Source: a virus
IMG/VR virus record: IMGVR_UViG_3300042987_003044
Location: 1-53,451 of that record
Direction: 5' to 3' (one strand)
DNA length: 53,451 bases
A program made the position numbers and the translations under genes. The notes under the pieces were generated by a model. The model did not search any database. It saw nothing but the letters and a program-made list of their open reading frames with translations, and had not been told where the DNA came from. Below are positions 1 to 53,451 of the stretch, in pieces; the first letter of the stretch is position 1; every line of letters begins with the position of its first letter.

Positions 1-238
1 TATGAACATCATAGTCTCTCAGAGGTTCAAATACAACTCTCTTTGCCCATTCAAGACTTTGATAATCAATTGACTTACGACTATCAAAGGCATCACCCAT
101 ATGAATGACTGCCTCTACCCCGTGTTCTTTTAGGGCAGGGAAAAATACGTTCTTATAGAAGAGTTCAAAGTGGTCGTGGAGATACTTTGAACCCTTCCGT
201 GCTCCGTAGTGTGTGTCTGTAATGACGGCGACTTTCAT
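1..238 (-). CDS. gp47: gp47 recombination endonuclease subunit, N-terminal part
   Basis: The first 79 codons of a gene that runs off the left edge. The start MKVAVITDTHYGARKG and the following HMGDAFDSRK are metallophosphoesterase motifs (DTH and GDxxD) of the T4 gp47/SbcD/Mre11 nuclease family. In T4, gp47 works with the ATPase gp46 in end resection for recombination-dependent replication. The ATG lies at 236-238 and overlaps the gp55 stop codon by an ATGA junction, so the two are probably translationally coupled. The gp47-gp55 adjacency fits T4-like cyanophages. The fragment is short but the motifs are unambiguous; the C-terminus cannot be judged. Confidence 0.9.
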   Translation of the reverse strand, partial: MKVAVITDTHYGARKGSKYLHDHFELFYKNVFFPALKEHGVEAVIHMGDAFDSRKSIDYQSLEWAKRVVFEPLRDYDVH

Positions 239-711
239 CTGTTGTTTCGGTATTGGATGGCATCTTTGATCGTATTATAGTCTGAACTACTGCCTGCTAG
301 CAAGCTGTCATCCACCATCATCACTTCATCGTATCCAGTTCTTTCAATGATTTTGGTTTTAATATCTAACTGCTTCTTTTCTTTTTGTATTCTTCTCAAA
401 AATGCATAGTGAATAATTTGAGTAAAGTATGCAAAAGGATTTTTAGATTTCTCTGGATCAAAATTATGTATGTACTGAACACAGTTTTCTATGCCATCAG
501 AAATCATATCCTCACGGAACATATAATTCACAAAGTTGGGTTTATATGATAAGTGAGTTGCGATCTTCAAAAAACATTCGCCAAGATAATTTGTTATTTT
601 AGGTTTTGGCAGACCTTTTTCTTTTGCTTCTGCAACTTTAGTGCGATAGACAATTAGAGCTTCTAATAACTCTTTATTATTTACATAATGTTCTGATTTC
701 TTTTTGGACAT
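235..711 (-). CDS. gp55: gp55 late-transcription sigma factor
   Basis: A 158-residue protein matching the T4 gp55 family of minimal sigma factors, which direct RNA polymerase to phage late promoters. The conserved middle part, around residues 60-115, contains FREDMISDGIENCVQYIHNF and NPFAYFTQIIHYAFLRRI. These resemble the sigma region-2 core that recognises the -10 element. The start MSKKKSEH is a typical gp55 start. A near-consensus host-type promoter lies directly upstream (TTTACA, 17 bp, TATAAT). That fits the expected order of events: the late sigma is made by host-type polymerase and then switches on the TATAAATA promoters found elsewhere in the window. It overlaps gp47 by 4 bp. Confidence 0.93.
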   Translation of the reverse strand: MSKKKSEHYVNNKELLEALIVYRTKVAEAKEKGLPKPKITNYLGECFLKIATHLSYKPNFVNYMFREDMISDGIENCVQYIHNFDPEKSKNPFAYFTQIIHYAFLRRIQKEKKQLDIKTKIIERTGYDEVMMVDDSLLAGSSSDYNTIKDAIQYRNNR

Positions 712-750
712 GACATTTATTTAATTTTTATTATTAGTTATTGTGATGTT

Positions 751-779
751 ATTATAACAAAATTAAACCTAACTGTAAA
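751..779 (-). promoter_or_regulatory. sigma70-type promoter of gp55
   Basis: On the minus strand, TTTACA (774-779), a 17-bp spacer and a perfect TATAAT (751-756) form a near-consensus host-type promoter. It lies 40 bp upstream of the gp55 ATG. No gene intervenes, so it should serve gp55 and the coupled gp47. The call rests on sequence only. Confidence 0.75.
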
Positions 780-841
780 GGCTTGACAAATACGAAAATC
801 ATGTCTAGACTAGGTTTGTCCGTTTTCAAGAAAAATAATAT

Positions 842-1279
842 TTAATTATCTTTAGTATCTTTACTATTTTTAAACATCTTTTCTAAAATATTTCTAAAAG
901 ATTCTACTGAAGACAGATATCCCATTTCTTTTGAGATTGGAACTCTACCATCTCTTTGGGATACAAATTGATCTTCATAATTACTATAATCATTTAATTC
1001 AGAATTATAATTTTTATAGATATCAATTATTTTTTTATCTCTTATTTCAGTCATTGTCATAACTTTATCTAATCTAATAATAAAAATATCTTCATTAGAT
1101 AATTCAATCCAAGGTTTAACTTTTAGATGAGATCCTTTAGGAGTCGTTAATAATTTCATAATAACCGGATTTTGCATAATAATAATAGGATTTTCATTTT
1201 CACTATCATCAATAGAGATAAGTGAAAAAACTTCCTCACCGGAGACTAATTTTAATAAGCAATAGAATTCCTCTCCCAT
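842..1279 (-). CDS. conserved small phage protein, possible Sm-like fold
   Basis: A 145-residue protein of unknown function lying between uvsW and gp55. The N-terminal half (YCLLKLVSGEEVFSLI, then IIIMQNPVIM and later IIRLDKVMTM) has the beta-strand pattern of a small Sm/LSm-like barrel: a hydrophobic strand, a GEEV turn, an enP element and a closing strand. The fold is inferred from pattern only. The C-terminal 50 residues are polar and rich in N, D and K. The ATG is 1 bp after the uvsW stop codon region, so it is co-transcribed with uvsW. An RNA-binding or regulatory role is possible but not shown. Confidence 0.6.
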   Translation of the reverse strand: MGEEFYCLLKLVSGEEVFSLISIDDSENENPIIIMQNPVIMKLLTTPKGSHLKVKPWIELSNEDIFIIRLDKVMTMTEIRDKKIIDIYKNYNSELNDYSNYEDQFVSQRDGRVPISKEMGYLSSVESFRNILEKMFKNSKDTKDN

Positions 1280-1280
1280 A

Positions 1281-2744
1281 TTAATTCTTAAATGGTATAT
1301 TTACAATTTCATAATTAAAATTTTCTTCATTATAAACTTTAATTCTTTCAATTAGATGGTTAAGTGTGTAATTTTTTCTTGATTTATAACTGATGTCATC
1401 GGCAATATCATATAGAGTTGCTTTCACTTTATTTTCTCCTTTTCTTAGGACTCTTCCGATTGATTGGAGGTTTCTGATTCTTGATTTACTAGGGGAAGCA
1501 AAGACCACGTTATGTAAATTTCTAATGTTAATACCAGTAGAAAAAGTCCCGTAAGAAGCAACGATGATTGCATTATTTTCCTTTTCAGTAATTTCTCTGA
1601 CCTTTTCACGGTCTTCGGTATCAACTCCACCATGAACAAAAAATACGTGGCGATTATCAGTTTTGCTACTATTTATGAGATCGTATAAGGGTTGCCCATG
1701 ACCTTCAACTCTGGAAAAAAGAACCAAAGTATTTCCCTTTAGATCTAGAGCAAGATTTCTTATAAATTTATTTCTACGTTCATGTCCAATAATATATTGA
1801 ACTTCATCTTCAAAAGTTTCAAATTTATTGGGTGAGTGTTTCAATAGAAGAATATTAATATCCAGTTTGGCAACATGACCCTTCTGCATTAGTTCATCTG
1901 TGCGAATGATCTTATAAGAAGGACCAAATAACCCCTCTAGAACCCATTTGTGAGTTTGAGATCCATCTAGAGTTCCAGTAAATCCAAAACGATATTTTGC
2001 ATCAGAAAGTTTTGTCATTATAGATACTAATGACTTAGATTTGAACTGGTGTGCCTCATCTCCAACAACCACATTAAATCTTGAAAAATATTGTCGGGGA
2101 AGTTTGTAGATGGACTGCCAGGTCGTAATGATCACCTGAGAGTCTGTTTCTCTTTCTTTTCCAGCATAGATCTTGTGGCAATATGAACCAACGTCCCACC
2201 CATAATCTGCAAAGTCTTTATACATCTGTTCTACAAGGGATGTCGTCGGAACGACTATCAGAGTATTTTGTCCTTTCTCAACGTAATATCGGACAATCGC
2301 ATATATCATCAGAGACTTTCCAGAAGCAGTTGGAGATATCAACAACTTGCGATTATGTCTTAAGGCGTCGAATACTCCCTCAACTTGGTAATCGCGGGGA
2401 GAATACTTTGAGATAGAATTGATGTAATCTTTTACACCTTCCTTTGAAATAAGATCATTAACTTCAAAAGGAAGACCATAGAACTTATTATTTACGAATT
2501 CGTAAGTGTATTCATGCGTCTCACAGAAACGAATAAGTTTATCCAATAACCCAACATAGATTTCTCCAGTTTGAGTATTGAACAAGCGAATCTTTCCATC
2601 CCAGTATTTGTTGCGAAACTGGGGCATGAATTTTGCACCTGGAACATCAAAGGTAAATTGATCCGCAAGTTCGTAGTAAATGTGCGGTTCCGCCTTTACC
2701 TGAAGATATACTTCGTTCTTTTTTGAAATGATCAAATGAGACAT
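1281..2744 (-). CDS. uvsW: UvsW DNA/RNA helicase
   Basis: A 487-residue superfamily 2 helicase. Visible motifs are Walker A (SPTASGKSLM, about residues 137-146), DEAH (VVGDEAHQFK), motif III (FGFTGTLDG), motif V (ASYGTFSTGINI) and motif VI (QSIGRVLRKG). The first 85 residues (KFMPQFRNKYWDGKIRLF region) match the small N-terminal domain special to UvsW. In T4, UvsW unwinds R-loops, branch-migrates forks and Holliday junctions, and helps the shift from origin-dependent to recombination-dependent replication. Length and motif order are as expected. It sits with uvsY and gp47 in a recombination cluster. Confidence 0.95.
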   Translation of the reverse strand: MSHLIISKKNEVYLQVKAEPHIYYELADQFTFDVPGAKFMPQFRNKYWDGKIRLFNTQTGEIYVGLLDKLIRFCETHEYTYEFVNNKFYGLPFEVNDLISKEGVKDYINSISKYSPRDYQVEGVFDALRHNRKLLISPTASGKSLMIYAIVRYYVEKGQNTLIVVPTTSLVEQMYKDFADYGWDVGSYCHKIYAGKERETDSQVIITTWQSIYKLPRQYFSRFNVVVGDEAHQFKSKSLVSIMTKLSDAKYRFGFTGTLDGSQTHKWVLEGLFGPSYKIIRTDELMQKGHVAKLDINILLLKHSPNKFETFEDEVQYIIGHERRNKFIRNLALDLKGNTLVLFSRVEGHGQPLYDLINSSKTDNRHVFFVHGGVDTEDREKVREITEKENNAIIVASYGTFSTGINIRNLHNVVFASPSKSRIRNLQSIGRVLRKGENKVKATLYDIADDISYKSRKNYTLNHLIERIKVYNEENFNYEIVNIPFKN

Positions 2745-2758
2745 TTAATAATATTTTC

Positions 2759-2781
2759 ACCTAAAAATATTTAGTAGGTGA
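2759..2781 (-). promoter_or_regulatory. hairpin with embedded CTAAATA late-promoter-like element upstream of uvsW
   Basis: The segment has self-complementary ends (CACCTA and TAGGTG) and contains CTAAATA on the minus strand. It lies 15-37 bp before the uvsW start. CTAAATA also precedes gp3, gp20 and the gene at 2790-2948, so it may be a variant late promoter. The hairpin could instead be a leader structure or weak terminator of the upstream gene. No T-run follows it. Confidence 0.35.
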
Positions 2782-2789
2782 AAATATAA

Positions 2790-2948
2790 TCAGTTTTCTA
2801 AAATTGTATTAAACCAAGTTTGACTCATTCCACGAATAATGTCATCAGCTGATTCTTGATCATCTGCGTAACCTTCAGCAATTAAGTGCTCAACTACTTT
2901 TTCATATGTCTGATATGATTCTTGTATTTCTCTTGGTGTTGGTTTCAT
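2790..2948 (-). CDS. 52-residue conserved small phage protein
   Basis: A short acidic protein that starts MKPTPREIQESYQTYEKVVE and ends with WFNTILEN. It is predicted to be mostly helical (amphipathic EIQESYQTYEKVVEHLI). I do not know a function. It lies between uvsY and uvsW, where T4-like cyanophages commonly carry a small protein of this type. A CTAAATA late-promoter-like element lies 20-26 bp upstream. The reading frame fills the gap between its two neighbours almost completely, which supports it as real. Confidence 0.65.
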   Translation of the reverse strand: MKPTPREIQESYQTYEKVVEHLIAEGYADDQESADDIIRGMSQTWFNTILEN

Positions 2949-2967
2949 TTCAGTGGAAGTTTATTTT

Positions 2968-2974
2968 TATTTAG
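2968..2974 (-). promoter_or_regulatory. CTAAATA late-promoter-like element
   Basis: CTAAATA on the minus strand, overlapping the uvsY stop codon and 20 bp before the start of the 52-residue gene. It is part of a 15-bp sequence (2960-2974) repeated exactly upstream of gp3 (3946-3960). It resembles T4 late TATAAATA with the first two bases changed. Confidence 0.4.
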
Positions 2975-3402
2975 TTAAATCCTGCTTGAAATCTATGCCA
3001 TTCAATTGCATTCTTAATTTGATATGTCCTGTTAGAGATTGTTTTAATAATCTCTTCAAGGAATTTCAATATGATATCATAATATCTTATTTTAAGGTCT
3101 ATTTTATTAAGTCTTTCATCGGCATCCATATGTCTCTGTAATGCCTCTTTATCCCTTATTTTATATGGGAATGGTTCTTCGACATAAATCTCTACCGGTG
3201 CTTTTCCAGTATAATAATTATACCTTTCTAGTTTTATTCTATTATAAGTTTCTCTTGCTTTTTCACGGAGAAGAGTTATTGTATTGTAAATTGTGTAGTA
3301 TTTTGCATGAAGCTGGGGAATTTTTAAAGATTCATCGTGTAAATTATCAGAATCAATAACAGAATCTCTCTGCCACATCTCCTGAATTTCATCAAGATTC
3401 AT
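2971..3402 (-). CDS. uvsY: UvsY recombination mediator
   Basis: A 143-residue protein with length and pattern matching T4 UvsY (137 residues). The start MNLDEIQEMWQRDSVIDS parallels T4 MRLEDLQEELKKDVFIDS. A YNYYTGKAP segment matches the YYSGRG region, and the C-terminal IKNAIEWHRFQAG matches the end of the family. UvsY loads the UvsX recombinase on gp32-coated single-stranded DNA. The ATG overlaps the gp3 stop codon (ATGA), so it is made from the same message as gp3. It is highly charged and helical, as expected for the oligomeric mediator. Confidence 0.9.
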   Translation of the reverse strand: MNLDEIQEMWQRDSVIDSDNLHDESLKIPQLHAKYYTIYNTITLLREKARETYNRIKLERYNYYTGKAPVEIYVEEPFPYKIRDKEALQRHMDADERLNKIDLKIRYYDIILKFLEEIIKTISNRTYQIKNAIEWHRFQAGFN

Positions 3403-3944
3403 AGTGGTTCGCCATTATTACTTAGAATATTATAAACGGTATATTTGAAAGATACATCTGCTGTAAAGTAATTATAATCATTGTCAGTTGCTTCAAATTC
3501 TAAAGCACTTAAATAGACTGGAAACATATCTTTAAATTTAACCACTGCAGTGGAATTATAGTTTGAATTTAGAATTCTTAATGATCCATCACTAAACTGT
3601 AAATTTGAATCTCTTGCTCCACTTTCACTAGTAGTTAAATCTCTAAATTGTGCTGGTGTTTCTGGAAACCCTAGACCAGTTATCCAGTTATGGATTGCCA
3701 TATAATTTTCAAGATTTTCATCTACTAAAAATCTTAAATTAAAATCTCCATATTCTATAATTTCTCCAGGAACATCAATCATCTTAAGGTAAGATGGTTG
3801 AGTTGCAGTACCCAAAGTTATTTCTGGAATTCTAGCAGAATTGCTAAAAAATGCAACTTTTGGTTCTTTAGCTAATGTAAATTTAAATCCAATTGGGGAT
3901 AAAAAATTTCTATTAGATATTTGATTATCAAATATACTTGCCAT
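3399..3944 (-). CDS. gp3: gp3-like tail tube terminator
   Basis: A 181-residue protein placed directly downstream of gp23, where T4-like cyanophages carry the gene annotated as gp3 (tail completion and sheath stabiliser). Its start MASIFDNQISNRNFLSPIGF and the block NYMAIHNWITGLGFPETP are characteristic of that cyanophage family. The fold pattern, alternating beta strands with a PGEIIEYGDFNLRFLVDENL segment, is like tail-tube proteins of the gp19 type. That fits a cap on the end of the tube. T4 gp3 is 176 residues. The function is from synteny and pattern; a tube-initiator-like role cannot be excluded. It is translationally coupled to uvsY. Confidence 0.7.
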   Translation of the reverse strand: MASIFDNQISNRNFLSPIGFKFTLAKEPKVAFFSNSARIPEITLGTATQPSYLKMIDVPGEIIEYGDFNLRFLVDENLENYMAIHNWITGLGFPETPAQFRDLTTSESGARDSNLQFSDGSLRILNSNYNSTAVVKFKDMFPVYLSALEFEATDNDYNYFTADVSFKYTVYNILSNNGEPL

Positions 3945-3953
3945 TTTTATTTT

Positions 3954-3960
3954 TATTTAG
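3954..3960 (-). promoter_or_regulatory. CTAAATA late-promoter-like element of gp3
   Basis: CTAAATA on the minus strand, 10 bp before the gp3 ATG and directly after the gp23 terminator. The position suggests a separate late start for gp3-uvsY after gp23 transcripts have ended. Confidence 0.45.
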
Positions 3961-3962
3961 AT

Positions 3963-3991
3963 AAAAAAAGGACCCTCCGAAGAGGGTCCTT
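3963..3991 (-). terminator. strong intrinsic terminator after gp23
   Basis: On the minus strand a perfect 10-bp stem (AAGGACCCTC with GAGGGTCCTT) closes a UUCG tetraloop and is followed by seven Ts. It sits 19 bp after the gp23 stop codon. This is a textbook Rho-independent terminator and would let the abundant capsid message end separately. Confidence 0.95.
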
Positions 3992-4009
3992 GGTAATACG
4001 TGATTTGGA

Positions 4010-5425
4010 TCACATAAGGTTACGAACAGTAACTCTTCTGTAATAGCGGTTTGTATTTGCCTCAAGACCACCAAGACCTTGACCATCGGCAACGGAACCC
4101 TTAGCGAATGGGTTTGCAACCATTCCATAACGGGTCTTAAAGCCAATCTTAGGCTGGAAGGTGTCCTGACCAACGGCACGAACCATTTGGAGAGGAACAT
4201 ATGGGCAATAGAAGAGACCAGCATCATATGGGCTGGAACCCTTATATCCTACAACATAGTAGTGATCATTAGAAACGTTCGCAGCATAAGGATCGATATA
4301 AACACGATACTTACCTTGGAGAACACCGGCAAAGGTGTTGCCAGTATCATCAACGTTGAGGTTGGCGTTAAGTGCTGGGGTATAATCAAGTACTCCTGCC
4401 ATGGTGAGTGCCGAAGCAACGTCAGCAGAGCACATGATCATATTGCCCTTTCCTCTACGAGTTCTTTGTGCAATTGCGTTAGCATCGCGCTCGATTTGGA
4501 AAATTAGACCCTTGAACTTCTCAACCGACCAACGACCGTTGGAATCAACATCAAGGTCAAAAATACCAGATGTTGCAACGTTGTTAGCAGCGCCTGGCTC
4601 AGCAACCTTATAAATGGTACGGATGACTTCTCTGTTGATTTCAGCGAGAATCTCAGTCGAAAGCAGGTTTGCAAGCTCAGCTTCGGCATTCAGACCGTGA
4701 ATTGCCTTAAGGTCCTGAGCGAGCTCAAGTGAGTATTCTGCCTTCAGAGCACGAGTCTTAGCAGTAACGGTGACTTTCTCAATTGAGAATGCCATCTCGT
4801 TGAAAGTCTCAGTGCTACCAAGGTTCTCTGCGTCATCAGTACGCATACCCTGACCAACATTATAGTTGGTTACAGTTTGACCATCAGGGTTAAGAACACC
4901 AGGATTTGATCCTTGTTGAGCACCTGTAGTACCAAATCCTACACTAACTCCGGAGTTAGTTCCTTGGTTATATGTACCAGTCAGATTTCCAGGACCTGCC
5001 TGACCAGAGAATGCTGTATCAACTTCATTAAAGAGTGCTTCAGTGCCACTCTGGTTAGTATAGCGCGAGCGCATCGCAAAGATGAGTCCAGTAGGACCAT
5101 TCATTGGTTGAACGCCAGCGAGGTCATAAGCGACCAGATTAGGCATAGAACGTCTGATCAGTGAGATCAGAACAGGATCAAAACCTGCTACTGGACCGCC
5201 AGCAGTGGCATCTCCACTAAATCCAGGATTTCCGCTGCTTGACTGGGTGTTAACTGTTGGTGCTTCCGAAAGGAATGCTCTCTCCTCACGGAGTTCTCTT
5301 TCTTGGTTTTCTAGCAGGATAGCAGTTACCGCTCTACGATGTGAATCTTTGATCGTGTCGAGCCCTGAGTAATCCAGGATAGGTGCCCACTTCTCCTGCA
5401 GGTATTCTGAATTGAATCCTTGCAT
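4010..5425 (-). CDS. gp23: gp23 major capsid protein
   Basis: A 471-residue HK97-fold major capsid protein of the T4 gp23 family. Recognisable parts are the N-terminal region MQGFNSEYLQEKWAPILD, the internal ALKAEYSLELAQDLKAIHGL, and NREVIRTIYKVAE, CPYVPLQMVRAVG and TRYGMVANP toward the C-terminus. In T4 the N-terminal part is removed by the gp21 protease at maturation, so residues 1-65 or so are likely lost here too. The gene has a good Shine-Dalgarno (GAGG) and its own terminator. It is richer in GC than its neighbours, as is common for a very highly expressed gene. Confidence 0.97.
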   Translation of the reverse strand: MQGFNSEYLQEKWAPILDYSGLDTIKDSHRRAVTAILLENQERELREERAFLSEAPTVNTQSSSGNPGFSGDATAGGPVAGFDPVLISLIRRSMPNLVAYDLAGVQPMNGPTGLIFAMRSRYTNQSGTEALFNEVDTAFSGQAGPGNLTGTYNQGTNSGVSVGFGTTGAQQGSNPGVLNPDGQTVTNYNVGQGMRTDDAENLGSTETFNEMAFSIEKVTVTAKTRALKAEYSLELAQDLKAIHGLNAEAELANLLSTEILAEINREVIRTIYKVAEPGAANNVATSGIFDLDVDSNGRWSVEKFKGLIFQIERDANAIAQRTRRGKGNMIMCSADVASALTMAGVLDYTPALNANLNVDDTGNTFAGVLQGKYRVYIDPYAANVSNDHYYVVGYKGSSPYDAGLFYCPYVPLQMVRAVGQDTFQPKIGFKTRYGMVANPFAKGSVADGQGLGGLEANTNRYYRRVTVRNLM

Positions 5426-5474
5426 TTGATTTTTACCTCGTTAAAAAGTTAGTTTGATTTTTATTATCTAAAAA

Positions 5475-6647
5475 TCACTTATTAGAGACTCTACCTAGAA
5501 CATCTAAGTATGCAGCCATTCTTCCATCAACTTGTGGTTGATCAGAATAATCTACACTTTCGCTTAGATTTTCCGAATCATCTCTTTGAGTACTAGCTGG
5601 TTTTGTTGGGAAGTATGATTCCCTTAAAGTTACTAGTTTCTCACGATAGTTAGACTCACTATCAAACTCAACATTTTCAGCAAGAGAAGCGAGTTTGTCC
5701 TTCTGAGAAAGTGCAAGACCCTCAGTGACTTCTGCAAAAATTACATCAGCAACTGACTCTGCTAATCTTTTATTCAGAGCAACATTCCTTTGAATTTGCT
5801 CGTTGAGTTTTGTTTCCATTTCATCAAGTTTATCTACCATGCTCTCGATAACATTATATTTATCTTCAGGAATTGATACATAATGATCTTCAAAAAGACT
5901 CTTCATTCCTTGTAGGAATGATTCGGTCATCTCAGTTTTAAGTCCATGTTCAATAGCGATTGCGTTTTCAGCAATCCACTCATCGGCAACATATTCAAGG
6001 TAAGCATCAACACGCTCGACGAGAGATTCTTTAATCTCTTGAACTTCTTCAATAAGTGCTTCTTCATATGAAGCTTGAAGTGACTCTTTAATTTCAGCAA
6101 CTCTTGCCTTAATTGCTGTCTCAAAAATAATACGTGCTTTTTCTTGGAATTCTTCGGAAAGATCCTCTCCATCAAGAAGAGCATTTACATCCTCTTCAAT
6201 ATCAAATTCTTCTTCCACTTCATCATCATCTACTTCGATCTCCTCTTTCACTTCTTCATCATCTTCTTCTTTTGATTTTTTCTTACCTTTCTTTCCTTCT
6301 TCCTCATCATCCTCATCAGACTCTTCTGATTCTGCCTCAACAATTAAATCATCTTCTTCAAGATCTTCCTCTTCTTTAACTGCTTTTGGCATAGTCTTCA
6401 TCGGATCAGCAGACTTTGCACCTTTATTGACAATATTCTTTACCTGAGCAAGTGTTTTGCCGGGAGTATCAAGTTTTGCTGAATCATCGTCTGGGCGATA
6501 ATTTTCTGGAGTTGGTCCGCCAAGATCTTCCCAACCAGCAGTTTGACCATCAGGAATACCCGTGGTTAACTTGTGCATGGGTTCTGCAGATTTTGCTCCT
6601 TTGGTTACTACGTTTTCCATTTCTTGTAAATTTCTACCAACGGACAT
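5475..6647 (-). CDS. gp22: gp22 prohead scaffold
   Basis: A 390-residue scaffold or core protein in the canonical position between gp21 and gp23. Residues about 91-155 are a very acidic tract (runs of E and D broken by a short KKGKKKSK patch). This is followed by a long helical, coiled-coil-like part, as expected for a scaffold that is digested after head assembly. The first 85 residues contain an imperfect duplication: NVVTKGAKSAEPM (about 12-24) and NIVNKGAKSADPM (about 71-83). T4 gp22 is 269 residues, so this one is long, mainly because of the N-terminal duplication and acidic region. AATAAATA-type late-promoter sequence lies upstream. Confidence 0.88.
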   Translation of the reverse strand: MSVGRNLQEMENVVTKGAKSAEPMHKLTTGIPDGQTAGWEDLGGPTPENYRPDDDSAKLDTPGKTLAQVKNIVNKGAKSADPMKTMPKAVKEEEDLEEDDLIVEAESEESDEDDEEEGKKGKKKSKEEDDEEVKEEIEVDDDEVEEEFDIEEDVNALLDGEDLSEEFQEKARIIFETAIKARVAEIKESLQASYEEALIEEVQEIKESLVERVDAYLEYVADEWIAENAIAIEHGLKTEMTESFLQGMKSLFEDHYVSIPEDKYNVIESMVDKLDEMETKLNEQIQRNVALNKRLAESVADVIFAEVTEGLALSQKDKLASLAENVEFDSESNYREKLVTLRESYFPTKPASTQRDDSENLSESVDYSDQPQVDGRMAAYLDVLGRVSNK

Positions 6648-6671
6648 TTGTTTAGATTTCTGTATATAATC

Positions 6672-6686
6672 TATATTTATTTATTA
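6672..6686 (-). promoter_or_regulatory. late-promoter-like AATAAATAAATA before gp22
   Basis: The minus strand reads AATAAATAAATATAG between gp21 and gp22, giving two overlapping TAAATA cores about 25-35 bp before the gp22 ATG. It resembles T4 late TATAAATA but lacks an exact match. Confidence 0.45.
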
Positions 6687-6688
6687 AA

Positions 6689-7339
6689 TTAAAGATTTGA
6701 AATAAACTCTTGAAAGAGATTAATTTTATGTTCTTCCAGTAATTTCTGATCAACTAAAGTGTTGATTCTCTTTTTAGTTTGTTCGGCAAGTTTTTCACGA
6801 AGAATTCCACCTTCCCAAACCCACTCTTTCCCTTCCATAATTCCTGAAACAAAAGCATCTGGAGCAGAGGGATCTGCAACAATATCTGCAGCAGTGGCAA
6901 GCATAAAGTCTTCACCGACAATTTTATGACCTTCATTAGTCATTTTAAGTGATCCAACACCACGAGAAGAAACACCTAACATTACACCTTCAGAGATGAG
7001 AGACTTAGCAATCTTACCCATTGGAGTTTCAAGAAGTTGTGCCTTACCTCTAAAATTATTTCCTTCTTGAGTGAGAGAAACAATTTTATGAGAAACTCTA
7101 TCAAGATTTACGGTTGGACCATCTGGATGTCCCAATTCACCCAAAGCACGACCTTTTTGAATAAAACTTTCATTATATCTCTTTACTTCACGGGAAAGAG
7201 TTTCCATAGGATACATTCTTCCATTACGATTGCAGATGTTTCCCTGAAGAAAAACACCTTCAATGTACATTTTTTTAGATGCACCTTTTCCTTCGGTAAT
7301 GAATTTTACCTTTGATACTTCTTCTGTGATTAGTTTCAT
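6689..7339 (-). CDS. gp21: gp21 prohead core protease
   Basis: A 216-residue serine protease of the T4 gp21/herpes assemblin type. Family features are the start MKLITEEVSKVKFITE, the block NRNGRMYP, the putative catalytic His in ALGELGHPDGP (H71) and the serine in LGVSSRGVGS (S124 or S125). Further on it has EDFMLATAADIVADPSAPDA. It processes scaffold and capsid proteins in the prohead and then digests itself. The length equals T4 gp21 (212). The ATG follows the preceding stop codon by 1-4 bp, so the head genes form one operon. Confidence 0.95.
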   Translation of the reverse strand: MKLITEEVSKVKFITEGKGASKKMYIEGVFLQGNICNRNGRMYPMETLSREVKRYNESFIQKGRALGELGHPDGPTVNLDRVSHKIVSLTQEGNNFRGKAQLLETPMGKIAKSLISEGVMLGVSSRGVGSLKMTNEGHKIVGEDFMLATAADIVADPSAPDAFVSGIMEGKEWVWEGGILREKLAEQTKKRINTLVDQKLLEEHKINLFQEFISNL

Positions 7340-7340
7340 C

Positions 7341-7607
7341 TTAGTTTGTAAATGCTACTTTATTTGCTTTTATTGCTGTTCCATCAGTCCAAATAACATC
7401 TGAAGCATTTTTTTGTAAAAATTCAACAGTATTATTTGGTATAGTAAAAAATGTACTTGTTGCCGCCCCAACAGATGTAGAAATAGCAACTACCCTAGCA
7501 GATCCGCTACCATTATATAAACGAACACAAGTTGCATCACTAATACTTGATGCTGCTCCTGCAGTTGTTGATGTATTTACTTCAGTTGCAACTATCTTAG
7601 TAATCAT
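7341..7607 (-). CDS. small conserved virion-like protein between 67-like and gp21
   Basis: An 88-residue beta-rich protein starting MITKIVATEVNTSTT, with small residues (A, S, T, G) dominating. Blocks such as CVRLYNGSGSARVVAIST and FFTIPNNTVEFLQKNASDVI resemble small phage head-decoration or tail-associated proteins. It lies where T4 has gp68, but I see no real likeness to gp68. This small protein is common at this position in T4-like cyanophages. The start overlaps the previous stop codon by ATGA. The function is unknown; a virion part is likely from context. Confidence 0.6.
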   Translation of the reverse strand: MITKIVATEVNTSTTAGAASSISDATCVRLYNGSGSARVVAISTSVGAATSTFFTIPNNTVEFLQKNASDVIWTDGTAIKANKVAFTN

Positions 7608-7771
7608 TCCTCCTCTCCAGATGTAGAAACATCATCGAACATTGATTTTGAAATTTCTGGTCTTAATGAATCAATCCTCTCAGAAGCTTTTGAAAAAAGA
7701 ACTTCTTTTATTTTAGAAGTAACATCAGTAGGTGAAGATTCAGTGGCAATCAAATCTATAAGTTCTTCCAT
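7604..7771 (-). CDS. gp67-like prohead core protein (short)
   Basis: A 55-residue protein starting MEELIDLIATESSPTDVTSK and ending EISKSMFDDVSTSGEEE. T4 gp67 (80 residues) also starts MEGLIEAI, has the same helical N-terminal half, and sits directly after gp20. Here the long acidic tail of T4 gp67 is missing and only a few terminal Es remain; acidity is instead concentrated in gp22. The likeness is short, so the name is tentative. A perfect TATAAATA late promoter is 27 bp upstream, and the stop overlaps the next start (ATGA). Confidence 0.6.
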   Translation of the reverse strand: MEELIDLIATESSPTDVTSKIKEVLFSKASERIDSLRPEISKSMFDDVSTSGEEE

Positions 7772-7797
7772 AATTTTTTAAATGTATTTTATAATGG

Positions 7798-7805
7798 TAT
7801 TTATA
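7798..7805 (-). promoter_or_regulatory. late promoter TATAAATA before the 67-like/21 operon
   Basis: An exact match to the T4 late promoter on the minus strand, 27 bp upstream of the gp67-like start and overlapping the end of gp20. It should be read by polymerase carrying gp55 and would serve the 67-like gene, the 88-residue gene and gp21. Confidence 0.8.
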
Positions 7806-9474
7806 TTTCTGCCTTTTTAGAATCTTTTTTCAAATCTACATCACTTTGGGAAACATCTTGTTCCATATCTGGTTCCATCGGAACTTCTCCCATAAGACCT
7901 TGTTCATCAGGTGAATTTGGTAGAGGTTCCCCAGTTATCGGATCAACAGAACTAGGGTCAGGAATGATTCCATTTTTAATTTCATTTTCTATTTGCTCAT
8001 CTATTTCTATAATTTCTACATCAGTTTGACGAAGAATTTTTCTCCTAACATAATCTACAGAAAAATATTTACCAATATAAGGTTCAATAGTTGCAAGTAA
8101 ACCTAGGCGGTCGTTCATTAATTCGCTTTCTTTTAGTTCTGCAAATTGATTATCATATAAGAAATCATATTGAATATGATCTGCCATTTTTTCCCAATCT
8201 TCTGGAGTAACAATATTTTTGAGAACCAATTGAGTACGTAAAAAATCATTAAAAATATTTGCAAATCTTTTTCTCAATCTACCAACAAATTTAGAAAATT
8301 TTAACTCATCCCTTAAAATTTCAGAAGATCTTCCTAAATTAAATCCACCATCTGATGCAATTCTTGATTCTGGTACTCCTAATGCCCTATAAAGTTTCTT
8401 TTGGAAATATTCAATATCAGAAAGTTCTCCAAGATTTTGACCACCAGGAAGAGTAGTAATTTCAGTTCCTCTACCACCTTCTCTTCTTGGAAGCCAAAAA
8501 TCTTCAAGCATACTCATAAATTTACGATCATCACGAACCTCACCTGTAGCTGCATCATAAACAAGTTTATTACGATAACGACTCATTACTTCACGAAGAT
8601 ATTGCTCTGCCTTTACTTTAGGAAGATTTCCAACATCGATATAAAAAATTCTTCTTTCAGGTGCTCTTGATAATCTGTAAATAACAAGAGAGTCTTCAAT
8701 CATTCTGAGTTGATTGAGTGCTTTAATAGCTTTGTGCAAATATGAAAGAACCGTACCCTTATTTCTATCTACGAGTCCGGAAGTAACATAAGTTATTGAA
8801 TCCTTTGCAATTTTTATTGATTTTGGACCATATGCTGATGAAATATTAAATGATGGGTATTTTGGAAGGGGTGTATATAGATAATATTCTTCTATTTCCG
8901 GATTGAATTCTTTTTCAAGATCTTTTGATCTAACATTAATTAAAATGTCATCATCTTTCTTCTTTTTTTCTTTTCTGATATGTTTGATCTTCATCGGATC
9001 AATATATCTAATTTCCTTAATTCCCTCATTTGGATTTTTTACATCAACAACTTTTAGATAAAAAAGTCTGCCATCTACATACCAATTTCTAAAAATCTCA
9101 TGACATTTTTTATCAAAATCCATGATTTCTTTAATATATCTAAATTCATCCCTAATAATTTTTTTAAGTTTGTCACTTACTTTAAGATTTGATAATTCAA
9201 TTTCTACTGGAGAATCATACAAATCACTCACTATAGCTTCATTTACAACATCTTCTATGGCATTATCACATTCTGGATGTAATGCCATTTCCCTATATCT
9301 TTTTATTAAATCGTATTCTGTACGATATACCCCTTCAATATCTACATAAGATCCATAAAAACCACTGGCGATATAATTATCAACCCCGTCCTCATTGGTT
9401 TGAGGTACGGGGGAAATAATATTTTTAGAATCTTCTTTATCTTTTTCAATAGAAAAACCAAAAAGTTTTGTCAT
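7801..9474 (-). CDS. gp20: gp20 portal protein
   Basis: A 557-residue portal (T4 gp20 has 524). Well-conserved blocks include RYREMALHPECDNAIEDVVN, LFYLKVVDV, IRYIDPMKI, the stem-forming SYLHKAIKALNQLRMIEDSL, LSRAPERRIFYIDVGNLPK and ALGVPESRI. The portal forms the dodecameric vertex that nucleates head assembly and through which the terminase pumps DNA. The C-terminal 45 residues are acidic and variable. A CTAAATA element (9500-9506) lies just upstream within the gp19 stop codon. Confidence 0.97.
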   Translation of the reverse strand: MTKLFGFSIEKDKEDSKNIISPVPQTNEDGVDNYIASGFYGSYVDIEGVYRTEYDLIKRYREMALHPECDNAIEDVVNEAIVSDLYDSPVEIELSNLKVSDKLKKIIRDEFRYIKEIMDFDKKCHEIFRNWYVDGRLFYLKVVDVKNPNEGIKEIRYIDPMKIKHIRKEKKKKDDDILINVRSKDLEKEFNPEIEEYYLYTPLPKYPSFNISSAYGPKSIKIAKDSITYVTSGLVDRNKGTVLSYLHKAIKALNQLRMIEDSLVIYRLSRAPERRIFYIDVGNLPKVKAEQYLREVMSRYRNKLVYDAATGEVRDDRKFMSMLEDFWLPRREGGRGTEITTLPGGQNLGELSDIEYFQKKLYRALGVPESRIASDGGFNLGRSSEILRDELKFSKFVGRLRKRFANIFNDFLRTQLVLKNIVTPEDWEKMADHIQYDFLYDNQFAELKESELMNDRLGLLATIEPYIGKYFSVDYVRRKILRQTDVEIIEIDEQIENEIKNGIIPDPSSVDPITGEPLPNSPDEQGLMGEVPMEPDMEQDVSQSDVDLKKDSKKAEI

Positions 9475-9499
9475 CTTATAAAATTAATTTGTCTTAAAT

Positions 9500-9506
9500 T
9501 ATTTAG
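9500..9506 (-). promoter_or_regulatory. CTAAATA late-promoter-like element of gp20
   Basis: CTAAATA on the minus strand, overlapping the gp19 stop codon and 26 bp before the gp20 ATG. It has the same variant form as the elements before gp3 and the 52-residue gene. Confidence 0.4.
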
Positions 9507-10084
9507 GTTGTTCTTGTGGCTGCCTTAATATCAAGGCTAGCGGCTGCAGCAGCGCCAGATCCCTTAAGTGCTTCCCACCATTGAACCTGGAATTCTACAG
9601 TAAATTCCTCAATTGTATCAGTTGTATCATATGAAAGATCAATTTGCGATACATTTGTTGGGAAAACATCATGCATATGATATGTTCTTAAAACACTTCC
9701 ATCACGATCTAATTGATCAACATAAGCATCTTTCATATATGATGCTGGTGTAATTAATCCAGTTGCATCACTAACATTATTAATATCATTAATCCACTTT
9801 TCAAAAGCTGATCTCAGAATGAAGTTAGTATCATTTAATACTGTAACGGTCCATGTATCAAATGTTCTGTCTCCAGCAACTTTTAAAATTCTACCTCTAA
9901 ATGGAACATCAACAGGTCCAAGATTGGATGCTGGTAAAGCGGCAGATTTAACCATAAATCTGTCGAGATCACTTTTATCACCAGTAAGAGATTCTGGGAA
10001 AATAATTCTTACTTCAAAAAGATTAGGTCTAGCGCCACCACCGGTTAATCTGTTTTTAAATTCGGTAATCGTTCTTAACGGCAT
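9503..10084 (-). CDS. gp19: gp19 tail tube protein
   Basis: A 193-residue tail tube subunit (T4 gp19 has 163). Conserved family features are the start MPLRTITEFKNRLTGGGARP, then LFEVRIIFP, KSAALPASNLGPVDVPFRGR, the strand FDTWTVTVLNDTNF and the C-terminal LSYDTTDTIEEFTVEFQVQW. A strong Shine-Dalgarno (AAGAGG) precedes the ATG, as expected for a very abundant virion protein. It lies between sheath and portal as in T4. Confidence 0.96.
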   Translation of the reverse strand: MPLRTITEFKNRLTGGGARPNLFEVRIIFPESLTGDKSDLDRFMVKSAALPASNLGPVDVPFRGRILKVAGDRTFDTWTVTVLNDTNFILRSAFEKWINDINNVSDATGLITPASYMKDAYVDQLDRDGSVLRTYHMHDVFPTNVSQIDLSYDTTDTIEEFTVEFQVQWWEALKGSGAAAAASLDIKAATRTT

Positions 10085-10125
10085 TTTTATACCTCTTAAT
10101 TGAATTTTAATTATATTAAACTATA

Positions 10126-12294
10126 TTAAACGGTTCCTATAATTTCATCAAAATTGACTCCAGTTCGTGTTGCCACGAAAGTCAGACCGATATAGTTGAT
10201 TGACCTGGTTGGTTTAACATAAATATCGGCAATAAATTCATTATTGTCAATTACTGAAGCAGTATTATTGGATTCATCGCAAATAACTCTAAAATCATTA
10301 ATACCACGCTTTGCTTGAATATCACGAAGGAAAGGTTCAACTACATTTACAAAATTTGTTCTAGTTATTTCATCATTAAATTCAAATAGTTGATCTTTAG
10401 CTGCCTCTGAGATGACTCTTTGGATGTAAATAAATAGTCTTCTAACATTGATTCTATCAAAAGCTGATGGCTTGGATAGTGCTGTTTTATCACCAAATAG
10501 TACAATACCAGAACCTGGTGAAAATACTACTGGATTAATTCTACTTGAATATAGTTTATCTCTTTGTAATTTTGATGGGTTATACGCTAATTTAATTGCG
10601 TTAGATATAGTTCCTCTTGAAGTTCCTGCTGGTGAGAACCATGGGAAATTATTAATGTCATTTCTTGCACACAATCCTGCAATATCTCCATTTAATGGAA
10701 TATATCTAAAAACATCACCATACTTATCATAGACATATTTGTAGCTACTATCAAAAACTGCATATGAAGATGAAGTTATTCCATTAAAGTATGCAATCAG
10801 TAAATTGGTAATTGTATCTGCAGAATTTATAGTTATAGTGCCAGGAACAGAATCATTTAAGAATATGTTTCTATAAGGACTAATAAATGCTATGCAATCT
10901 TTTCTACTATCAGCTACCTGAATTAATTTTTGTGCCAGTGATTGTGCATTTTCTTTGGTATAGTTTGCAGATCCCATTAATAAGAAATCAATTTTGAGAT
11001 CTTCACCATTTGCTAATAAGTCATAACCTTCTGCTAAATTTAGCACCGATGTATTAAGTGCTCCAGAAGTTGTAAGACCCGATGATCCATTATAATTTTT
11101 GCCACCAGATAAAGTTGCACTTATTGAGCCACAAGCACCAAAATTATTACCTGCTGTCTTTTTATCCCAACTTACTCCTGTGGAAAGAGTGAATTCAGAA
11201 CTATATGTAATAGTTGTGATTCCTAAAGCAGCTCCAGATCCACCAAAGATGTAATCTGATCCTAACTCTAAATATCTTCTCCAATAAGAAGGACTACCCA
11301 AAGAATATTCGGCGTCTGATCCTTTGGAAAGATTTAGATGCTTTTCAATAATATTTCCAGCACTACCAGTAATTGATCCAGTATTATCTAAGACTAAAAT
11401 ATGCAACTCATCAAATCTACTTAATCTACTTGTTGCATAATTTGATGTAGATGGGCGATCTGCAACAGTATTCCAATAAATTTTAGATCCATCACTAACT
11501 TCCACATACTGTTGATCAAACCAGTCAGATTGTGCTGTGTATGAAGTCGTTCCTGCAGCAGTGGTATTTCCAACTGTATGAATTGCTACACTTCCAGTAC
11601 CAGCAAAACTATATACACCACCAGGACCATAATCTACATCAGTTACAGTCCCACCAGCAGAAACATGAGAAAGAACCTTTACCGAAATTGTTGAGTTTCC
11701 AATCTCTGTAATAATTCCTTTCAGATATCCATCAAGAGATGTTGTGGTTCCAATTCCGGCAAGTGTTGATGAAATTGCCTGAGTTACTCCCATTCCAACT
11801 GATAATGTACCACCAATTCCACCTGTTGTAGTTACTCCGGTGAGAATTTGATCTGCTTTTCCATCAATAACTGCAAATTTAATGTCATTCGCCCAAGATC
11901 CTGGGTTTCTTGCAACAACACCAATATTTGAAATAATATTCTCACTGTATCCTAATTGCACATAATTTTCGTCGCTTTCAATTTTTATATCACCTGATGG
12001 GTATGATGCATTTTTTAAATCACTATCATTTGCTCTTACTACCTGAAGATTTCCACCATAAGATAAGTATGAAGAAGCAACATACCAATTTTCATAATGA
12101 TTATCTATGGAATATGGTTGACCAAATGTTTTTAATAAATCTTGTTCGGTTTCTATTGTTGTTGGGACATTTACAGGTCCTCTTTCAAATGGTGCAACTA
12201 TTCCTGCAGTCAAATTTGCAGATGGATTTATTCTACCAACAGTTAAATCAACTTCTCTAACTACAATTCCAGGAGATGCTATATTTAGCGGCAT
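10126..12294 (-). CDS. gp18: gp18 tail sheath protein
   Basis: A 722-residue contractile tail sheath (T4 gp18 has 659). The N-terminal arm MPLNIASPGIVVREVDLT and the C-terminal core typify contractile sheaths. In that core, FVNVVEPFLRDIQAKRG and IADIYVKPTRSINYIGLTFV carry the interlocking strands. The middle 150-450 region is the surface domain and is the most divergent. A Shine-Dalgarno (AGGGG) and a GATAAATA late promoter precede it. Confidence 0.97.
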   Translation of the reverse strand: MPLNIASPGIVVREVDLTVGRINPSANLTAGIVAPFERGPVNVPTTIETEQDLLKTFGQPYSIDNHYENWYVASSYLSYGGNLQVVRANDSDLKNASYPSGDIKIESDENYVQLGYSENIISNIGVVARNPGSWANDIKFAVIDGKADQILTGVTTTGGIGGTLSVGMGVTQAISSTLAGIGTTTSLDGYLKGIITEIGNSTISVKVLSHVSAGGTVTDVDYGPGGVYSFAGTGSVAIHTVGNTTAAGTTSYTAQSDWFDQQYVEVSDGSKIYWNTVADRPSTSNYATSRLSRFDELHILVLDNTGSITGSAGNIIEKHLNLSKGSDAEYSLGSPSYWRRYLELGSDYIFGGSGAALGITTITYSSEFTLSTGVSWDKKTAGNNFGACGSISATLSGGKNYNGSSGLTTSGALNTSVLNLAEGYDLLANGEDLKIDFLLMGSANYTKENAQSLAQKLIQVADSRKDCIAFISPYRNIFLNDSVPGTITINSADTITNLLIAYFNGITSSSYAVFDSSYKYVYDKYGDVFRYIPLNGDIAGLCARNDINNFPWFSPAGTSRGTISNAIKLAYNPSKLQRDKLYSSRINPVVFSPGSGIVLFGDKTALSKPSAFDRINVRRLFIYIQRVISEAAKDQLFEFNDEITRTNFVNVVEPFLRDIQAKRGINDFRVICDESNNTASVIDNNEFIADIYVKPTRSINYIGLTFVATRTGVNFDEIIGTV

Positions 12295-12331
12295 CTTTTT
12301 ATCCCCTCTAAATCCAGAATTATTCTAAAAG

Positions 12332-12339
12332 TATTTATC
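12332..12339 (-). promoter_or_regulatory. late promoter GATAAATA of gp18
   Basis: GATAAATA on the minus strand, 38 bp before the gp18 start. It matches T4 late TATAAATA at seven of eight positions and would serve gp18 and gp19. Confidence 0.65.
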
Positions 12340-12380
12340 AAAAAGAGTATTTACAAAGGGAAAACGGTGCATGAACAAAA

Positions 12381-12611
12381 TCACCAATCAGGATATTCCC
12401 ACAAAACAAAATTTATTTTTTTATTTCTATTTCCAATGATTCTTTTTATCGTACATTCTTTACATTCATAAGAATATGATGATGGAAATCCTTTTTTATT
12501 TTTTCTTATCAAATAAAAGTCATATATTAAATCTTTTGTTTTTTTACAAGTTCTACATTTTCTTTGCTTAAAAAGCAAATGCTCCAATTCTATTTGATCA
12601 TCTATATCCAT
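12381..12611 (-). CDS. small CxxC/CxxC zinc-finger-like protein
   Basis: A 76-residue protein. The start at 12611 is chosen because its ATG overlaps the gp17 stop codon (TAATG); a start 15 bp further up is possible. Two cysteine pairs (CRTCKKTKDL and ECKECTIKRI), about 28 residues apart, form a four-cysteine zinc site. The pattern between them, with an FYLIRKNKKG segment, is like the zinc domain found in front of many phage HNH endonucleases. No HNH motif follows, so it is either an independent small DNA-binding protein or a remnant. Its coupling to the large terminase gene suggests a packaging-linked role (inference). Confidence 0.6.
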   Translation of the reverse strand: MDIDDQIELEHLLFKQRKCRTCKKTKDLIYDFYLIRKNKKGFPSSYSYECKECTIKRIIGNRNKKINFVLWEYPDW

Positions 12612-14284
12612 TACATATATTCCCACATATATGAACGATCACCATATTCATCCAAATACCATCTATCACCATCCTCATCAATAAAACTGCCGGTATCAGT
12701 TAATCCATCTGATACAAATCCAAAAGGTGCCATATCCTGATCTATTTGATTTTTTTGTTCTTCATATATTCTTTTCCTCACATCATTGTCAGTCATCTCC
12801 TTAAAATAATCTTGTGCAACTAACCAGGAAAAAATTACAAGACACATTGCAAGGTCATCATTACATCCTTCTTCAGCTTCAAATGAATTATGTCTTTGTG
12901 CAAAAGTTGTCAATTCTGAGATAATATCATAATCTATTGTCAGTAATTTATCATCCTCAAGTAAAGTTTTTAAATTAGAACAACCTAGCTTCTTGACTGC
13001 AGAAGTCATTCTGACTCCAAGTTGAGATTTTTTTCCACTAAATCCAGATCCTACAATTTGACCTGCCCTTCCTCGCATAGAGCACATTAAAACATTATCA
13101 TATTCAAGATCAAAATGTATAATATTTGCTACTTGATCTCCAATATCATTAACTTCAATCAAGACCCAAGAATTATTATATCCTCTTGCAACTTCATTAA
13201 TAATGCTTGGAAATAGCATAGGTTTTATTTCATTATTTCTATATTTTGCGACAGTTTTATATGGAAAATTAGTTATATCAAAAACAACAAATGCAGAATA
13301 ATCGTTTCCTATGCCACGCGCAACATCTACTGTTATTAGATAATTATGCTCTTCTATTGGGTGTTCGTAAATATCCAATCCAGCATTTCTTTTAATCGGA
13401 TCTTCATAAACAAGATTTCTAAGTTTTGAAGGATTGATAAGAGTATTTACAGATCCTAAAAATTCACATTCAAATTCAACTTTGAATTGTTGTTCAGAAG
13501 TATTTGCTATTGTTTGAGATTTCCATTTTTCATCTCTACCTGGAACTTCGGACCAATGAACATCTGTTGGAACGTATTCATTTTTACTTTTTTCAGCATC
13601 GTGCCACATGCGGTAAAAATGATTCATACCTCTTGGGGTAGATACGATAATTACCTTTGTACTTTGTCCAGAAGAAATTGTAGGATAAACAGATGCGAAG
13701 AAATCATCCGCAATATGATTTGGAATAAACGCAAATTCATCCAGGAAGATAATATTATAAGAACCTCCACGAACCGCTGAGGCGGATGTAGATGCCGCCA
13801 TTACCTTTGATCCATTCTCTAGTTCTAAACTACCTCTGTTCCACTGTAGAACGCCTTGCTGCATCCACTTAGGAAGATTCTCATATGCAAGTTGCAGTCT
13901 TTGAAGAAGATCTCTTGCTGTTGATGCCTTGTTGGCAAGGATTGCAATATTTACATTATCATTAAAAAGAGCATAATGCAATAGATATGAAACTACTGTG
14001 GTAGATTTACCCGTTTGTCTGGGCATTTTACAGATATTAAATCTGTTTTTGTGGAATCTCGTAATTAATTTTTCCTGAAATGGGTATAATTCAAAAGGAA
14101 CTAGTCCATAATCAAGAGAAACAATTTTTATATAATTCTTGGCAAAATAAACAGGGTCATCCTTACATCTAAGGAATTCTATAACTTGTTCCTGGGACCA
14201 CTGAATTGTGGTATTTGCTCTCTTTAAATTTGGATTAGATAGATAAGCATCAGATTGCTTAAGTTGAATATCTTCAATTAGCAT
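12611..14284 (-). CDS. gp17: gp17 terminase large subunit
   Basis: A 557-residue packaging ATPase/nuclease. Motifs seen are Walker A MPRQTGKSTT (about residues 87-96), Walker B IIFLDE (about 178-183), the coupling motif VSTPRGMNHFY (about 215-224) and the RNase H-type nuclease acid LITVDVARGIGNDYS (D320). A further acidic cluster is present in EEGCNDDLAM. It docks on the gp20 portal and translocates and cuts DNA. It is followed by a coupled zinc protein and preceded, 4 bp away, by a fibre-like gene. No intron or homing insertion is visible. Confidence 0.97.
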   Translation of the reverse strand: MLIEDIQLKQSDAYLSNPNLKRANTTIQWSQEQVIEFLRCKDDPVYFAKNYIKIVSLDYGLVPFELYPFQEKLITRFHKNRFNICKMPRQTGKSTTVVSYLLHYALFNDNVNIAILANKASTARDLLQRLQLAYENLPKWMQQGVLQWNRGSLELENGSKVMAASTSASAVRGGSYNIIFLDEFAFIPNHIADDFFASVYPTISSGQSTKVIIVSTPRGMNHFYRMWHDAEKSKNEYVPTDVHWSEVPGRDEKWKSQTIANTSEQQFKVEFECEFLGSVNTLINPSKLRNLVYEDPIKRNAGLDIYEHPIEEHNYLITVDVARGIGNDYSAFVVFDITNFPYKTVAKYRNNEIKPMLFPSIINEVARGYNNSWVLIEVNDIGDQVANIIHFDLEYDNVLMCSMRGRAGQIVGSGFSGKKSQLGVRMTSAVKKLGCSNLKTLLEDDKLLTIDYDIISELTTFAQRHNSFEAEEGCNDDLAMCLVIFSWLVAQDYFKEMTDNDVRKRIYEEQKNQIDQDMAPFGFVSDGLTDTGSFIDEDGDRWYLDEYGDRSYMWEYM

Positions 14285-14287
14285 AAT

Positions 14288-15625
14288 TTAGTAAATCTCT
14301 CTCCATCTTATAGAAACTCCAACATTAGTACTGGTGTCGCTTATATTACTTACACGAACTGAAAAGATTTCCGAATCTGTGGAGTCATAATTTTGAGACA
14401 AGTAATTTTTCTTTGAAGTTGGCCCCGATTGAGCATCGGTAGTTGTTGCTGATGGTTTTTGTGAGTTTTGACTTTCTCCCGCAGCATATCCACCCATAAA
14501 ATCTTCAAAATACGTTACACTAATTCCAGTTGCACTTTGATTATATTCTACAACTGATTCATCATTTTCAGAAACCCAGGTTCCTGTGGGGTTAATGCCA
14601 ACAGAGCTTCTCAATTTTACGACTTCATATTTTACATTTCCGCCATTACTAAACACCGTAACATCTTCAAGTTTTACTGTTGCTCTATTTGGATATCCCT
14701 TAAATGAATTCTTCAATCTAATTGCAATAATTGGAACTGTAGTGCCGATACCAACAGTTCTAAGATTTGTCGTATGTGAAAATTCTCTACCAGACTCAGT
14801 ATATCCACCTTCACTCATTACAGTAGAGCAGATTTGAATAAAAGAACCACCGGCACCTACTTGTGTACCGGTATTTTTAACCTCACATCTTACTGGAAGA
14901 TTTGGGTTAGACATGTACACTGTTGGAAGATGGTTTGAATTGTAAAATTCATGAGCAATAATATTATAACCATCTATACTAAACCCACAACGAACTCTAC
15001 CAACTCCTAACCACTCAAAATCCGTCATGAATAATTGGGTTTTGGTAATATCTAAACTGAAACCAGAAGGTCCATTTCCGTCCAGAGTATCTTTATTCCA
15101 TTCAGATTGAGTAACTCTTCTATCTGAAGCAATCCCAGTCACATAAGATCTAATTACAAAACTCAAAGTTCCATCTGGTGCTTGCTCAAAGAAAATTCCA
15201 TCTCTATCATCAAAATATCCAGTTCTTTTATAGACATTCTGTTGTGCTGCGCCAAAGTTAAATGTTGAATAAATTACCTGGGATTTGCCAGGCATGTAAT
15301 GATGATATCTCTTTGTTTGGTGAATACAGTATCCGTCAGTACTAATTCCTGAACTTAAAATTGCTGCTGCCTGATTTACATCAAAAGTGACCGTTGCTCC
15401 AGTTCCCACCTTCACATCTGTAAAATCAGGATCAATAGAATAAAGATGTTTATAGTCCCCAAGTGTATAAGGACTTGATGATCTTAGTCTCCCAAAAGCA
15501 TCACCAGAAAATCCTTGTCCGAGATCTTCATAAATTTCTCCATGCTTATTAGCCCTCATATAAACTTCAAAGAGGGATCTTTCTTGATTTAAATAATCCT
15601 GTTGATTTTTATTCCACTGAGCCAT
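14288..15625 (-). CDS. virion structural protein, fibre-like, conserved in cyanophages
   Basis: A 445-residue protein starting MAQWNKNQQDYLNQERSLFE. The block FGRLRSSSPYTLGDYKHLYS and later YHHYMPGKSQVIYSTFNFG resemble a family seen in many T4-like marine phages, usually called structural protein. The rest is beta-rich with many T, S and G residues, compatible with a jelly-roll or fibre domain. It lies between the CTS-like gene and gp17 in the head/tail cluster. It has a clear Shine-Dalgarno (AGAGG). Its exact place in the virion is unknown. Confidence 0.6.
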   Translation of the reverse strand: MAQWNKNQQDYLNQERSLFEVYMRANKHGEIYEDLGQGFSGDAFGRLRSSSPYTLGDYKHLYSIDPDFTDVKVGTGATVTFDVNQAAAILSSGISTDGYCIHQTKRYHHYMPGKSQVIYSTFNFGAAQQNVYKRTGYFDDRDGIFFEQAPDGTLSFVIRSYVTGIASDRRVTQSEWNKDTLDGNGPSGFSLDITKTQLFMTDFEWLGVGRVRCGFSIDGYNIIAHEFYNSNHLPTVYMSNPNLPVRCEVKNTGTQVGAGGSFIQICSTVMSEGGYTESGREFSHTTNLRTVGIGTTVPIIAIRLKNSFKGYPNRATVKLEDVTVFSNGGNVKYEVVKLRSSVGINPTGTWVSENDESVVEYNQSATGISVTYFEDFMGGYAAGESQNSQKPSATTTDAQSGPTSKKNYLSQNYDSTDSEIFSVRVSNISDTSTNVGVSIRWREIY

Positions 15626-15639
15626 AGTTTAATCCTCTA

Positions 15640-15951
15640 TTATTCAGACCATGAGAGTCTTTCTGGTTGATATCTTTGTGCGGTTTTAACTTTGACCGAA
15701 CTAGTTGAATTTGGATAAATGTTATGGACAATTGCACCAGGATATTCATCTTGTAATTGTTCAGCAAGTTGATTTTTTGAAATCATTTTACCCTCAACTT
15801 CCATACGATATATCTTTCCTTGCCACATTACGTCTGCAGTAAAAGATTCCTTAGCAACCTCTGGTTCAGTTGAAGCATTCATATAAAGATTTCCATTGAA
15901 ATCTCCAGCAATATTAATACTTTCTGATAAAAATTGTTGAAAACTTTTCAT
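15640..15951 (-). CDS. small protein with T4-like capsid-targeting N-terminus
   Basis: A 103-residue protein. The start at 15951 is chosen because its ATG overlaps the previous stop codon (TAATG); a start 9 bp further up exists. The first ten residues, MKSFQQFLSE, closely match the capsid-targeting sequence of T4 internal protein III (MKTYQEFIAE): five identities and four conservative changes. In T4 this peptide directs a protein into the prohead and is then clipped by gp21. The remaining part (VMWQGKIYRMEVEGKMISKN) looks like a small alpha/beta domain. It may therefore be an internal head protein delivered with the DNA (inference). Confidence 0.55.
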   Translation of the reverse strand: MKSFQQFLSESINIAGDFNGNLYMNASTEPEVAKESFTADVMWQGKIYRMEVEGKMISKNQLAEQLQDEYPGAIVHNIYPNSTSSVKVKTAQRYQPERLSWSE

Positions 15952-17471
15952 TAGTTGCATCTCCAGCGACGTAGTGCTTTGTTAATTCTTGAATCTGGAT
16001 CCCTTGCAGTTTCTGCAGAAGTTAGTTTTGACTTCATACCTTTCATACGACGGCAAAAATTCTTACGACGATTTGCTCTTTTTCCAGAAGGATTTTTTTC
16101 AGTTACTGCTGTTTGAAGTTTTGAACCAGGATTTTCACGGCGATAAGCATTTACTGCTGCCTGACTCAGACCATCAGTTTTATCTTTACGATTGACTTTT
16201 TGCCAATCTTCATTAACCAAATCAGCACCAATACCTTCAGTTGGTTGTAGAGGATCTGGTTTTATTAAATCAACAAACTCAAAAGTTGTTGGATTTAATT
16301 TTAATTCTTCTCTCCAGTTTGAATAATTTTCTGGTACGCAATTGGGGACCAATTTCTTGCCTTTCTTTTTCATACCAACTTTCTTATATCCAGACCAACA
16401 ATCTTCATCTACACTATGTTCACCACTATCAAGATAATCTGCGGCAGAATCTAAATAATCTGCTGCCTTAGTAATTTTTGATTGGACCCATGCCTCAATA
16501 TTACCTTCACCCTTCATCTTTTTCTTAAGTCTTTTCGCTGCAGAAATAATTGTGGCAATTTCTGAACGAGCCATAGAGTATTCATGATCTGATTCTTTGG
16601 ACTCATTTGCTGGATGAGGTCTATTTGGATTATATTTAATCTGATTAGAAGTCAAAATATCATTACTTTCAACTTTTGGTGGTAATGAATACATGTCCCA
16701 AAATTTTCCACCATATCTACATTCTTTTCTAGATTCATTTTTTTCACATTTGGGGCAATATCTAATCATTTCAATTTCTTCTGATTTTGTTCCCCAATTG
16801 TCTGCTCCAACTTTACGACATTTAACTAGTGCTCCAGATGCATATGCACTAGGCCAAACATCATATCTTGATTTTACTTTGCGATAGCAAGCATCTTTTT
16901 TACCACTACCTTTACCTGGTTTGTCTTTTACTTCGGTTAAGTCCATTTCTTCTGTTTTAACATTTGTTGGCTTGGCACCACCAGTTTTTTCTGGTTGATT
17001 TGGATCTTGTCTATTTTTTCTACTTCTTGCTCTTTCTTCCTCTTCATCCGAAAGATTTGCTGCCATTTTAGAACTTCCACATTTTGGTGTTGAAGATTGA
17101 CCTTCTTGACGAGCACATGGTTTTCCTGCCCATTTACCACCAAGTTGGACCCATCCTCTTTTACCATCAGAAGATTTTGACTTATTGAACCAATCATGCA
17201 AACCTTCATCACCAGATTTAGTTTCTTCTTTTACATCTTTAAATTTTTTATGATGCTTTTTAGCATCAACTTCCATTTTTTTCAAACGAGTATAATAATC
17301 TGGAATTTCATCGAGATGTTGTAATGCAATATATTTTGCCAATTCAGCATCCTTAGTATGTTCATGTTCAATTTTTTGTCCCATACTCAACTGTTTTCTA
17401 ATAAAAGAAACGTCAAGTCTATGTTTTTTGGCAATTTCTTCTACAGTCCTGTGGGATTTAAATTTATTCAC
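15951..17471 (-). CDS. multi-domain cysteine-containing protein (DUF mosaic)
   Basis: A 506-residue basic protein made of several small modules: an N-terminal DUF5661-like helical unit (HRTVEEIAKKHRLDVSFIRK, about residues 7-70); a Cys-containing GLHDWFNKS...GGKWAGKPCAR unit (about 95-130); KKDACYRKVKSRYDVWPSAY (about 190-225); a CPKC zinc-ribbon-like part (about 237-265); a CWSGYKKVGMKKKGKK module; and a C-terminal FCRRMKGMKSKLTSAETARD unit. Such modules occur scattered in marine phages and giant viruses; I name DUF5661 from memory of the pattern only. The start is GTG. A CTAAATA element lies 23 bp upstream. Function is unknown, though its place among head/packaging genes suggests a virion or packaging role. 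Confidence 0.6.
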   Translation of the reverse strand: MNKFKSHRTVEEIAKKHRLDVSFIRKQLSMGQKIEHEHTKDAELAKYIALQHLDEIPDYYTRLKKMEVDAKKHHKKFKDVKEETKSGDEGLHDWFNKSKSSDGKRGWVQLGGKWAGKPCARQEGQSSTPKCGSSKMAANLSDEEEERARSRKNRQDPNQPEKTGGAKPTNVKTEEMDLTEVKDKPGKGSGKKDACYRKVKSRYDVWPSAYASGALVKCRKVGADNWGTKSEEIEMIRYCPKCEKNESRKECRYGGKFWDMYSLPPKVESNDILTSNQIKYNPNRPHPANESKESDHEYSMARSEIATIISAAKRLKKKMKGEGNIEAWVQSKITKAADYLDSAADYLDSGEHSVDEDCWSGYKKVGMKKKGKKLVPNCVPENYSNWREELKLNPTTFEFVDLIKPDPLQPTEGIGADLVNEDWQKVNRKDKTDGLSQAAVNAYRRENPGSKLQTAVTEKNPSGKRANRRKNFCRRMKGMKSKLTSAETARDPDSRINKALRRWRCN

Positions 17472-17482
17472 TTGTAAAAAGA

Positions 17483-17911
17483 TTACTCTTTATTATTTAG
17501 AAAACCTTGCTTTAGTAATTTAGAAAGTTCGGATGTAGATCCTACAAAAATTGCATTATTTGTTGTATTATTTGTAGTTTTTGTAGTGTCTTCTTCAACT
17601 TCTTTTAATTTCTTCTGAAGATCTATTAATTTATCTGTAGTATCGGCAACGTTTTTAATTAATTGACCGGCAACTTCATATGCTCTTGGAGAATCACTTT
17701 CACCAGCCAACTCCATAATTCCATTTATAGCTTCTTGCCCCTTTTCAATTAATGAATAGAGATTGGCCCTAGTATATTCATAATCTTTTTTAATATCATT
17801 TAAATTTTCTGACATTGCTAAACTTTTAACATCATTTTTTTCAACTTCTACTATTTCTGAAGGAGTTGAATTGATATTTAAAGTTTTATCTAATGAGTCA
17901 TAATTTTTCAT
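17483..17911 (-). CDS. gp16: gp16 terminase small subunit
   Basis: A 142-residue helical protein in the T4 position between gp15 and the terminase region. It has the two-helix core of the gp16 family: DYEYTRANLYSLIEKGQEAI, a turn ESDSPRAYEVA, then LIKNVADTTDKLIDLQKKLK. The C-terminal FVGSTSELSKLLKQG is also typical. In T4, gp16 forms ring oligomers that recognise concatemer DNA and regulate gp17. Length is near T4 (164). It is separated from gp17 by three lineage-specific genes. Confidence 0.9.
   Translation of the reverse strand: MKNYDSLDKTLNINSTPSEIVEVEKNDVKSLAMSENLNDIKKDYEYTRANLYSLIEKGQEAINGIMELAGESDSPRAYEVAGQLIKNVADTTDKLIDLQKKLKEVEEDTTKTTNNTTNNAIFVGSTSELSKLLKQGFLNNKE
17494..17500 (-). 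promoter_or_regulatory. CTAAATA late-promoter-like element inside the end of gp16
   Basis: CTAAATA on the minus strand, 23 bp before the GTG start of the 506-residue gene and inside the last codons of gp16. It is in the right place for a separate late start of the 506-residue, CTS-like and downstream genes. Confidence 0.35.
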
Positions 17912-17919
17912 AATTTTTA

Positions 17920-18726
17920 TCAGATATCCTCTCCTCTTGATGGACTGTATGATCTTGAATCTACAAAATCTTCTATACTTTCATTAAATCCAAAGTCATC
18001 TTCTGGTTCTGCATTAAATGGATCTACAGCAGCAGTATATCTAACTTCCCTCTTTGCAGTATTTACATCAGTTGTAGTATAATAATCAACCTGAACCTTA
18101 CGAATAAGACCTTCAGTGGAAGTGGAAATAGGACCGAACAGATAAGTTTTTGCTGTGAATCTTAACGTATAAATCAAAACTCTTCTTGTAGAAAAATCCC
18201 CTTCATAATCATCTTGAAAAGATATTGAATCTAAAACAATAGGCACATCCTTTTTTTCGCCAATAGAATCAATTAAATCTATAGTAACATTAAATGCTGG
18301 TTGGAAGAATGGTAATATTTGTTCTAATATTTGCAAAGAATCATCATTTAATTTAGTTAATACATTTAATTCAAATCCAATATTATATGGAACCGGCAAA
18401 TAAACCTTTTTTAATTTATCATCATCTGATTTATCTACAGCTTTAAATGATTGGGTAACACCAGTTTTTCTTCCGGAATCATATTGAATAGATACCATCT
18501 CAAATGACATTCTTGGTAAAATTATTTGAGTTGGATTATTTAACTCTGGTTGCTGTTGGATCCTAGCAAGAAATTTTTGCATGGGACCATATGCAAGAGG
18601 AACCTTTATGTCACTAATCCCATTACCATCAGAATCAGAATGTCTGATGTGTATGTCATTAAATAATGTACCAAAACCTATAACAGTTTTCTTAATTATT
18701 TCGTGGTAAAAGTAAGTTCCTAACAT
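17920..18726 (-). CDS. gp15: gp15 tail sheath stabiliser
   Basis: A 268-residue protein with length equal to T4 gp15 (272) and the family start MLGTYFYHEIIKKTVIGFGT, followed by LFNDIHIRHSD and VPLAYGPMQKFLARI. Gp15 forms the hexameric ring at the top of the tail that joins sheath and tube to the neck. The ATG overlaps the gp14 stop codon (TAATG), so 13-14-15 are translationally linked. Confidence 0.95.
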   Translation of the reverse strand: MLGTYFYHEIIKKTVIGFGTLFNDIHIRHSDSDGNGISDIKVPLAYGPMQKFLARIQQQPELNNPTQIILPRMSFEMVSIQYDSGRKTGVTQSFKAVDKSDDDKLKKVYLPVPYNIGFELNVLTKLNDDSLQILEQILPFFQPAFNVTIDLIDSIGEKKDVPIVLDSISFQDDYEGDFSTRRVLIYTLRFTAKTYLFGPISTSTEGLIRKVQVDYYTTTDVNTAKREVRYTAAVDPFNAEPEDDFGFNESIEDFVDSRSYSPSRGEDI

Positions 18727-20129
18727 TAATATGTACCAAATGGATTTTTTTCAGAAAAATCTAAAATAGAGTCTGCTTGAATTTCTATTTCTAAATTTTG
18801 AGAATACTTATCATATATATCATAATTATTATATGAATTTACACTGTAAGTAGCTGATGAACTAGAACCTACCACAATTTCACCATTCAAAAATCCTGGA
18901 TTATTAGTATCAATACCCACCATAGAAACCTTGAGTGTTTTTGAACCCAAATCCCAAGATTTTACTCTTGCTTTAGTACCAGACTTGGATCCAACTACAA
19001 TTTCATTAAATATATAATTACCAAATCCAGTGATAATTGATGGATTTCCAATGGAAATAATTGGTGGGTTGGTTAAACTATATCCATATCCAGGATTATT
19101 AATTTTAACCGAGGATATTGTAGTTCCAAATCCTAAATATGCTGATGCAGTTGCGGTTTTACCAGTTCCTAAAATTGGAGATTGAATATTAATATTTGGG
19201 ATAGTTGAATATCCAACTCCACCATCTGTCACATTAATTGAAATTATTCCATATTTATCAGTTTCTATATCACATGTTACTGCAGCACCAATACCTCCAC
19301 CACCAACTATGGAAACTGTTGGTGCTATAGTATATCCAAATCCAGCATTAGTAAATATTATATCTTTAATTGATCTTGACCCGGCAATACTTGTTGTTAT
19401 TGCTATAGCTTGTGCAGTGCCGCCAGATTGTGGAGAAGGTGAAAAAATTACAGATGGTGTAGAAGTATAACCACTACCATCTTGATTGATATAAACATTT
19501 TTGATATATCCTGTACCTAATACAGCTTGTGCTGATGCAGTTCTACCAACTCCAGAAAGATTAATTGTTGAAATATATCCTTTATCTTGAACAAGAGTGT
19601 CAATCTCTTCTTCGGTGGTATCAATAACTTCATCCTCATACTCAAATAGTTCACATTTTATTTCATAGACATACGTTTTTCCCAATTGGTAAAATGGTTG
19701 CTCATGCTCAACAAATTTAACTTCAAATAATCTTTTCCCTAAAGGAAAATAAATTAAATCTCCTTCTCTGGGTCTTGTTGAAACTAATATTTCTTCTTCA
19801 TCCATAGATGATAAAAATGGAGAAATAAAATCTTCAAACCTTTCTTTTGAAATAATCAAGTTAAGTTCATCTCTTAAACTCATTCCAAATTTGGTTAAAA
19901 TATCTCCAGCTCCCGAATAACCATCATAGCTTGAAACATAAGCCTCAAGTAAAAAATTATCATCAAATTTTGAAGAAACTACTTCTCTCATAATAGTTTC
20001 TTTTCTAACAAATTTTCTTGGTATATAAGAAATTTCTACACCATAAATTTTTAACTGTTCATTTATTAAATCTTGAACTAGTCTTTGTTCTCCTGGAGAA
20101 CCTTGAAGAAAAAAGGGATTGAGTGCCAT
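18726..20129 (-). CDS. gp14: gp14 neck protein with inserted beta repeats
   Basis: A 467-residue neck protein, much longer than T4 gp14 (256). The gp14 core is clear at the N-terminus (MALNPFFLQGSPGEQRLVQD, IYGVEISYIPRKF, FGMSLRDELNLII). The C-terminus (SQNLEIEIQADSILDFSEKN) is also recognisable. Between them, about residues 190-390, lie at least four copies of a beta unit of about 40-45 residues. Each copy has a core like GSGYTSTPSVIF, GFGYTIAPTVSI, GVGYSTIPNINI or GYGYSLTNPPII. The same repeats occur in gp8 and the two giant baseplate proteins. The insertion may decorate the neck surface (inference). It overlaps gp13 and gp15 by TAATG. Confidence 0.93.
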   Translation of the reverse strand: MALNPFFLQGSPGEQRLVQDLINEQLKIYGVEISYIPRKFVRKETIMREVVSSKFDDNFLLEAYVSSYDGYSGAGDILTKFGMSLRDELNLIISKERFEDFISPFLSSMDEEEILVSTRPREGDLIYFPLGKRLFEVKFVEHEQPFYQLGKTYVYEIKCELFEYEDEVIDTTEEEIDTLVQDKGYISTINLSGVGRTASAQAVLGTGYIKNVYINQDGSGYTSTPSVIFSPSPQSGGTAQAIAITTSIAGSRSIKDIIFTNAGFGYTIAPTVSIVGGGGIGAAVTCDIETDKYGIISINVTDGGVGYSTIPNINIQSPILGTGKTATASAYLGFGTTISSVKINNPGYGYSLTNPPIISIGNPSIITGFGNYIFNEIVVGSKSGTKARVKSWDLGSKTLKVSMVGIDTNNPGFLNGEIVVGSSSSATYSVNSYNNYDIYDKYSQNLEIEIQADSILDFSEKNPFGTY

Positions 20130-20962
20130 TATCCAATTATATCTAGTGGTGGTAGTTCATAATCCATAGACATCCTTGATTTTATTTCTTCCAGTTCTCT
20201 TTGACCATCTTCATATATTTCTCTACCATTTAACTCTATTCCTCCAGGAAGTTTAACTCCACGGAATTTGATTAGATTTTGACCCCACTGTTTTTTTAAT
20301 AGAGCTGTTAAATATTTTTTCAAAAATGAATCATTATATACTTTCGTGAAATTATTTGGATCTAATATTCTATAACATTCAATAACCATATAATTACCTG
20401 CACTTTGAGCACCCCAATCAATATCCAAGTACAGTCTATTTTGCCTCTTATTAAATCTTACTTGCTTATCGGTTGTTAATAGAAAATCAATATCTTCTAG
20501 ATAACTTTTTACCATTGCATATTGCAGTAATTCTACCGAATTAAAATAATACAAATCATTTAAAAATAATTGATACTTAATACTAAACATTCCACCAGAA
20601 ATTGAACTTGTATCAAACTTAAATACCTTTTCTATACCTACAATAGAATCTGGAACTTGTATATAATTGGCAGTTTCCTCAAATTGAAATGTTTTTTGAA
20701 CTCCATTTATTGTAGATGTTCCTGTGCTAGTAACAATTCCGATAGAATTTTTGGAAGATCCTCTATCAATATCTTCTTGTGTGATTTTGTACTTTAAATA
20801 CATTTTTTCGACACCATCAAAGTGTCTTTCATAAAAATATTGCAAGGCATCATCAACGAGATCATCTATCTGATCATCATCTACATTTATTTCTAAGACA
20901 GGAGCTCCCAAACGTCTTAAACAATAATCTATTAATTCTTGCCTTGACGCTGGCTTTGCCAT
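20129..20962 (-). CDS. gp13: gp13 neck protein
   Basis: A 277-residue protein matching T4 gp13 (309). Conserved features are ASRQELIDYCLRRLGAPVLE, INVDDDQIDDLVDDALQYFY and, near the end, LTALLKKQWGQNLIKFRGVK and GREIYEDGQRELEEIK. Gp13 forms the head-completion ring between portal and gp14. It has a strong Shine-Dalgarno (GGAG), a perfect TATAAATA 48 bp upstream, and starts the 13-14-15-16 operon. Confidence 0.95.
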   Translation of the reverse strand: MAKPASRQELIDYCLRRLGAPVLEINVDDDQIDDLVDDALQYFYERHFDGVEKMYLKYKITQEDIDRGSSKNSIGIVTSTGTSTINGVQKTFQFEETANYIQVPDSIVGIEKVFKFDTSSISGGMFSIKYQLFLNDLYYFNSVELLQYAMVKSYLEDIDFLLTTDKQVRFNKRQNRLYLDIDWGAQSAGNYMVIECYRILDPNNFTKVYNDSFLKKYLTALLKKQWGQNLIKFRGVKLPGGIELNGREIYEDGQRELEEIKSRMSMDYELPPLDIIG

Positions 20963-21009
20963 TTTTTTCTCCAGTAAGTACAGTGAAAATCACTAAAAAC
21001 CCTAAAAAA

Positions 21010-21017
21010 TATTTATA
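21010..21017 (-). promoter_or_regulatory. late promoter TATAAATA of gp13 operon
   Basis: An exact match to the T4 late promoter on the minus strand, in the 57-bp gap before gp13. It should start the neck/terminase transcript. Confidence 0.8.
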
Positions 21018-21019
21018 AT

Positions 21020-21316
21020 CTAATATTCGCCGCCATCTAAATCAATATTACAAGGTCTATCCAAATCTGTATCAAGAGCATTGATAAACTCACAAGGTAA
21101 TCCTGGAGAAATAGGTTCAGTAACAGATGCTATTAATACTTCATCTGGATTTACAAACTCATACAACCCAGTAGTTGAATTAAACATTAACAAATACTTA
21201 TCGTTTAAATTTCTAGTATCAACATCTCTAATATCATTTAGAGAATTTGCTAGTGAAGAAGCAGAAACAACTTTTACTGCATTTTGTTGTCCAACTCTAA
21301 CTCTAATGTCTGACAT
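21020..21316 (-). CDS. small virion-associated protein (fibre-joint-like)
   Basis: A 98-residue protein. The central SLNDIRDVDTRNLNDKYLLM followed by FNSTTGLYEFVNPDEVL is a pattern often seen repeated in the shafts of phage tail fibres (a DIxDVDTxxLxDxxxLxYN-type joint). It is a single copy here. The start overlaps the preceding stop codon (TAATG). The position corresponds to the T4 fibritin/whisker area between gp12 and gp13. Function is inferred from pattern and place only. Confidence 0.55.
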   Translation of the reverse strand: MSDIRVRVGQQNAVKVVSASSLANSLNDIRDVDTRNLNDKYLLMFNSTTGLYEFVNPDEVLIASVTEPISPGLPCEFINALDTDLDRPCNIDLDGGEY

Positions 21317-21657
21317 TATCTTGTCACTCCTTCTCTGACTAGAACCATCCCTTCTATAACCCTAGATTTTTTCCCGAAAGTATCAGTAATGACAACATCA
21401 TAAACATATCTCCCCGGTTTCAAATTATTTGTTTGTGATGTTGTCAATCCTATTCTAATCTGACCAGCAGGTCCATTTGCTATTGTAGATGCAAATGATA
21501 TTGACGTTGAACTGGCAGAATGTTTTCTTAGTTGAGACTTAACTGTATAACTTGTTAAATTTAGGGGATCATTGGTATTTGTATTTTCAAGAGTAAAAAA
21601 TTGATCAAAGTCTGTACCGGCATTAACAATTAAATTGTTTACATATACTGCCGCCAT
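21316..21657 (-). CDS. small beta-sandwich virion protein
   Basis: A 113-residue protein starting MAAVYVNNLIVNAGTDFDQF. The arrangement of DFxQxFTLEN, LNLTSYTVKSQLRKHSASST, GQIRIGLTTSQTNNLKPGRY and YDVVITDTFGKKSRVIEGMV looks like the N-terminal beta-sandwich of phage baseplate upper proteins (BppU-like). Similar proteins are common in cyanophages. It probably joins fibres to the tail (inference). It has its own perfect TATAAATA promoter. Confidence 0.6.
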   Translation of the reverse strand: MAAVYVNNLIVNAGTDFDQFFTLENTNTNDPLNLTSYTVKSQLRKHSASSTSISFASTIANGPAGQIRIGLTTSQTNNLKPGRYVYDVVITDTFGKKSRVIEGMVLVREGVTR

Positions 21658-21685
21658 TATTGGTTATTATTAAATGTTCTAAAAA

Positions 21686-21693
21686 TATTTATA
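21686..21693 (-). promoter_or_regulatory. late promoter TATAAATA of the 113-residue gene
   Basis: An exact match on the minus strand, 29 bp upstream of the ATG at 21657, in the short gap after the 61-residue gene. Confidence 0.8.
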
Positions 21694-21700
21694 ATTACTA

Positions 21701-21886
21701 TTAGGCATTAATATTACTTAGGGATAAGATTGTTTCCTGCTGTTTTAGATATAGTCTAAGATACATTTTTGAGAATTTTTTCAAATCATCTAATCCTAAA
21801 GAATCAATAAATCTAGATTGTCTTTCATATTCAAATAATTTATCAATAGATGATAATTCAATATCACTTGGTTCCATTATTTCCAT
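21701..21886 (-). CDS. small helical phage protein
   Basis: A 61-residue (or 58 from the second ATG at 21877) acidic, helical protein with FEYERQSRFIDSLGLDDLKK and YLRLYLKQQETILSLSNINA. I do not recognise it. It overlaps the end of the preceding gene by about 20 bp, typical of tight phage operons. It lies in the cluster between the 2365-residue baseplate protein and the 113-residue gene, so a tail-assembly chaperone role is possible, but no evidence shows it. Confidence 0.5.
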   Translation of the reverse strand: MEIMEPSDIELSSIDKLFEYERQSRFIDSLGLDDLKKFSKMYLRLYLKQQETILSLSNINA

Positions 21887-22085
21887 TTAAAATCTCCCTT
21901 AGTAAAAATTTAATTTCATTAATATCTTTTTTTAATTGGTCAATTTCCTCCCTTTCCTTTAATCTATTATTTTTTATTTTAATATATTGATTATATTCGT
22001 TAGTATCATAATTAACAATAGCTCCACTCTTTCTATCTCTATATAAGGTCTTAGATCCTTCAACTGGTATTAAATCTTTATCCAT
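21864..22085 (-). CDS. small coiled-coil phage protein
   Basis: A 73-residue protein. The first 30 residues (VEGSKTLYRDRKSGAIVNYD) have an RDxxSGAIxNxD pattern seen in several small marine-phage proteins. The second half (NNRLKEREEIDQLKKDINEI) is a heptad-like coiled coil ending FLLREILNGNNGTK. Function is unknown. It begins 1 bp after the 2365-residue gene and is clearly co-transcribed with it. Confidence 0.55.
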   Translation of the reverse strand: MDKDLIPVEGSKTLYRDRKSGAIVNYDTNEYNQYIKIKNNRLKEREEIDQLKKDINEIKFLLREILNGNNGTK

Positions 22086-22086
22086 A

Positions 22087-25000
22087 TTATGCTAATGCTA
22101 TAGTTCTCAAATCTTTAAATTTGGGAATCTTAGATTCATTTGTAGATGACATTACTATTTTAATGGCATATGAAGTAAATGGATCTAAATTATCAATAGA
22201 ATATTGATATTCGGAAAATTCATTTACCCTATTTGATGAAACAAATGCATCAGATCTTCCACTATTTAATGTAGAATCTAAAATAAAATCTCCAAATCCA
22301 TCGCCATCAGTGTCCTTAAGATTATCATATCCTGGGAATAATTCAAATGATGGTACAGTTTCTCCAGATCCATTTCTAAAAATTTGATATAAAACTCTAA
22401 AATCACATTCATCTGGTCTATATGCTGCTAAAATAACTTTTAACGATGTTGCTGGTTGTTTGAGACTTATCTTATTTGAAATGTAAATAGACGTGTGGGG
22501 ATCACCAGAAACTAAATTAACTCTATTATCTTTAGCGTAATCTGAAATAGGATTATTAATCCTATTTCTATTCAAAATAACAAATCCATTTTGAGTATCT
22601 AATACAGGAGAAAGATTCGGATCATTTGATGAAAGTGTTATTTTAGTTGTAAATGATTTTTTACTAGGTAGATTTGAAAGATATTCATCCTCATTAACTC
22701 TTGAGCAAATCATCCTTGTTGATGAAAGATAATTAATTTTATTTAATTCAACTGACTCAAATCCAGAATCTAAGAATGATTCTTCGGATCCACCTGAACT
22801 CGTTGATGTTGTAGTTCTTATTTGAGCACTAATCTTTGTAGATTGTCCAGGAGTTATAAGTGAAAATTGTGGAATGACAGAATCAAATTGAATGTTTTGT
22901 GTTGCCGATACATTATCTCCACCTATAATACTTCCAGTCTTAAAACTAAGTTGAGAAGAACCACTCGACCTAGTTTCCCTTGAAAATTGAAGGTGATAAG
23001 TATCAAAATCTCTTAGTGATTTTAATAATGGATCATTAGGCATTGTATGATCTGTATTAATCCTTAATAAGGATACACCATTTAGTTCATACTTAAATAC
23101 TTGTGCTCCACCATCATGTGCCGTGATTGGTGTGTTATTTACGCCTCTTGTTTTAATGTTTAAAGTATTTCCAGTAATATTATCATATTCTATAACTTCG
23201 TCATCAACTAAAATATATCCCGTAGAAGTAGAAATTCCTTCAAAAGTTGAAAAAGATGATGCATTAACAACTTCTATTGATGTTGAAGTGACATTAAAAT
23301 CAGAGTTTAACGTTGTTGGAATTGTATCTGGAAAAACTCCAGAAATTTTGACCTTATTAACGTCAGAATGCATTCCATGATTAAATTGAGTAATTTCTAT
23401 AACATTACCACTATAGAGATTGTTAATAGTTGTTGATGAAGTTGTATATGTATTGGCTATTCCAACCCATGAATTTCCAGATTTATAATATAATGTTGTA
23501 GTGGGTGTTTCGTAAAAACTTTCACCTTGAACATCGCTCAAATATAATGTATCAATTCCATTAATTGCATTAATTGAAATTTGAGCACCTTTACCTTTGC
23601 TTACAGATCCTGTTGTAACACCTACAATATCGCCTACAGTATATCCATTTCCGGAAGAACCTACAGATACTGAAGAAACTACTCCGCCACTAACAGTAAC
23701 TGTTCCGGTTAAACCAGAACCATTTCCAGTTATACTATACAATGGAACGTTTGTAAATGTACCATTACTATAACCAATTCCTGGGTTAGATATTGATAAT
23801 GCTGTAACATTAGATCCCACATTTTCAATGGATCCATGTACGGAAGATCCCCCTGCACCAACTATTCTACCAATATTTAAAATAGATGACATATTTGTTG
23901 TAGTTACAATCCCAACTCTCAATTTCCTTGGGAAAGTTTTAATAGCATTCTCAACTAATCTTGGTAGATTTAAATCGTTAGTTGATAAATTAGGATTGTA
24001 ATAAATTACATCTCCAATTTTTGAAGTAAAGTTTGCTTTATATAACTTAAACTTCATATCTTCATATTGTGAAGCTGTCCATATAGTTCCATTCTGTGAT
24101 TTAAACAGACTCCCGCCAATATATTGCTTAGTTACAATTGTAGATTCAACATCGGGAAAATCCTGTGTATTTACTGTCACTTCTCCGGTTTTTGCAATCC
24201 AAAGTTCATTATTATTTGTTGTTGGTGATAGCACTACAATTGCATACTCTGTATTTGGTTGCAAATATATTGGAGATGGAAACTTAACATTTGTCGCAAT
24301 TGATGCATCATCAGACACTTCAATATCAGAAGGATCTAATATGGCCCTAGCATAATCTTGAACTAAGTCTGCAGTAGGTGTTCCTAATTCAACAGTACGA
24401 ATTTCTACATAAACGTTTTCTGTTGAATCCTTCTTAGCAAAGAATAAATCCAACGAAGTTAAAAATGCCCCAGTTTCATCAACAGTAAATGATTGGGCAA
24501 GGGGATCTTTGCCTCTTCTACGTCTTCTTGGTTGTGGGGGGCGAGGTCTTACTTGAACTATAGATTCTTCAGTAGTTACTACAACACCAGAAGCATTGTA
24601 AATTCCAATAGCATCACTTTGTGGGGAAGAAAATTCATCGTTATTTTGGCTAGCGGTTATTTTTAAAGTACTATCCCCTGTTGGTATTTTAAATGAAATA
24701 GGAACATCTCTATTTGTAAAATCAGGAATATAAAAACAACCTGATATTTGACCATTGATATCCGAAACCAATCTAATATTTGTAACTACTGCAGTTGCAC
24801 CACTAGTCTCACCAATAATTTGCTGTCCAACCGATAAAAATCCTCCAAATTCTCCAAGTGATTCTTCGGATAAAGAAGAAGTATCAATATTTAATATCGT
24901 TGATGTTGCAGAATATGTTGATGATAAAATTTGAGAAGTATTATATGGACTTGATGTATATTTTTTTGTTGGATTGTTGTATGGTCCAAATTTATGATTT

Positions 25001-28000
25001 GGTTGAGCACATCTTCCTCTAAAAGTTAGACGACGACCTTTAGAACTTTGCCCAAAAATAGTTTCACCTACCTCAAAAATTCCAGATGTCATTGAAATTT
25101 CAATTAGTTTTGGAACAACGAAGATAGAACTTGAATTGTTGATGAATGGATAATGTTGAGTTAAAGATCTTAAACCCCCTGCTCTGAATTCTACATTTCT
25201 TTCTCTAGCATAAGATTCTTCTTGAACAGTTGTTTTTAAAGATTCGACGTAATCATATGGTTTTGTTCTTCTATTTGCCAGTACAGTCCTAGATCTTGAT
25301 ATATAAACATGCCTAACCCACTCATCTCTTGAAGGATTTAATACTATAGACCCTTTATACTCTATATAATTGAATGGATTTACATTTTCGGTTCTTGAAG
25401 CAAATGGTTGCTGTATCCATGTTTTTTCTGTATAATTTAATGTAATTAAATCCCCAGTCTTTCTGACATTTTTATCAAGTAAAACTAAATCATCAGAATA
25501 ATCTGCAGTTTCTGGATTTATACTAGGATCTAATGCCAATTGAGGTTTAATTGACCATAAATGTGACATTGGTAAGAGATTTTTCTTTTCCGTATCAACA
25601 GAACACTGAACATCACTATTCGTTTTATCTAATAAATCATTATTTTTAAAATCATCTACAAAAAATCCAGATTTAAATCTAGATAAACCGTCAGCATCTT
25701 GTATTTGTAAAGTTTTTGTATCTAACTCCAGTAACGAAAGTGATGTAATTTCTTCTAGGTTTTTAATTCTAGTTTCAATACCACCAATATCCCTCATCGT
25801 ATATCTTCTATTGTCAATTAGTTTAATTTTAACATTATTAATCTGAGAGTCATATAAGTATGCAGGTAACTCAATAGAAGCAATATCCATTGCTTCTTCA
25901 ATATTAGTAGGTTCCTTCGGATTTAATGACGATACACCTTTTATCAGAGACAATTGCCCTAGTTTGTTCAAAACAACTTTATCAATTCTAGGCAAGTAAA
26001 AACTATATCCAATTGAGGAAGATTCTCCAGGAGTTATAACAACATTTGGAGTTATTGACGTTGAAGTTCCAAAAGTTTTATTTTCATAATAAAATGGTGA
26101 TGAAGTTGTAGATGTAAATTCAGAAACCCTTGGTCTAAAATCTATTATATCACTACAGCGTAATGTAGTTATTGAACTTCCATTTGAATAATTCACTGAT
26201 GGTATATCTTTGTTATACCTATCTGAACCATATGAATCGACTGTGTAAATGTCACCATTATCGTTGGATGGTATCTCATAAGCATCAAATATTACTAATA
26301 ATTGTTTATTTGGTGCTGAAAATTGAGATTTTCTAACTATTTTAGAATAATCATAATATTCATTTTTTTGACCTTTATCCAGATCATATCTATTTGTGAT
26401 ATTTAAATAATTGCCAAAAACTATACTTTGTATAGATAAACTAATTGCAGACTCTTGAAAATCTACTATTTCCCCAGCAATAAATTTCTTATTGTTTAAA
26501 TAAACAAATTCTATGCTATTTGAAAATCTAGTAACTATTTGTGCTATAGATCCTGATGTTTTACCAATTATTTTTTCACCAAGAACAGATTCTGTCGATA
26601 AGTTAATTCCAGATGGGAATACTAGAGAATCTAAAGTTGGTTGAGATGTATTTAAAGATTCATAAACACACAAAATATTTACAACATCTGGAACATTAAG
26701 AGAAATTTCAGAATCTTCTACACGTAGTCCATAATATTGATTATAAGTCACTCCATTTGTTATTGTAGAAACACCAGAAACTGACTTGTTTATAATTATT
26801 TTTTTGCTACGAGAAAGATTCTTAGATTTACTTCTTACTAAAGTTTTATTTAATGTAACATTAGCAGTTATATTTGATTGACTTGGTAATAATCCTGAAA
26901 AGGTTACCTGAGATCCAGCATTATTTACATCCACTTGATCAGAAGTCAGAGGCTCTATAGTTCCATTACTATATGAAATTGAATATCTTTCTTCATCAAA
27001 TGCTGTAAAATAAGTACTTGTGATTCCTGCGATTTCCGAGTTAGTTATTGTAAGATTTCCATTAGAATCTGTAGTTTTTCCTTTAACTTGATATGATATA
27101 ATTAAATTTGACCTACCTAAATCTACAGAAGAAATATTTGTATGTGCTAGTGGAGTATATAAAGAAGATTTTTCCTGATCCCTCAATATTGGATCAACAA
27201 TGCTGAAGTTTGTTAAAATATTTGATGGTATTGCACCATCAGATACTGACGTGACAGTAGTTCCTTGCCCTATTGTCAATGTAGATCCATCAGAAGATAC
27301 TGATACTACTCTATTGTAAGTAGGTACAGACTTGTCAGATCTTTGATATTTAATGATAGAATCACTTCTAATTCCAAGAAATGATTTTCCGGGACAAGTT
27401 GCAATTCCTGTTGATCCCAAATTAGTTATTGATATACTATCACCTATATTAAATCCTTGTTGTACTTTATTATAGAGAACTGTATCTGCTATAAAATCTG
27501 TTGGTATTAATCCAGATGATACCGATGTAGTATCTTGATATACTGATTTTATATCTTGACTATTATACTTTATTAATGATTTTATATTTCTTGAATATAA
27601 CTCTGCACCATTTATTAATATTTGCTCACCTTTAATAAATGATCCAGAAACTTGTGTCAATGTTATTGTTGAAGAACTTGCATCTGCAACAGTAAATCCA
27701 GAAGCTCCGGAGCTAACACCCTTAATATATGAAGATTTTGGACATTCGGATGAATTTAAACTTTCATTTAAAGTTAGAGAAGTATATATTTGAACATCAA
27801 ATAAATACAAATCCCAAATTGAGGCGTTATCTGAGTAAGCCGCATCAGTTAAACTATGGGAATATACTCTTGCCTGTCCGATATTGGTTCCTGTCCCAGA
27901 AGTTGTTGAAGATGATCTTCTTTGATTGTAAAAATATACAATATTATTTGAAGTGCTAATGCCAACTAAAGGAGTTCCATATACATTATTAACTTTAAGT

Positions 28001-29184
28001 AAATTTCCCATTTCAAATGGGACAAATGAAGACTCTGATGAGGTTTCTCTAGGTTTTTCAACATCTAAAATAGTGTTTTCGGAAATATCAATATCATATC
28101 CATATACATATGCCTTTATTGGAGAAATATTTACGCACAATAAATCATCTGAAGGTGTATTTCCGTTGACAGTTTTTTGATCTAGGTTATAAATTCCATT
28201 ATTAGAAATACCATCACTTAGTGAATTTTGAACACTAACATTTGTCGGTATAATTGTATAATTTCCAGACTCTTCATAAGTTCTCTTAGCAAAATAATCT
28301 CTTATTATAGAATATGATGATTTATCTTGAATCTTTTTGACTTCCCCATCAACTATTTTAATTATTTCAATAAAATTTTTATCATCAAAGTCATCTAATT
28401 CTTTTTTGGTTAATTCTGTAGAAATTCTAAACCTATCTGCACCTGGAGCAGAAAAATTAGAGAATCCGGATGCATTGTCATTTAAACTTTTATCTTCATT
28501 CGATGTTACGATTTCTTCAAAGACAGTAAATCCTACTCTATAAGATGTTTTGTTTGAATAAGGATCTAATATAATCTCAGATTTTGAAACATTTACAAAA
28601 GAACCTCTTATAAAATAAACACCATCATTAACTCCAACTGAAGATCCAACAGCGGTTGAATTAATACTAATAGTAGTTGCTACAGTATTATTTTGATTAA
28701 TAGTAGTGTTTCCATAAACAATATTTTCATTTACAATTAAATTTTCACCATCAACAAATTGTGAATTATTAAAATCAGAACCGGAACTTAAATACTTTAC
28801 ATATAAAGTAACATATTCAACTCCATTTTCCGGTGGAATATTATAATTAACAACCGTTGCTGTTGTGCCAGATACTGTTCCTGATATTTTTTTATTTACT
28901 AATTCATTGACATATAAAGAAACTGGAATTCCCAAATGTTCCGAATTTATTTTTACCGAATAATATTCAGAATCATAAGTAATTGATCCTGGAATTACAA
29001 GAGACCCATCTTTAAATATAGAACTTCCAAATGACTCTATTTGATTTTGTAATATAGATTGTAAAGTCGTTAATTCTCTAGATTGTACAGGATATCCTGG
29101 TTTAAATAAAACTTTATAAAAATTTTTATTTACATCAAAGTCATCAAAATATGGACTTACATTTAGATTAGTTTTTTGGGCCAT
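22087..29184 (-). CDS. giant baseplate/fibre protein with DUF4815-like N-terminus
   Basis: A 2365-residue protein. The start MAQKTNLNVSPYFDDFDVNK and the next FYKVLFKPGYPVQSRELTTL followed by LQNQIESFGSSIFKDGS match the DUF4815 type of cyanophage baseplate-associated proteins. Around residues 1540-1680 a conserved block PLAQSFTVDETGAFLTSLDL leads into VEIRTVELGTPTADLV. GxGY beta repeats (NPGIGYSNGTF, SSGNGYTVGD) occur around residues 1790-1860. A turn module (GYILVDDEVIEYDNITG) is shared with the 3963-residue protein. By position it replaces T4 gp9-gp12. Role: tail fibre attachment or distal baseplate (inference). Confidence 0.7.
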   Translation of the reverse strand: MAQKTNLNVSPYFDDFDVNKNFYKVLFKPGYPVQSRELTTLQSILQNQIESFGSSIFKDGSLVIPGSITYDSEYYSVKINSEHLGIPVSLYVNELVNKKISGTVSGTTATVVNYNIPPENGVEYVTLYVKYLSSGSDFNNSQFVDGENLIVNENIVYGNTTINQNNTVATTISINSTAVGSSVGVNDGVYFIRGSFVNVSKSEIILDPYSNKTSYRVGFTVFEEIVTSNEDKSLNDNASGFSNFSAPGADRFRISTELTKKELDDFDDKNFIEIIKIVDGEVKKIQDKSSYSIIRDYFAKRTYEESGNYTIIPTNVSVQNSLSDGISNNGIYNLDQKTVNGNTPSDDLLCVNISPIKAYVYGYDIDISENTILDVEKPRETSSESSFVPFEMGNLLKVNNVYGTPLVGISTSNNIVYFYNQRRSSSTTSGTGTNIGQARVYSHSLTDAAYSDNASIWDLYLFDVQIYTSLTLNESLNSSECPKSSYIKGVSSGASGFTVADASSSTITLTQVSGSFIKGEQILINGAELYSRNIKSLIKYNSQDIKSVYQDTTSVSSGLIPTDFIADTVLYNKVQQGFNIGDSISITNLGSTGIATCPGKSFLGIRSDSIIKYQRSDKSVPTYNRVVSVSSDGSTLTIGQGTTVTSVSDGAIPSNILTNFSIVDPILRDQEKSSLYTPLAHTNISSVDLGRSNLIISYQVKGKTTDSNGNLTITNSEIAGITSTYFTAFDEERYSISYSNGTIEPLTSDQVDVNNAGSQVTFSGLLPSQSNITANVTLNKTLVRSKSKNLSRSKKIIINKSVSGVSTITNGVTYNQYYGLRVEDSEISLNVPDVVNILCVYESLNTSQPTLDSLVFPSGINLSTESVLGEKIIGKTSGSIAQIVTRFSNSIEFVYLNNKKFIAGEIVDFQESAISLSIQSIVFGNYLNITNRYDLDKGQKNEYYDYSKIVRKSQFSAPNKQLLVIFDAYEIPSNDNGDIYTVDSYGSDRYNKDIPSVNYSNGSSITTLRCSDIIDFRPRVSEFTSTTSSPFYYENKTFGTSTSITPNVVITPGESSSIGYSFYLPRIDKVVLNKLGQLSLIKGVSSLNPKEPTNIEEAMDIASIELPAYLYDSQINNVKIKLIDNRRYTMRDIGGIETRIKNLEEITSLSLLELDTKTLQIQDADGLSRFKSGFFVDDFKNNDLLDKTNSDVQCSVDTEKKNLLPMSHLWSIKPQLALDPSINPETADYSDDLVLLDKNVRKTGDLITLNYTEKTWIQQPFASRTENVNPFNYIEYKGSIVLNPSRDEWVRHVYISRSRTVLANRRTKPYDYVESLKTTVQEESYARERNVEFRAGGLRSLTQHYPFINNSSSIFVVPKLIEISMTSGIFEVGETIFGQSSKGRRLTFRGRCAQPNHKFGPYNNPTKKYTSSPYNTSQILSSTYSATSTILNIDTSSLSEESLGEFGGFLSVGQQIIGETSGATAVVTNIRLVSDINGQISGCFYIPDFTNRDVPISFKIPTGDSTLKITASQNNDEFSSPQSDAIGIYNASGVVVTTEESIVQVRPRPPQPRRRRRGKDPLAQSFTVDETGAFLTSLDLFFAKKDSTENVYVEIRTVELGTPTADLVQDYARAILDPSDIEVSDDASIATNVKFPSPIYLQPNTEYAIVVLSPTTNNNELWIAKTGEVTVNTQDFPDVESTIVTKQYIGGSLFKSQNGTIWTASQYEDMKFKLYKANFTSKIGDVIYYNPNLSTNDLNLPRLVENAIKTFPRKLRVGIVTTTNMSSILNIGRIVGAGGSSVHGSIENVGSNVTALSISNPGIGYSNGTFTNVPLYSITGNGSGLTGTVTVSGGVVSSVSVGSSGNGYTVGDIVGVTTGSVSKGKGAQISINAINGIDTLYLSDVQGESFYETPTTTLYYKSGNSWVGIANTYTTSSTTINNLYSGNVIEITQFNHGMHSDVNKVKISGVFPDTIPTTLNSDFNVTSTSIEVVNASSFSTFEGISTSTGYILVDDEVIEYDNITGNTLNIKTRGVNNTPITAHDGGAQVFKYELNGVSLLRINTDHTMPNDPLLKSLRDFDTYHLQFSRETRSSGSSQLSFKTGSIIGGDNVSATQNIQFDSVIPQFSLITPGQSTKISAQIRTTTSTSSGGSEESFLDSGFESVELNKINYLSSTRMICSRVNEDEYLSNLPSKKSFTTKITLSSNDPNLSPVLDTQNGFVILNRNRINNPISDYAKDNRVNLVSGDPHTSIYISNKISLKQPATSLKVILAAYRPDECDFRVLYQIFRNGSGETVPSFELFPGYDNLKDTDGDGFGDFILDSTLNSGRSDAFVSSNRVNEFSEYQYSIDNLDPFTSYAIKIVMSSTNESKIPKFKDLRTIALA

Positions 29185-29187
29185 TTG

Positions 29188-30732
29188 TTAGAATTCCAGT
29201 ATAATTTTAATGTCTTCTTTTTGTCTAGAATTTCTAGAAATCAATGCTCTGTTGTCCAAATAAATTATTTCACCAGACTTTTTATTTATCTCTGGATCTG
29301 CTAATCCAGAATTAAAAATAACACCCAAATTAATTATTGCAGATCCAGTGTTAGTTGTTATTCCAGAAAAATTGAGATCTATAGATCCAGAAAATGTATT
29401 TGAAATTATTGGATTAGATGATGATTCAAAAGATAATGTCTTTGCTGATGTGGATAAACCTACATAATCTGTTTGAGATGATCCTAGATTGAGATATAAG
29501 GACCTATCCTGATAGTACTTTAAAACACCGGTTTCTACATCATATGATGCAACATATCCATAAGCTATTCCAGATGAAACTTGTTGGCGAATTTTATCAC
29601 CAATAGATAAAGTTCCAGCACTATTAACGTTGTTTATTTTTATTGAATATAGGGAAGAAAATTGTTCATCAGTAAAAATAGTATCTGATGTCGCAAGTGA
29701 TGGATTTTTTATTATTCCAACCTGCGAAAACTTTGTATCTATTGGAAAATCTTTTGTAGAATCATCGAATCTTGCATAAACAAGAACTCTATCAGATCCT
29801 AATTCTGAGTAAATATCATATCCATGACCTTTTGATGGTGGAATAATCGGAATCAATTCGGCAAACTCTTGTGGTTGATTTAATACACTGGTTCTCAAAT
29901 CAACCATACCATAAGTATATCCTGTGCCACCAGAAGTAACAGTTGCACTAACTATAGTTCCGGCATCATTTACAGTTATTAAGGCTTTACCTCCTACACC
30001 GTCACCTAAAATATCGACCTCTCCAATATTAAAGTAACCTAAACCACCATTTTTAATATATATTTTTTTTAATTGATTTTGTATATTTTCACTATTTCCA
30101 TTCTCCCTCACAGATTGTATTGAGGGGTCTGTTGATGTTTCCCAATCATTTGGGAGAACTATGTAATCTGTAGAATCAAATTTAATTACATCTGATGGAG
30201 AAATAGTAAATAAATATTTCCAAATATACCCATCACCACTTTCTCCAGCAGGAGATGGTTCCAAATCAGTAAAAGTTGGTTCATCTTGAGATGCATTTCC
30301 GATTGGATTTTCCCCAGACGAACCATTATCAATACAAATATATACTCTATAATCTGAATTTATTACATAGTAGTTGGCATCATAAAGTCTTGATGAATTT
30401 GTTATTGGAGATGAATTAAATAAGCTGTAGTCATGCCTATACATTTCATATCTTACAGATTTAGTCCAATCTACTCTTCTTATTAATCTTCTCACATTGT
30501 TTCCGATAATTTTTTTGCCAAAAATTATCGTATCTTTATAATGATTGAAATAACTAAAATTGTCCACAGGTTGTGGAACATTTTCATTCCAATTATCTGT
30601 CCTCCCAAAACCTATCCCAGATGGATTTGGGAGACCCAAAAATAGGTAATAAGAATTATCTGCGTTTTGAACAGAATCAACAAAATTTTTAGAATTTAAT
30701 ATTCTAAAATTATCTGAGACAATTGCTGCCAT
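29188..30732 (-). CDS. gp8: gp8 baseplate wedge protein
   Basis: A 514-residue wedge protein (T4 gp8 has 334). The conserved N-terminal part MAAIVSDNFRILNSKNFVDS, FLGLPNPSGIGFGRTDNWNE, then YVCIDN-type YRVYICIDNGSS and GYIWKYLFTISPSDVIKF is the gp8 core. The C-terminal half carries GxGY beta repeats (NGGLGYFNIGEVDIL, SGGTGYTYGMVDL) that explain part of the extra length. In T4, gp8 joins gp7 and gp6 in the wedge. A perfect TATAAATA lies in the gap and overlaps the end of the upstream giant gene. Confidence 0.9.
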   Translation of the reverse strand: MAAIVSDNFRILNSKNFVDSVQNADNSYYLFLGLPNPSGIGFGRTDNWNENVPQPVDNFSYFNHYKDTIIFGKKIIGNNVRRLIRRVDWTKSVRYEMYRHDYSLFNSSPITNSSRLYDANYYVINSDYRVYICIDNGSSGENPIGNASQDEPTFTDLEPSPAGESGDGYIWKYLFTISPSDVIKFDSTDYIVLPNDWETSTDPSIQSVRENGNSENIQNQLKKIYIKNGGLGYFNIGEVDILGDGVGGKALITVNDAGTIVSATVTSGGTGYTYGMVDLRTSVLNQPQEFAELIPIIPPSKGHGYDIYSELGSDRVLVYARFDDSTKDFPIDTKFSQVGIIKNPSLATSDTIFTDEQFSSLYSIKINNVNSAGTLSIGDKIRQQVSSGIAYGYVASYDVETGVLKYYQDRSLYLNLGSSQTDYVGLSTSAKTLSFESSSNPIISNTFSGSIDLNFSGITTNTGSAIINLGVIFNSGLADPEINKKSGEIIYLDNRALISRNSRQKEDIKIILEF

Positions 30733-30750
30733 TTTAAAAAGTTTTTTTAC

Positions 30751-30758
30751 TATTTATA
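30751..30758 (-). promoter_or_regulatory. late promoter TATAAATA of gp8
   Basis: An exact match on the minus strand, 19 bp before the gp8 ATG. It covers the last two codons and stop of the 3963-residue gene, so gp8 can be started independently of the very long upstream gene. Confidence 0.8.
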
Positions 30759-33700
30759 TCGGTATATTTGGTCTTAATGCTCCAAGACCTTCAAATCCAT
30801 ATCCTCTTCTTTGCATTACTGGGAATGATGATAAACCTGAATTTATGGTAAAGGAACTAACTGCAATGCCTATGGGTGATAGTCTTTCAAAATTTGACAA
30901 TCTCCCCCAAGAAAATCTCCCTAACGGATTTGTTATTGATCCAAATGTTGAAATTCCAATAACTGAAGAATCTGACTTCACATTGCATATAATTTCCGCA
31001 TTCGCAGCTAATTTTGTTATGGAGTGGATATAGTAAATATTATTTAAAAATTGAGTTCCAACACCAATAACTGCAGAATTATCAGAATCTATAGAAGTAA
31101 CTCCAGATCCAACCTTAGTATCATATATGTAAATTGGGTATCCAACTTCCAGACCATCAAAAGTCAATGCATCTGTGCTCCTTAAGTTAAATTTGAGAGC
31201 TAGTGGATTTGAAAGTGTTCCTGTTGTTGTTGTAATTCCAGTAACAATCCCAGAAAATCCTTCTACATTTGCAACATTTCTAATATTTTCATATCTAACT
31301 GCAGGAGATTCAACAATAACTTGAACTGGAATAGAAGGATCATATCCAAATCCTGGACTAGTTATAGTAATCGGAGTAGATACTGATCCATTAGAAATGT
31401 TTGCTACTGCGGATGCAATTGATCCAATACCACTCATTATATTTGGTGGTGCTGATATTTTTACATCAATTGATCCGCCAGTATATCCGGATCCAGGATT
31501 AATGATGCTTATCGATTGAATTGTTCCACCAACAGAAACAACTGCAGATAATCCTGCCGAAACCGGATTACTATTTTCGACAATTAAAACATCAAAATCT
31601 ATAATGTCTATTGGAGATTCATTTTCTTCATATAGGAAAAATCTAGAATCATCAACAAATACTTCACTATCAGAAACATTTACATTTTTAATAATTTTTG
31701 CAGTTGGATATACTCTAGACTCTAGAGAATTTCTTGACTTATATACAGGTTGTCCATTGATTATATAATCAGATTTTTGTTTTGTCCAACTTAAAATTTT
31801 ATAATTTGGTTCATCAGTTTCTATTCCTGGACCAAAATATATATTTGTTTCAAATTCATCTGAAGTATTAATACCAACAATTGTTCTTGGATTTTGAGAT
31901 ACTGATCCATATATATTATCATTTTTTATAGCCTGAACTGTATCACCAACCTTGAGAGTTTCCACAACATTGACAATATTACTGTCAACACCTCTAGTTC
32001 CTCTGTAGAAGAATATCGCTATATTATTTTCAGGTTTTGGTGGTTCCGTAAATGTAAATGATGATCCTCCAGAAAATTGGTAAGAAACTCCCGGATCTTG
32101 AATTACACCATCAATGAATATTAATAGAACAGAATTTAAATCTAATATTGGATTATTCGTTTCAAAACTTAATGTATTTCCTTGATAAATCAAAGGAAAT
32201 CTAACTCTCTCACCATCTTGTAAAAACTTTATTGTATCAATATAATCAAGTTCACCTAATTCTATTGCAGAAAAAGAATCTGTAAATATTTCTGTAACTG
32301 TAAGTGTAAAATCACTTATTGGATTTGCTAATCTCGCGTCAGTTACTAGACCAACTGGTTTAAAAACATCACCAATTTCAAAACCATATCCAGGTCTAGT
32401 GATTTTGAATGAATTTACTGAAAAATAAGTAGATCCAATTCCCGTGCTACCATAAGAGGGTCCTACCTCAACACTCATAAGCAATCCAGTTCCAGTTTCG
32501 GTAGTTATGCCTGTAGAAAGTCTTGAAACACCGATAACTGGTAAATTTTCATATGAGGGTTCTGGAAGTATTAATTGTGGATTAGTGTATCCACTTCCAC
32601 CATTACTAATATTAAACGATAAAGTACCACCTAATCCAACAATTGCAGAAATTACTGCGCCAGTTCCGGTTGAATCTGTTATTGATACAATTCCAATATT
32701 TTTATTATATCCAGATCCCCAATTACCAGTAGTTCCAATACCAATAGAGGTTATTGTGCCACCAGATACTGATGCAGTCACAGAAGCTCCTACAAGCGGT
32801 GCAAATCCTATTCCATCGGTCGATCCTAGAGAAACAATAATACCACCTCTTGGTAATTGATTTTGATTTACATCAGTTTCTGAGACTATAATTTGCCCAT
32901 TTGAAGAAGTTATTCCTGTAAATACAATTTTTGTTTTTCCAGATTCTTCAACAGTTTCATAATTATTTCCTGAATTATTTTCAGTAGATGGAGTTTGGAA
33001 AATATCATTAATAAAAACTAAATTACTACCAGGTTGAACTCCAGTTGTATTAATTCCCTGAACAGTTAAGTTCATAGAAACACCAATACCTGTAAATTGA
33101 TCAGAAATATCGTCATAAATCACGTTAGTAGTATAATCTTGCCTTAAAAATACCCTTCCATTAAAAGATGATGCTGGTCTTGGTAAATTAGTTTCATTTT
33201 CATCAGATAAAGATCTTCCTTTTGGTGCATTAGTAAAATAAATTTTACTTCCTTTAATATTATATGCCCCCCTATAAACCCTAACATTCGTAGAATCAGT
33301 GTGAGATGTGGCAGAAGATCCTATAAAACCTCTTTCAACTTCCACTAATTTAAATGTTCCTATTCCAGTTATAGGACCAAATCTACTTTGACCCAACCCA
33401 ACATTTACAACATCAACATACTCATCATCAATTTTTAGAACATCAAAAAAGAAAACTGATGATATTCCACTTAAAGAAAATATAGTTGTATCTATTCCAA
33501 CTTGACCACCATTATATTGCAATGTATGTGATATTGGCGTATATTTAATTGGATTTTGAACTACCCCATCCAAGGATAAAACGGTTTTTTCAAGTTTTTT
33601 ATACATTTCAAATTTGTGAGCATTTCCAGATCCTAGTGAAGTGAAGGTTACACCTATCCCAGACCCAGTAGTTGAATAGTCATATCTTGTAGATATTCTA

Positions 33701-36700
33701 AATTTATCTTCATCAATCTTGATGGCATAAACTTCTTTTGGAAGAATAGTTGTTAAAACTCCAACAGAATTTAAAGTAGATCCTATTCCAAGTGGTAATG
33801 GAGAAATAGTGTTGAATGTAGATCCCTCAGTATAAATTAATCTTTCTCCAGTACTAAAGAAATGATTTTTTATTGTAAATATACCAGTTGATGGATCTAA
33901 AATTGAAGAATTTGTCGGATTAAAAGTTTTTTCAAATATGGAGAAATTTTTATGTTCTAAAGGAAAACTATTTTTGGAATATCTATCACCATTAATAGCA
34001 TTGAAGAATGCTATAGAAACAGACTCTCTTATTTTCCCATATTCTAGTTGATTTGGAGTATTTAATGAGTCATATTCTGAATAAAATGCCTGATTAAAAG
34101 ATTGCAATAAATATTGGCTAGAATTATATTCAGAATCTGGATAGAACACTAATTCAACATTAGTTCCATTCAATCTACCACCAAAAGTTCCTATACCAGA
34201 TGAATTGTTTATTGACAAGAAGGGGTAATTTTTTGTATATACATCTTCACTATTATGAATAGTTAATACTTGATGAAGAGCACTTGTGTTTCCAATAGAT
34301 ACTTTAACTATAGTTTTAAATGCACTTATACTTGATAAATCTTCAGATACTATTGTTGTTGTTCCGGTAGAAACTGAGAAATTAGAATCATACTTTACAC
34401 TTTGTGTAGAGTCTTCTGGTTGATCATCAGATAAAAATATGTAAGTTCCTATTCCAGATGCTGTAGATCCAAAACCTACAACCTTAGATCTTATCAATAG
34501 TTCACTATCTGTACTATTTTCATAAGTTAAAGTTAAAATTTGAGAATCTATATATGAAGAAAATGTTCCGATACTATTTGATGATAATGATGTATTGTCT
34601 AGAGTATCAAAATAATATTCAGAAATATAAGAATCTGTACCATCAGTAGTTAAATAGATGTCTACAAAATTAGATTCACCACTAGGTTTTTGTATAATTT
34701 GAGTACTAACATAAACTGAAGATAACTGGTTAGTATCAAAACTAATAATTGATACAGTTGATCCTATTCCACTAGTAGCAGCAATTCCACTTAAATTCAC
34801 CAATCCTATAGAATAAGTTCCAATACCAGACTCAACAGATGAAAAATTACTCTTTAAAATTTTCACATCAAGGTCTGTATCGAAAGGATCATCTGGTATG
34901 ATCTCCAATGCATTTTTATTATTAAAATCTATAAATCCATTTATATCTGATATTTTATTTTCTGTACTAAAAATATTCGCTTTTTCTAAAATATAGATAT
35001 TGTCCAGATCATTTAATGTAGATATTTCAATTAGTTGAATATCTGAAGTTTTTGGATCTTTGATTTGGATAAGAAAATCAGAATAATTATCCGTATAAGT
35101 AATAATCTTTTGTGTTTCTGCTGTATTTGCTACCCTATTATCGACATTTGAAAATAAATCTTGAATATTATCAATCTTTAATACGACGTTTGAAATGCAA
35201 TCAATATAATCTGTTAATTTTTTATTTTTTAATCTTAAAAATTTGGAATAATTTGATACAACATTGGTGTCTAATACTAAGTCAAAATTATTAATAGTAT
35301 CAACTCGATTTTCATCGATATAATCAATTGTAACACTATCATTTGTTAAAAATTCTTTTACACCTACTGTAGAAGATGAAGAAACTTGTGTATCTGCAAA
35401 ATTCTTAAGACCTATGGGATGTAGTAATTGATTGACAGGACTAGATATTTCATCATACTGTTTAGAACTCTTAATTGAATAAGATAAATTTTGATAATAA
35501 TCACTATCTATTGTCACTTGATAATAATCATTTAGTTTTCCAACATCAGATTGCCACCCAAAATCTTTTTCAGTATATGAATCAATATTTAATTGATTAT
35601 TTTGTTTTAAAATAGATTTAATCTCTCCAATTACCCCTGAAATTTTTCCTTTAATTATATTACCAATTTCAAGATTATCGTATTTTTCATCAACATAAGC
35701 ATTTTTGTCTCCAGATGAAGTAATTTGCAAATCCTTCTCAACAAAAAATTCACCTTCCTTCACTAGTACTTTTTCACCTATGGTAAATTTGGAATTATTT
35801 TGGGTAACTTTAAATTTAGGATAATTTGAATAATCTACAATTAAACTATTAATAGATGGATTAATGCTAGGAGTGCCCCCATCCGAAGAAAAATTAGAAA
35901 TTTTATATTCTATGACTGCTGGATTGGTGTTGAAATAATTATAAACCTCAAAAAATACATAACCATAATCAGATGAATTAAATCCATCACCAGATTCACT
36001 AGTATTTTGAATGCCCTCAACAAATATTAAATCACCTGTAGAAAAAATTGGTGTTGGAAATCCTAAGACTGGAGTTTCTATGATACATGTAACAATTCCA
36101 CTTGATGAGTTATAACTTACCGAAGTGATAGGAATTCCATTAGTATTATTGATAGAAAATACCTCACTTTCAATCGGACTTAATCCATATGGAGTTTCCA
36201 ATATTTCAACACTACCTATAGATGAATTATTCAATATTGGTTTAAGTTGACCATAAGGATAAACTTCACGAGTTTCCGAATTTAAAATAACTAGCGAAGG
36301 TTCGGATATATAATTTTTTCCTCCATCTAAAACTTCTATACTTTCAACTTTATCGGTGTTGATTAATTCTAATATCGTTGGAAAATATGATTGGGGATTT
36401 AGAGTGTTATCAACAGAATAATCATACCCCTGATTAAAAACTTTAATGTCTGCAACTTTACCTATAGAAGACGATGATAATCTAATTGAAGCACCCTTTC
36501 CATTTTCTGATAGTATTTTTGAAAAAGTCGGTAGTTTTTTATAGTTAAAACCATTTGAAATTATATTTATTTTATTCACTCCACCATTTTCTGTTTTTGA
36601 AGTTGTTGAATACTCAAGAATATCACACTCATCTGCACTATATCCCAAAATAATTGGATTTTCCAACAGAGTAAATGAAAATGTAGTAGATCCTATTCCA

Positions 36701-39700
36701 GTTACCGAATATCTTCCATTATATTTGGAATCAACAAAAGATAATTTTGAATAATTCACAACATCTACATCACTGAAAACAGAGACACCATCTTTTTCTA
36801 AAGAATAAAATAATTCATCCGGAATTTGTGTTGAAAAATCTAATGTAAAACTAGCATCGGTGCTTAATCCAACCGTTCCAATACCACTGGTAATAAATTC
36901 TTCGGAAGATTCAGTTGATTTAAATTCTTTATTAAAATTTTTATCATAATAAAGTTTAAATTCATATCCAAATAAAGATGTATCACTCAAATCAAATTTT
37001 AAAGAATTATTTTTTGTTATGTTAATCTGTGGATTAATGTTATATACAAATTGACTAGATCCTCCAGAACTAGCAATACTGACTAAGTTTGGTGGATTAA
37101 GATTTAAATCATATAAAGTTTCTGCAAAAGAAAATTTATTTGAATTTATTCTATAAATGTAGTATGATCCTGTCTGCAGACCAACCGGAATAGGTCCTAG
37201 TGCATTTTTATAATAAACTTTATCTCCGGTATTAAAATTATGATTTATTACTGTTATTTCATTAGTTGCAGTGTTTATACCAGACGAGCTAAATCCTATT
37301 GGATTTATTAAAATTTTCTGTATTGAGTCGTCATATATCACCTTTACTGAAGAGGATGTTCCAATTCCCACAGTAGTTTTTGGTTGAACATTTAAATCTA
37401 TGATATCATTTTCTTCCAAATTATGTTCAGTTTTTAAAGTTATTGATGCAGTTATTCTTTCAACTTTTCCAGTAACCTGAGTGTAATTACTTTCAAAGTA
37501 GTATTCATATTCATCAGAACCATTATTAACAAAAAATAAACCATCAGAACTTGTAGTTAATTCTACATTAGTACATAGTCCAATATAATTATTTGATTTT
37601 TTAATTATATAAACTCTTTCAGAATCTCCATTTGGAAGAGAAAATGATGCTCCATCTGAAGTTTTTTTAGCAAGTAATGATGAAGATAGTGGTGGTTTTG
37701 AAAGAGTTACTTCCTGACCAGTTTTAAATGGGTGATTTGGTAAATATATTGATTGTGTGGGAACGGAAACATCTTTATCAACCTCACCGACTGATGTTGG
37801 AACGATCCACGCTAATCCAGAAGTTGTTCCAATACCAACAGAATATTGTGGATTAAAATAAACTTTATCATTTATTTTTGATTCAAAATAATCAGTTTTT
37901 ACTTGTACTTTAAATTTATTCTTTACGAAAGATACTGGAGTAGATAAAGTATGTGCGATCCCTGTAAGAGTTCTTTTAACCCTTAAAATTTTATTAGTAT
38001 CAAAAATATTTAAGACCGTTAAATTTTCATTATCAATTTGTATCACATCATCGATAAAAAGAGTCGATGGAATGGATGACAAGTATATATCGGTTACAAT
38101 TCCTGTTCCCGATGGAATTGGTGCAAGTAGAATTGAACTATCACTTTCTACTTTACAAATTTTAGAACCACTTAGATTATTTACGAATGTGGATAACCCA
38201 GATATTGTTACTATATCGTTATCAAATAGTTGATGGGATGTTGAAATGTATGCTGAAATTTCCCTTGTATTTGTCCAAGTAAATATGAAATCATCGTAGG
38301 TATCAACTTCAGTATCTATTCTATCTACTTCTTTTCCATAAATTTGAGATACCTTGGCACTAAATCCCCCTCCATTCGTATTACTATTATCAATTTCTAC
38401 AAAATCACCAACCTTATAATCACTCCCTCTAGTCTCAACTAAACATTTATCTATTGATCCGGATGAAACAGACTCTATTAATATTTTCTGATCTACAATT
38501 TCGTTAGATTCTACAATAAAATCATTATCTGCATATTTTTCATTTGATTTATATGGGAATGTATTTCTAATTAATTTTGAATTTTCAAAATCAAAATCTT
38601 GATCCAAATTAAAATTATCAATAATTACTGGAGATCTAAAATATTCTCCAATAAAATATGGATAGATTCCACTATTGTTTATTGTATTTACAGTTGCAAA
38701 ATACGCATAAGTCCCATTTGGAAACTCTGGAGTTTTACACCACCTGCCATTATAAATGTCCAAATCTCCAGAATTATTAAAAATATAATCTTCTACAAAA
38801 GTTCCATAAGGAAATTCTGTGGTTGATGGTCTATTCTGAATATTATTTGTATTGAGTATATACCCAGATTCAATTACTTTTAGATCTGACGTTAAATCTT
38901 CAGGATCAGAATGCCCATATGGTCCATATATTGGATTTCCATCATACGCCCACCCTATAATTGGAGAATGAAAATCACCATTATCATTAAATTCTTGAGA
39001 GAATAATGATGTATCGTATGATATACAACCATATTGAAGTTTATTTTTAGAATCCTGTAATACAAAATTTCCAAATCTAGATCTACTATCAATTGATAAA
39101 TCCCTTATTTTAATATCAAGTAATGCATTATATCCAGCTGGGATAACAGAAATAGAAGTTTTTGGTAATGTATAATTGACTCCGGAAGATAACACAATAA
39201 CATCAACAATTTTGTTATCTACTATTACTGGTCTCAATTTACAACCAACACCGTCACCAACAACTAATAAATCTGGAGTACTATAATATTCAGTGCCCGA
39301 TGATTCAACTTCTACTCGGACAATAGATCCATTAATTATAACGGGGCGTAATAAAGCATCTTTTCCGGTTTTTATAAAAATAAAAGGTTTTTTCTCAAAA
39401 TTTATCAAAGATGATCCATATCCTACACCAGATTCATATAAATAAGCATCAACAATTTTTCCTCTAACTACTGGAGTGGCTACAATATTCCCAGTAAAAG
39501 TACTTCCATAAGATACTAATATATTAACTTTAATTTCTGGATATTTAAAAACATTAAACCCAGATCCAGATGATTTAAAAGTGGCAAATTTTTTACGATT
39601 ATAATCAGTGGTATCTTTATTTGTTCCAGCGTTTGCTAGTCTAAAAGTGTCATTATCAATTTTTAAAATATAATATTGATTAGTTGTAGAAATACCTGAT

Positions 39701-42645
39701 ATTGGTGTTCCAGTTGAATAATATTCAATAAGGTCGCCATCATTAAAATTATGATTTGTAAATGTAACAGTACTATCAATAGTAGAAATTCCAGTTGGAC
39801 CAACAAATAATGTTCTATTTGTGTAATTAGAACCAGGATCTATTACTTTAACCGAATTTAATGTGTTGTTCGATACTGTTCCAAATTGATGTATCCCCGA
39901 AAGATATTGTGTAGTAAAACCTACTGTATTAATTCCGGAAACATAATCATTTAAAGTTTCATAAATTTGTATAGTTTTATTATTAACAATACTTGCATAA
40001 TATGAAGATCCATCTACTAAAGTTCTCTCCTGACTTAGATTGGATCCACCAAAAATACCTATGCCAATATCATTTCCTACAGAGTTATAAATTATTTTCT
40101 CACCACTTTTAAAGTTATGATCAGTAAGAAAGGTTATCGTTTCATTTGTAATATCAATTCCACCACCTTCAAATATCTGCCTACCATCAAAAGAAACACT
40201 TCTAAATCTTTTACTTAGAAATGGCTCTAATTTACATCCAGTTCCATTGCCACCTTCTACTGTAACAGATAAAACTTTTTCAATATCAAAATCCTGAGGA
40301 TCTATCAAAACTTCCTTAACAGATCCACTAACAACCGGCTGAATTAGTGCAGTTACACCAGAACCTATGGATGGTGAAGATACTTGAATTCTGGGTAAAT
40401 TAATAACATCATAATTTTCTCCACTATTTAAAATTAAAACATTCTTCAGAGGTCCATAATAAATTTTATTTAAATAAGAATAATTTAAAATTTCAACCCC
40501 ATTTTTTAACAAACCCAAAGATCTGTAATCTTTGGTTTTATTTCTTTCTCCAGAAGATAAATTTTTCTTTATTGGAAACTTTCTTAGTATTTTTTGAATT
40601 CCAATTTCTTTTGATCTTTGAATTCCTAATGTAAATGTATGAGGTCCATCAGATTCTAATAAAGGCAATAAATTTACAAAATTACTAGAACCAATGAAAG
40701 ATTTTGATTCATATAATCTTATTCTATCGGTACTAGTTACTTCAACATAATATAATTCTCCTGAAGTTAATCCGGGAATATCATTGGAAGAATTGTAAAT
40801 TATATAATCTCCAGTTTTGAACGGATTATTTACAATCTTAATTAATGAATAAAATCCAGTAGTTGCATTTTTTCCATCTAGATATTCTTCTGTAGCATAT
40901 GGTATTGTTTTTTCAATGATATTTTCACTGATTGTGTATGATGGCAATCCATTTGCTGAAACATATAAATATTCATCATTTTCATTATAAACATTTTGAA
41001 TATTTGATAATACATTATCATTACCATATTCAATAGGAATTGTAGTACTTATTGCTTTATCTATTTTTCTACGAATATCAAAATATGTCGATCCAGAATT
41101 TGGATTAAAATTGATGAGATTTGATACTTCTACAGTATTTGTGGAAGTATTAATATTAACAATAAATGGTACATTGAGAGTAGAATGCGCTACAGTTTGA
41201 GTTCCTCTATATAGAATCTCAACATTATCCCCAACCTTGAGACTTGATTTGTCTATAGGACTTTTTAATTTAAATGATGATCCTAATATTGATTCTATTT
41301 GGTATCTTGAACTAGTATTATAAATCCAAGAATTTGCAAAAATTTGCTTAAATGAATCATTATTATTTGGAATAATTTCACCAACACTTTTAACACCAAA
41401 GAAATCTCCAGAATTAAATCCATAAACTGGTTTATAAAAATCTAAACCAGAAATAACCCCGGTAATTCTCATCTCTACTTTTTTGTCGGTATCACCATTT
41501 TCATATCCATATGCAAATTGCTGCACTCTTATATCATCAGCACAATCAAGTTGTTCAACTATGTTAGTGCAATTTAAAAATTGATTTACTGTCTTATCTC
41601 CATAAGAGATTATATTATTTCCAGACACTAGTAATCCAGTTTTTGGAAATCCTATTGTACTATCGACAGAAATTATAGATGAACCTATAGATACATTTTC
41701 TAATACTCTTGTTTTGGGGTGAATAAAAAATTCACCGGTTATTAGATCTTGTGTGCCATATCCGACAAATAAAGATAATTCATAATATATTTTTCCATTT
41801 CTATTAATTATTTTTACTTCTGAAACTGATGCTTGATTTTCTGGTGAGTCAGATCTCTGTATTGTTTGTCCAACCAGATTGAGTGGATTACCAGATAAAG
41901 ACTCTACAACTATTACCTTTCTACGAATAAATTCTGAAGAAGATGGTTTTATTAAGAATTTTTCTAAATCAATGACTGAAATTTCTTCGCCATATAAAAC
42001 TCTAAAAAGAATCTTAAATGATTCTGGTGTCCCCTTTGCCTGATAAAATGATTTTGCTTCTTTTATAAAATTGCCAATATTAATCTCAGAAGAAAAATCT
42101 ATATTTTCTAATCCAGGAGTATAAGTATATTTTATTTTTTTATAAAACTCTTTTAAAAATAAAGAGCTTAAATTTATTACTTTTGTTTGACTACTATGAG
42201 ATTCTGCATTACTTTGAGAAAAAACTAGTTCTTCTGGATCATTAACTTTATGAAAATCAGTAATTCCACTGAAACCACGAATACATCCAGTAAAACTATT
42301 TGTTGTAATTCCAGTATATGTGATAATTTCATCGTCTATTTTTAATAGACCATATCTATTTGGATATCCTTTAGTACTATCAACGTATATAACTTCATCA
42401 TCTTCATCAATATTATAAGATAATGACGTATCTAATGAAACTATTTCTGGAATTAAGTTATCTAATCTAATATAATTGTCTAAATTATCACTAATGTCAA
42501 CTGGTCCGCCGGGAAATTCTAGCGATTTATAATATTGTTTAAAAAATTCTATAGAATTGGGATTTTGATCGACAATAAATTCTGGTAATTGATTGTCGAT
42601 GATATCTTGAATTTTTACTTTTCTATCAAAAATATTTCCTGACAT
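30754..42645 (-). CDS. 3963-residue baseplate protein (gp7 position) with YHYH-like domain
   Basis: A single uninterrupted frame covering 22 percent of the window. By order (25-6-this-8) it takes the place of T4 gp7 (1032 residues), and its start MSGNIFDRKVKIQDIIDNQL resembles the large wedge protein of cyanophages. About residues 1215-1325 form a YHYH-type domain: GWAYDGNPIYGPYG, then NGRWCKTPEFPNGTYAYF. Many GxGY/GxNY beta repeats are spread through the chain. Turn modules occur too (GLLKIDDEIITYTGI near residue 95, SGNNIISYGDK near 345, DVLKIDDEYVDVVNVG near 3080). The C-terminus (NPLGRFSWGRLSNFERLSPI) is typical of the family. No Cys-rich or enzymatic domain is obvious. Confidence 0.72.
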   Translation of the reverse strand: MSGNIFDRKVKIQDIIDNQLPEFIVDQNPNSIEFFKQYYKSLEFPGGPVDISDNLDNYIRLDNLIPEIVSLDTSLSYNIDEDDEVIYVDSTKGYPNRYGLLKIDDEIITYTGITTNSFTGCIRGFSGITDFHKVNDPEELVFSQSNAESHSSQTKVINLSSLFLKEFYKKIKYTYTPGLENIDFSSEINIGNFIKEAKSFYQAKGTPESFKILFRVLYGEEISVIDLEKFLIKPSSSEFIRRKVIVVESLSGNPLNLVGQTIQRSDSPENQASVSEVKIINRNGKIYYELSLFVGYGTQDLITGEFFIHPKTRVLENVSIGSSIISVDSTIGFPKTGLLVSGNNIISYGDKTVNQFLNCTNIVEQLDCADDIRVQQFAYGYENGDTDKKVEMRITGVISGLDFYKPVYGFNSGDFFGVKSVGEIIPNNNDSFKQIFANSWIYNTSSRYQIESILGSSFKLKSPIDKSSLKVGDNVEILYRGTQTVAHSTLNVPFIVNINTSTNTVEVSNLINFNPNSGSTYFDIRRKIDKAISTTIPIEYGNDNVLSNIQNVYNENDEYLYVSANGLPSYTISENIIEKTIPYATEEYLDGKNATTGFYSLIKIVNNPFKTGDYIIYNSSNDIPGLTSGELYYVEVTSTDRIRLYESKSFIGSSNFVNLLPLLESDGPHTFTLGIQRSKEIGIQKILRKFPIKKNLSSGERNKTKDYRSLGLLKNGVEILNYSYLNKIYYGPLKNVLILNSGENYDVINLPRIQVSSPSIGSGVTALIQPVVSGSVKEVLIDPQDFDIEKVLSVTVEGGNGTGCKLEPFLSKRFRSVSFDGRQIFEGGGIDITNETITFLTDHNFKSGEKIIYNSVGNDIGIGIFGGSNLSQERTLVDGSSYYASIVNNKTIQIYETLNDYVSGINTVGFTTQYLSGIHQFGTVSNNTLNSVKVIDPGSNYTNRTLFVGPTGISTIDSTVTFTNHNFNDGDLIEYYSTGTPISGISTTNQYYILKIDNDTFRLANAGTNKDTTDYNRKKFATFKSSGSGFNVFKYPEIKVNILVSYGSTFTGNIVATPVVRGKIVDAYLYESGVGYGSSLINFEKKPFIFIKTGKDALLRPVIINGSIVRVEVESSGTEYYSTPDLLVVGDGVGCKLRPVIVDNKIVDVIVLSSGVNYTLPKTSISVIPAGYNALLDIKIRDLSIDSRSRFGNFVLQDSKNKLQYGCISYDTSLFSQEFNDNGDFHSPIIGWAYDGNPIYGPYGHSDPEDLTSDLKVIESGYILNTNNIQNRPSTTEFPYGTFVEDYIFNNSGDLDIYNGRWCKTPEFPNGTYAYFATVNTINNSGIYPYFIGEYFRSPVIIDNFNLDQDFDFENSKLIRNTFPYKSNEKYADNDFIVESNEIVDQKILIESVSSGSIDKCLVETRGSDYKVGDFVEIDNSNTNGGGFSAKVSQIYGKEVDRIDTEVDTYDDFIFTWTNTREISAYISTSHQLFDNDIVTISGLSTFVNNLSGSKICKVESDSSILLAPIPSGTGIVTDIYLSSIPSTLFIDDVIQIDNENLTVLNIFDTNKILRVKRTLTGIAHTLSTPVSFVKNKFKVQVKTDYFESKINDKVYFNPQYSVGIGTTSGLAWIVPTSVGEVDKDVSVPTQSIYLPNHPFKTGQEVTLSKPPLSSSLLAKKTSDGASFSLPNGDSERVYIIKKSNNYIGLCTNVELTTSSDGLFFVNNGSDEYEYYFESNYTQVTGKVERITASITLKTEHNLEENDIIDLNVQPKTTVGIGTSSSVKVIYDDSIQKILINPIGFSSSGINTATNEITVINHNFNTGDKVYYKNALGPIPVGLQTGSYYIYRINSNKFSFAETLYDLNLNPPNLVSIASSGGSSQFVYNINPQINITKNNSLKFDLSDTSLFGYEFKLYYDKNFNKEFKSTESSEEFITSGIGTVGLSTDASFTLDFSTQIPDELFYSLEKDGVSVFSDVDVVNYSKLSFVDSKYNGRYSVTGIGSTTFSFTLLENPIILGYSADECDILEYSTTSKTENGGVNKINIISNGFNYKKLPTFSKILSENGKGASIRLSSSSIGKVADIKVFNQGYDYSVDNTLNPQSYFPTILELINTDKVESIEVLDGGKNYISEPSLVILNSETREVYPYGQLKPILNNSSIGSVEILETPYGLSPIESEVFSINNTNGIPITSVSYNSSSGIVTCIIETPVLGFPTPIFSTGDLIFVEGIQNTSESGDGFNSSDYGYVFFEVYNYFNTNPAVIEYKISNFSSDGGTPSINPSINSLIVDYSNYPKFKVTQNNSKFTIGEKVLVKEGEFFVEKDLQITSSGDKNAYVDEKYDNLEIGNIIKGKISGVIGEIKSILKQNNQLNIDSYTEKDFGWQSDVGKLNDYYQVTIDSDYYQNLSYSIKSSKQYDEISSPVNQLLHPIGLKNFADTQVSSSSTVGVKEFLTNDSVTIDYIDENRVDTINNFDLVLDTNVVSNYSKFLRLKNKKLTDYIDCISNVVLKIDNIQDLFSNVDNRVANTAETQKIITYTDNYSDFLIQIKDPKTSDIQLIEISTLNDLDNIYILEKANIFSTENKISDINGFIDFNNKNALEIIPDDPFDTDLDVKILKSNFSSVESGIGTYSIGLVNLSGIAATSGIGSTVSIISFDTNQLSSVYVSTQIIQKPSGESNFVDIYLTTDGTDSYISEYYFDTLDNTSLSSNSIGTFSSYIDSQILTLTYENSTDSELLIRSKVVGFGSTASGIGTYIFLSDDQPEDSTQSVKYDSNFSVSTGTTTIVSEDLSSISAFKTIVKVSIGNTSALHQVLTIHNSEDVYTKNYPFLSINNSSGIGTFGGRLNGTNVELVFYPDSEYNSSQYLLQSFNQAFYSEYDSLNTPNQLEYGKIRESVSIAFFNAINGDRYSKNSFPLEHKNFSIFEKTFNPTNSSILDPSTGIFTIKNHFFSTGERLIYTEGSTFNTISPLPLGIGSTLNSVGVLTTILPKEVYAIKIDEDKFRISTRYDYSTTGSGIGVTFTSLGSGNAHKFEMYKKLEKTVLSLDGVVQNPIKYTPISHTLQYNGGQVGIDTTIFSLSGISSVFFFDVLKIDDEYVDVVNVGLGQSRFGPITGIGTFKLVEVERGFIGSSATSHTDSTNVRVYRGAYNIKGSKIYFTNAPKGRSLSDENETNLPRPASSFNGRVFLRQDYTTNVIYDDISDQFTGIGVSMNLTVQGINTTGVQPGSNLVFINDIFQTPSTENNSGNNYETVEESGKTKIVFTGITSSNGQIIVSETDVNQNQLPRGGIIVSLGSTDGIGFAPLVGASVTASVSGGTITSIGIGTTGNWGSGYNKNIGIVSITDSTGTGAVISAIVGLGGTLSFNISNGGSGYTNPQLILPEPSYENLPVIGVSRLSTGITTETGTGLLMSVEVGPSYGSTGIGSTYFSVNSFKITRPGYGFEIGDVFKPVGLVTDARLANPISDFTLTVTEIFTDSFSAIELGELDYIDTIKFLQDGERVRFPLIYQGNTLSFETNNPILDLNSVLLIFIDGVIQDPGVSYQFSGGSSFTFTEPPKPENNIAIFFYRGTRGVDSNIVNVVETLKVGDTVQAIKNDNIYGSVSQNPRTIVGINTSDEFETNIYFGPGIETDEPNYKILSWTKQKSDYIINGQPVYKSRNSLESRVYPTAKIIKNVNVSDSEVFVDDSRFFLYEENESPIDIIDFDVLIVENSNPVSAGLSAVVSVGGTIQSISIINPGSGYTGGSIDVKISAPPNIMSGIGSIASAVANISNGSVSTPITITSPGFGYDPSIPVQVIVESPAVRYENIRNVANVEGFSGIVTGITTTTGTLSNPLALKFNLRSTDALTFDGLEVGYPIYIYDTKVGSGVTSIDSDNSAVIGVGTQFLNNIYYIHSITKLAANAEIICNVKSDSSVIGISTFGSITNPLGRFSWGRLSNFERLSPIGIAVSSFTINSGLSSFPVMQRRGYGFEGLGALRPNIPI

Positions 42646-42646
42646 T

Positions 42647-44575
42647 TTATTCTCTTATTAGCGATCCATTTGAGTAACTTGAAACATAATAATCTTTTAT
42701 AAATGTTGATCCGGAAATATCATCACCGGAAGAAATCACATCTCTAAGCATATTTATCTTACTAGATTGAACAGAAAATGAAAGATATAAATCTTTCAAT
42801 CCAACAACATCATTAGATTCTGGATATGCTTGAATTTCTATAATATTATTTGACCTTGCTGTTGAGGTGATGTTTAATGAATTTAAAATAATTTCACCTT
42901 TAACATAATCAACAGTTCCTGCAGATTTTATAACCACGGGATAATTTCTAGATCCTTCGGCAATTTTTACAATAGAAATTATACCTTTACCACTTCCATC
43001 CAGATTGCCATTTGAATCTTTATTTGGAACATCAGTTAAATAAACTAAATCAGAAACGCCAGATATTCTAAATCCAGTACTCTTAATATTGAATCCTTTA
43101 GAATCAATATGAAATTGATTTCCATAGCAAATTTCATATTGTGCAAATTGATTAATCAAAGCATTCAAATCTCTTCTGATAATAACTTTTGTTATATTGG
43201 AGGTTATAGATTGATCGACATTATCTATTATTTGTAGTAGTTTACTATACTTAAATCTTCCTCCAAATTTATTTAAATTGACAGATGATGCATATGTGTT
43301 TAATGAATTAATAATATTGGTTCTTAAAGACTCTACCGTAGTTATTTGTGTGGAATTATAATATATCGACGTGTCAATCTCAACATAAAGAACCTTCAGA
43401 TCTACAATTTCTTGAGATATTCCTGATAATGTATAATTTTTTAATTTAAGTAAAATGTTTCGTTTATCAAAATCAGAAACAATTGTTCCATTTTTTGGTT
43501 TAATACTAATAAGCACTTTTCCATATTGTGGAGGACTAAGTTCTTCTCCACCAACGACAGAAACTGACTCTGTATTTGGATAAATGTTTTGTATTATAGA
43601 CTCGTAATCTCTTCCAGTTACTGCTCTATACTGTGAAGAATATAACCTGGGAGCAAAATATTTAATAGAATCAATTGGCTCAATATCGCCACCATTGGAT
43701 GCTGGAATAACGGTGGATATTATAGTATTATTTGGATTTGTTATTGTCGCACCAGCAGAATTTAGCAGAGTTCCAGAAAAACTAAAGTTTGATGGACCAT
43801 TACCTTCTTTACCATTGGATACAATATATCTTGCAGTAATTACGGACTCATTTTCTAATTTTTTTCCAAAAAATCCGTCACCGAAAAGTATTTCATACTT
43901 CTCATCTTTAATTTCCTGAAGAAGATATATTCTAGAATCCTTATTTAAGTTTAAAATATTATCAATTTTTTCATATTCAACACCTAGTCCAGTGTCTGAT
44001 GGACCTTTAACATAAACACTTAAAGTGTCGGTGTCAATTGAATCATTGTCCAAAATAAATCTTTGATCTAATGAAGTATTAGCAGTAAATATTTTGTCTA
44101 ATAAAGTACCTTCATATATTTCAAGTGGTTTTGCAATAGATCCAAAAACTGCCACACCATTTCTAACAGGAGTTGTTACATCTTGTGGTATTGAAAATGT
44201 ATATGATGATGAATCATAATTCCCAAGACATATTACACCAGCCTTCAAGGTAAGTGTAGAGGTAGGTGCAGTAACATTTACCGTCAATACAATTCCAGCT
44301 TTGGCAGATCTCTTAGGTCTTGGTACATAACCAATATTTCTGGCAAGAGAAACAACATTCTCTCTTACAGTCGCAGAGTCTAAAAAAGACTCATTTACAA
44401 CCATATTAGAGTTAAATGCCGTAATGTATGTATTATACGCTAAAGTATCAATTAAAACTGAAAAGTTAGATCCTTCAAAATCAAAATCCGTAAAATTGGA
44501 ATTTGCTCTGAGGTAATCTTTAATTGATGTTTTTATCTGATCAAAATCTAGATTGGTAAACTTAGTGAAAGGCAT
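42647..44575 (-). CDS. gp6: gp6 baseplate wedge protein
   Basis: A 642-residue protein (T4 gp6 has 660). It has the family start FTNLDFDQIKTSIKDYLRAN with DFEGSNFSVLIDTLAYNTYI, then SFLDSATVRENVVSLARNIG, and the central RLYSSQYRAVTGRDYESIIQ shared with gpJ-type baseplate proteins. Gp6 forms the dimers that make the continuous ring of the T4 baseplate. It lies 1-2 bp from both gp25 and the 3963-residue gene, so the three form one transcript. Confidence 0.95.
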   Translation of the reverse strand: MPFTKFTNLDFDQIKTSIKDYLRANSNFTDFDFEGSNFSVLIDTLAYNTYITAFNSNMVVNESFLDSATVRENVVSLARNIGYVPRPKRSAKAGIVLTVNVTAPTSTLTLKAGVICLGNYDSSSYTFSIPQDVTTPVRNGVAVFGSIAKPLEIYEGTLLDKIFTANTSLDQRFILDNDSIDTDTLSVYVKGPSDTGLGVEYEKIDNILNLNKDSRIYLLQEIKDEKYEILFGDGFFGKKLENESVITARYIVSNGKEGNGPSNFSFSGTLLNSAGATITNPNNTIISTVIPASNGGDIEPIDSIKYFAPRLYSSQYRAVTGRDYESIIQNIYPNTESVSVVGGEELSPPQYGKVLISIKPKNGTIVSDFDKRNILLKLKNYTLSGISQEIVDLKVLYVEIDTSIYYNSTQITTVESLRTNIINSLNTYASSVNLNKFGGRFKYSKLLQIIDNVDQSITSNITKVIIRRDLNALINQFAQYEICYGNQFHIDSKGFNIKSTGFRISGVSDLVYLTDVPNKDSNGNLDGSGKGIISIVKIAEGSRNYPVVIKSAGTVDYVKGEIILNSLNITSTARSNNIIEIQAYPESNDVVGLKDLYLSFSVQSSKINMLRDVISSGDDISGSTFIKDYYVSSYSNGSLIRE

Positions 44576-44576
44576 T

Positions 44577-44978
44577 TTATCTAGTTGCCTCTAATATGAA
44601 GGAAAATTCTTGAGTCGGAAATTCTTGTCCGATGATGTCGAATATTACTAAAACATCAAATGCATTCTGATCATAAAGTGGATTAACCTCAACCTTTAAA
44701 TTATCAATTCTATTTTCAAAATTTTCAATTGTAATTTGTATTTCTCGTTGAATTACGGATGCAGTAGCAAAATCGACAAAATCAAATAATGATCTTCTAA
44801 CATTTGATCCTAAAATAGAATTGAAAAATCTTTCAGTTGGTATAGTCTCAACTAAATTTCTGACAGATCTACGAATTGCATTTTCATTTTTCAAAACTTG
44901 CAAATCATTCGTTATCGGATGAGGAACAAATGATAATGTAATATCCTTAAATGCTCTAGATATTCTAGTAACTGCCAT
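44577..44978 (-). CDS. gp25: gp25 baseplate wedge protein
   Basis: A 133-residue protein equal in length to T4 gp25 (132). The conserved motif NAIRRSVRNLVETIPTERFF and FDFVDFATASVIQREIQITI identify the gp25/lysozyme-like wedge family, which joins gp6 to the sheath-facing side of the baseplate. A perfect TATAAATA is 23 bp upstream, so this is the first gene of the 25-6-giant operon. Confidence 0.95.
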   Translation of the reverse strand: MAVTRISRAFKDITLSFVPHPITNDLQVLKNENAIRRSVRNLVETIPTERFFNSILGSNVRRSLFDFVDFATASVIQREIQITIENFENRIDNLKVEVNPLYDQNAFDVLVIFDIIGQEFPTQEFSFILEATR

Positions 44979-45000
44979 CGGACAAGAATATTTCTTGCAT

Positions 45001-45008
45001 TATTTATA
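45001..45008 (-). promoter_or_regulatory. late promoter TATAAATA of the gp25 operon
   Basis: An exact match on the minus strand in the 37-bp gap before gp25. It would start a transcript of at least 14 kb through gp6 and the 3963-residue gene. Confidence 0.8.
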
Positions 45009-45015
45009 TTGATCC

Positions 45016-45261
45016 TTACCAAGAAGAACCATATGTTGGTTCTGTACCGTAATTCCAATCATCATAATCATCATCATTACGAATTTTTTTATGCATACTT
45101 TCACTTAAGTTGTGCTTATTTTTGGGAATTTCATCGTGCATGATCTCTTGAATTACTTTTTTATTTTCTTGAATCGAAGAATAATCGGTAATTAATTTGT
45201 CAGTACCCCACATCTGATACATGTAGTCTGAATTTCGATCTGGATTTGGTTGAGTTGCCAT
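45016..45261 (-). CDS. small hypothetical phage protein
   Basis: An 81-residue hydrophilic protein starting MATQPNPDRNSDYMYQMWGT and ending YDDWNYGTEPTYGSSW. It is rich in N, D, Y and K, with a helical middle (IQENKKVIQEIMHDEI). I do not recognise a function. It sits just before the gp25 promoter and is likely expressed with the small genes upstream. The tyrosine/aspartate-rich tail is unusual but not diagnostic. Confidence 0.5.
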   Translation of the reverse strand: MATQPNPDRNSDYMYQMWGTDKLITDYSSIQENKKVIQEIMHDEIPKNKHNLSESMHKKIRNDDDYDDWNYGTEPTYGSSW

Positions 45262-45306
45262 CTGTTTTACTTGAAAATAAAGAAAACAGAACTTTTTACG
45301 GGGTTG

Positions 45307-45762
45307 CTATCCCGAATTTTTTTCTTCAATTAAATAAAAGTCATTTTCTAAAATTTTTTTTAAATAATTCTCATCCCACAGACTATAATAATCTGTTTTT
45401 GAGAGAATTTTTCTCATTTTTAACAAAAATTCGGAATTTTGATATAAAATTAAGTTATATTTTCCATTATTTGTCTGAACTCCATTGATAAAACTATCCT
45501 CATCCCTAAAATCATCGAAAAATTTATATTTTGGATATTTTTGATTCAGTTCAACAATTTTTTGATGAGCATAATTCAGGTCAATATGATTCTCAATTAT
45601 AAAAATAACGACACCAAACTCTTCATCTAGAGGTTTGATGTCGTTAATCGAACATTTTATTATTTTATAAGTATTTGCCTTTGCAAACGGACAAATCGAA
45701 TAACCGTTTAAATCTGGATGAGACTGTTGAATTCTTTGAATCCACTCGTCCAAATCCTTCAT
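45307..45762 (-). CDS. hypothetical 151-residue protein
   Basis: The start MKDLDEWIQRIQQSHPDLNG at 45762 is preferred over a longer frame because the 48-residue gene ends only 4 bp before it. The block NGYSICPFAKANTYKIIKCS contains a CPFA motif and a second Cys. It is followed by an alpha/beta pattern (EFGVVIFIIENHIDL, YAHQKIVELNQKYP, YNLILYQNSEFLLKM), which suggests a small globular enzyme-like fold. I do not recognise it further. Similar CPFAK proteins exist in cyanophages (from memory). It is AT-rich, like the structural genes. Confidence 0.5.
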   Translation of the reverse strand: MKDLDEWIQRIQQSHPDLNGYSICPFAKANTYKIIKCSINDIKPLDEEFGVVIFIIENHIDLNYAHQKIVELNQKYPKYKFFDDFRDEDSFINGVQTNNGKYNLILYQNSEFLLKMRKILSKTDYYSLWDENYLKKILENDFYLIEEKNSG

Positions 45763-45766
45763 ATAG

Positions 45767-45913
45767 TTATTTACCCTGTCCTCTGTACTTCTTTCGTGCC
45801 CCATTGCGAGATGAAGCGGCATACTTAGTACCACCACCATCTCCTTGACGAGATTTTTTAGGAGGACCAGGAATATAAGAGCTCTTGTTCAATCCAACTT
45901 TTGCTTTTGCCAT
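45767..45913 (-). CDS. 48-residue basic small protein
   Basis: A tiny, strongly basic protein: MAKAKVGLNKSSYIPGPPKK, then SRQGDGGGTKYAASSRNGAR and a KKYRGQGK end. Proteins of this type (PGPPKK, glycine-rich linker, ARKKYRGQG end) recur at this place in T4-like cyanophages. Composition suggests nucleic acid binding without a fold. A GGAGA Shine-Dalgarno overlaps the end of the preceding gene. It is followed 4 bp later by the 151-residue gene. Confidence 0.65.
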   Translation of the reverse strand: MAKAKVGLNKSSYIPGPPKKSRQGDGGGTKYAASSRNGARKKYRGQGK

Positions 45914-45916
45914 TTT

Positions 45917-46093
45917 TTAATCTCCTTTTATAATTTGTGTAGTTATTTCACTTGGATGTGGTGATCCATTTTGATAATATTCAACTGCCAGATCTTCAAG
46001 AATATCAAAATACTCAGTTTCCGTAAGATTTTGATATAGTACATTACCCTTATAAAGGATTGTGTACTTCTCACTGTGAATATCGTTAGTCAT
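45917..46093 (-). CDS. 58-residue small protein, paralogue of 46904-47083
   Basis: A small acidic protein: MTNDIHSEKYTILYKGNVLY, then QNLTETEYFDILEDLAVEYY. The pattern K/R-Y-x-I-Y/L-x-K-x-x-x-L-Y-x-x-L-T-x-x-E is shared with the 59-residue protein encoded 0.8 kb upstream, so the two appear to be paralogues. Such short beta-beta-alpha proteins are frequent in cyanophages and have no known role. It starts 4 bp after the glycosyltransferase stop codon. Confidence 0.55.
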   Translation of the reverse strand: MTNDIHSEKYTILYKGNVLYQNLTETEYFDILEDLAVEYYQNGSPHPSEITTQIIKGD

Positions 46094-46097
46094 TCAA

Positions 46098-46856
46098 TTA
46101 AATGATTCTTGTTTTTTCGTGACCGACTCTAATACGAGGATCGCACCAGATTTCAAATCCTGCTTCCTTTGCATCCAAACAGAAACTCACATCCTCTCCA
46201 CACATATCCTGAACTTCTCCTGATTCAAAAACTTGCATCTTTGGAGCAAACCAAGGATATTTCATTTCAGAATGCTCAAATACACCGTGCTTAATGAGAA
46301 GCCATCCAAATCCAGTATAGTCGACTGTAAATGGTTTTTTACGCTTACTCATGGTTTCAAGAGTTTCGTGATTCATGACGCCGCCATTACCACGGAAATC
46401 ATCCTCATCTAACCAGTGTGCAACAGAGGTTGTCATACCATCTTCCGTACAATACCAACCTGCCGCAATGTCCTTATCCATAAGAACAAGTTGATAGAAT
46501 TTTTCGGTATTGAATACAATATCCGAATCAATCCAAAGTTGATAATCGTAATTCAGTTTTCCATCCCATGGAATCTGATCTGGACCTCTAAGTACATTTG
46601 CTCCAAGACACTTGCAACGAGCAAAATTTACCATTGAAGAATAATCTTGGGAAATTTGAATGCTTGCACCAGACTGGACCAAATCAAAGCATAACTGAAC
46701 AAAATTCTTAAGGTAGGTATATGATACTCCTCTACCAGGAAGACAAAAGACAATGCTTTTGCCTCTGATCATTTCTCTTGCCAAATTATAATCCCATTCT
46801 TCAATTGAGGTAGAAGATGTGGGTGCCTTTGCTTTTACAGTAAATCCTTTTGCCAT
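46098..46856 (-). CDS. GT-A type glycosyltransferase
   Basis: A 252-residue protein with the GT-A fold pattern. It has an N-terminal nucleotide-binding strand (SIVFCLPGRGVSYTYLKNFV), the metal-binding DxD motif in YDYQLWIDSDIVFN (about residues 104-117), and an acceptor/catalytic region GWYCTEDGMTTSVAHWLDED. It ends with GEDVSFCLDAKEAGFEIWCD, which matches the E-D-x-x-F-C motif of family 2-like transferases. It may modify phage DNA, virion or host surface sugars; the substrate is unknown. It has its own sigma70-type promoter, unlike the virion genes next to it, so it is probably made early. Confidence 0.75.
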   Translation of the reverse strand: MAKGFTVKAKAPTSSTSIEEWDYNLAREMIRGKSIVFCLPGRGVSYTYLKNFVQLCFDLVQSGASIQISQDYSSMVNFARCKCLGANVLRGPDQIPWDGKLNYDYQLWIDSDIVFNTEKFYQLVLMDKDIAAGWYCTEDGMTTSVAHWLDEDDFRGNGGVMNHETLETMSKRKKPFTVDYTGFGWLLIKHGVFEHSEMKYPWFAPKMQVFESGEVQDMCGEDVSFCLDAKEAGFEIWCDPRIRVGHEKTRII

Positions 46857-46878
46857 AAGTTAATAATACTATTTCAAT

Positions 46879-46907
46879 ATCATACAATATTATATAGTTC
46901 TTGTCAA
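46879..46907 (-). promoter_or_regulatory. sigma70-type promoter of the glycosyltransferase
   Basis: On the minus strand, TTGACA (46902-46907), 17 bp, TATGAT (46879-46884), ending 22 bp before the ATG. The -35 box contains the stop codon of the upstream 59-residue gene. It is a near-consensus host-type promoter. Confidence 0.8.
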
Positions 46908-47083
46908 CCTGCCTTCCGTGAGAAAATCTCTTTATAATTCAAATCTTCCTTATTCGCATTGCCAAAAATACTTATAAAATTGTTCAGCATTTTCCAGGTT
47001 TTTTCAAACTCACTTTTAGTCAGGGAATGATACAAACATTTATTTTTTAAGTAAATATCATATCTTTTTTCATTCTTCATCAT
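46904..47083 (-). CDS. 59-residue small protein, paralogue of 45917-46093
   Basis: A small basic protein starting MMKNEKRYDIYLKNKCLYHS, with LTKSEFEKTWKMLNNFIS following. It is similar in pattern to the 58-residue protein downstream of the glycosyltransferase. The start could be either of two adjacent ATGs (47083 or 47080). It overlaps the end of the AbrB-like gene. Function is unknown. Confidence 0.55.
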   Translation of the reverse strand: MMKNEKRYDIYLKNKCLYHSLTKSEFEKTWKMLNNFISIFGNANKEDLNYKEIFSRKAG

Positions 47084-47246
47084 ATTCTCTTAAAATAACT
47101 TCATTGGATTCGATTGCAAATTTAATCTGCGTATCCTCATACCAAGAAGCTTCATTCATAATCCATTCAGGAATTACTAAGTAGTATTCCCCAGATATTG
47201 GGTCGACTCCTATAGATCTAATTTCATCACCGAATTTTTTTTTCAT
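47070..47246 (-). CDS. AbrB/MazE-like small protein
   Basis: A 58-residue protein. Its pattern (VDPISGEYYLVIPEWIMNEA, SWYEDTQIKFAIESNEVILR) follows the swapped-hairpin AbrB/MazE antitoxin fold, in which a short strand, a loop, an IPxxI/V helix, WYEDT and IKxxxExxEVIL strands make a dimeric DNA-binding domain. The match is of pattern only. If correct it could be a transcription regulator. It is the last AT-rich gene before the compositional change. No clear toxin partner is next to it; the 59-residue gene overlaps its end. Confidence 0.5.
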   Translation of the reverse strand: MKKKFGDEIRSIGVDPISGEYYLVIPEWIMNEASWYEDTQIKFAIESNEVILREYDEE

Positions 47247-47455
47247 CTCTGTTTTATGCGATCCTTTTTTTCTTTTTTTATATAGCGAAAATTTTTTTTT
47301 ATATTCGTGTTATGTAAAGGTCGCTTGGGTAACACTTTGTAGGTTAGGGGAGGTTGGGTTTTTATAAACCGCGCCCGGCGACGTTATAACAAACCCCCCA
47401 CAATTAACTGCCATATCACGAACGAATAAGGGGGCAGAGATGCCCCCGATAAGTG
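47247..47455. other. intergenic boundary between AT-rich and GC-rich halves
   Basis: A 209-bp stretch without a convincing gene. Its left part is almost pure A/T with long T runs (47255-47310); the right part is G/C-rich with several G or C tracts (47340-47400). No promoter is certain. The terminator hairpin at 47430-47447 lies at its right end. It marks the junction of two DNA segments of different composition. Confidence 0.6.
47430..47447 (-). terminator. G/C-rich hairpin at the end of the accessory region
   Basis: A perfect 6-bp stem (GGGGGC with GCCCCC) and a 6-nt loop lie 9 bp after the stop of the last accessory gene. On the minus strand it is followed by TTATTCG, a weak T tract. It probably ends transcription of the cassette region before the AbrB-like gene. 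Confidence 0.5.
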
Positions 47456-47638
47456 TCAATTACCCATCGCTTCTTTCAGAGCATAATATGCTGCCATCCA
47501 ATGTTTCGCGTCAGCAACGTTGCCCTTTGTGCTCTCATCACATGCCAGGCAAAGTACAGCGGTGCTAATAGTGCTCCACTTACCATTTGGAAGTGTAACA
47601 GTGGTGAGAGTTTGAAAATTGTTGAGAGTAGCAGTCAT
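47456..47638 (-). CDS. 60-residue hypothetical protein
   Basis: The start MTATLNNFQTLTTVTLPNGK at 47638 is taken because the upstream gene ends at 47676. The protein has WSTISTAVLCLACDESTKGN with two cysteines and a helical end (AKHWMAAYYALKEAMGN). I do not recognise it. No strong Shine-Dalgarno is visible. It lies downstream of the 54-residue gene and is probably co-transcribed from the cassette promoter at 47863. Confidence 0.5.
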   Translation of the reverse strand: MTATLNNFQTLTTVTLPNGKWSTISTAVLCLACDESTKGNVADAKHWMAAYYALKEAMGN

Positions 47639-47675
47639 CGGAGTTGTAGTAAAAAAGAGGAGGAAAAAGCGGTTC

Positions 47676-47840
47676 CTAATTAGCGAAAGTCTTAGAGTAT
47701 TGACCAGCGATGATAGCAGCAGGAACGCCCCAGTGAACATAAGCGGAAGGGCGGGAACCATTCTTCAACTGATCTGCGCGGGAGATCCACTTAATCTGGC
47801 GGGTCTGCAGATCGGAGCACATAGCAAGCGGGAAGCGCAT
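47676..47840 (-). CDS. 54-residue hypothetical protein
   Basis: A small protein: MRFPLAMCSDLQTRQIKWIS, then RADQLKNGSRPSAYVHWGVP and AAIIAGQYSKTFAN. It is directly downstream of an operator-promoter cassette (-10 TAGACT at 47863-47868). The leader CAGTTCAAAC (47848-47857) is shared with the 53-residue gene at 48268, whose start context CCGATGCGCT is also the same. No known family was recognised. Confidence 0.55.
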   Translation of the reverse strand: MRFPLAMCSDLQTRQIKWISRADQLKNGSRPSAYVHWGVPAAIIAGQYSKTFAN

Positions 47841-47862
47841 CGGGTTTGTTTGAACTGATAGA

Positions 47863-47922
47863 AGTCTACTGGGTCAGGGGGCAGGAAGCGCCCCCTAGTG
47901 TGCCAGTTCAGCGATTGGCACC
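47863..47922 (-). promoter_or_regulatory. operator-promoter cassette 1
   Basis: Inverted repeat at 47899-47922 (TGGCACA proximal, GGTGCCA distal; 13 of 14 arm bases fit) and -10 TAGACT at 47863-47868, with 30 bp between. A G-run and C-run flank the weak -35. The repeat overlaps the last codons and stop of the signal-peptide gene. Confidence 0.6.
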
Positions 47923-48072
47923 CGGCAGGTCGCCGCACTCTGCAGCGGTGCCGCCTTGACGGTGACAGTATTCAGTCGCCTCCGCTTCCTGCCAATCCCA
48001 TACCGTAGCGGCGGCAGATTGTGCAAACTGGCAACCAACCCAGAGAGTCAGAAAAGCAGCAAGGATTTTCAT
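47908..48072 (-). CDS. small secreted protein with signal peptide
   Basis: The start MKILAAFLTLWVGCQFAQSA at 48072 gives a classical signal peptide: a lysine, a hydrophobic core LAAFLTLWVG, and a likely cleavage site after AQSAAA. The mature part is only about 32 residues (VWDWQEAEATEYCHRQGGTA then AECGDLPGANR) with two cysteines that could form a disulphide in the periplasm. The Cys in the hydrophobic core is not in a clear lipobox. No known family. A periplasmic phage effector is possible (inference). It follows the 53-residue gene by 34 bp. Confidence 0.6.
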   Translation of the reverse strand: MKILAAFLTLWVGCQFAQSAAATVWDWQEAEATEYCHRQGGTAAECGDLPGANR

Positions 48073-48106
48073 GGTGATGATAATGAAGTGTTCGGAGAAG
48101 TAAGAA

Positions 48107-48268
48107 TCAGCGACCGTTGGAATAGGAACCGAGGATGATACCGTTGAGGCGAACCTCAGCGTAACCAAACTCCTCAGAAAGGTCCAGACAGAGATCCCAT
48201 GCGCGACCCTCATCATGGGTCGATTCGCCTTCATAAGGGGCGGAGGGAACGTGAACTTCGTAGCGCAT
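48107..48268 (-). CDS. 53-residue hypothetical protein
   Basis: A small acidic protein: MRYEVHVPSAPYEGESTHDE, GRAWDLCLDLSEEFGYAEVR, LNGIILGSYSNGR. The strand-helix-strand pattern suggests a ferredoxin-like half or a small ubiquitin-size fold. Function is unknown. It is immediately downstream of the cassette with the best -10 (TATACT at 48291-48296) and shares the leader and start context with the gene at 47840. It is a likely early, host-takeover-type small protein by context only. Confidence 0.6.
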   Translation of the reverse strand: MRYEVHVPSAPYEGESTHDEGRAWDLCLDLSEEFGYAEVRLNGIILGSYSNGR

Positions 48269-48290
48269 CGGTGTCGTTTGAACTGAGATC

Positions 48291-48350
48291 AGTATAGGGG
48301 GTTGGCGGGGGGCATCGCTGCCCCCATGTGCCAGAGGTCAGACCGTCACC
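48291..48350 (-). promoter_or_regulatory. operator-promoter cassette 2
   Basis: Repeat 48327-48350 (TGGCACA proximal half exact, distal half degenerate) and -10 TATACT at 48291-48296, 30 bp apart. The -35 region AGCGAT is poor and lies inside a GGGGGC/GCCCCC palindrome, so activation by a bound protein would make sense. Confidence 0.65.
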
Positions 48351-48433
48351 CTCCAACCACAGCGGGGGCAGGAAGGATGCCCGCCACAGGGGCAGGAAGC
48401 GGCAAGGGTCAGGGGATCATTGGAGCGGATCAT
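48338..48433 (-). CDS. 31-residue zinc-binding-like microprotein
   Basis: A tiny frame with four cysteines in the last half: SCPCGGHPSCPRCGWRVTV (C14, C16, C22, C25). The CPC...CPRC pattern is a zinc knuckle or rubredoxin-like site. It has its own cassette promoter (TACAAT -10, 25 bp upstream), and its stop codon lies in the next operator, so the space from promoter to promoter is just one gene. These points make it more credible than its size suggests. No homologue is known to me. Confidence 0.5.
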   Translation of the reverse strand: MIRSNDPLTLAASCPCGGHPSCPRCGWRVTV

Positions 48434-48457
48434 TGAGCGTTCTTGTGAACTGAGAGT

Positions 48458-48516
48458 ATTGTAGAGGCAAAGGGGAGGGAGAAACCCTCCGCTGTGCCAC
48501 TTAGTTGGTTGGCACA
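48458..48516 (-). promoter_or_regulatory. operator-promoter cassette 3
   Basis: A perfect repeat at 48493-48516 (TGTGCCA-N10-TGGCACA) and -10 TACAAT at 48458-48463, 29 bp apart. A GGAGGG/CCCTCC palindrome surrounds the -35 position. Confidence 0.65.
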
Positions 48517-48522
48517 GTCTGA

Positions 48523-48672
48523 TTAGAAGTCGATAGCATCGGCGCTAGGTTCTGCAGCATAGGAAGCGTCAAATTCAGAATCAACCCCAGAACTAATAGT
48601 TTCAAGAATTTGGAGAATTTCGCTACCGGTAGAACCTTGACGCAGGAGCGAAACAAGAACATCGCGGGACAT
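48523..48672 (-). CDS. 49-residue acidic hypothetical protein
   Basis: The start MSRDVLVSLLRQGSTGSEIL at 48672 is preferred to an upstream in-frame ATG that would lie in the promoter region. The protein is helical at the N-terminus (LLRQGSTGSEILQILETI) and acidic at the end (EPSADAIDF). Short proteins with an LLRQGxTGxEILQIL pattern occur in cyanophages (from memory). Function is unknown. A degenerate operator half (48729-48735) lies upstream. Confidence 0.55.
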   Translation of the reverse strand: MSRDVLVSLLRQGSTGSEILQILETISSGVDSEFDASYAAEPSADAIDF

Positions 48673-48684
48673 AATGCAGAAAAA

Positions 48685-48735
48685 AGAATAGGGTTTGCTG
48701 GGTGTCTTTAGGGCGCATCCCATTCCCTTGTGTCA
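48685..48735 (-). promoter_or_regulatory. degenerate cassette upstream of the 49-residue gene
   Basis: Only the proximal half-site TGACACA (48729-48735) is clear and the distal half is lost. A TATTCT -10-like hexamer is at 48685-48690, but the spacing is about 38 bp rather than 29-31. It may be decayed or of different type. Confidence 0.3.
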
Positions 48736-48740
48736 GTTAA

Positions 48741-48935
48741 TCAGGCAGGGCAGAGATTGGATTCCATGTTCACCGTCATGACTTTGCATCGGGAGTAATC
48801 GTAACCCTCATTCTCCTCCAGATAGATGGAATAAGCATTAGCAGTGGAGAAGCAATCAAACAGCTTCAGGGAGTTGAAGTCTTCACGTTCATAATCCCAA
48901 CCACCGATCACAGCGTAGACTTTAACCATTTGCAT
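48741..48935 (-). CDS. 64-residue hypothetical protein
   Basis: The start is MQMVKVYAVIGGWDYEREDF at 48935, or MVKVYAV at 48929. The pattern VYAVIGGWDYE...LKLFDCFSTANAYSIYLEE is a known-looking small cyanophage type: a beta strand, a conserved GGWDYE loop, an FDC motif and a helix. Function is unknown. It is driven by a cassette with -10 CATACT at 48963-48968, and the leader CAGATCAAACGAAACG resembles those of the genes at 48268 and 47840. Confidence 0.6.
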   Translation of the reverse strand: MQMVKVYAVIGGWDYEREDFNSLKLFDCFSTANAYSIYLEENEGYDYSRCKVMTVNMESNLCPA

Positions 48936-48962
48936 TTGAGGCGTTTCGTTTGATCTGTACGT

Positions 48963-49022
48963 AGTATGGCAGCAAACGGGGACCATTACAAGCCCCCTTG
49001 TGCCACCTTTTCAACTGGCACA
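48963..49022 (-). promoter_or_regulatory. operator-promoter cassette 4
   Basis: A perfect repeat at 48999-49022 (TGTGCCA-N10-TGGCACA), 7 bp, -35 TTGTAA (48986-48991), 17 bp, -10 CATACT (48963-48968). The repeat covers the stop codon of the ligase-like gene. Confidence 0.75.
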
Positions 49023-49907
49023 CTGAAAGCGGCCGCTGTTGAAATTGTGATAGGAAAAGACCTCACGATTGACCAGTTTGAACATACCAAACTGATTGGA
49101 GAGAACGTAACCCTCAGCATCGATTCTGTCGTGCCCGATGTAAGCGGCAGGACCATCATTGCGGCAGAGGTAGAGGCAATCCTCTTTGATCGACTTCACC
49201 AGTTTCCAGAATCGGATCAGGTTAGCATCACAATCAAATGCATCATCCTCAACATCACGACCCTCACGAATGCAGGCGTTAAGTTGTTGCTTCAGTTTGA
49301 CCGCTTCCTTATCAGTTGCGAAGGTGACAGTTTGTGCCATTTGGCGGGCAAACTTTACCACTTCCTCAACATCAGCGAACGATTCCTGATTGTACAGGAT
49401 CGATGCATTCGGTTTCACGAACTTCACCGTGTCGGTGTCATTCCAGATTGCACGATCAGGGTATGCTTGAGCATCGCGCAGATCACTCTCAGCATAATAG
49501 CAAGTGTGCGGAGCGATGATAATTTTCTGAGAAACTACCTCAGGGAACTGATACGTAATCAGGTTAGAAGTGTATTCGGTAGATCCACCAAACCCGATGA
49601 AATCACCCTGATAGATGGTCTCAAATCGGGGCAGATAATCGAAGCAAGCATGAAGAATGTCTGCAACGTTGCCCTCATAGAAGAGATCAATCTCTTCATG
49701 ATTGTGGGCAATTCGGATTTTCTTCTTGTTAAAGACTGCCTTGGTTCCTACAAAGAACTCACCGTTGGCAGGATCAATTCCCCACACGATTGCGGGTGCT
49801 CCGTCAATCTTAACGGACAGATTGCCAGGTTCAGCGAACCAATCCAGAACGGTAAGATCACCGTTCAGGATGCAGTCTTCGGGGTGTTCCAGGTGAGTGT
49901 TTTTCAT
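49011..49907 (-). CDS. ligase-like nucleotidyltransferase family protein
   Basis: A 298-residue protein, by far the largest of the accessory region. The start THLEHPEDCILNG and the block SVKIDGAPAIVWGIDPANGE, then FFVGTKAVFNKK match a cyanophage family (DUF6267-like, from memory). KIDGAP (K33) has the form of motif I (KxDG) of ATP/GTP-dependent ligases and capping enzymes. YQGDFIGF (about 99-106) could be motif III, and DTVKFVKPN (about 159-167) motif V. The C-terminal half is helical and acidic. Activity is not proven: it could join or adenylate nucleic acid or be an inactive relative. The -10 box lies only 6 bp before the ATG, so the message may be leaderless. Confidence 0.6.
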   Translation of the reverse strand: MKNTHLEHPEDCILNGDLTVLDWFAEPGNLSVKIDGAPAIVWGIDPANGEFFVGTKAVFNKKKIRIAHNHEEIDLFYEGNVADILHACFDYLPRFETIYQGDFIGFGGSTEYTSNLITYQFPEVVSQKIIIAPHTCYYAESDLRDAQAYPDRAIWNDTDTVKFVKPNASILYNQESFADVEEVVKFARQMAQTVTFATDKEAVKLKQQLNACIREGRDVEDDAFDCDANLIRFWKLVKSIKEDCLYLCRNDGPAAYIGHDRIDAEGYVLSNQFGMFKLVNREVFSYHNFNSGRFQCAS

Positions 49908-49913
49908 GCTTTT

Positions 49914-49972
49914 AGTATGGCACGGATTCGGGGGATCTGGGGGAACCGTGTGTCAGTTCCCCGAATGTCACA
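49914..49972 (-). promoter_or_regulatory. operator-promoter cassette 5
   Basis: Repeat 49949-49972 (TGTGACA-N10-TGACACA), 29 bp to -10 CATACT (49914-49919). The G-run/C-run pairing here lies in the repeat and its flank (GGGGAAC with GTTCCCC). The -10 is 6 bp from the ATG at 49907. Confidence 0.65.
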
Positions 49973-49975
49973 AGG

Positions 49976-50299
49976 TCAGTTCAGGCGCATACCACTGAAG
50001 AACGGAATTGCACCGCCATTCGGTACAGTCACAAACCAATTGAAGTCCTTTTGAAATACACGCTCACCGTCAATTCCATGAACGGCAAGAATAGCATTCA
50101 GGCGGGATTTGGTCGTCTTGGTCTGATGATTGCCGTCGAACAGTTGAATCCAGCACGAACCAATCTTAGCGATCAGGTTACCATGCAGGAACACTTCTGC
50201 CACTTGAGCAGCACCATCCCAACACACTTGAGTGTTACCAGAGCACCAATTCTTAGCGTTGGTGATAGCATCGTTCATTTGGCGTTCGATGACACGCAT
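49976..50299 (-). CDS. 107-residue conserved phage protein
   Basis: The start MRVIERQMNDAITNAKNWCS at 50299 has a clear Shine-Dalgarno (GAGG, 10 bp before) and lies just after the cassette promoter; a longer frame would run into the promoter. Conserved-looking blocks are VFLHGNLIAKIG, WIQLFDGNHQTKTTKSRLNA and the C-terminal GERVFQKDFNWFV...SGMRLN. Proteins of this pattern are common in cyanophages and other phages and have no known function. The protein is beta-rich and basic. Confidence 0.65.
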   Translation of the reverse strand: MRVIERQMNDAITNAKNWCSGNTQVCWDGAAQVAEVFLHGNLIAKIGSCWIQLFDGNHQTKTTKSRLNAILAVHGIDGERVFQKDFNWFVTVPNGGAIPFFSGMRLN

Positions 50300-50324
50300 T
50301 TGCGAATTCCTCAGCAACAAACGT

Positions 50325-50384
50325 AGTATGGCAGCAAACGGGGGGCATCGCAACCCCCCTTGTGCCACCTATTCGACTGTCACA
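50325..50384 (-). promoter_or_regulatory. operator-promoter cassette 6
   Basis: Repeat 50361-50384 (TGTGACA-N10-TGGCACA), 7 bp, -35 TTGCGA (50348-50353), 17 bp, -10 CATACT (50325-50330). Six Gs and six Cs flank the -35 exactly. A leader with GAGG follows. Confidence 0.75.
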
Positions 50385-50584
50385 CTCTCCACCAGTTCCT
50401 GAATGACATCCTCATCATACACATTGGCGATCTCATTTAGAACATCTTCCTCACCCATGTGATACATGTTCTCACAGATGGTATCATACACGAACTGCTC
50501 CAAACATTTCGTGTCCATGTCATCTACACATCGCTCAGCGTAGAGTTCAACGAGTTGGTTGAGTTGTTGGGTGGTGAGAGTCAT
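50369..50584 (-). CDS. 71-residue acidic hypothetical protein
   Basis: The start MTLTTQQLNQLVELYAERCV at 50584 is chosen because the upstream gene ends at 50589. The protein is helical and acidic (DDMDTKCLEQFVYDTICENM, EEDVLNEIANVYDEDVIQEL, ending VESVTVE). The final VTVE is encoded by the left arm of the next operator. It is the last gene of an eight-gene coupled operon. Function is unknown; the composition suggests a protein-binding role. Confidence 0.6.
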   Translation of the reverse strand: MTLTTQQLNQLVELYAERCVDDMDTKCLEQFVYDTICENMYHMGEEDVLNEIANVYDEDVIQELVESVTVE

Positions 50585-50588
50585 AATT

Positions 50589-50849
50589 TCAGAAATTAAG
50601 TGATTTAATGTTGAGAAAAACCATCTGAAGAGGTTCACCGTTCACATGAAAGAACACATAGTTTTTGTGAACTTCAATGTCACCATCTACAGTGGAGAGA
50701 TCAACATAATCCTGCCCATCATTGTCGGAAATGTAAGGATTGTCGTCCGTATCATACCCTACAAAGTATAGAGTATCATTCACAGATACTGCATAAGAAT
50801 CAGAAAGCAGATCGTGAAATTGATTGAGAGTGATAGTAGTGTTGGTCAT
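50589..50849 (-). CDS. 86-residue beta-rich hypothetical protein
   Basis: MTNTTITLNQFHDLLSDSYA followed by VSVNDTLYFVGYDTDDNPYI, then DYVDLSTVDGDIEVHKNYVF and FHVNGEPLQMVFLN: a short helix then at least five beta strands, acidic loops. I do not recognise it. It is 2 bp from the preceding gene and 4 bp from the next, within the coupled operon from the cassette at 52119. Confidence 0.6.
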   Translation of the reverse strand: MTNTTITLNQFHDLLSDSYAVSVNDTLYFVGYDTDDNPYISDNDGQDYVDLSTVDGDIEVHKNYVFFHVNGEPLQMVFLNIKSLNF

Positions 50850-50851
50850 AA

Positions 50852-51040
50852 TCAGTTCAGCTTCTCAAAGTTACGGACAACAATGTCACAGGCAATTCTT
50901 TGGACTTCATCCATTTGCCCCTCATCATCAAATTGTGTTGCTAGAAGACAAATCAAATCCTCTTGGATTTGTTCGCGGACAGAAAGAATGTCAATCTTAT
51001 TCGCCATGTCTTTGATCCATTGCTCTTTGGAGTTAGTCAT
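50852..51040 (-). CDS. 62-residue helical hypothetical protein
   Basis: MTNSKEQWIKDMANKIDILS, VREQIQEDLICLLATQFDDE, GQMDEVQRIACDIVVRNFEK: three amphipathic helices, acidic overall, with two cysteines. No known family. It is tightly packed between its operon neighbours (3 bp and 2 bp gaps). Confidence 0.55.
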   Translation of the reverse strand: MTNSKEQWIKDMANKIDILSVREQIQEDLICLLATQFDDEGQMDEVQRIACDIVVRNFEKLN

Positions 51041-51043
51041 GAT

Positions 51044-51313
51044 TCAGTTAGCGTAGAGGGGCAGTTTTTTACGAAGGCGGATTGCGTCGTCAATCATTTC
51101 ACCAACCTGTTCATAAATGTAGGACGAACCGCCTACATCACAGAGAACATCTTGAGTGAAAAGTGTAGAGAAATAATCGTCCTGATTAGTCTCTTCGTTA
51201 AACTCAAACACATCATGTTGAGTGAATACGAACGCAGCACAACCTGCGTCCTCACCTTGACTCTCAATCATTTGGTTGATAGAGTCACGAAGTTGTCCAA
51301 GAGTGCGGTACAT
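51044..51313 (-). CDS. 89-residue hypothetical protein
   Basis: MYRTLGQLRDSINQMIESQG, then EDAGCAAFVFTQHDVFEFNE and a C-terminal helix EQVGEMIDDAIRLRKKLPLY. The first 45 residues (LGxLRDxINxMIxxQGEDAxCAAFVFTxxDVF) are a pattern seen in small cyanophage proteins of unknown role. The start overlaps the previous stop codon by ATGA. Confidence 0.6.
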   Translation of the reverse strand: MYRTLGQLRDSINQMIESQGEDAGCAAFVFTQHDVFEFNEETNQDDYFSTLFTQDVLCDVGGSSYIYEQVGEMIDDAIRLRKKLPLYAN

Positions 51314-51471
51314 CAGTCGTCTCCGAAGTTGTTAGTGAGGAAGTCTTCAAGTTCAACGAGTTTGTTATCACTCAAAGAATGAACATACTCTTTGAGAATG
51401 ACATCTAGAAGTTCAGGACTTTCATAGCATTTGTCATACAAAAACTCAAAGAGTTCTGTTTTGTCAGTCAT
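51313..51471 (-). CDS. 52-residue acidic hypothetical protein
   Basis: MTDKTELFEFLYDKCYESPE, LLDVILKEYVHSLSDNKLVE, LEDFLTNNFGDD. It is helical and strongly acidic. Both ends overlap neighbours by ATGA, so the frame is held by coupling on both sides, which supports it as a real gene. Function is unknown. Confidence 0.6.
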   Translation of the reverse strand: MTDKTELFEFLYDKCYESPELLDVILKEYVHSLSDNKLVELEDFLTNNFGDD

Positions 51472-51716
51472 TTGAGAACGTAACGAAAGTCGATGTTGTT
51501 AATGCACCAACCAGAAGAACAGGAAACTTCTTCTAGCAGTTCCTCTGTAACTTCATAATCATCGGCATCATCGGAAACCTCCAACTCAAACACCTGTCCG
51601 ATGTATGCTTTGGGGAGCATTTCTTCAGTTTCCAGTTGATCTTTTTCTGTCCAATCGCTATCATCGAGAGAACAATCGAACGAAATGTCGGTGATCTGAA
51701 CTGTACGAATCGCCAT
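51468..51716 (-). CDS. 82-residue acidic hypothetical protein
   Basis: The start MAIRTVQITDISFDCSLDDS at 51716 (TGATG overlap with the preceding stop) is preferred to a GTG 3 bp upstream. The protein is very acidic (DWTEKDQLETEEMLP, ELEVSDDADDYEVTEELLEE) and ends with CSSGWCINNIDFRYVLK, where the Cys pair and WCIxxxDF pattern stand out. Such EL/DD-rich small proteins with a CSxxGWCI-like end occur in cyanophages (from memory). Function is unknown. Confidence 0.6.
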   Translation of the reverse strand: MAIRTVQITDISFDCSLDDSDWTEKDQLETEEMLPKAYIGQVFELEVSDDADDYEVTEELLEEVSCSSGWCINNIDFRYVLK

Positions 51717-51976
51717 CACGAATCTTGCGAACTTTCATAAGATACAACGGATTCATCACCAACGGGAGAATCCTGTGCCACTTTCACAACTGGCACACGA
51801 TAATTGTAAGGAGAATTGAAAAAACGACGGAAAGCAACAACAACGATGAGAAGCGTTGAAGTGACACCAACCAAACCAAGGAAGGTGATAGCATCGCCAG
51901 AGAAAGTGTAGGTATCAGGGTTCATAGTGGCAAGTCGGTGAAAGTGATAACGAAGGGCAACAGATGCGAGAATCAT
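51716..51976 (-). CDS. small single-span membrane protein
   Basis: The start at 51976 (TGATG overlap) gives 86 residues; an internal start at 51925 (MNPDTYTFSGDAITFLG) gives 69 and may be the true one. One hydrophobic segment (AITFLGLVGVTSTLLIVVVA) is followed by a basic FRR stop and a polar tail of about 35 residues. It is therefore an N-out or N-in single-span protein of the host membrane. A perfect operator repeat (51774-51797) lies inside the coding sequence, in the codons around VPVVKVAQ. Function is unknown. Confidence 0.6.
   Translation of the reverse strand: MILASVALRYHFHRLATMNPDTYTFSGDAITFLGLVGVTSTLLIVVVAFRRFFNSPYNYRVPVVKVAQDSPVGDESVVSYESSQDS
51737..51797 (-). promoter_or_regulatory. 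operator-promoter cassette 7, inside a gene
   Basis: A perfect repeat at 51774-51797 (TGTGCCA-N10-TGGCACA) is followed after 31 bp by TCTTAT (51737-51742), a fair -10. It would serve the 82-residue gene starting at 51716. It is the only copy lying wholly within a coding region. Confidence 0.45.
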
Positions 51977-52095
51977 CAATAATCGTAGTCGGCGGCAAGG
52001 TACTCATTCATGTTGAAATCCTCGTCATTCAGTTCAGGAATGTCAAAGATTTCACCAGGAGCATCTTGAATCTCACTCCAGAGTTCGTCAAACAT
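51976..52095 (-). CDS. 39-residue acidic microprotein
   Basis: MFDELWSEIQDAPGEIFDIP then ELNDEDFNMNEYLAADYDY. It is very acidic, with aromatic residues every few positions, like small phage proteins that imitate nucleic acid or bind host enzymes (inference from composition). It is the first gene of the eight-gene operon, directly downstream of a cassette promoter and a GAGAG Shine-Dalgarno. Its stop overlaps the next start. Confidence 0.55.
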   Translation of the reverse strand: MFDELWSEIQDAPGEIFDIPELNDEDFNMNEYLAADYDY

Positions 52096-52118
52096 GTGTG
52101 TCTCTCAGGTACGAATGT

Positions 52119-52178
52119 AATGTAGAACGGATCGGGGGGAATTTCAACCCCCCTTGTGCCAGTTTTCAGACTGTCACT
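52119..52178 (-). promoter_or_regulatory. operator-promoter cassette 8
   Basis: Repeat 52155-52178 (TGGCACA proximal exact, AGTGACA distal), 7 bp, -35 TTGAAA (52142-52147), 17 bp, -10 TACATT (52119-52124). Six Gs and six Cs flank the -35. This is the promoter of the eight-gene operon. Confidence 0.75.
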
Positions 52179-52342
52179 TCCATCAGTTCAGATTCAATCT
52201 CATGTCCGAACCTACGGATGAACTCAGAATCAGATTGCCTCAGAACATTTGCCAGTTCGATTGCATCTTCACGGGATACTTGCGACACCTGAAAAGTGTA
52301 GTGTCCAAATGCAGGATCTTGTTCAGTGTGAAAGCAGCACAT
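52166..52342 (-). CDS. 58-residue hypothetical protein
   Basis: MCCFHTEQDPAFGHYTFQVS, QVSREDAIELANVLRQSDSE, FIRRFGHEIESELMEVTV. The pattern strand-helix-helix with SREDAIELANVL suggests a small globular protein. It has an excellent Shine-Dalgarno (GAGG, 9 bp). The last residues VTV and the stop are encoded by the arm of the next operator. It is separated from its cassette promoter by a leader of about 120 nt. Function is unknown. Confidence 0.6.
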   Translation of the reverse strand: MCCFHTEQDPAFGHYTFQVSQVSREDAIELANVLRQSDSEFIRRFGHEIESELMEVTV

Positions 52343-52470
52343 TGGAGTACCTCAGGAACAAATGTAAATTGAGAGGGCACGGTAATTACTTTTACCTCAA
52401 CCGCATGTCCCCGCTTCTAGTTGTCGGGGTGGTTGGGAACCGCCTTTTGTTCTTCCCTCTCAACAAATGT
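52343..52470 (-). other. long leader between cassette 9 and the 58-residue gene
   Basis: A transcribed, apparently non-coding leader of about 120 nt. It contains a short hairpin (GGTTCCCAACC), a possible four-codon upstream frame (ATGCGGTTGAGGTAA) and a second -10-like TACATT near 52360 whose surroundings copy the start of other cassettes. A regulatory leader or a second promoter is possible. Confidence 0.35.
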
Positions 52471-52530
52471 AGTATGGCAGGGATCTCATGAGAACACAAG
52501 ACCCCTTGTGCCAGTTTTCAGACCGTCCGC
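52471..52530 (-). promoter_or_regulatory. operator-promoter cassette 9
   Basis: Proximal half-site TGGCACA (52507-52513) with a degenerate distal half (52524-52530), 7 bp, -35 TTGTGT (52494-52499), 17 bp, -10 CATACT (52471-52476). The stop codon of the 103-residue gene lies in the repeat. Confidence 0.65.
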
Positions 52531-52829
52531 AGGAAGTTATAAACGCTGCGGCAATCATCGTAGAAAGACTTCACGTTGGGCACGAACACATTCATCACCC
52601 AGGCATAGAAAGTCTTTGCCAGTTCGATTACACGAAGCACGAACAATTGCAGACGCTCGGTGCAATCATACTGCTGCCACTTATCACGAATGACAGTAGC
52701 AACGGCAGCGATGAATGCACACACAGTTACAACAACGTCCATGAAGTTGTTGTAGTGTTTACGATAGTCAATCTCCTGCAGAGTTTCGATCAGAGCATCA
52801 GCAGGCGGGAAGGATTTGGTCAGTTCCAT
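52518..52829 (-). CDS. 103-residue membrane-associated hypothetical protein
   Basis: The start MELTKSFPPADALIETLQEI at 52829 is chosen over an upstream ATG lying next to the promoter. A hydrophobic stretch DVVVTVCAFIAAVATVI (about residues 31-47) is probably a membrane span or buried helix. A second, weaker one (LFVLRVIELAKTFYAWVMNV) lies near residue 70. The rest is helical and charged. I do not recognise it. It is the first gene after the control region at 52.9-53.1 kb, with its own cassette promoter. Confidence 0.55.
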   Translation of the reverse strand: MELTKSFPPADALIETLQEIDYRKHYNNFMDVVVTVCAFIAAVATVIRDKWQQYDCTERLQLFVLRVIELAKTFYAWVMNVFVPNVKSFYDDCRSVYNFLRTV

Positions 52830-52886
52830 GATAGTGAAAAGAGCGAAAGAACGGTGTGGGAGATTGCGTTTCTCAACCACGAATGT

Positions 52887-52946
52887 AGTATGGCACGATA
52901 TCACGGCATCCGCAACCAGGTCTGTGCCACTTGTTCAACTGTCACA
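52887..52946 (-). promoter_or_regulatory. operator-promoter cassette 10
   Basis: Repeat 52923-52946 (TGTGACA-N10-TGGCACA), 7 bp, -35 TTGCGG (52910-52915), 17 bp, -10 CATACT (52887-52892). It is the copy furthest to the right and has no gene ending in its repeat, so the repeat is kept even where it does not serve as a stop region. Confidence 0.75.
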
Positions 52947-52950
52947 AGAC

Positions 52951-53017
52951 TTTTTCAGGTTTTACGCTTTTTCAGTATTTCTGAAAATTCAGAATTCCTG
53001 AAAATTTCAGTCAGGAA
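52951..53017. repeat. cluster of TTCAG/CTGAA repeats
   Basis: In 67 bp the core TTCAG or its complement CTGAA occurs at least six times (for example TTTTTCAGG, TTTTTCAGT, CTGAAAA, TTCAGAATTCCTGAA, TTTCAGTCAGG). Several pairs form small palindromes. It lies between cassette 10 (minus) and a plus-strand promoter, the place for a shared operator, but could also fold as RNA or act as an iteron array. Confidence 0.5.
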
Positions 53018-53025
53018 CAAGGGGC

Positions 53026-53054
53026 TTGACAAGATCTCAAATATTCGCTAGAAT
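53026..53054 (+). promoter_or_regulatory. consensus plus-strand promoter
   Basis: TTGACA (53026-53031), 17 bp, TAGAAT (53049-53054): an almost perfect sigma70 promoter, pointing away from the minus-strand accessory genes. No plus-strand gene of useful size follows. Confidence 0.75.
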
Positions 53055-53060
53055 CGCTTT

Positions 53061-53161
53061 GCTAAGGATGAAGATGGGATTATAAGCTTTAAGACACAAA
53101 AATATGACTCCTAAGTGACAAGATTTAAACATAAGATCTTGTCAGGAATCGTCCTGTTTTT
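53061..53161 (+). ncRNA. candidate small RNA of about 100 nt
   Basis: Between the plus-strand promoter (predicted start near 53061) and the run of five Ts at 53157-53161 there is no frame longer than five codons. The end has two overlapping hairpins: a perfect 9-bp TGACAAGAT/ATCTTGTCA (53116-53144) and CAGGA-ATCG-TCCTG (53143-53156) followed by TTTTT, a small intrinsic terminator. The exact 5' end is estimated. No known RNA family was recognised. Confidence 0.5.
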
Positions 53162-53238
53162 AAATTATTCTTACTCGTCACATGTATATTATGTCCTATT
53201 TTATTTGCCAGAGATAGGATTGAACTCTCGCTCATCAT
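53125..53238 (-). CDS. possible 37-residue protein, doubtful
   Basis: A short frame MMSESSILSLANKIGHNIHV then TSKNNLKTGRFLTRSYV follows an exact TATAAATA (53247-53254) by only 8 bp. That would make the message nearly leaderless. It overlaps the candidate small RNA on the other strand. Composition is not distinctive. I list it because the late-promoter match is exact, but it may well be chance. Confidence 0.25.
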   Translation of the reverse strand: MMSESSILSLANKIGHNIHVTSKNNLKTGRFLTRSYV

Positions 53239-53246
53239 ATTGTTTT

Positions 53247-53254
53247 TATTTATA
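53247..53254 (-). promoter_or_regulatory. TATAAATA late-promoter match near the right end
   Basis: An exact match to the T4 late promoter on the minus strand, in a 90-bp stretch with no sure gene. It would give a late transcript antisense to the candidate small RNA and toward the accessory region. Confidence 0.4.
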
Positions 53255-53323
53255 ACAAAAGCACATTATAATGGTGTGGGAAGGGGTGAGTGGGGTGAAG
53301 CACATATTCTTGCACATAAACAT
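53255..53323. other. short stretch with no recognised feature
   Basis: Nothing recognisable apart from a G-rich run near 53276-53298 on the plus strand. Confidence 0.5.
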
Positions 53324-53354
53324 AAAAAAAAAGGCAGGGACACCACTCCCTGCC
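53324..53354 (-). terminator. strong intrinsic terminator
   Basis: A perfect 8-bp stem (GGCAGGGA with TCCCTGCC, 53333-53354) and a 6-nt loop, followed on the minus strand by nine Ts (53324-53332). It ends transcription coming from the right, just after the stop codon at 53355, and isolates the accessory region. Confidence 0.9.
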
Positions 53355-53451
53355 TTATGTTACCCACTCTACCTTATATGATATGATTATCTCGACGCGC
53401 AGGGTAACTTTACTGAATGCTGAGGCAAACCCGTTCCTCATATGATTATGT
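53355..53451 (-). CDS. C-terminal end of a gene cut by the window edge
   Basis: An open minus-strand frame enters from the right edge and ends with TAA at 53355-53357, just before the terminator. The visible part ends SKVTLRVEIIISYKVEWVT. An ATG at about 53441 would also allow a 28-residue protein. The position right before a strong terminator supports a real gene end; identity cannot be told. Confidence 0.4.
   Translation of the reverse strand, partial: HNHMRNGFASAFSKVTLRVEIIISYKVEWVT

Follow-up and report, generated by a model that had tools for sequence, protein, structure and literature searches.

Does a small gene lying among the head and packaging genes of a virus encode a protein addressed to the prohead, and what becomes of that protein? 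The window analysed here is the whole of a 53,451-nucleotide stretch of viral DNA (IMG/VR record IMGVR_UViG_3300042987_003044), in which the initial annotation had drawn attention to positions 15640-15951. The protein encoded there begins MKSFQQFLSE, a decapeptide that had been likened to the T4 capsid targeting sequence (CTS), MKTYQEFIAE. These coordinates proved correct; the strand, which had been left unstated, is minus. The arrow (↓) denotes a site of cleavage by the prohead protease gp21, expected or predicted.

The gene and its surroundings

The gene starts with an ATG at 15951 and its stop codon ends at 15640. Its 103-residue product begins MKSFQQFLSESINIAGDFNGNLYMN and, with the predicted cut, reads MKSFQQFLSE↓SINIAGDFNG at the N-terminus. 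The protein matches PHROG 1742, for which the function annotation is "unknown", and a Pfam search matched no family to it. Significant matches to the family came from 135 phage records, all named as cyanophages. Two features support the start at 15951: a GGAG 9 nt upstream, and a TAATG in which the stop codon of the upstream gene shares one base with the ATG. An alternative in-frame ATG at 15960 (MQLMKSF...), which directly abuts the GGAG, is unlikely. The features considered below are as follows.

15640-15951, minus: PHROG 1742 gene, 103 aa, MKSFQQFLSE↓SINIAGDFNGNLYMN... (translation; phrog_1742, E 1.9e-39)
15922-15951, minus: putative CTS, residues 1-10, with predicted gp21 site LSE↓S at its end (31/31 conservation, pattern control and T4 residue roles; PMC9026906)
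15961-15964, minus: Shine-Dalgarno GGAG, 9 nt 5' of the ATG (sequence)
15877-15921, minus: conserved segment SINIAGDFNGNLYMN, residues 11-25 (family conservation; AlphaFold2 confidence is low there)
15712-15846, minus: predicted folded core, beta-beta-alpha-beta, residues 36-80 (AlphaFold2, pLDDT ~90 from residue 41)
15951-17471, minus: upstream neighbour, 506 aa, basic (pI 9.5), DUF5661 ... DUF6321 modules with hydrophobic-x-E before modules (Pfam, PHROG, sites; its homologue SSCSM1_29 carries a virion label)
14288-15625, minus: downstream neighbour, phrog_1645 virion structural protein (PHROG)
6689-7339, minus: gp21 prohead protease, Peptidase_S77 (Pfam, E 3.9e-37)
5264-5275, minus: expected gp21 site of gp23, FLSE↓A, residues 51-54 (by-eye comparison with T4 FLTE↓A and S-SCSM1 FLAE↓A)

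The window holds gp21, gp22 and gp23 (PF03420, PF25623 and PF07068), which bears out the earlier description of the gene as lying among head and packaging genes with gp21 in the same window. Among the inspected records, the place of the family gene between structural genes is fixed. It lies directly 3' of a modular DUF5661/DUF6321 protein (phrog_727/3477) or of a small gene found there, and a structural protein gene (phrog_1645 in the window) follows downstream. In most of these records the overlap with the upstream gene is a single base and the gene is located between the terminase subunits.

Tag-like sequences were also seen at two C-termini: the gp21 of the window ends NLFQEFISNL (window 6689-6721), and SSCSM1_93 (L091:41626-41835), labelled as a virion protein, ends FKEFLEYIE.

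Conservation of the decapeptide and pattern control

In T4, targeting by the CTS depends mainly on residues 4 and 7 and processing on residues 8 and 10, and gp21 cuts after L/I-x-E (PMC9026906). The corresponding positions were compared across 31 non-redundant family members (<88% identity). Position 4 is F or Y, position 7 is F and position 10 is E in all 31, and position 8 is L or I in 29 and M in the other two; positions 3, 5 and 6 are variable. Because family members share ancestry, 31 of 31 does not amount to 31 independent events.

The pattern MKx[FY]xxF[hydrophobic]xE was also sought at the DNA level, using the degenerate sequence ATGAARNNNTWYNNNNNNTTYNTNNNNGAR with the reversed pattern as control. 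In 18 whole phage records (2.8 Mb), the pattern gave 45 matches and the reversed pattern none. Note that 17 of the 18 records were fetched because they contain the family, so that the 16 of the 45 matches contributed by the family itself are not independent; the remaining matches head unrelated proteins and do count as independent. With the functional positions kept throughout the family and the control empty, the proposed resemblance to the T4 sequence is confirmed.

From T4 itself the pattern recovers two proteins starting MKTYQEFIAE, of 100 and 193 aa, which from their lengths we take to be IPII and IPIII. It also matches gp61.1 (L337:167-331, 54 aa, MKTFKEFIKE), annotated as hypothetical. 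One match each was obtained for the T4-like phages Syn9, S-SM1 and S-PRM1, two for S-CRM01, and no strict-pattern match in the scanned S-PM2 record. The non-T4 cyanophages P-SSP7, Syn5 and S-CBS2 gave none. A scan of the 53-kb window found no gene-sized ORF with a CTS-type N-terminus besides the PHROG 1742 gene.

Tagged proteins outside the family

When IMG/VR was scanned with the CTS pattern, the matches listed comprised at least 80 loci with at least 89 ORFs, at least 80 of them ≥40 aa; nine of the ORFs among these listed matches belong to the family itself. Other tagged ORFs among them match Zeta_toxin/AAA_33, adenylate kinase, GNAT, SET, DnaJ and DUF6267, and one type joins a CTP_transf_like domain to a Zeta-like kinase domain. 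The first set of matches also included tagged DPBB lytic-transglycosylase-like and HIPIP-like proteins. Among 23 sampled contigs, five have gp21, and all five of these have a plausible tagged ORF; since the contigs are fragments, this co-occurrence is only suggestive.

In aquatic virus contigs (L139, L157, L169, L177, L185, L198, L202, L204, L098 and L127) the same decapeptide heads enzymes and domains of unrelated kinds: Zeta-like kinase, DUF6267, adenylate kinase, HAD, GNAT, DnaJ, SET, HIPIP-like and lytic-transglycosylase-like. Two small tagged proteins, at L181:10529-11047 (minus) and L198:3736-4149 (plus), resemble ADP-ribosyltransferases by eye (YHGT motif), though Pfam gave no match for either; T4 packages an ADP-ribosyltransferase, Alt. 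Phage Sf-FS3 (L102, PV340856.1 near 111880) has a second, 82-aa short-linker paralogue of the family protein, MKSFQKFLGE, far from the head operon.

Of the annotated genes of cyanophage S-SCSM1, the strict pattern picks out only SSCSM1_30, which belongs to the family, and SSCSM1_91, which encodes NMNAT (L091:38819-40048; MKSFLQFLKE). The S-SM1 NMNAT begins MKKFSAFLNE, and the NMNAT/cytidylyltransferase of T4-like cyanophages at L268, L267, L108 and L109 opens with a CTS-like decapeptide; in S-SZBM1 the tag is one residue shorter (MRFRQFIIEA). The NMNAT/cytidylyltransferase was found by mass spectrometry in virions of S-SCSM1, S-SM1 and S-SZBM1 (PMC9602691, PMC3037559 and PMC9146016). Cyanophage particles therefore carry a protein with a putative CTS tag.

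Expected cleavage sites in gp23, fused copies and modular proteins

Comparison with T4 (SFLTE↓AEI) and S-SCSM1 (SFLAE↓APT) places the expected gp21 site of the window's gp23 at RAFLSE↓APT, and FLSE↓ is common to this site and the end of the PHROG 1742 decapeptide. Copies of the family's domain are also found as parts of multi-module proteins, in the family to which the upstream neighbour belongs. These fused copies are without the aromatic tag. Of 15 distinct contexts, 14 have a [LIVMF]xE motif directly before the domain (shuffling each context gave an expectation of 5.7); examples are VEIEE↓SVRVPAKTGN in SSCSM1_29, which is labelled as a virion protein, and NVSE↓NYLRIQTRGT in L193. On the simplest reading, a self-standing copy would need both an address and a cut site, and a copy within a larger head protein the cut site only.

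The same motif lies upstream of modules B, C and D of the neighbour family in 21 of 23, 18 of 19 and 23 of 24 contexts, respectively (5-7 expected). Six other P1 residues were tried at the position of Glu, and all fell well short of these counts. For module A there was no clear excess of hydrophobic-x-E sites. From their sequences, the modular neighbour proteins look as if they were a head polyprotein processed by gp21. Some start with a tag of their own (L153, L193, L248 and SSZBM1_192, MKTFKQYITE); the window's upstream neighbour (15951-17471) has none at its N-terminus. Basic proteins built from interchangeable small modules after hydrophobic-x-E were observed at window 15951-17471, in L141, L153, L165, L180, L189, L193, L194, L203 and L216, and in S-PRM1 gp010 (L088).

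Only the short-linker Sf-FS3 paralogue aligns with the fused copies without gaps. Other standalone forms have a conserved segment, S[IV]NI.GDFNGNLY.N (window 15877-15921), between the cut site and the core, and an ungapped register between these long-linker forms and the fused copies is accordingly not claimed. Few parts of the family are as well conserved as this segment; the fused copies lack it.

The mature domain

An AlphaFold2 model built from a 24-sequence alignment (mean pLDDT 67) predicts a short helix at residues 4-9, disorder to about residue 32 and a beta-beta-alpha-beta core at residues 36-80. The top PDB match by Foldseek was T7 Gp2 on Escherichia coli RNA polymerase (4lk0_M; probability 0.99, E 0.12, TM by target 0.64, TM by query 0.36). 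Against viral models, the family itself, DUF6321 proteins and the S-SCSM1 virion protein came first, with two annotated RNA polymerase inhibitors lower. Alignment of the family with T7 Gp2 by hhalign gave a probability of 0.1 (percent scale), that is, no profile similarity, and the Pfam RNA polymerase inhibitor family did not match the PHROG 1742 domain. Homology with T7 Gp2 is thus unsupported. Because hhalign was negative and the fold is small, a Gp2-like action of the modelled domain may be taken as a lead only.

Kinship with the S-SCSM1 "RNA polymerase inhibitor" SSCSM1_279 was likewise unsupported by hhalign. A match of the family profile to RPA70 (E 0.01) was taken as chance, and a PDB sequence search with the mature domain gave nothing meaningful, its matches to a SAVED protein and to repeat proteins (SAKe6) being short. 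The mature protein is acidic by computation, and one internal LxE (LAE, residues 62-64) falls in a predicted helix.

Virion proteomes

In the S-SCSM1 record, the family homologue SSCSM1_30 has no virion label, and both neighbours, SSCSM1_29 and SSCSM1_31, are labelled. We counted 48 virion-protein labels in this record (the paper reports 45 detected proteins); they include small proteins of 61-112 aa, the smallest being 61 aa. The homologue SSZBM1_191 is absent from the S-SZBM1 virion list (PMC9146016 Table 1, 30 proteins), where its downstream neighbour SSZBM1_190 is listed. By computation, the mature form of SSZBM1_191 would yield six tryptic peptides, each 7-30 residues long. A protein at low copy may escape mass spectrometry, and absence by this method is no proof.

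T4 internal proteins (IPs) are present at about 360 copies (PMC9026906), and both virion lists lack the homologues, which makes an IP-like abundance of the PHROG 1742 protein in virions unlikely. T4 gp68 is present at 240 copies in proheads and at none in mature heads (PMC9026906); a protein can thus abound in proheads and yet be absent from mature heads. The initial annotation had also proposed that the protein may be packaged in the head and injected as a possible internal effector, a reading that absence from virions would refute. With both homologues missing from the two published lists, although low-copy protein may have escaped detection, this test counts against residence in the finished virion, and such residence and injection are so far unsupported; the part concerning targeting and trimming is well supported.

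Proposed mechanism and fate

We infer from the sequences that the PHROG 1742 protein is probably targeted to the prohead by a working T4-type CTS and cut by gp21. Support for both steps is good, because positions 4, 7, 8 and 10 are conserved, the pattern control is clean, gp23 shares FLSE↓, a tagged NMNAT occurs in virions, the gene keeps its place between structural genes, and the fused copies keep the hydrophobic-x-E site when the tag is gone. The amphipathic decapeptide, through F4 and F7, would dock the protein on the gp22-type prohead core. Cleavage by gp21 after Glu10 (LSE↓S) would then release, inside the maturing head, a 93-aa mature protein with its small beta-beta-alpha-beta domain. 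The protein may be regarded as a single-module, self-addressed version of the domain found in the adjacent family's multi-module head proteins, in which gp21-type sites would flank the modules.

It is very improbable that the N-terminus is a family-specific helix whose likeness to the T4 CTS is coincidental. Only ten residues are involved and shared descent would explain their conservation within the family, but many unrelated families of proteins begin with this decapeptide, the 45 matches stand against none for the reversed pattern, and the functional positions are those of T4. For a protein targeted and cut as proposed, the absence from two virion lists, the copy number of T4 IPs and the gp68 precedent divide its fate between assembly and low-copy injection. 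It is plausible, at somewhat short of an even chance, that the decapeptide brings a head-assembly (core) factor to the prohead core, where it is cut by gp21, works in assembly with its two neighbours and is then mostly lost, as is T4 gp68 (PMC9026906). Two virion proteomes that list the neighbours without the homologue point this way, as do the conserved place inside the head and packaging operon with its translational coupling and the acidic mature protein, unlike the basic T4 IPs. A single N-terminal site followed by a folded remainder, with LAE 62-64 in a predicted helix, is nevertheless nearer to IPs than to multiply cut core proteins, and SSCSM1_29, which contains the same domain, is a labelled virion protein.

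That a few copies of the mature domain instead remain in the head and pass into the host along with the DNA, acting for example on host RNA polymerase or host defence in the manner of T4 Alt and IPI-III, is possible and rather doubtful. Tagged T4 IPs are injected (PMC9026906 and PMC12373910), which speaks for such a role given the CTS and cut site, and the first PDB match was to Gp2 on RNA polymerase. The standalone protein is missing from the virion lists of two relatives, though, the Gp2 match (E 0.12) found no echo in hhalign or Pfam and concerns a small and common fold, and the well-conserved gene in the head operon is unlike the variable IP loci.

Implications for T4-like aquatic viruses

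Packaging by way of a CTS has been described in T4 and phages close to it (coliphages). A full-text literature search turned up a single T4 review and no account of such packaging in cyanophages. What would be newer, if confirmed, is how widely the tag is used and that modular proteins are cut by gp21. Tentatively, and with nearly even chances, the CTS may be a general, swappable address label in T4-like cyanophages and related aquatic viruses that loads many enzymes and small modules into the prohead, alongside head "polyproteins" with interchangeable modules cut by gp21 at hydrophobic-x-E. The cargo on this reading would include NMNAT, Zeta-like kinases, adenylate kinase, GNAT, SET, HAD phosphatase, DnaJ, lytic-transglycosylase-like, HIPIP-like and DUF6267 proteins, and the PHROG 1742 family.

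If the CTS works in cyanophages as in T4, a ten-residue pattern predicts head-loaded proteins of abundant aquatic viruses, and the label would allow the proteins packaged by uncultured viruses to be told from their sequences. A route into virions would be offered for NMNAT and similar enzymes, whose way there had lacked an explanation, and the question of what cyanophages deliver at infection would become testable from sequence. The PHROG 1742 case serves as a warning that a tag need not mean abundance in the finished virion.

Comparison with known systems

T4 IPI, IPII and IPIII share with PHROG 1742 an N-terminal decapeptide with an aromatic residue at 4, Phe at 7, Ile or Leu at 8 and Glu at 10, a gp21-type L/I-x-E↓ site, a short mature protein, and a phage that has gp21, gp22 and gp23. 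Beyond the tag there is no sequence similarity, and the IPs are basic whereas the mature PHROG 1742 protein is acidic. Unlike the IP genes, the PHROG 1742 gene is located in a head and packaging operon between gp16 and gp17, is conserved there, and has homologues missing from two virion proteomes. With the T4 core proteins gp67, gp68 and gp22 it would share exposure to the same core and to gp21; these proteins are cut at several sites or removed, whereas in PHROG 1742 one predicted N-terminal site dominates. T7 Gp2 may share the small beta-beta-alpha-beta arrangement, to judge from Foldseek (E 0.12), with no profile similarity by hhalign. The cyanophage NMNAT/cytidylyltransferase (T4-GC190) is like PHROG 1742 in bearing the tag in T4-like cyanophages (MKSFLQFLKE and MKKFSAFLNE) and differs in being an enzyme of ~400 aa that has repeatedly been found in virions by mass spectrometry (PMC3037559, PMC9602691 and PMC9146016).
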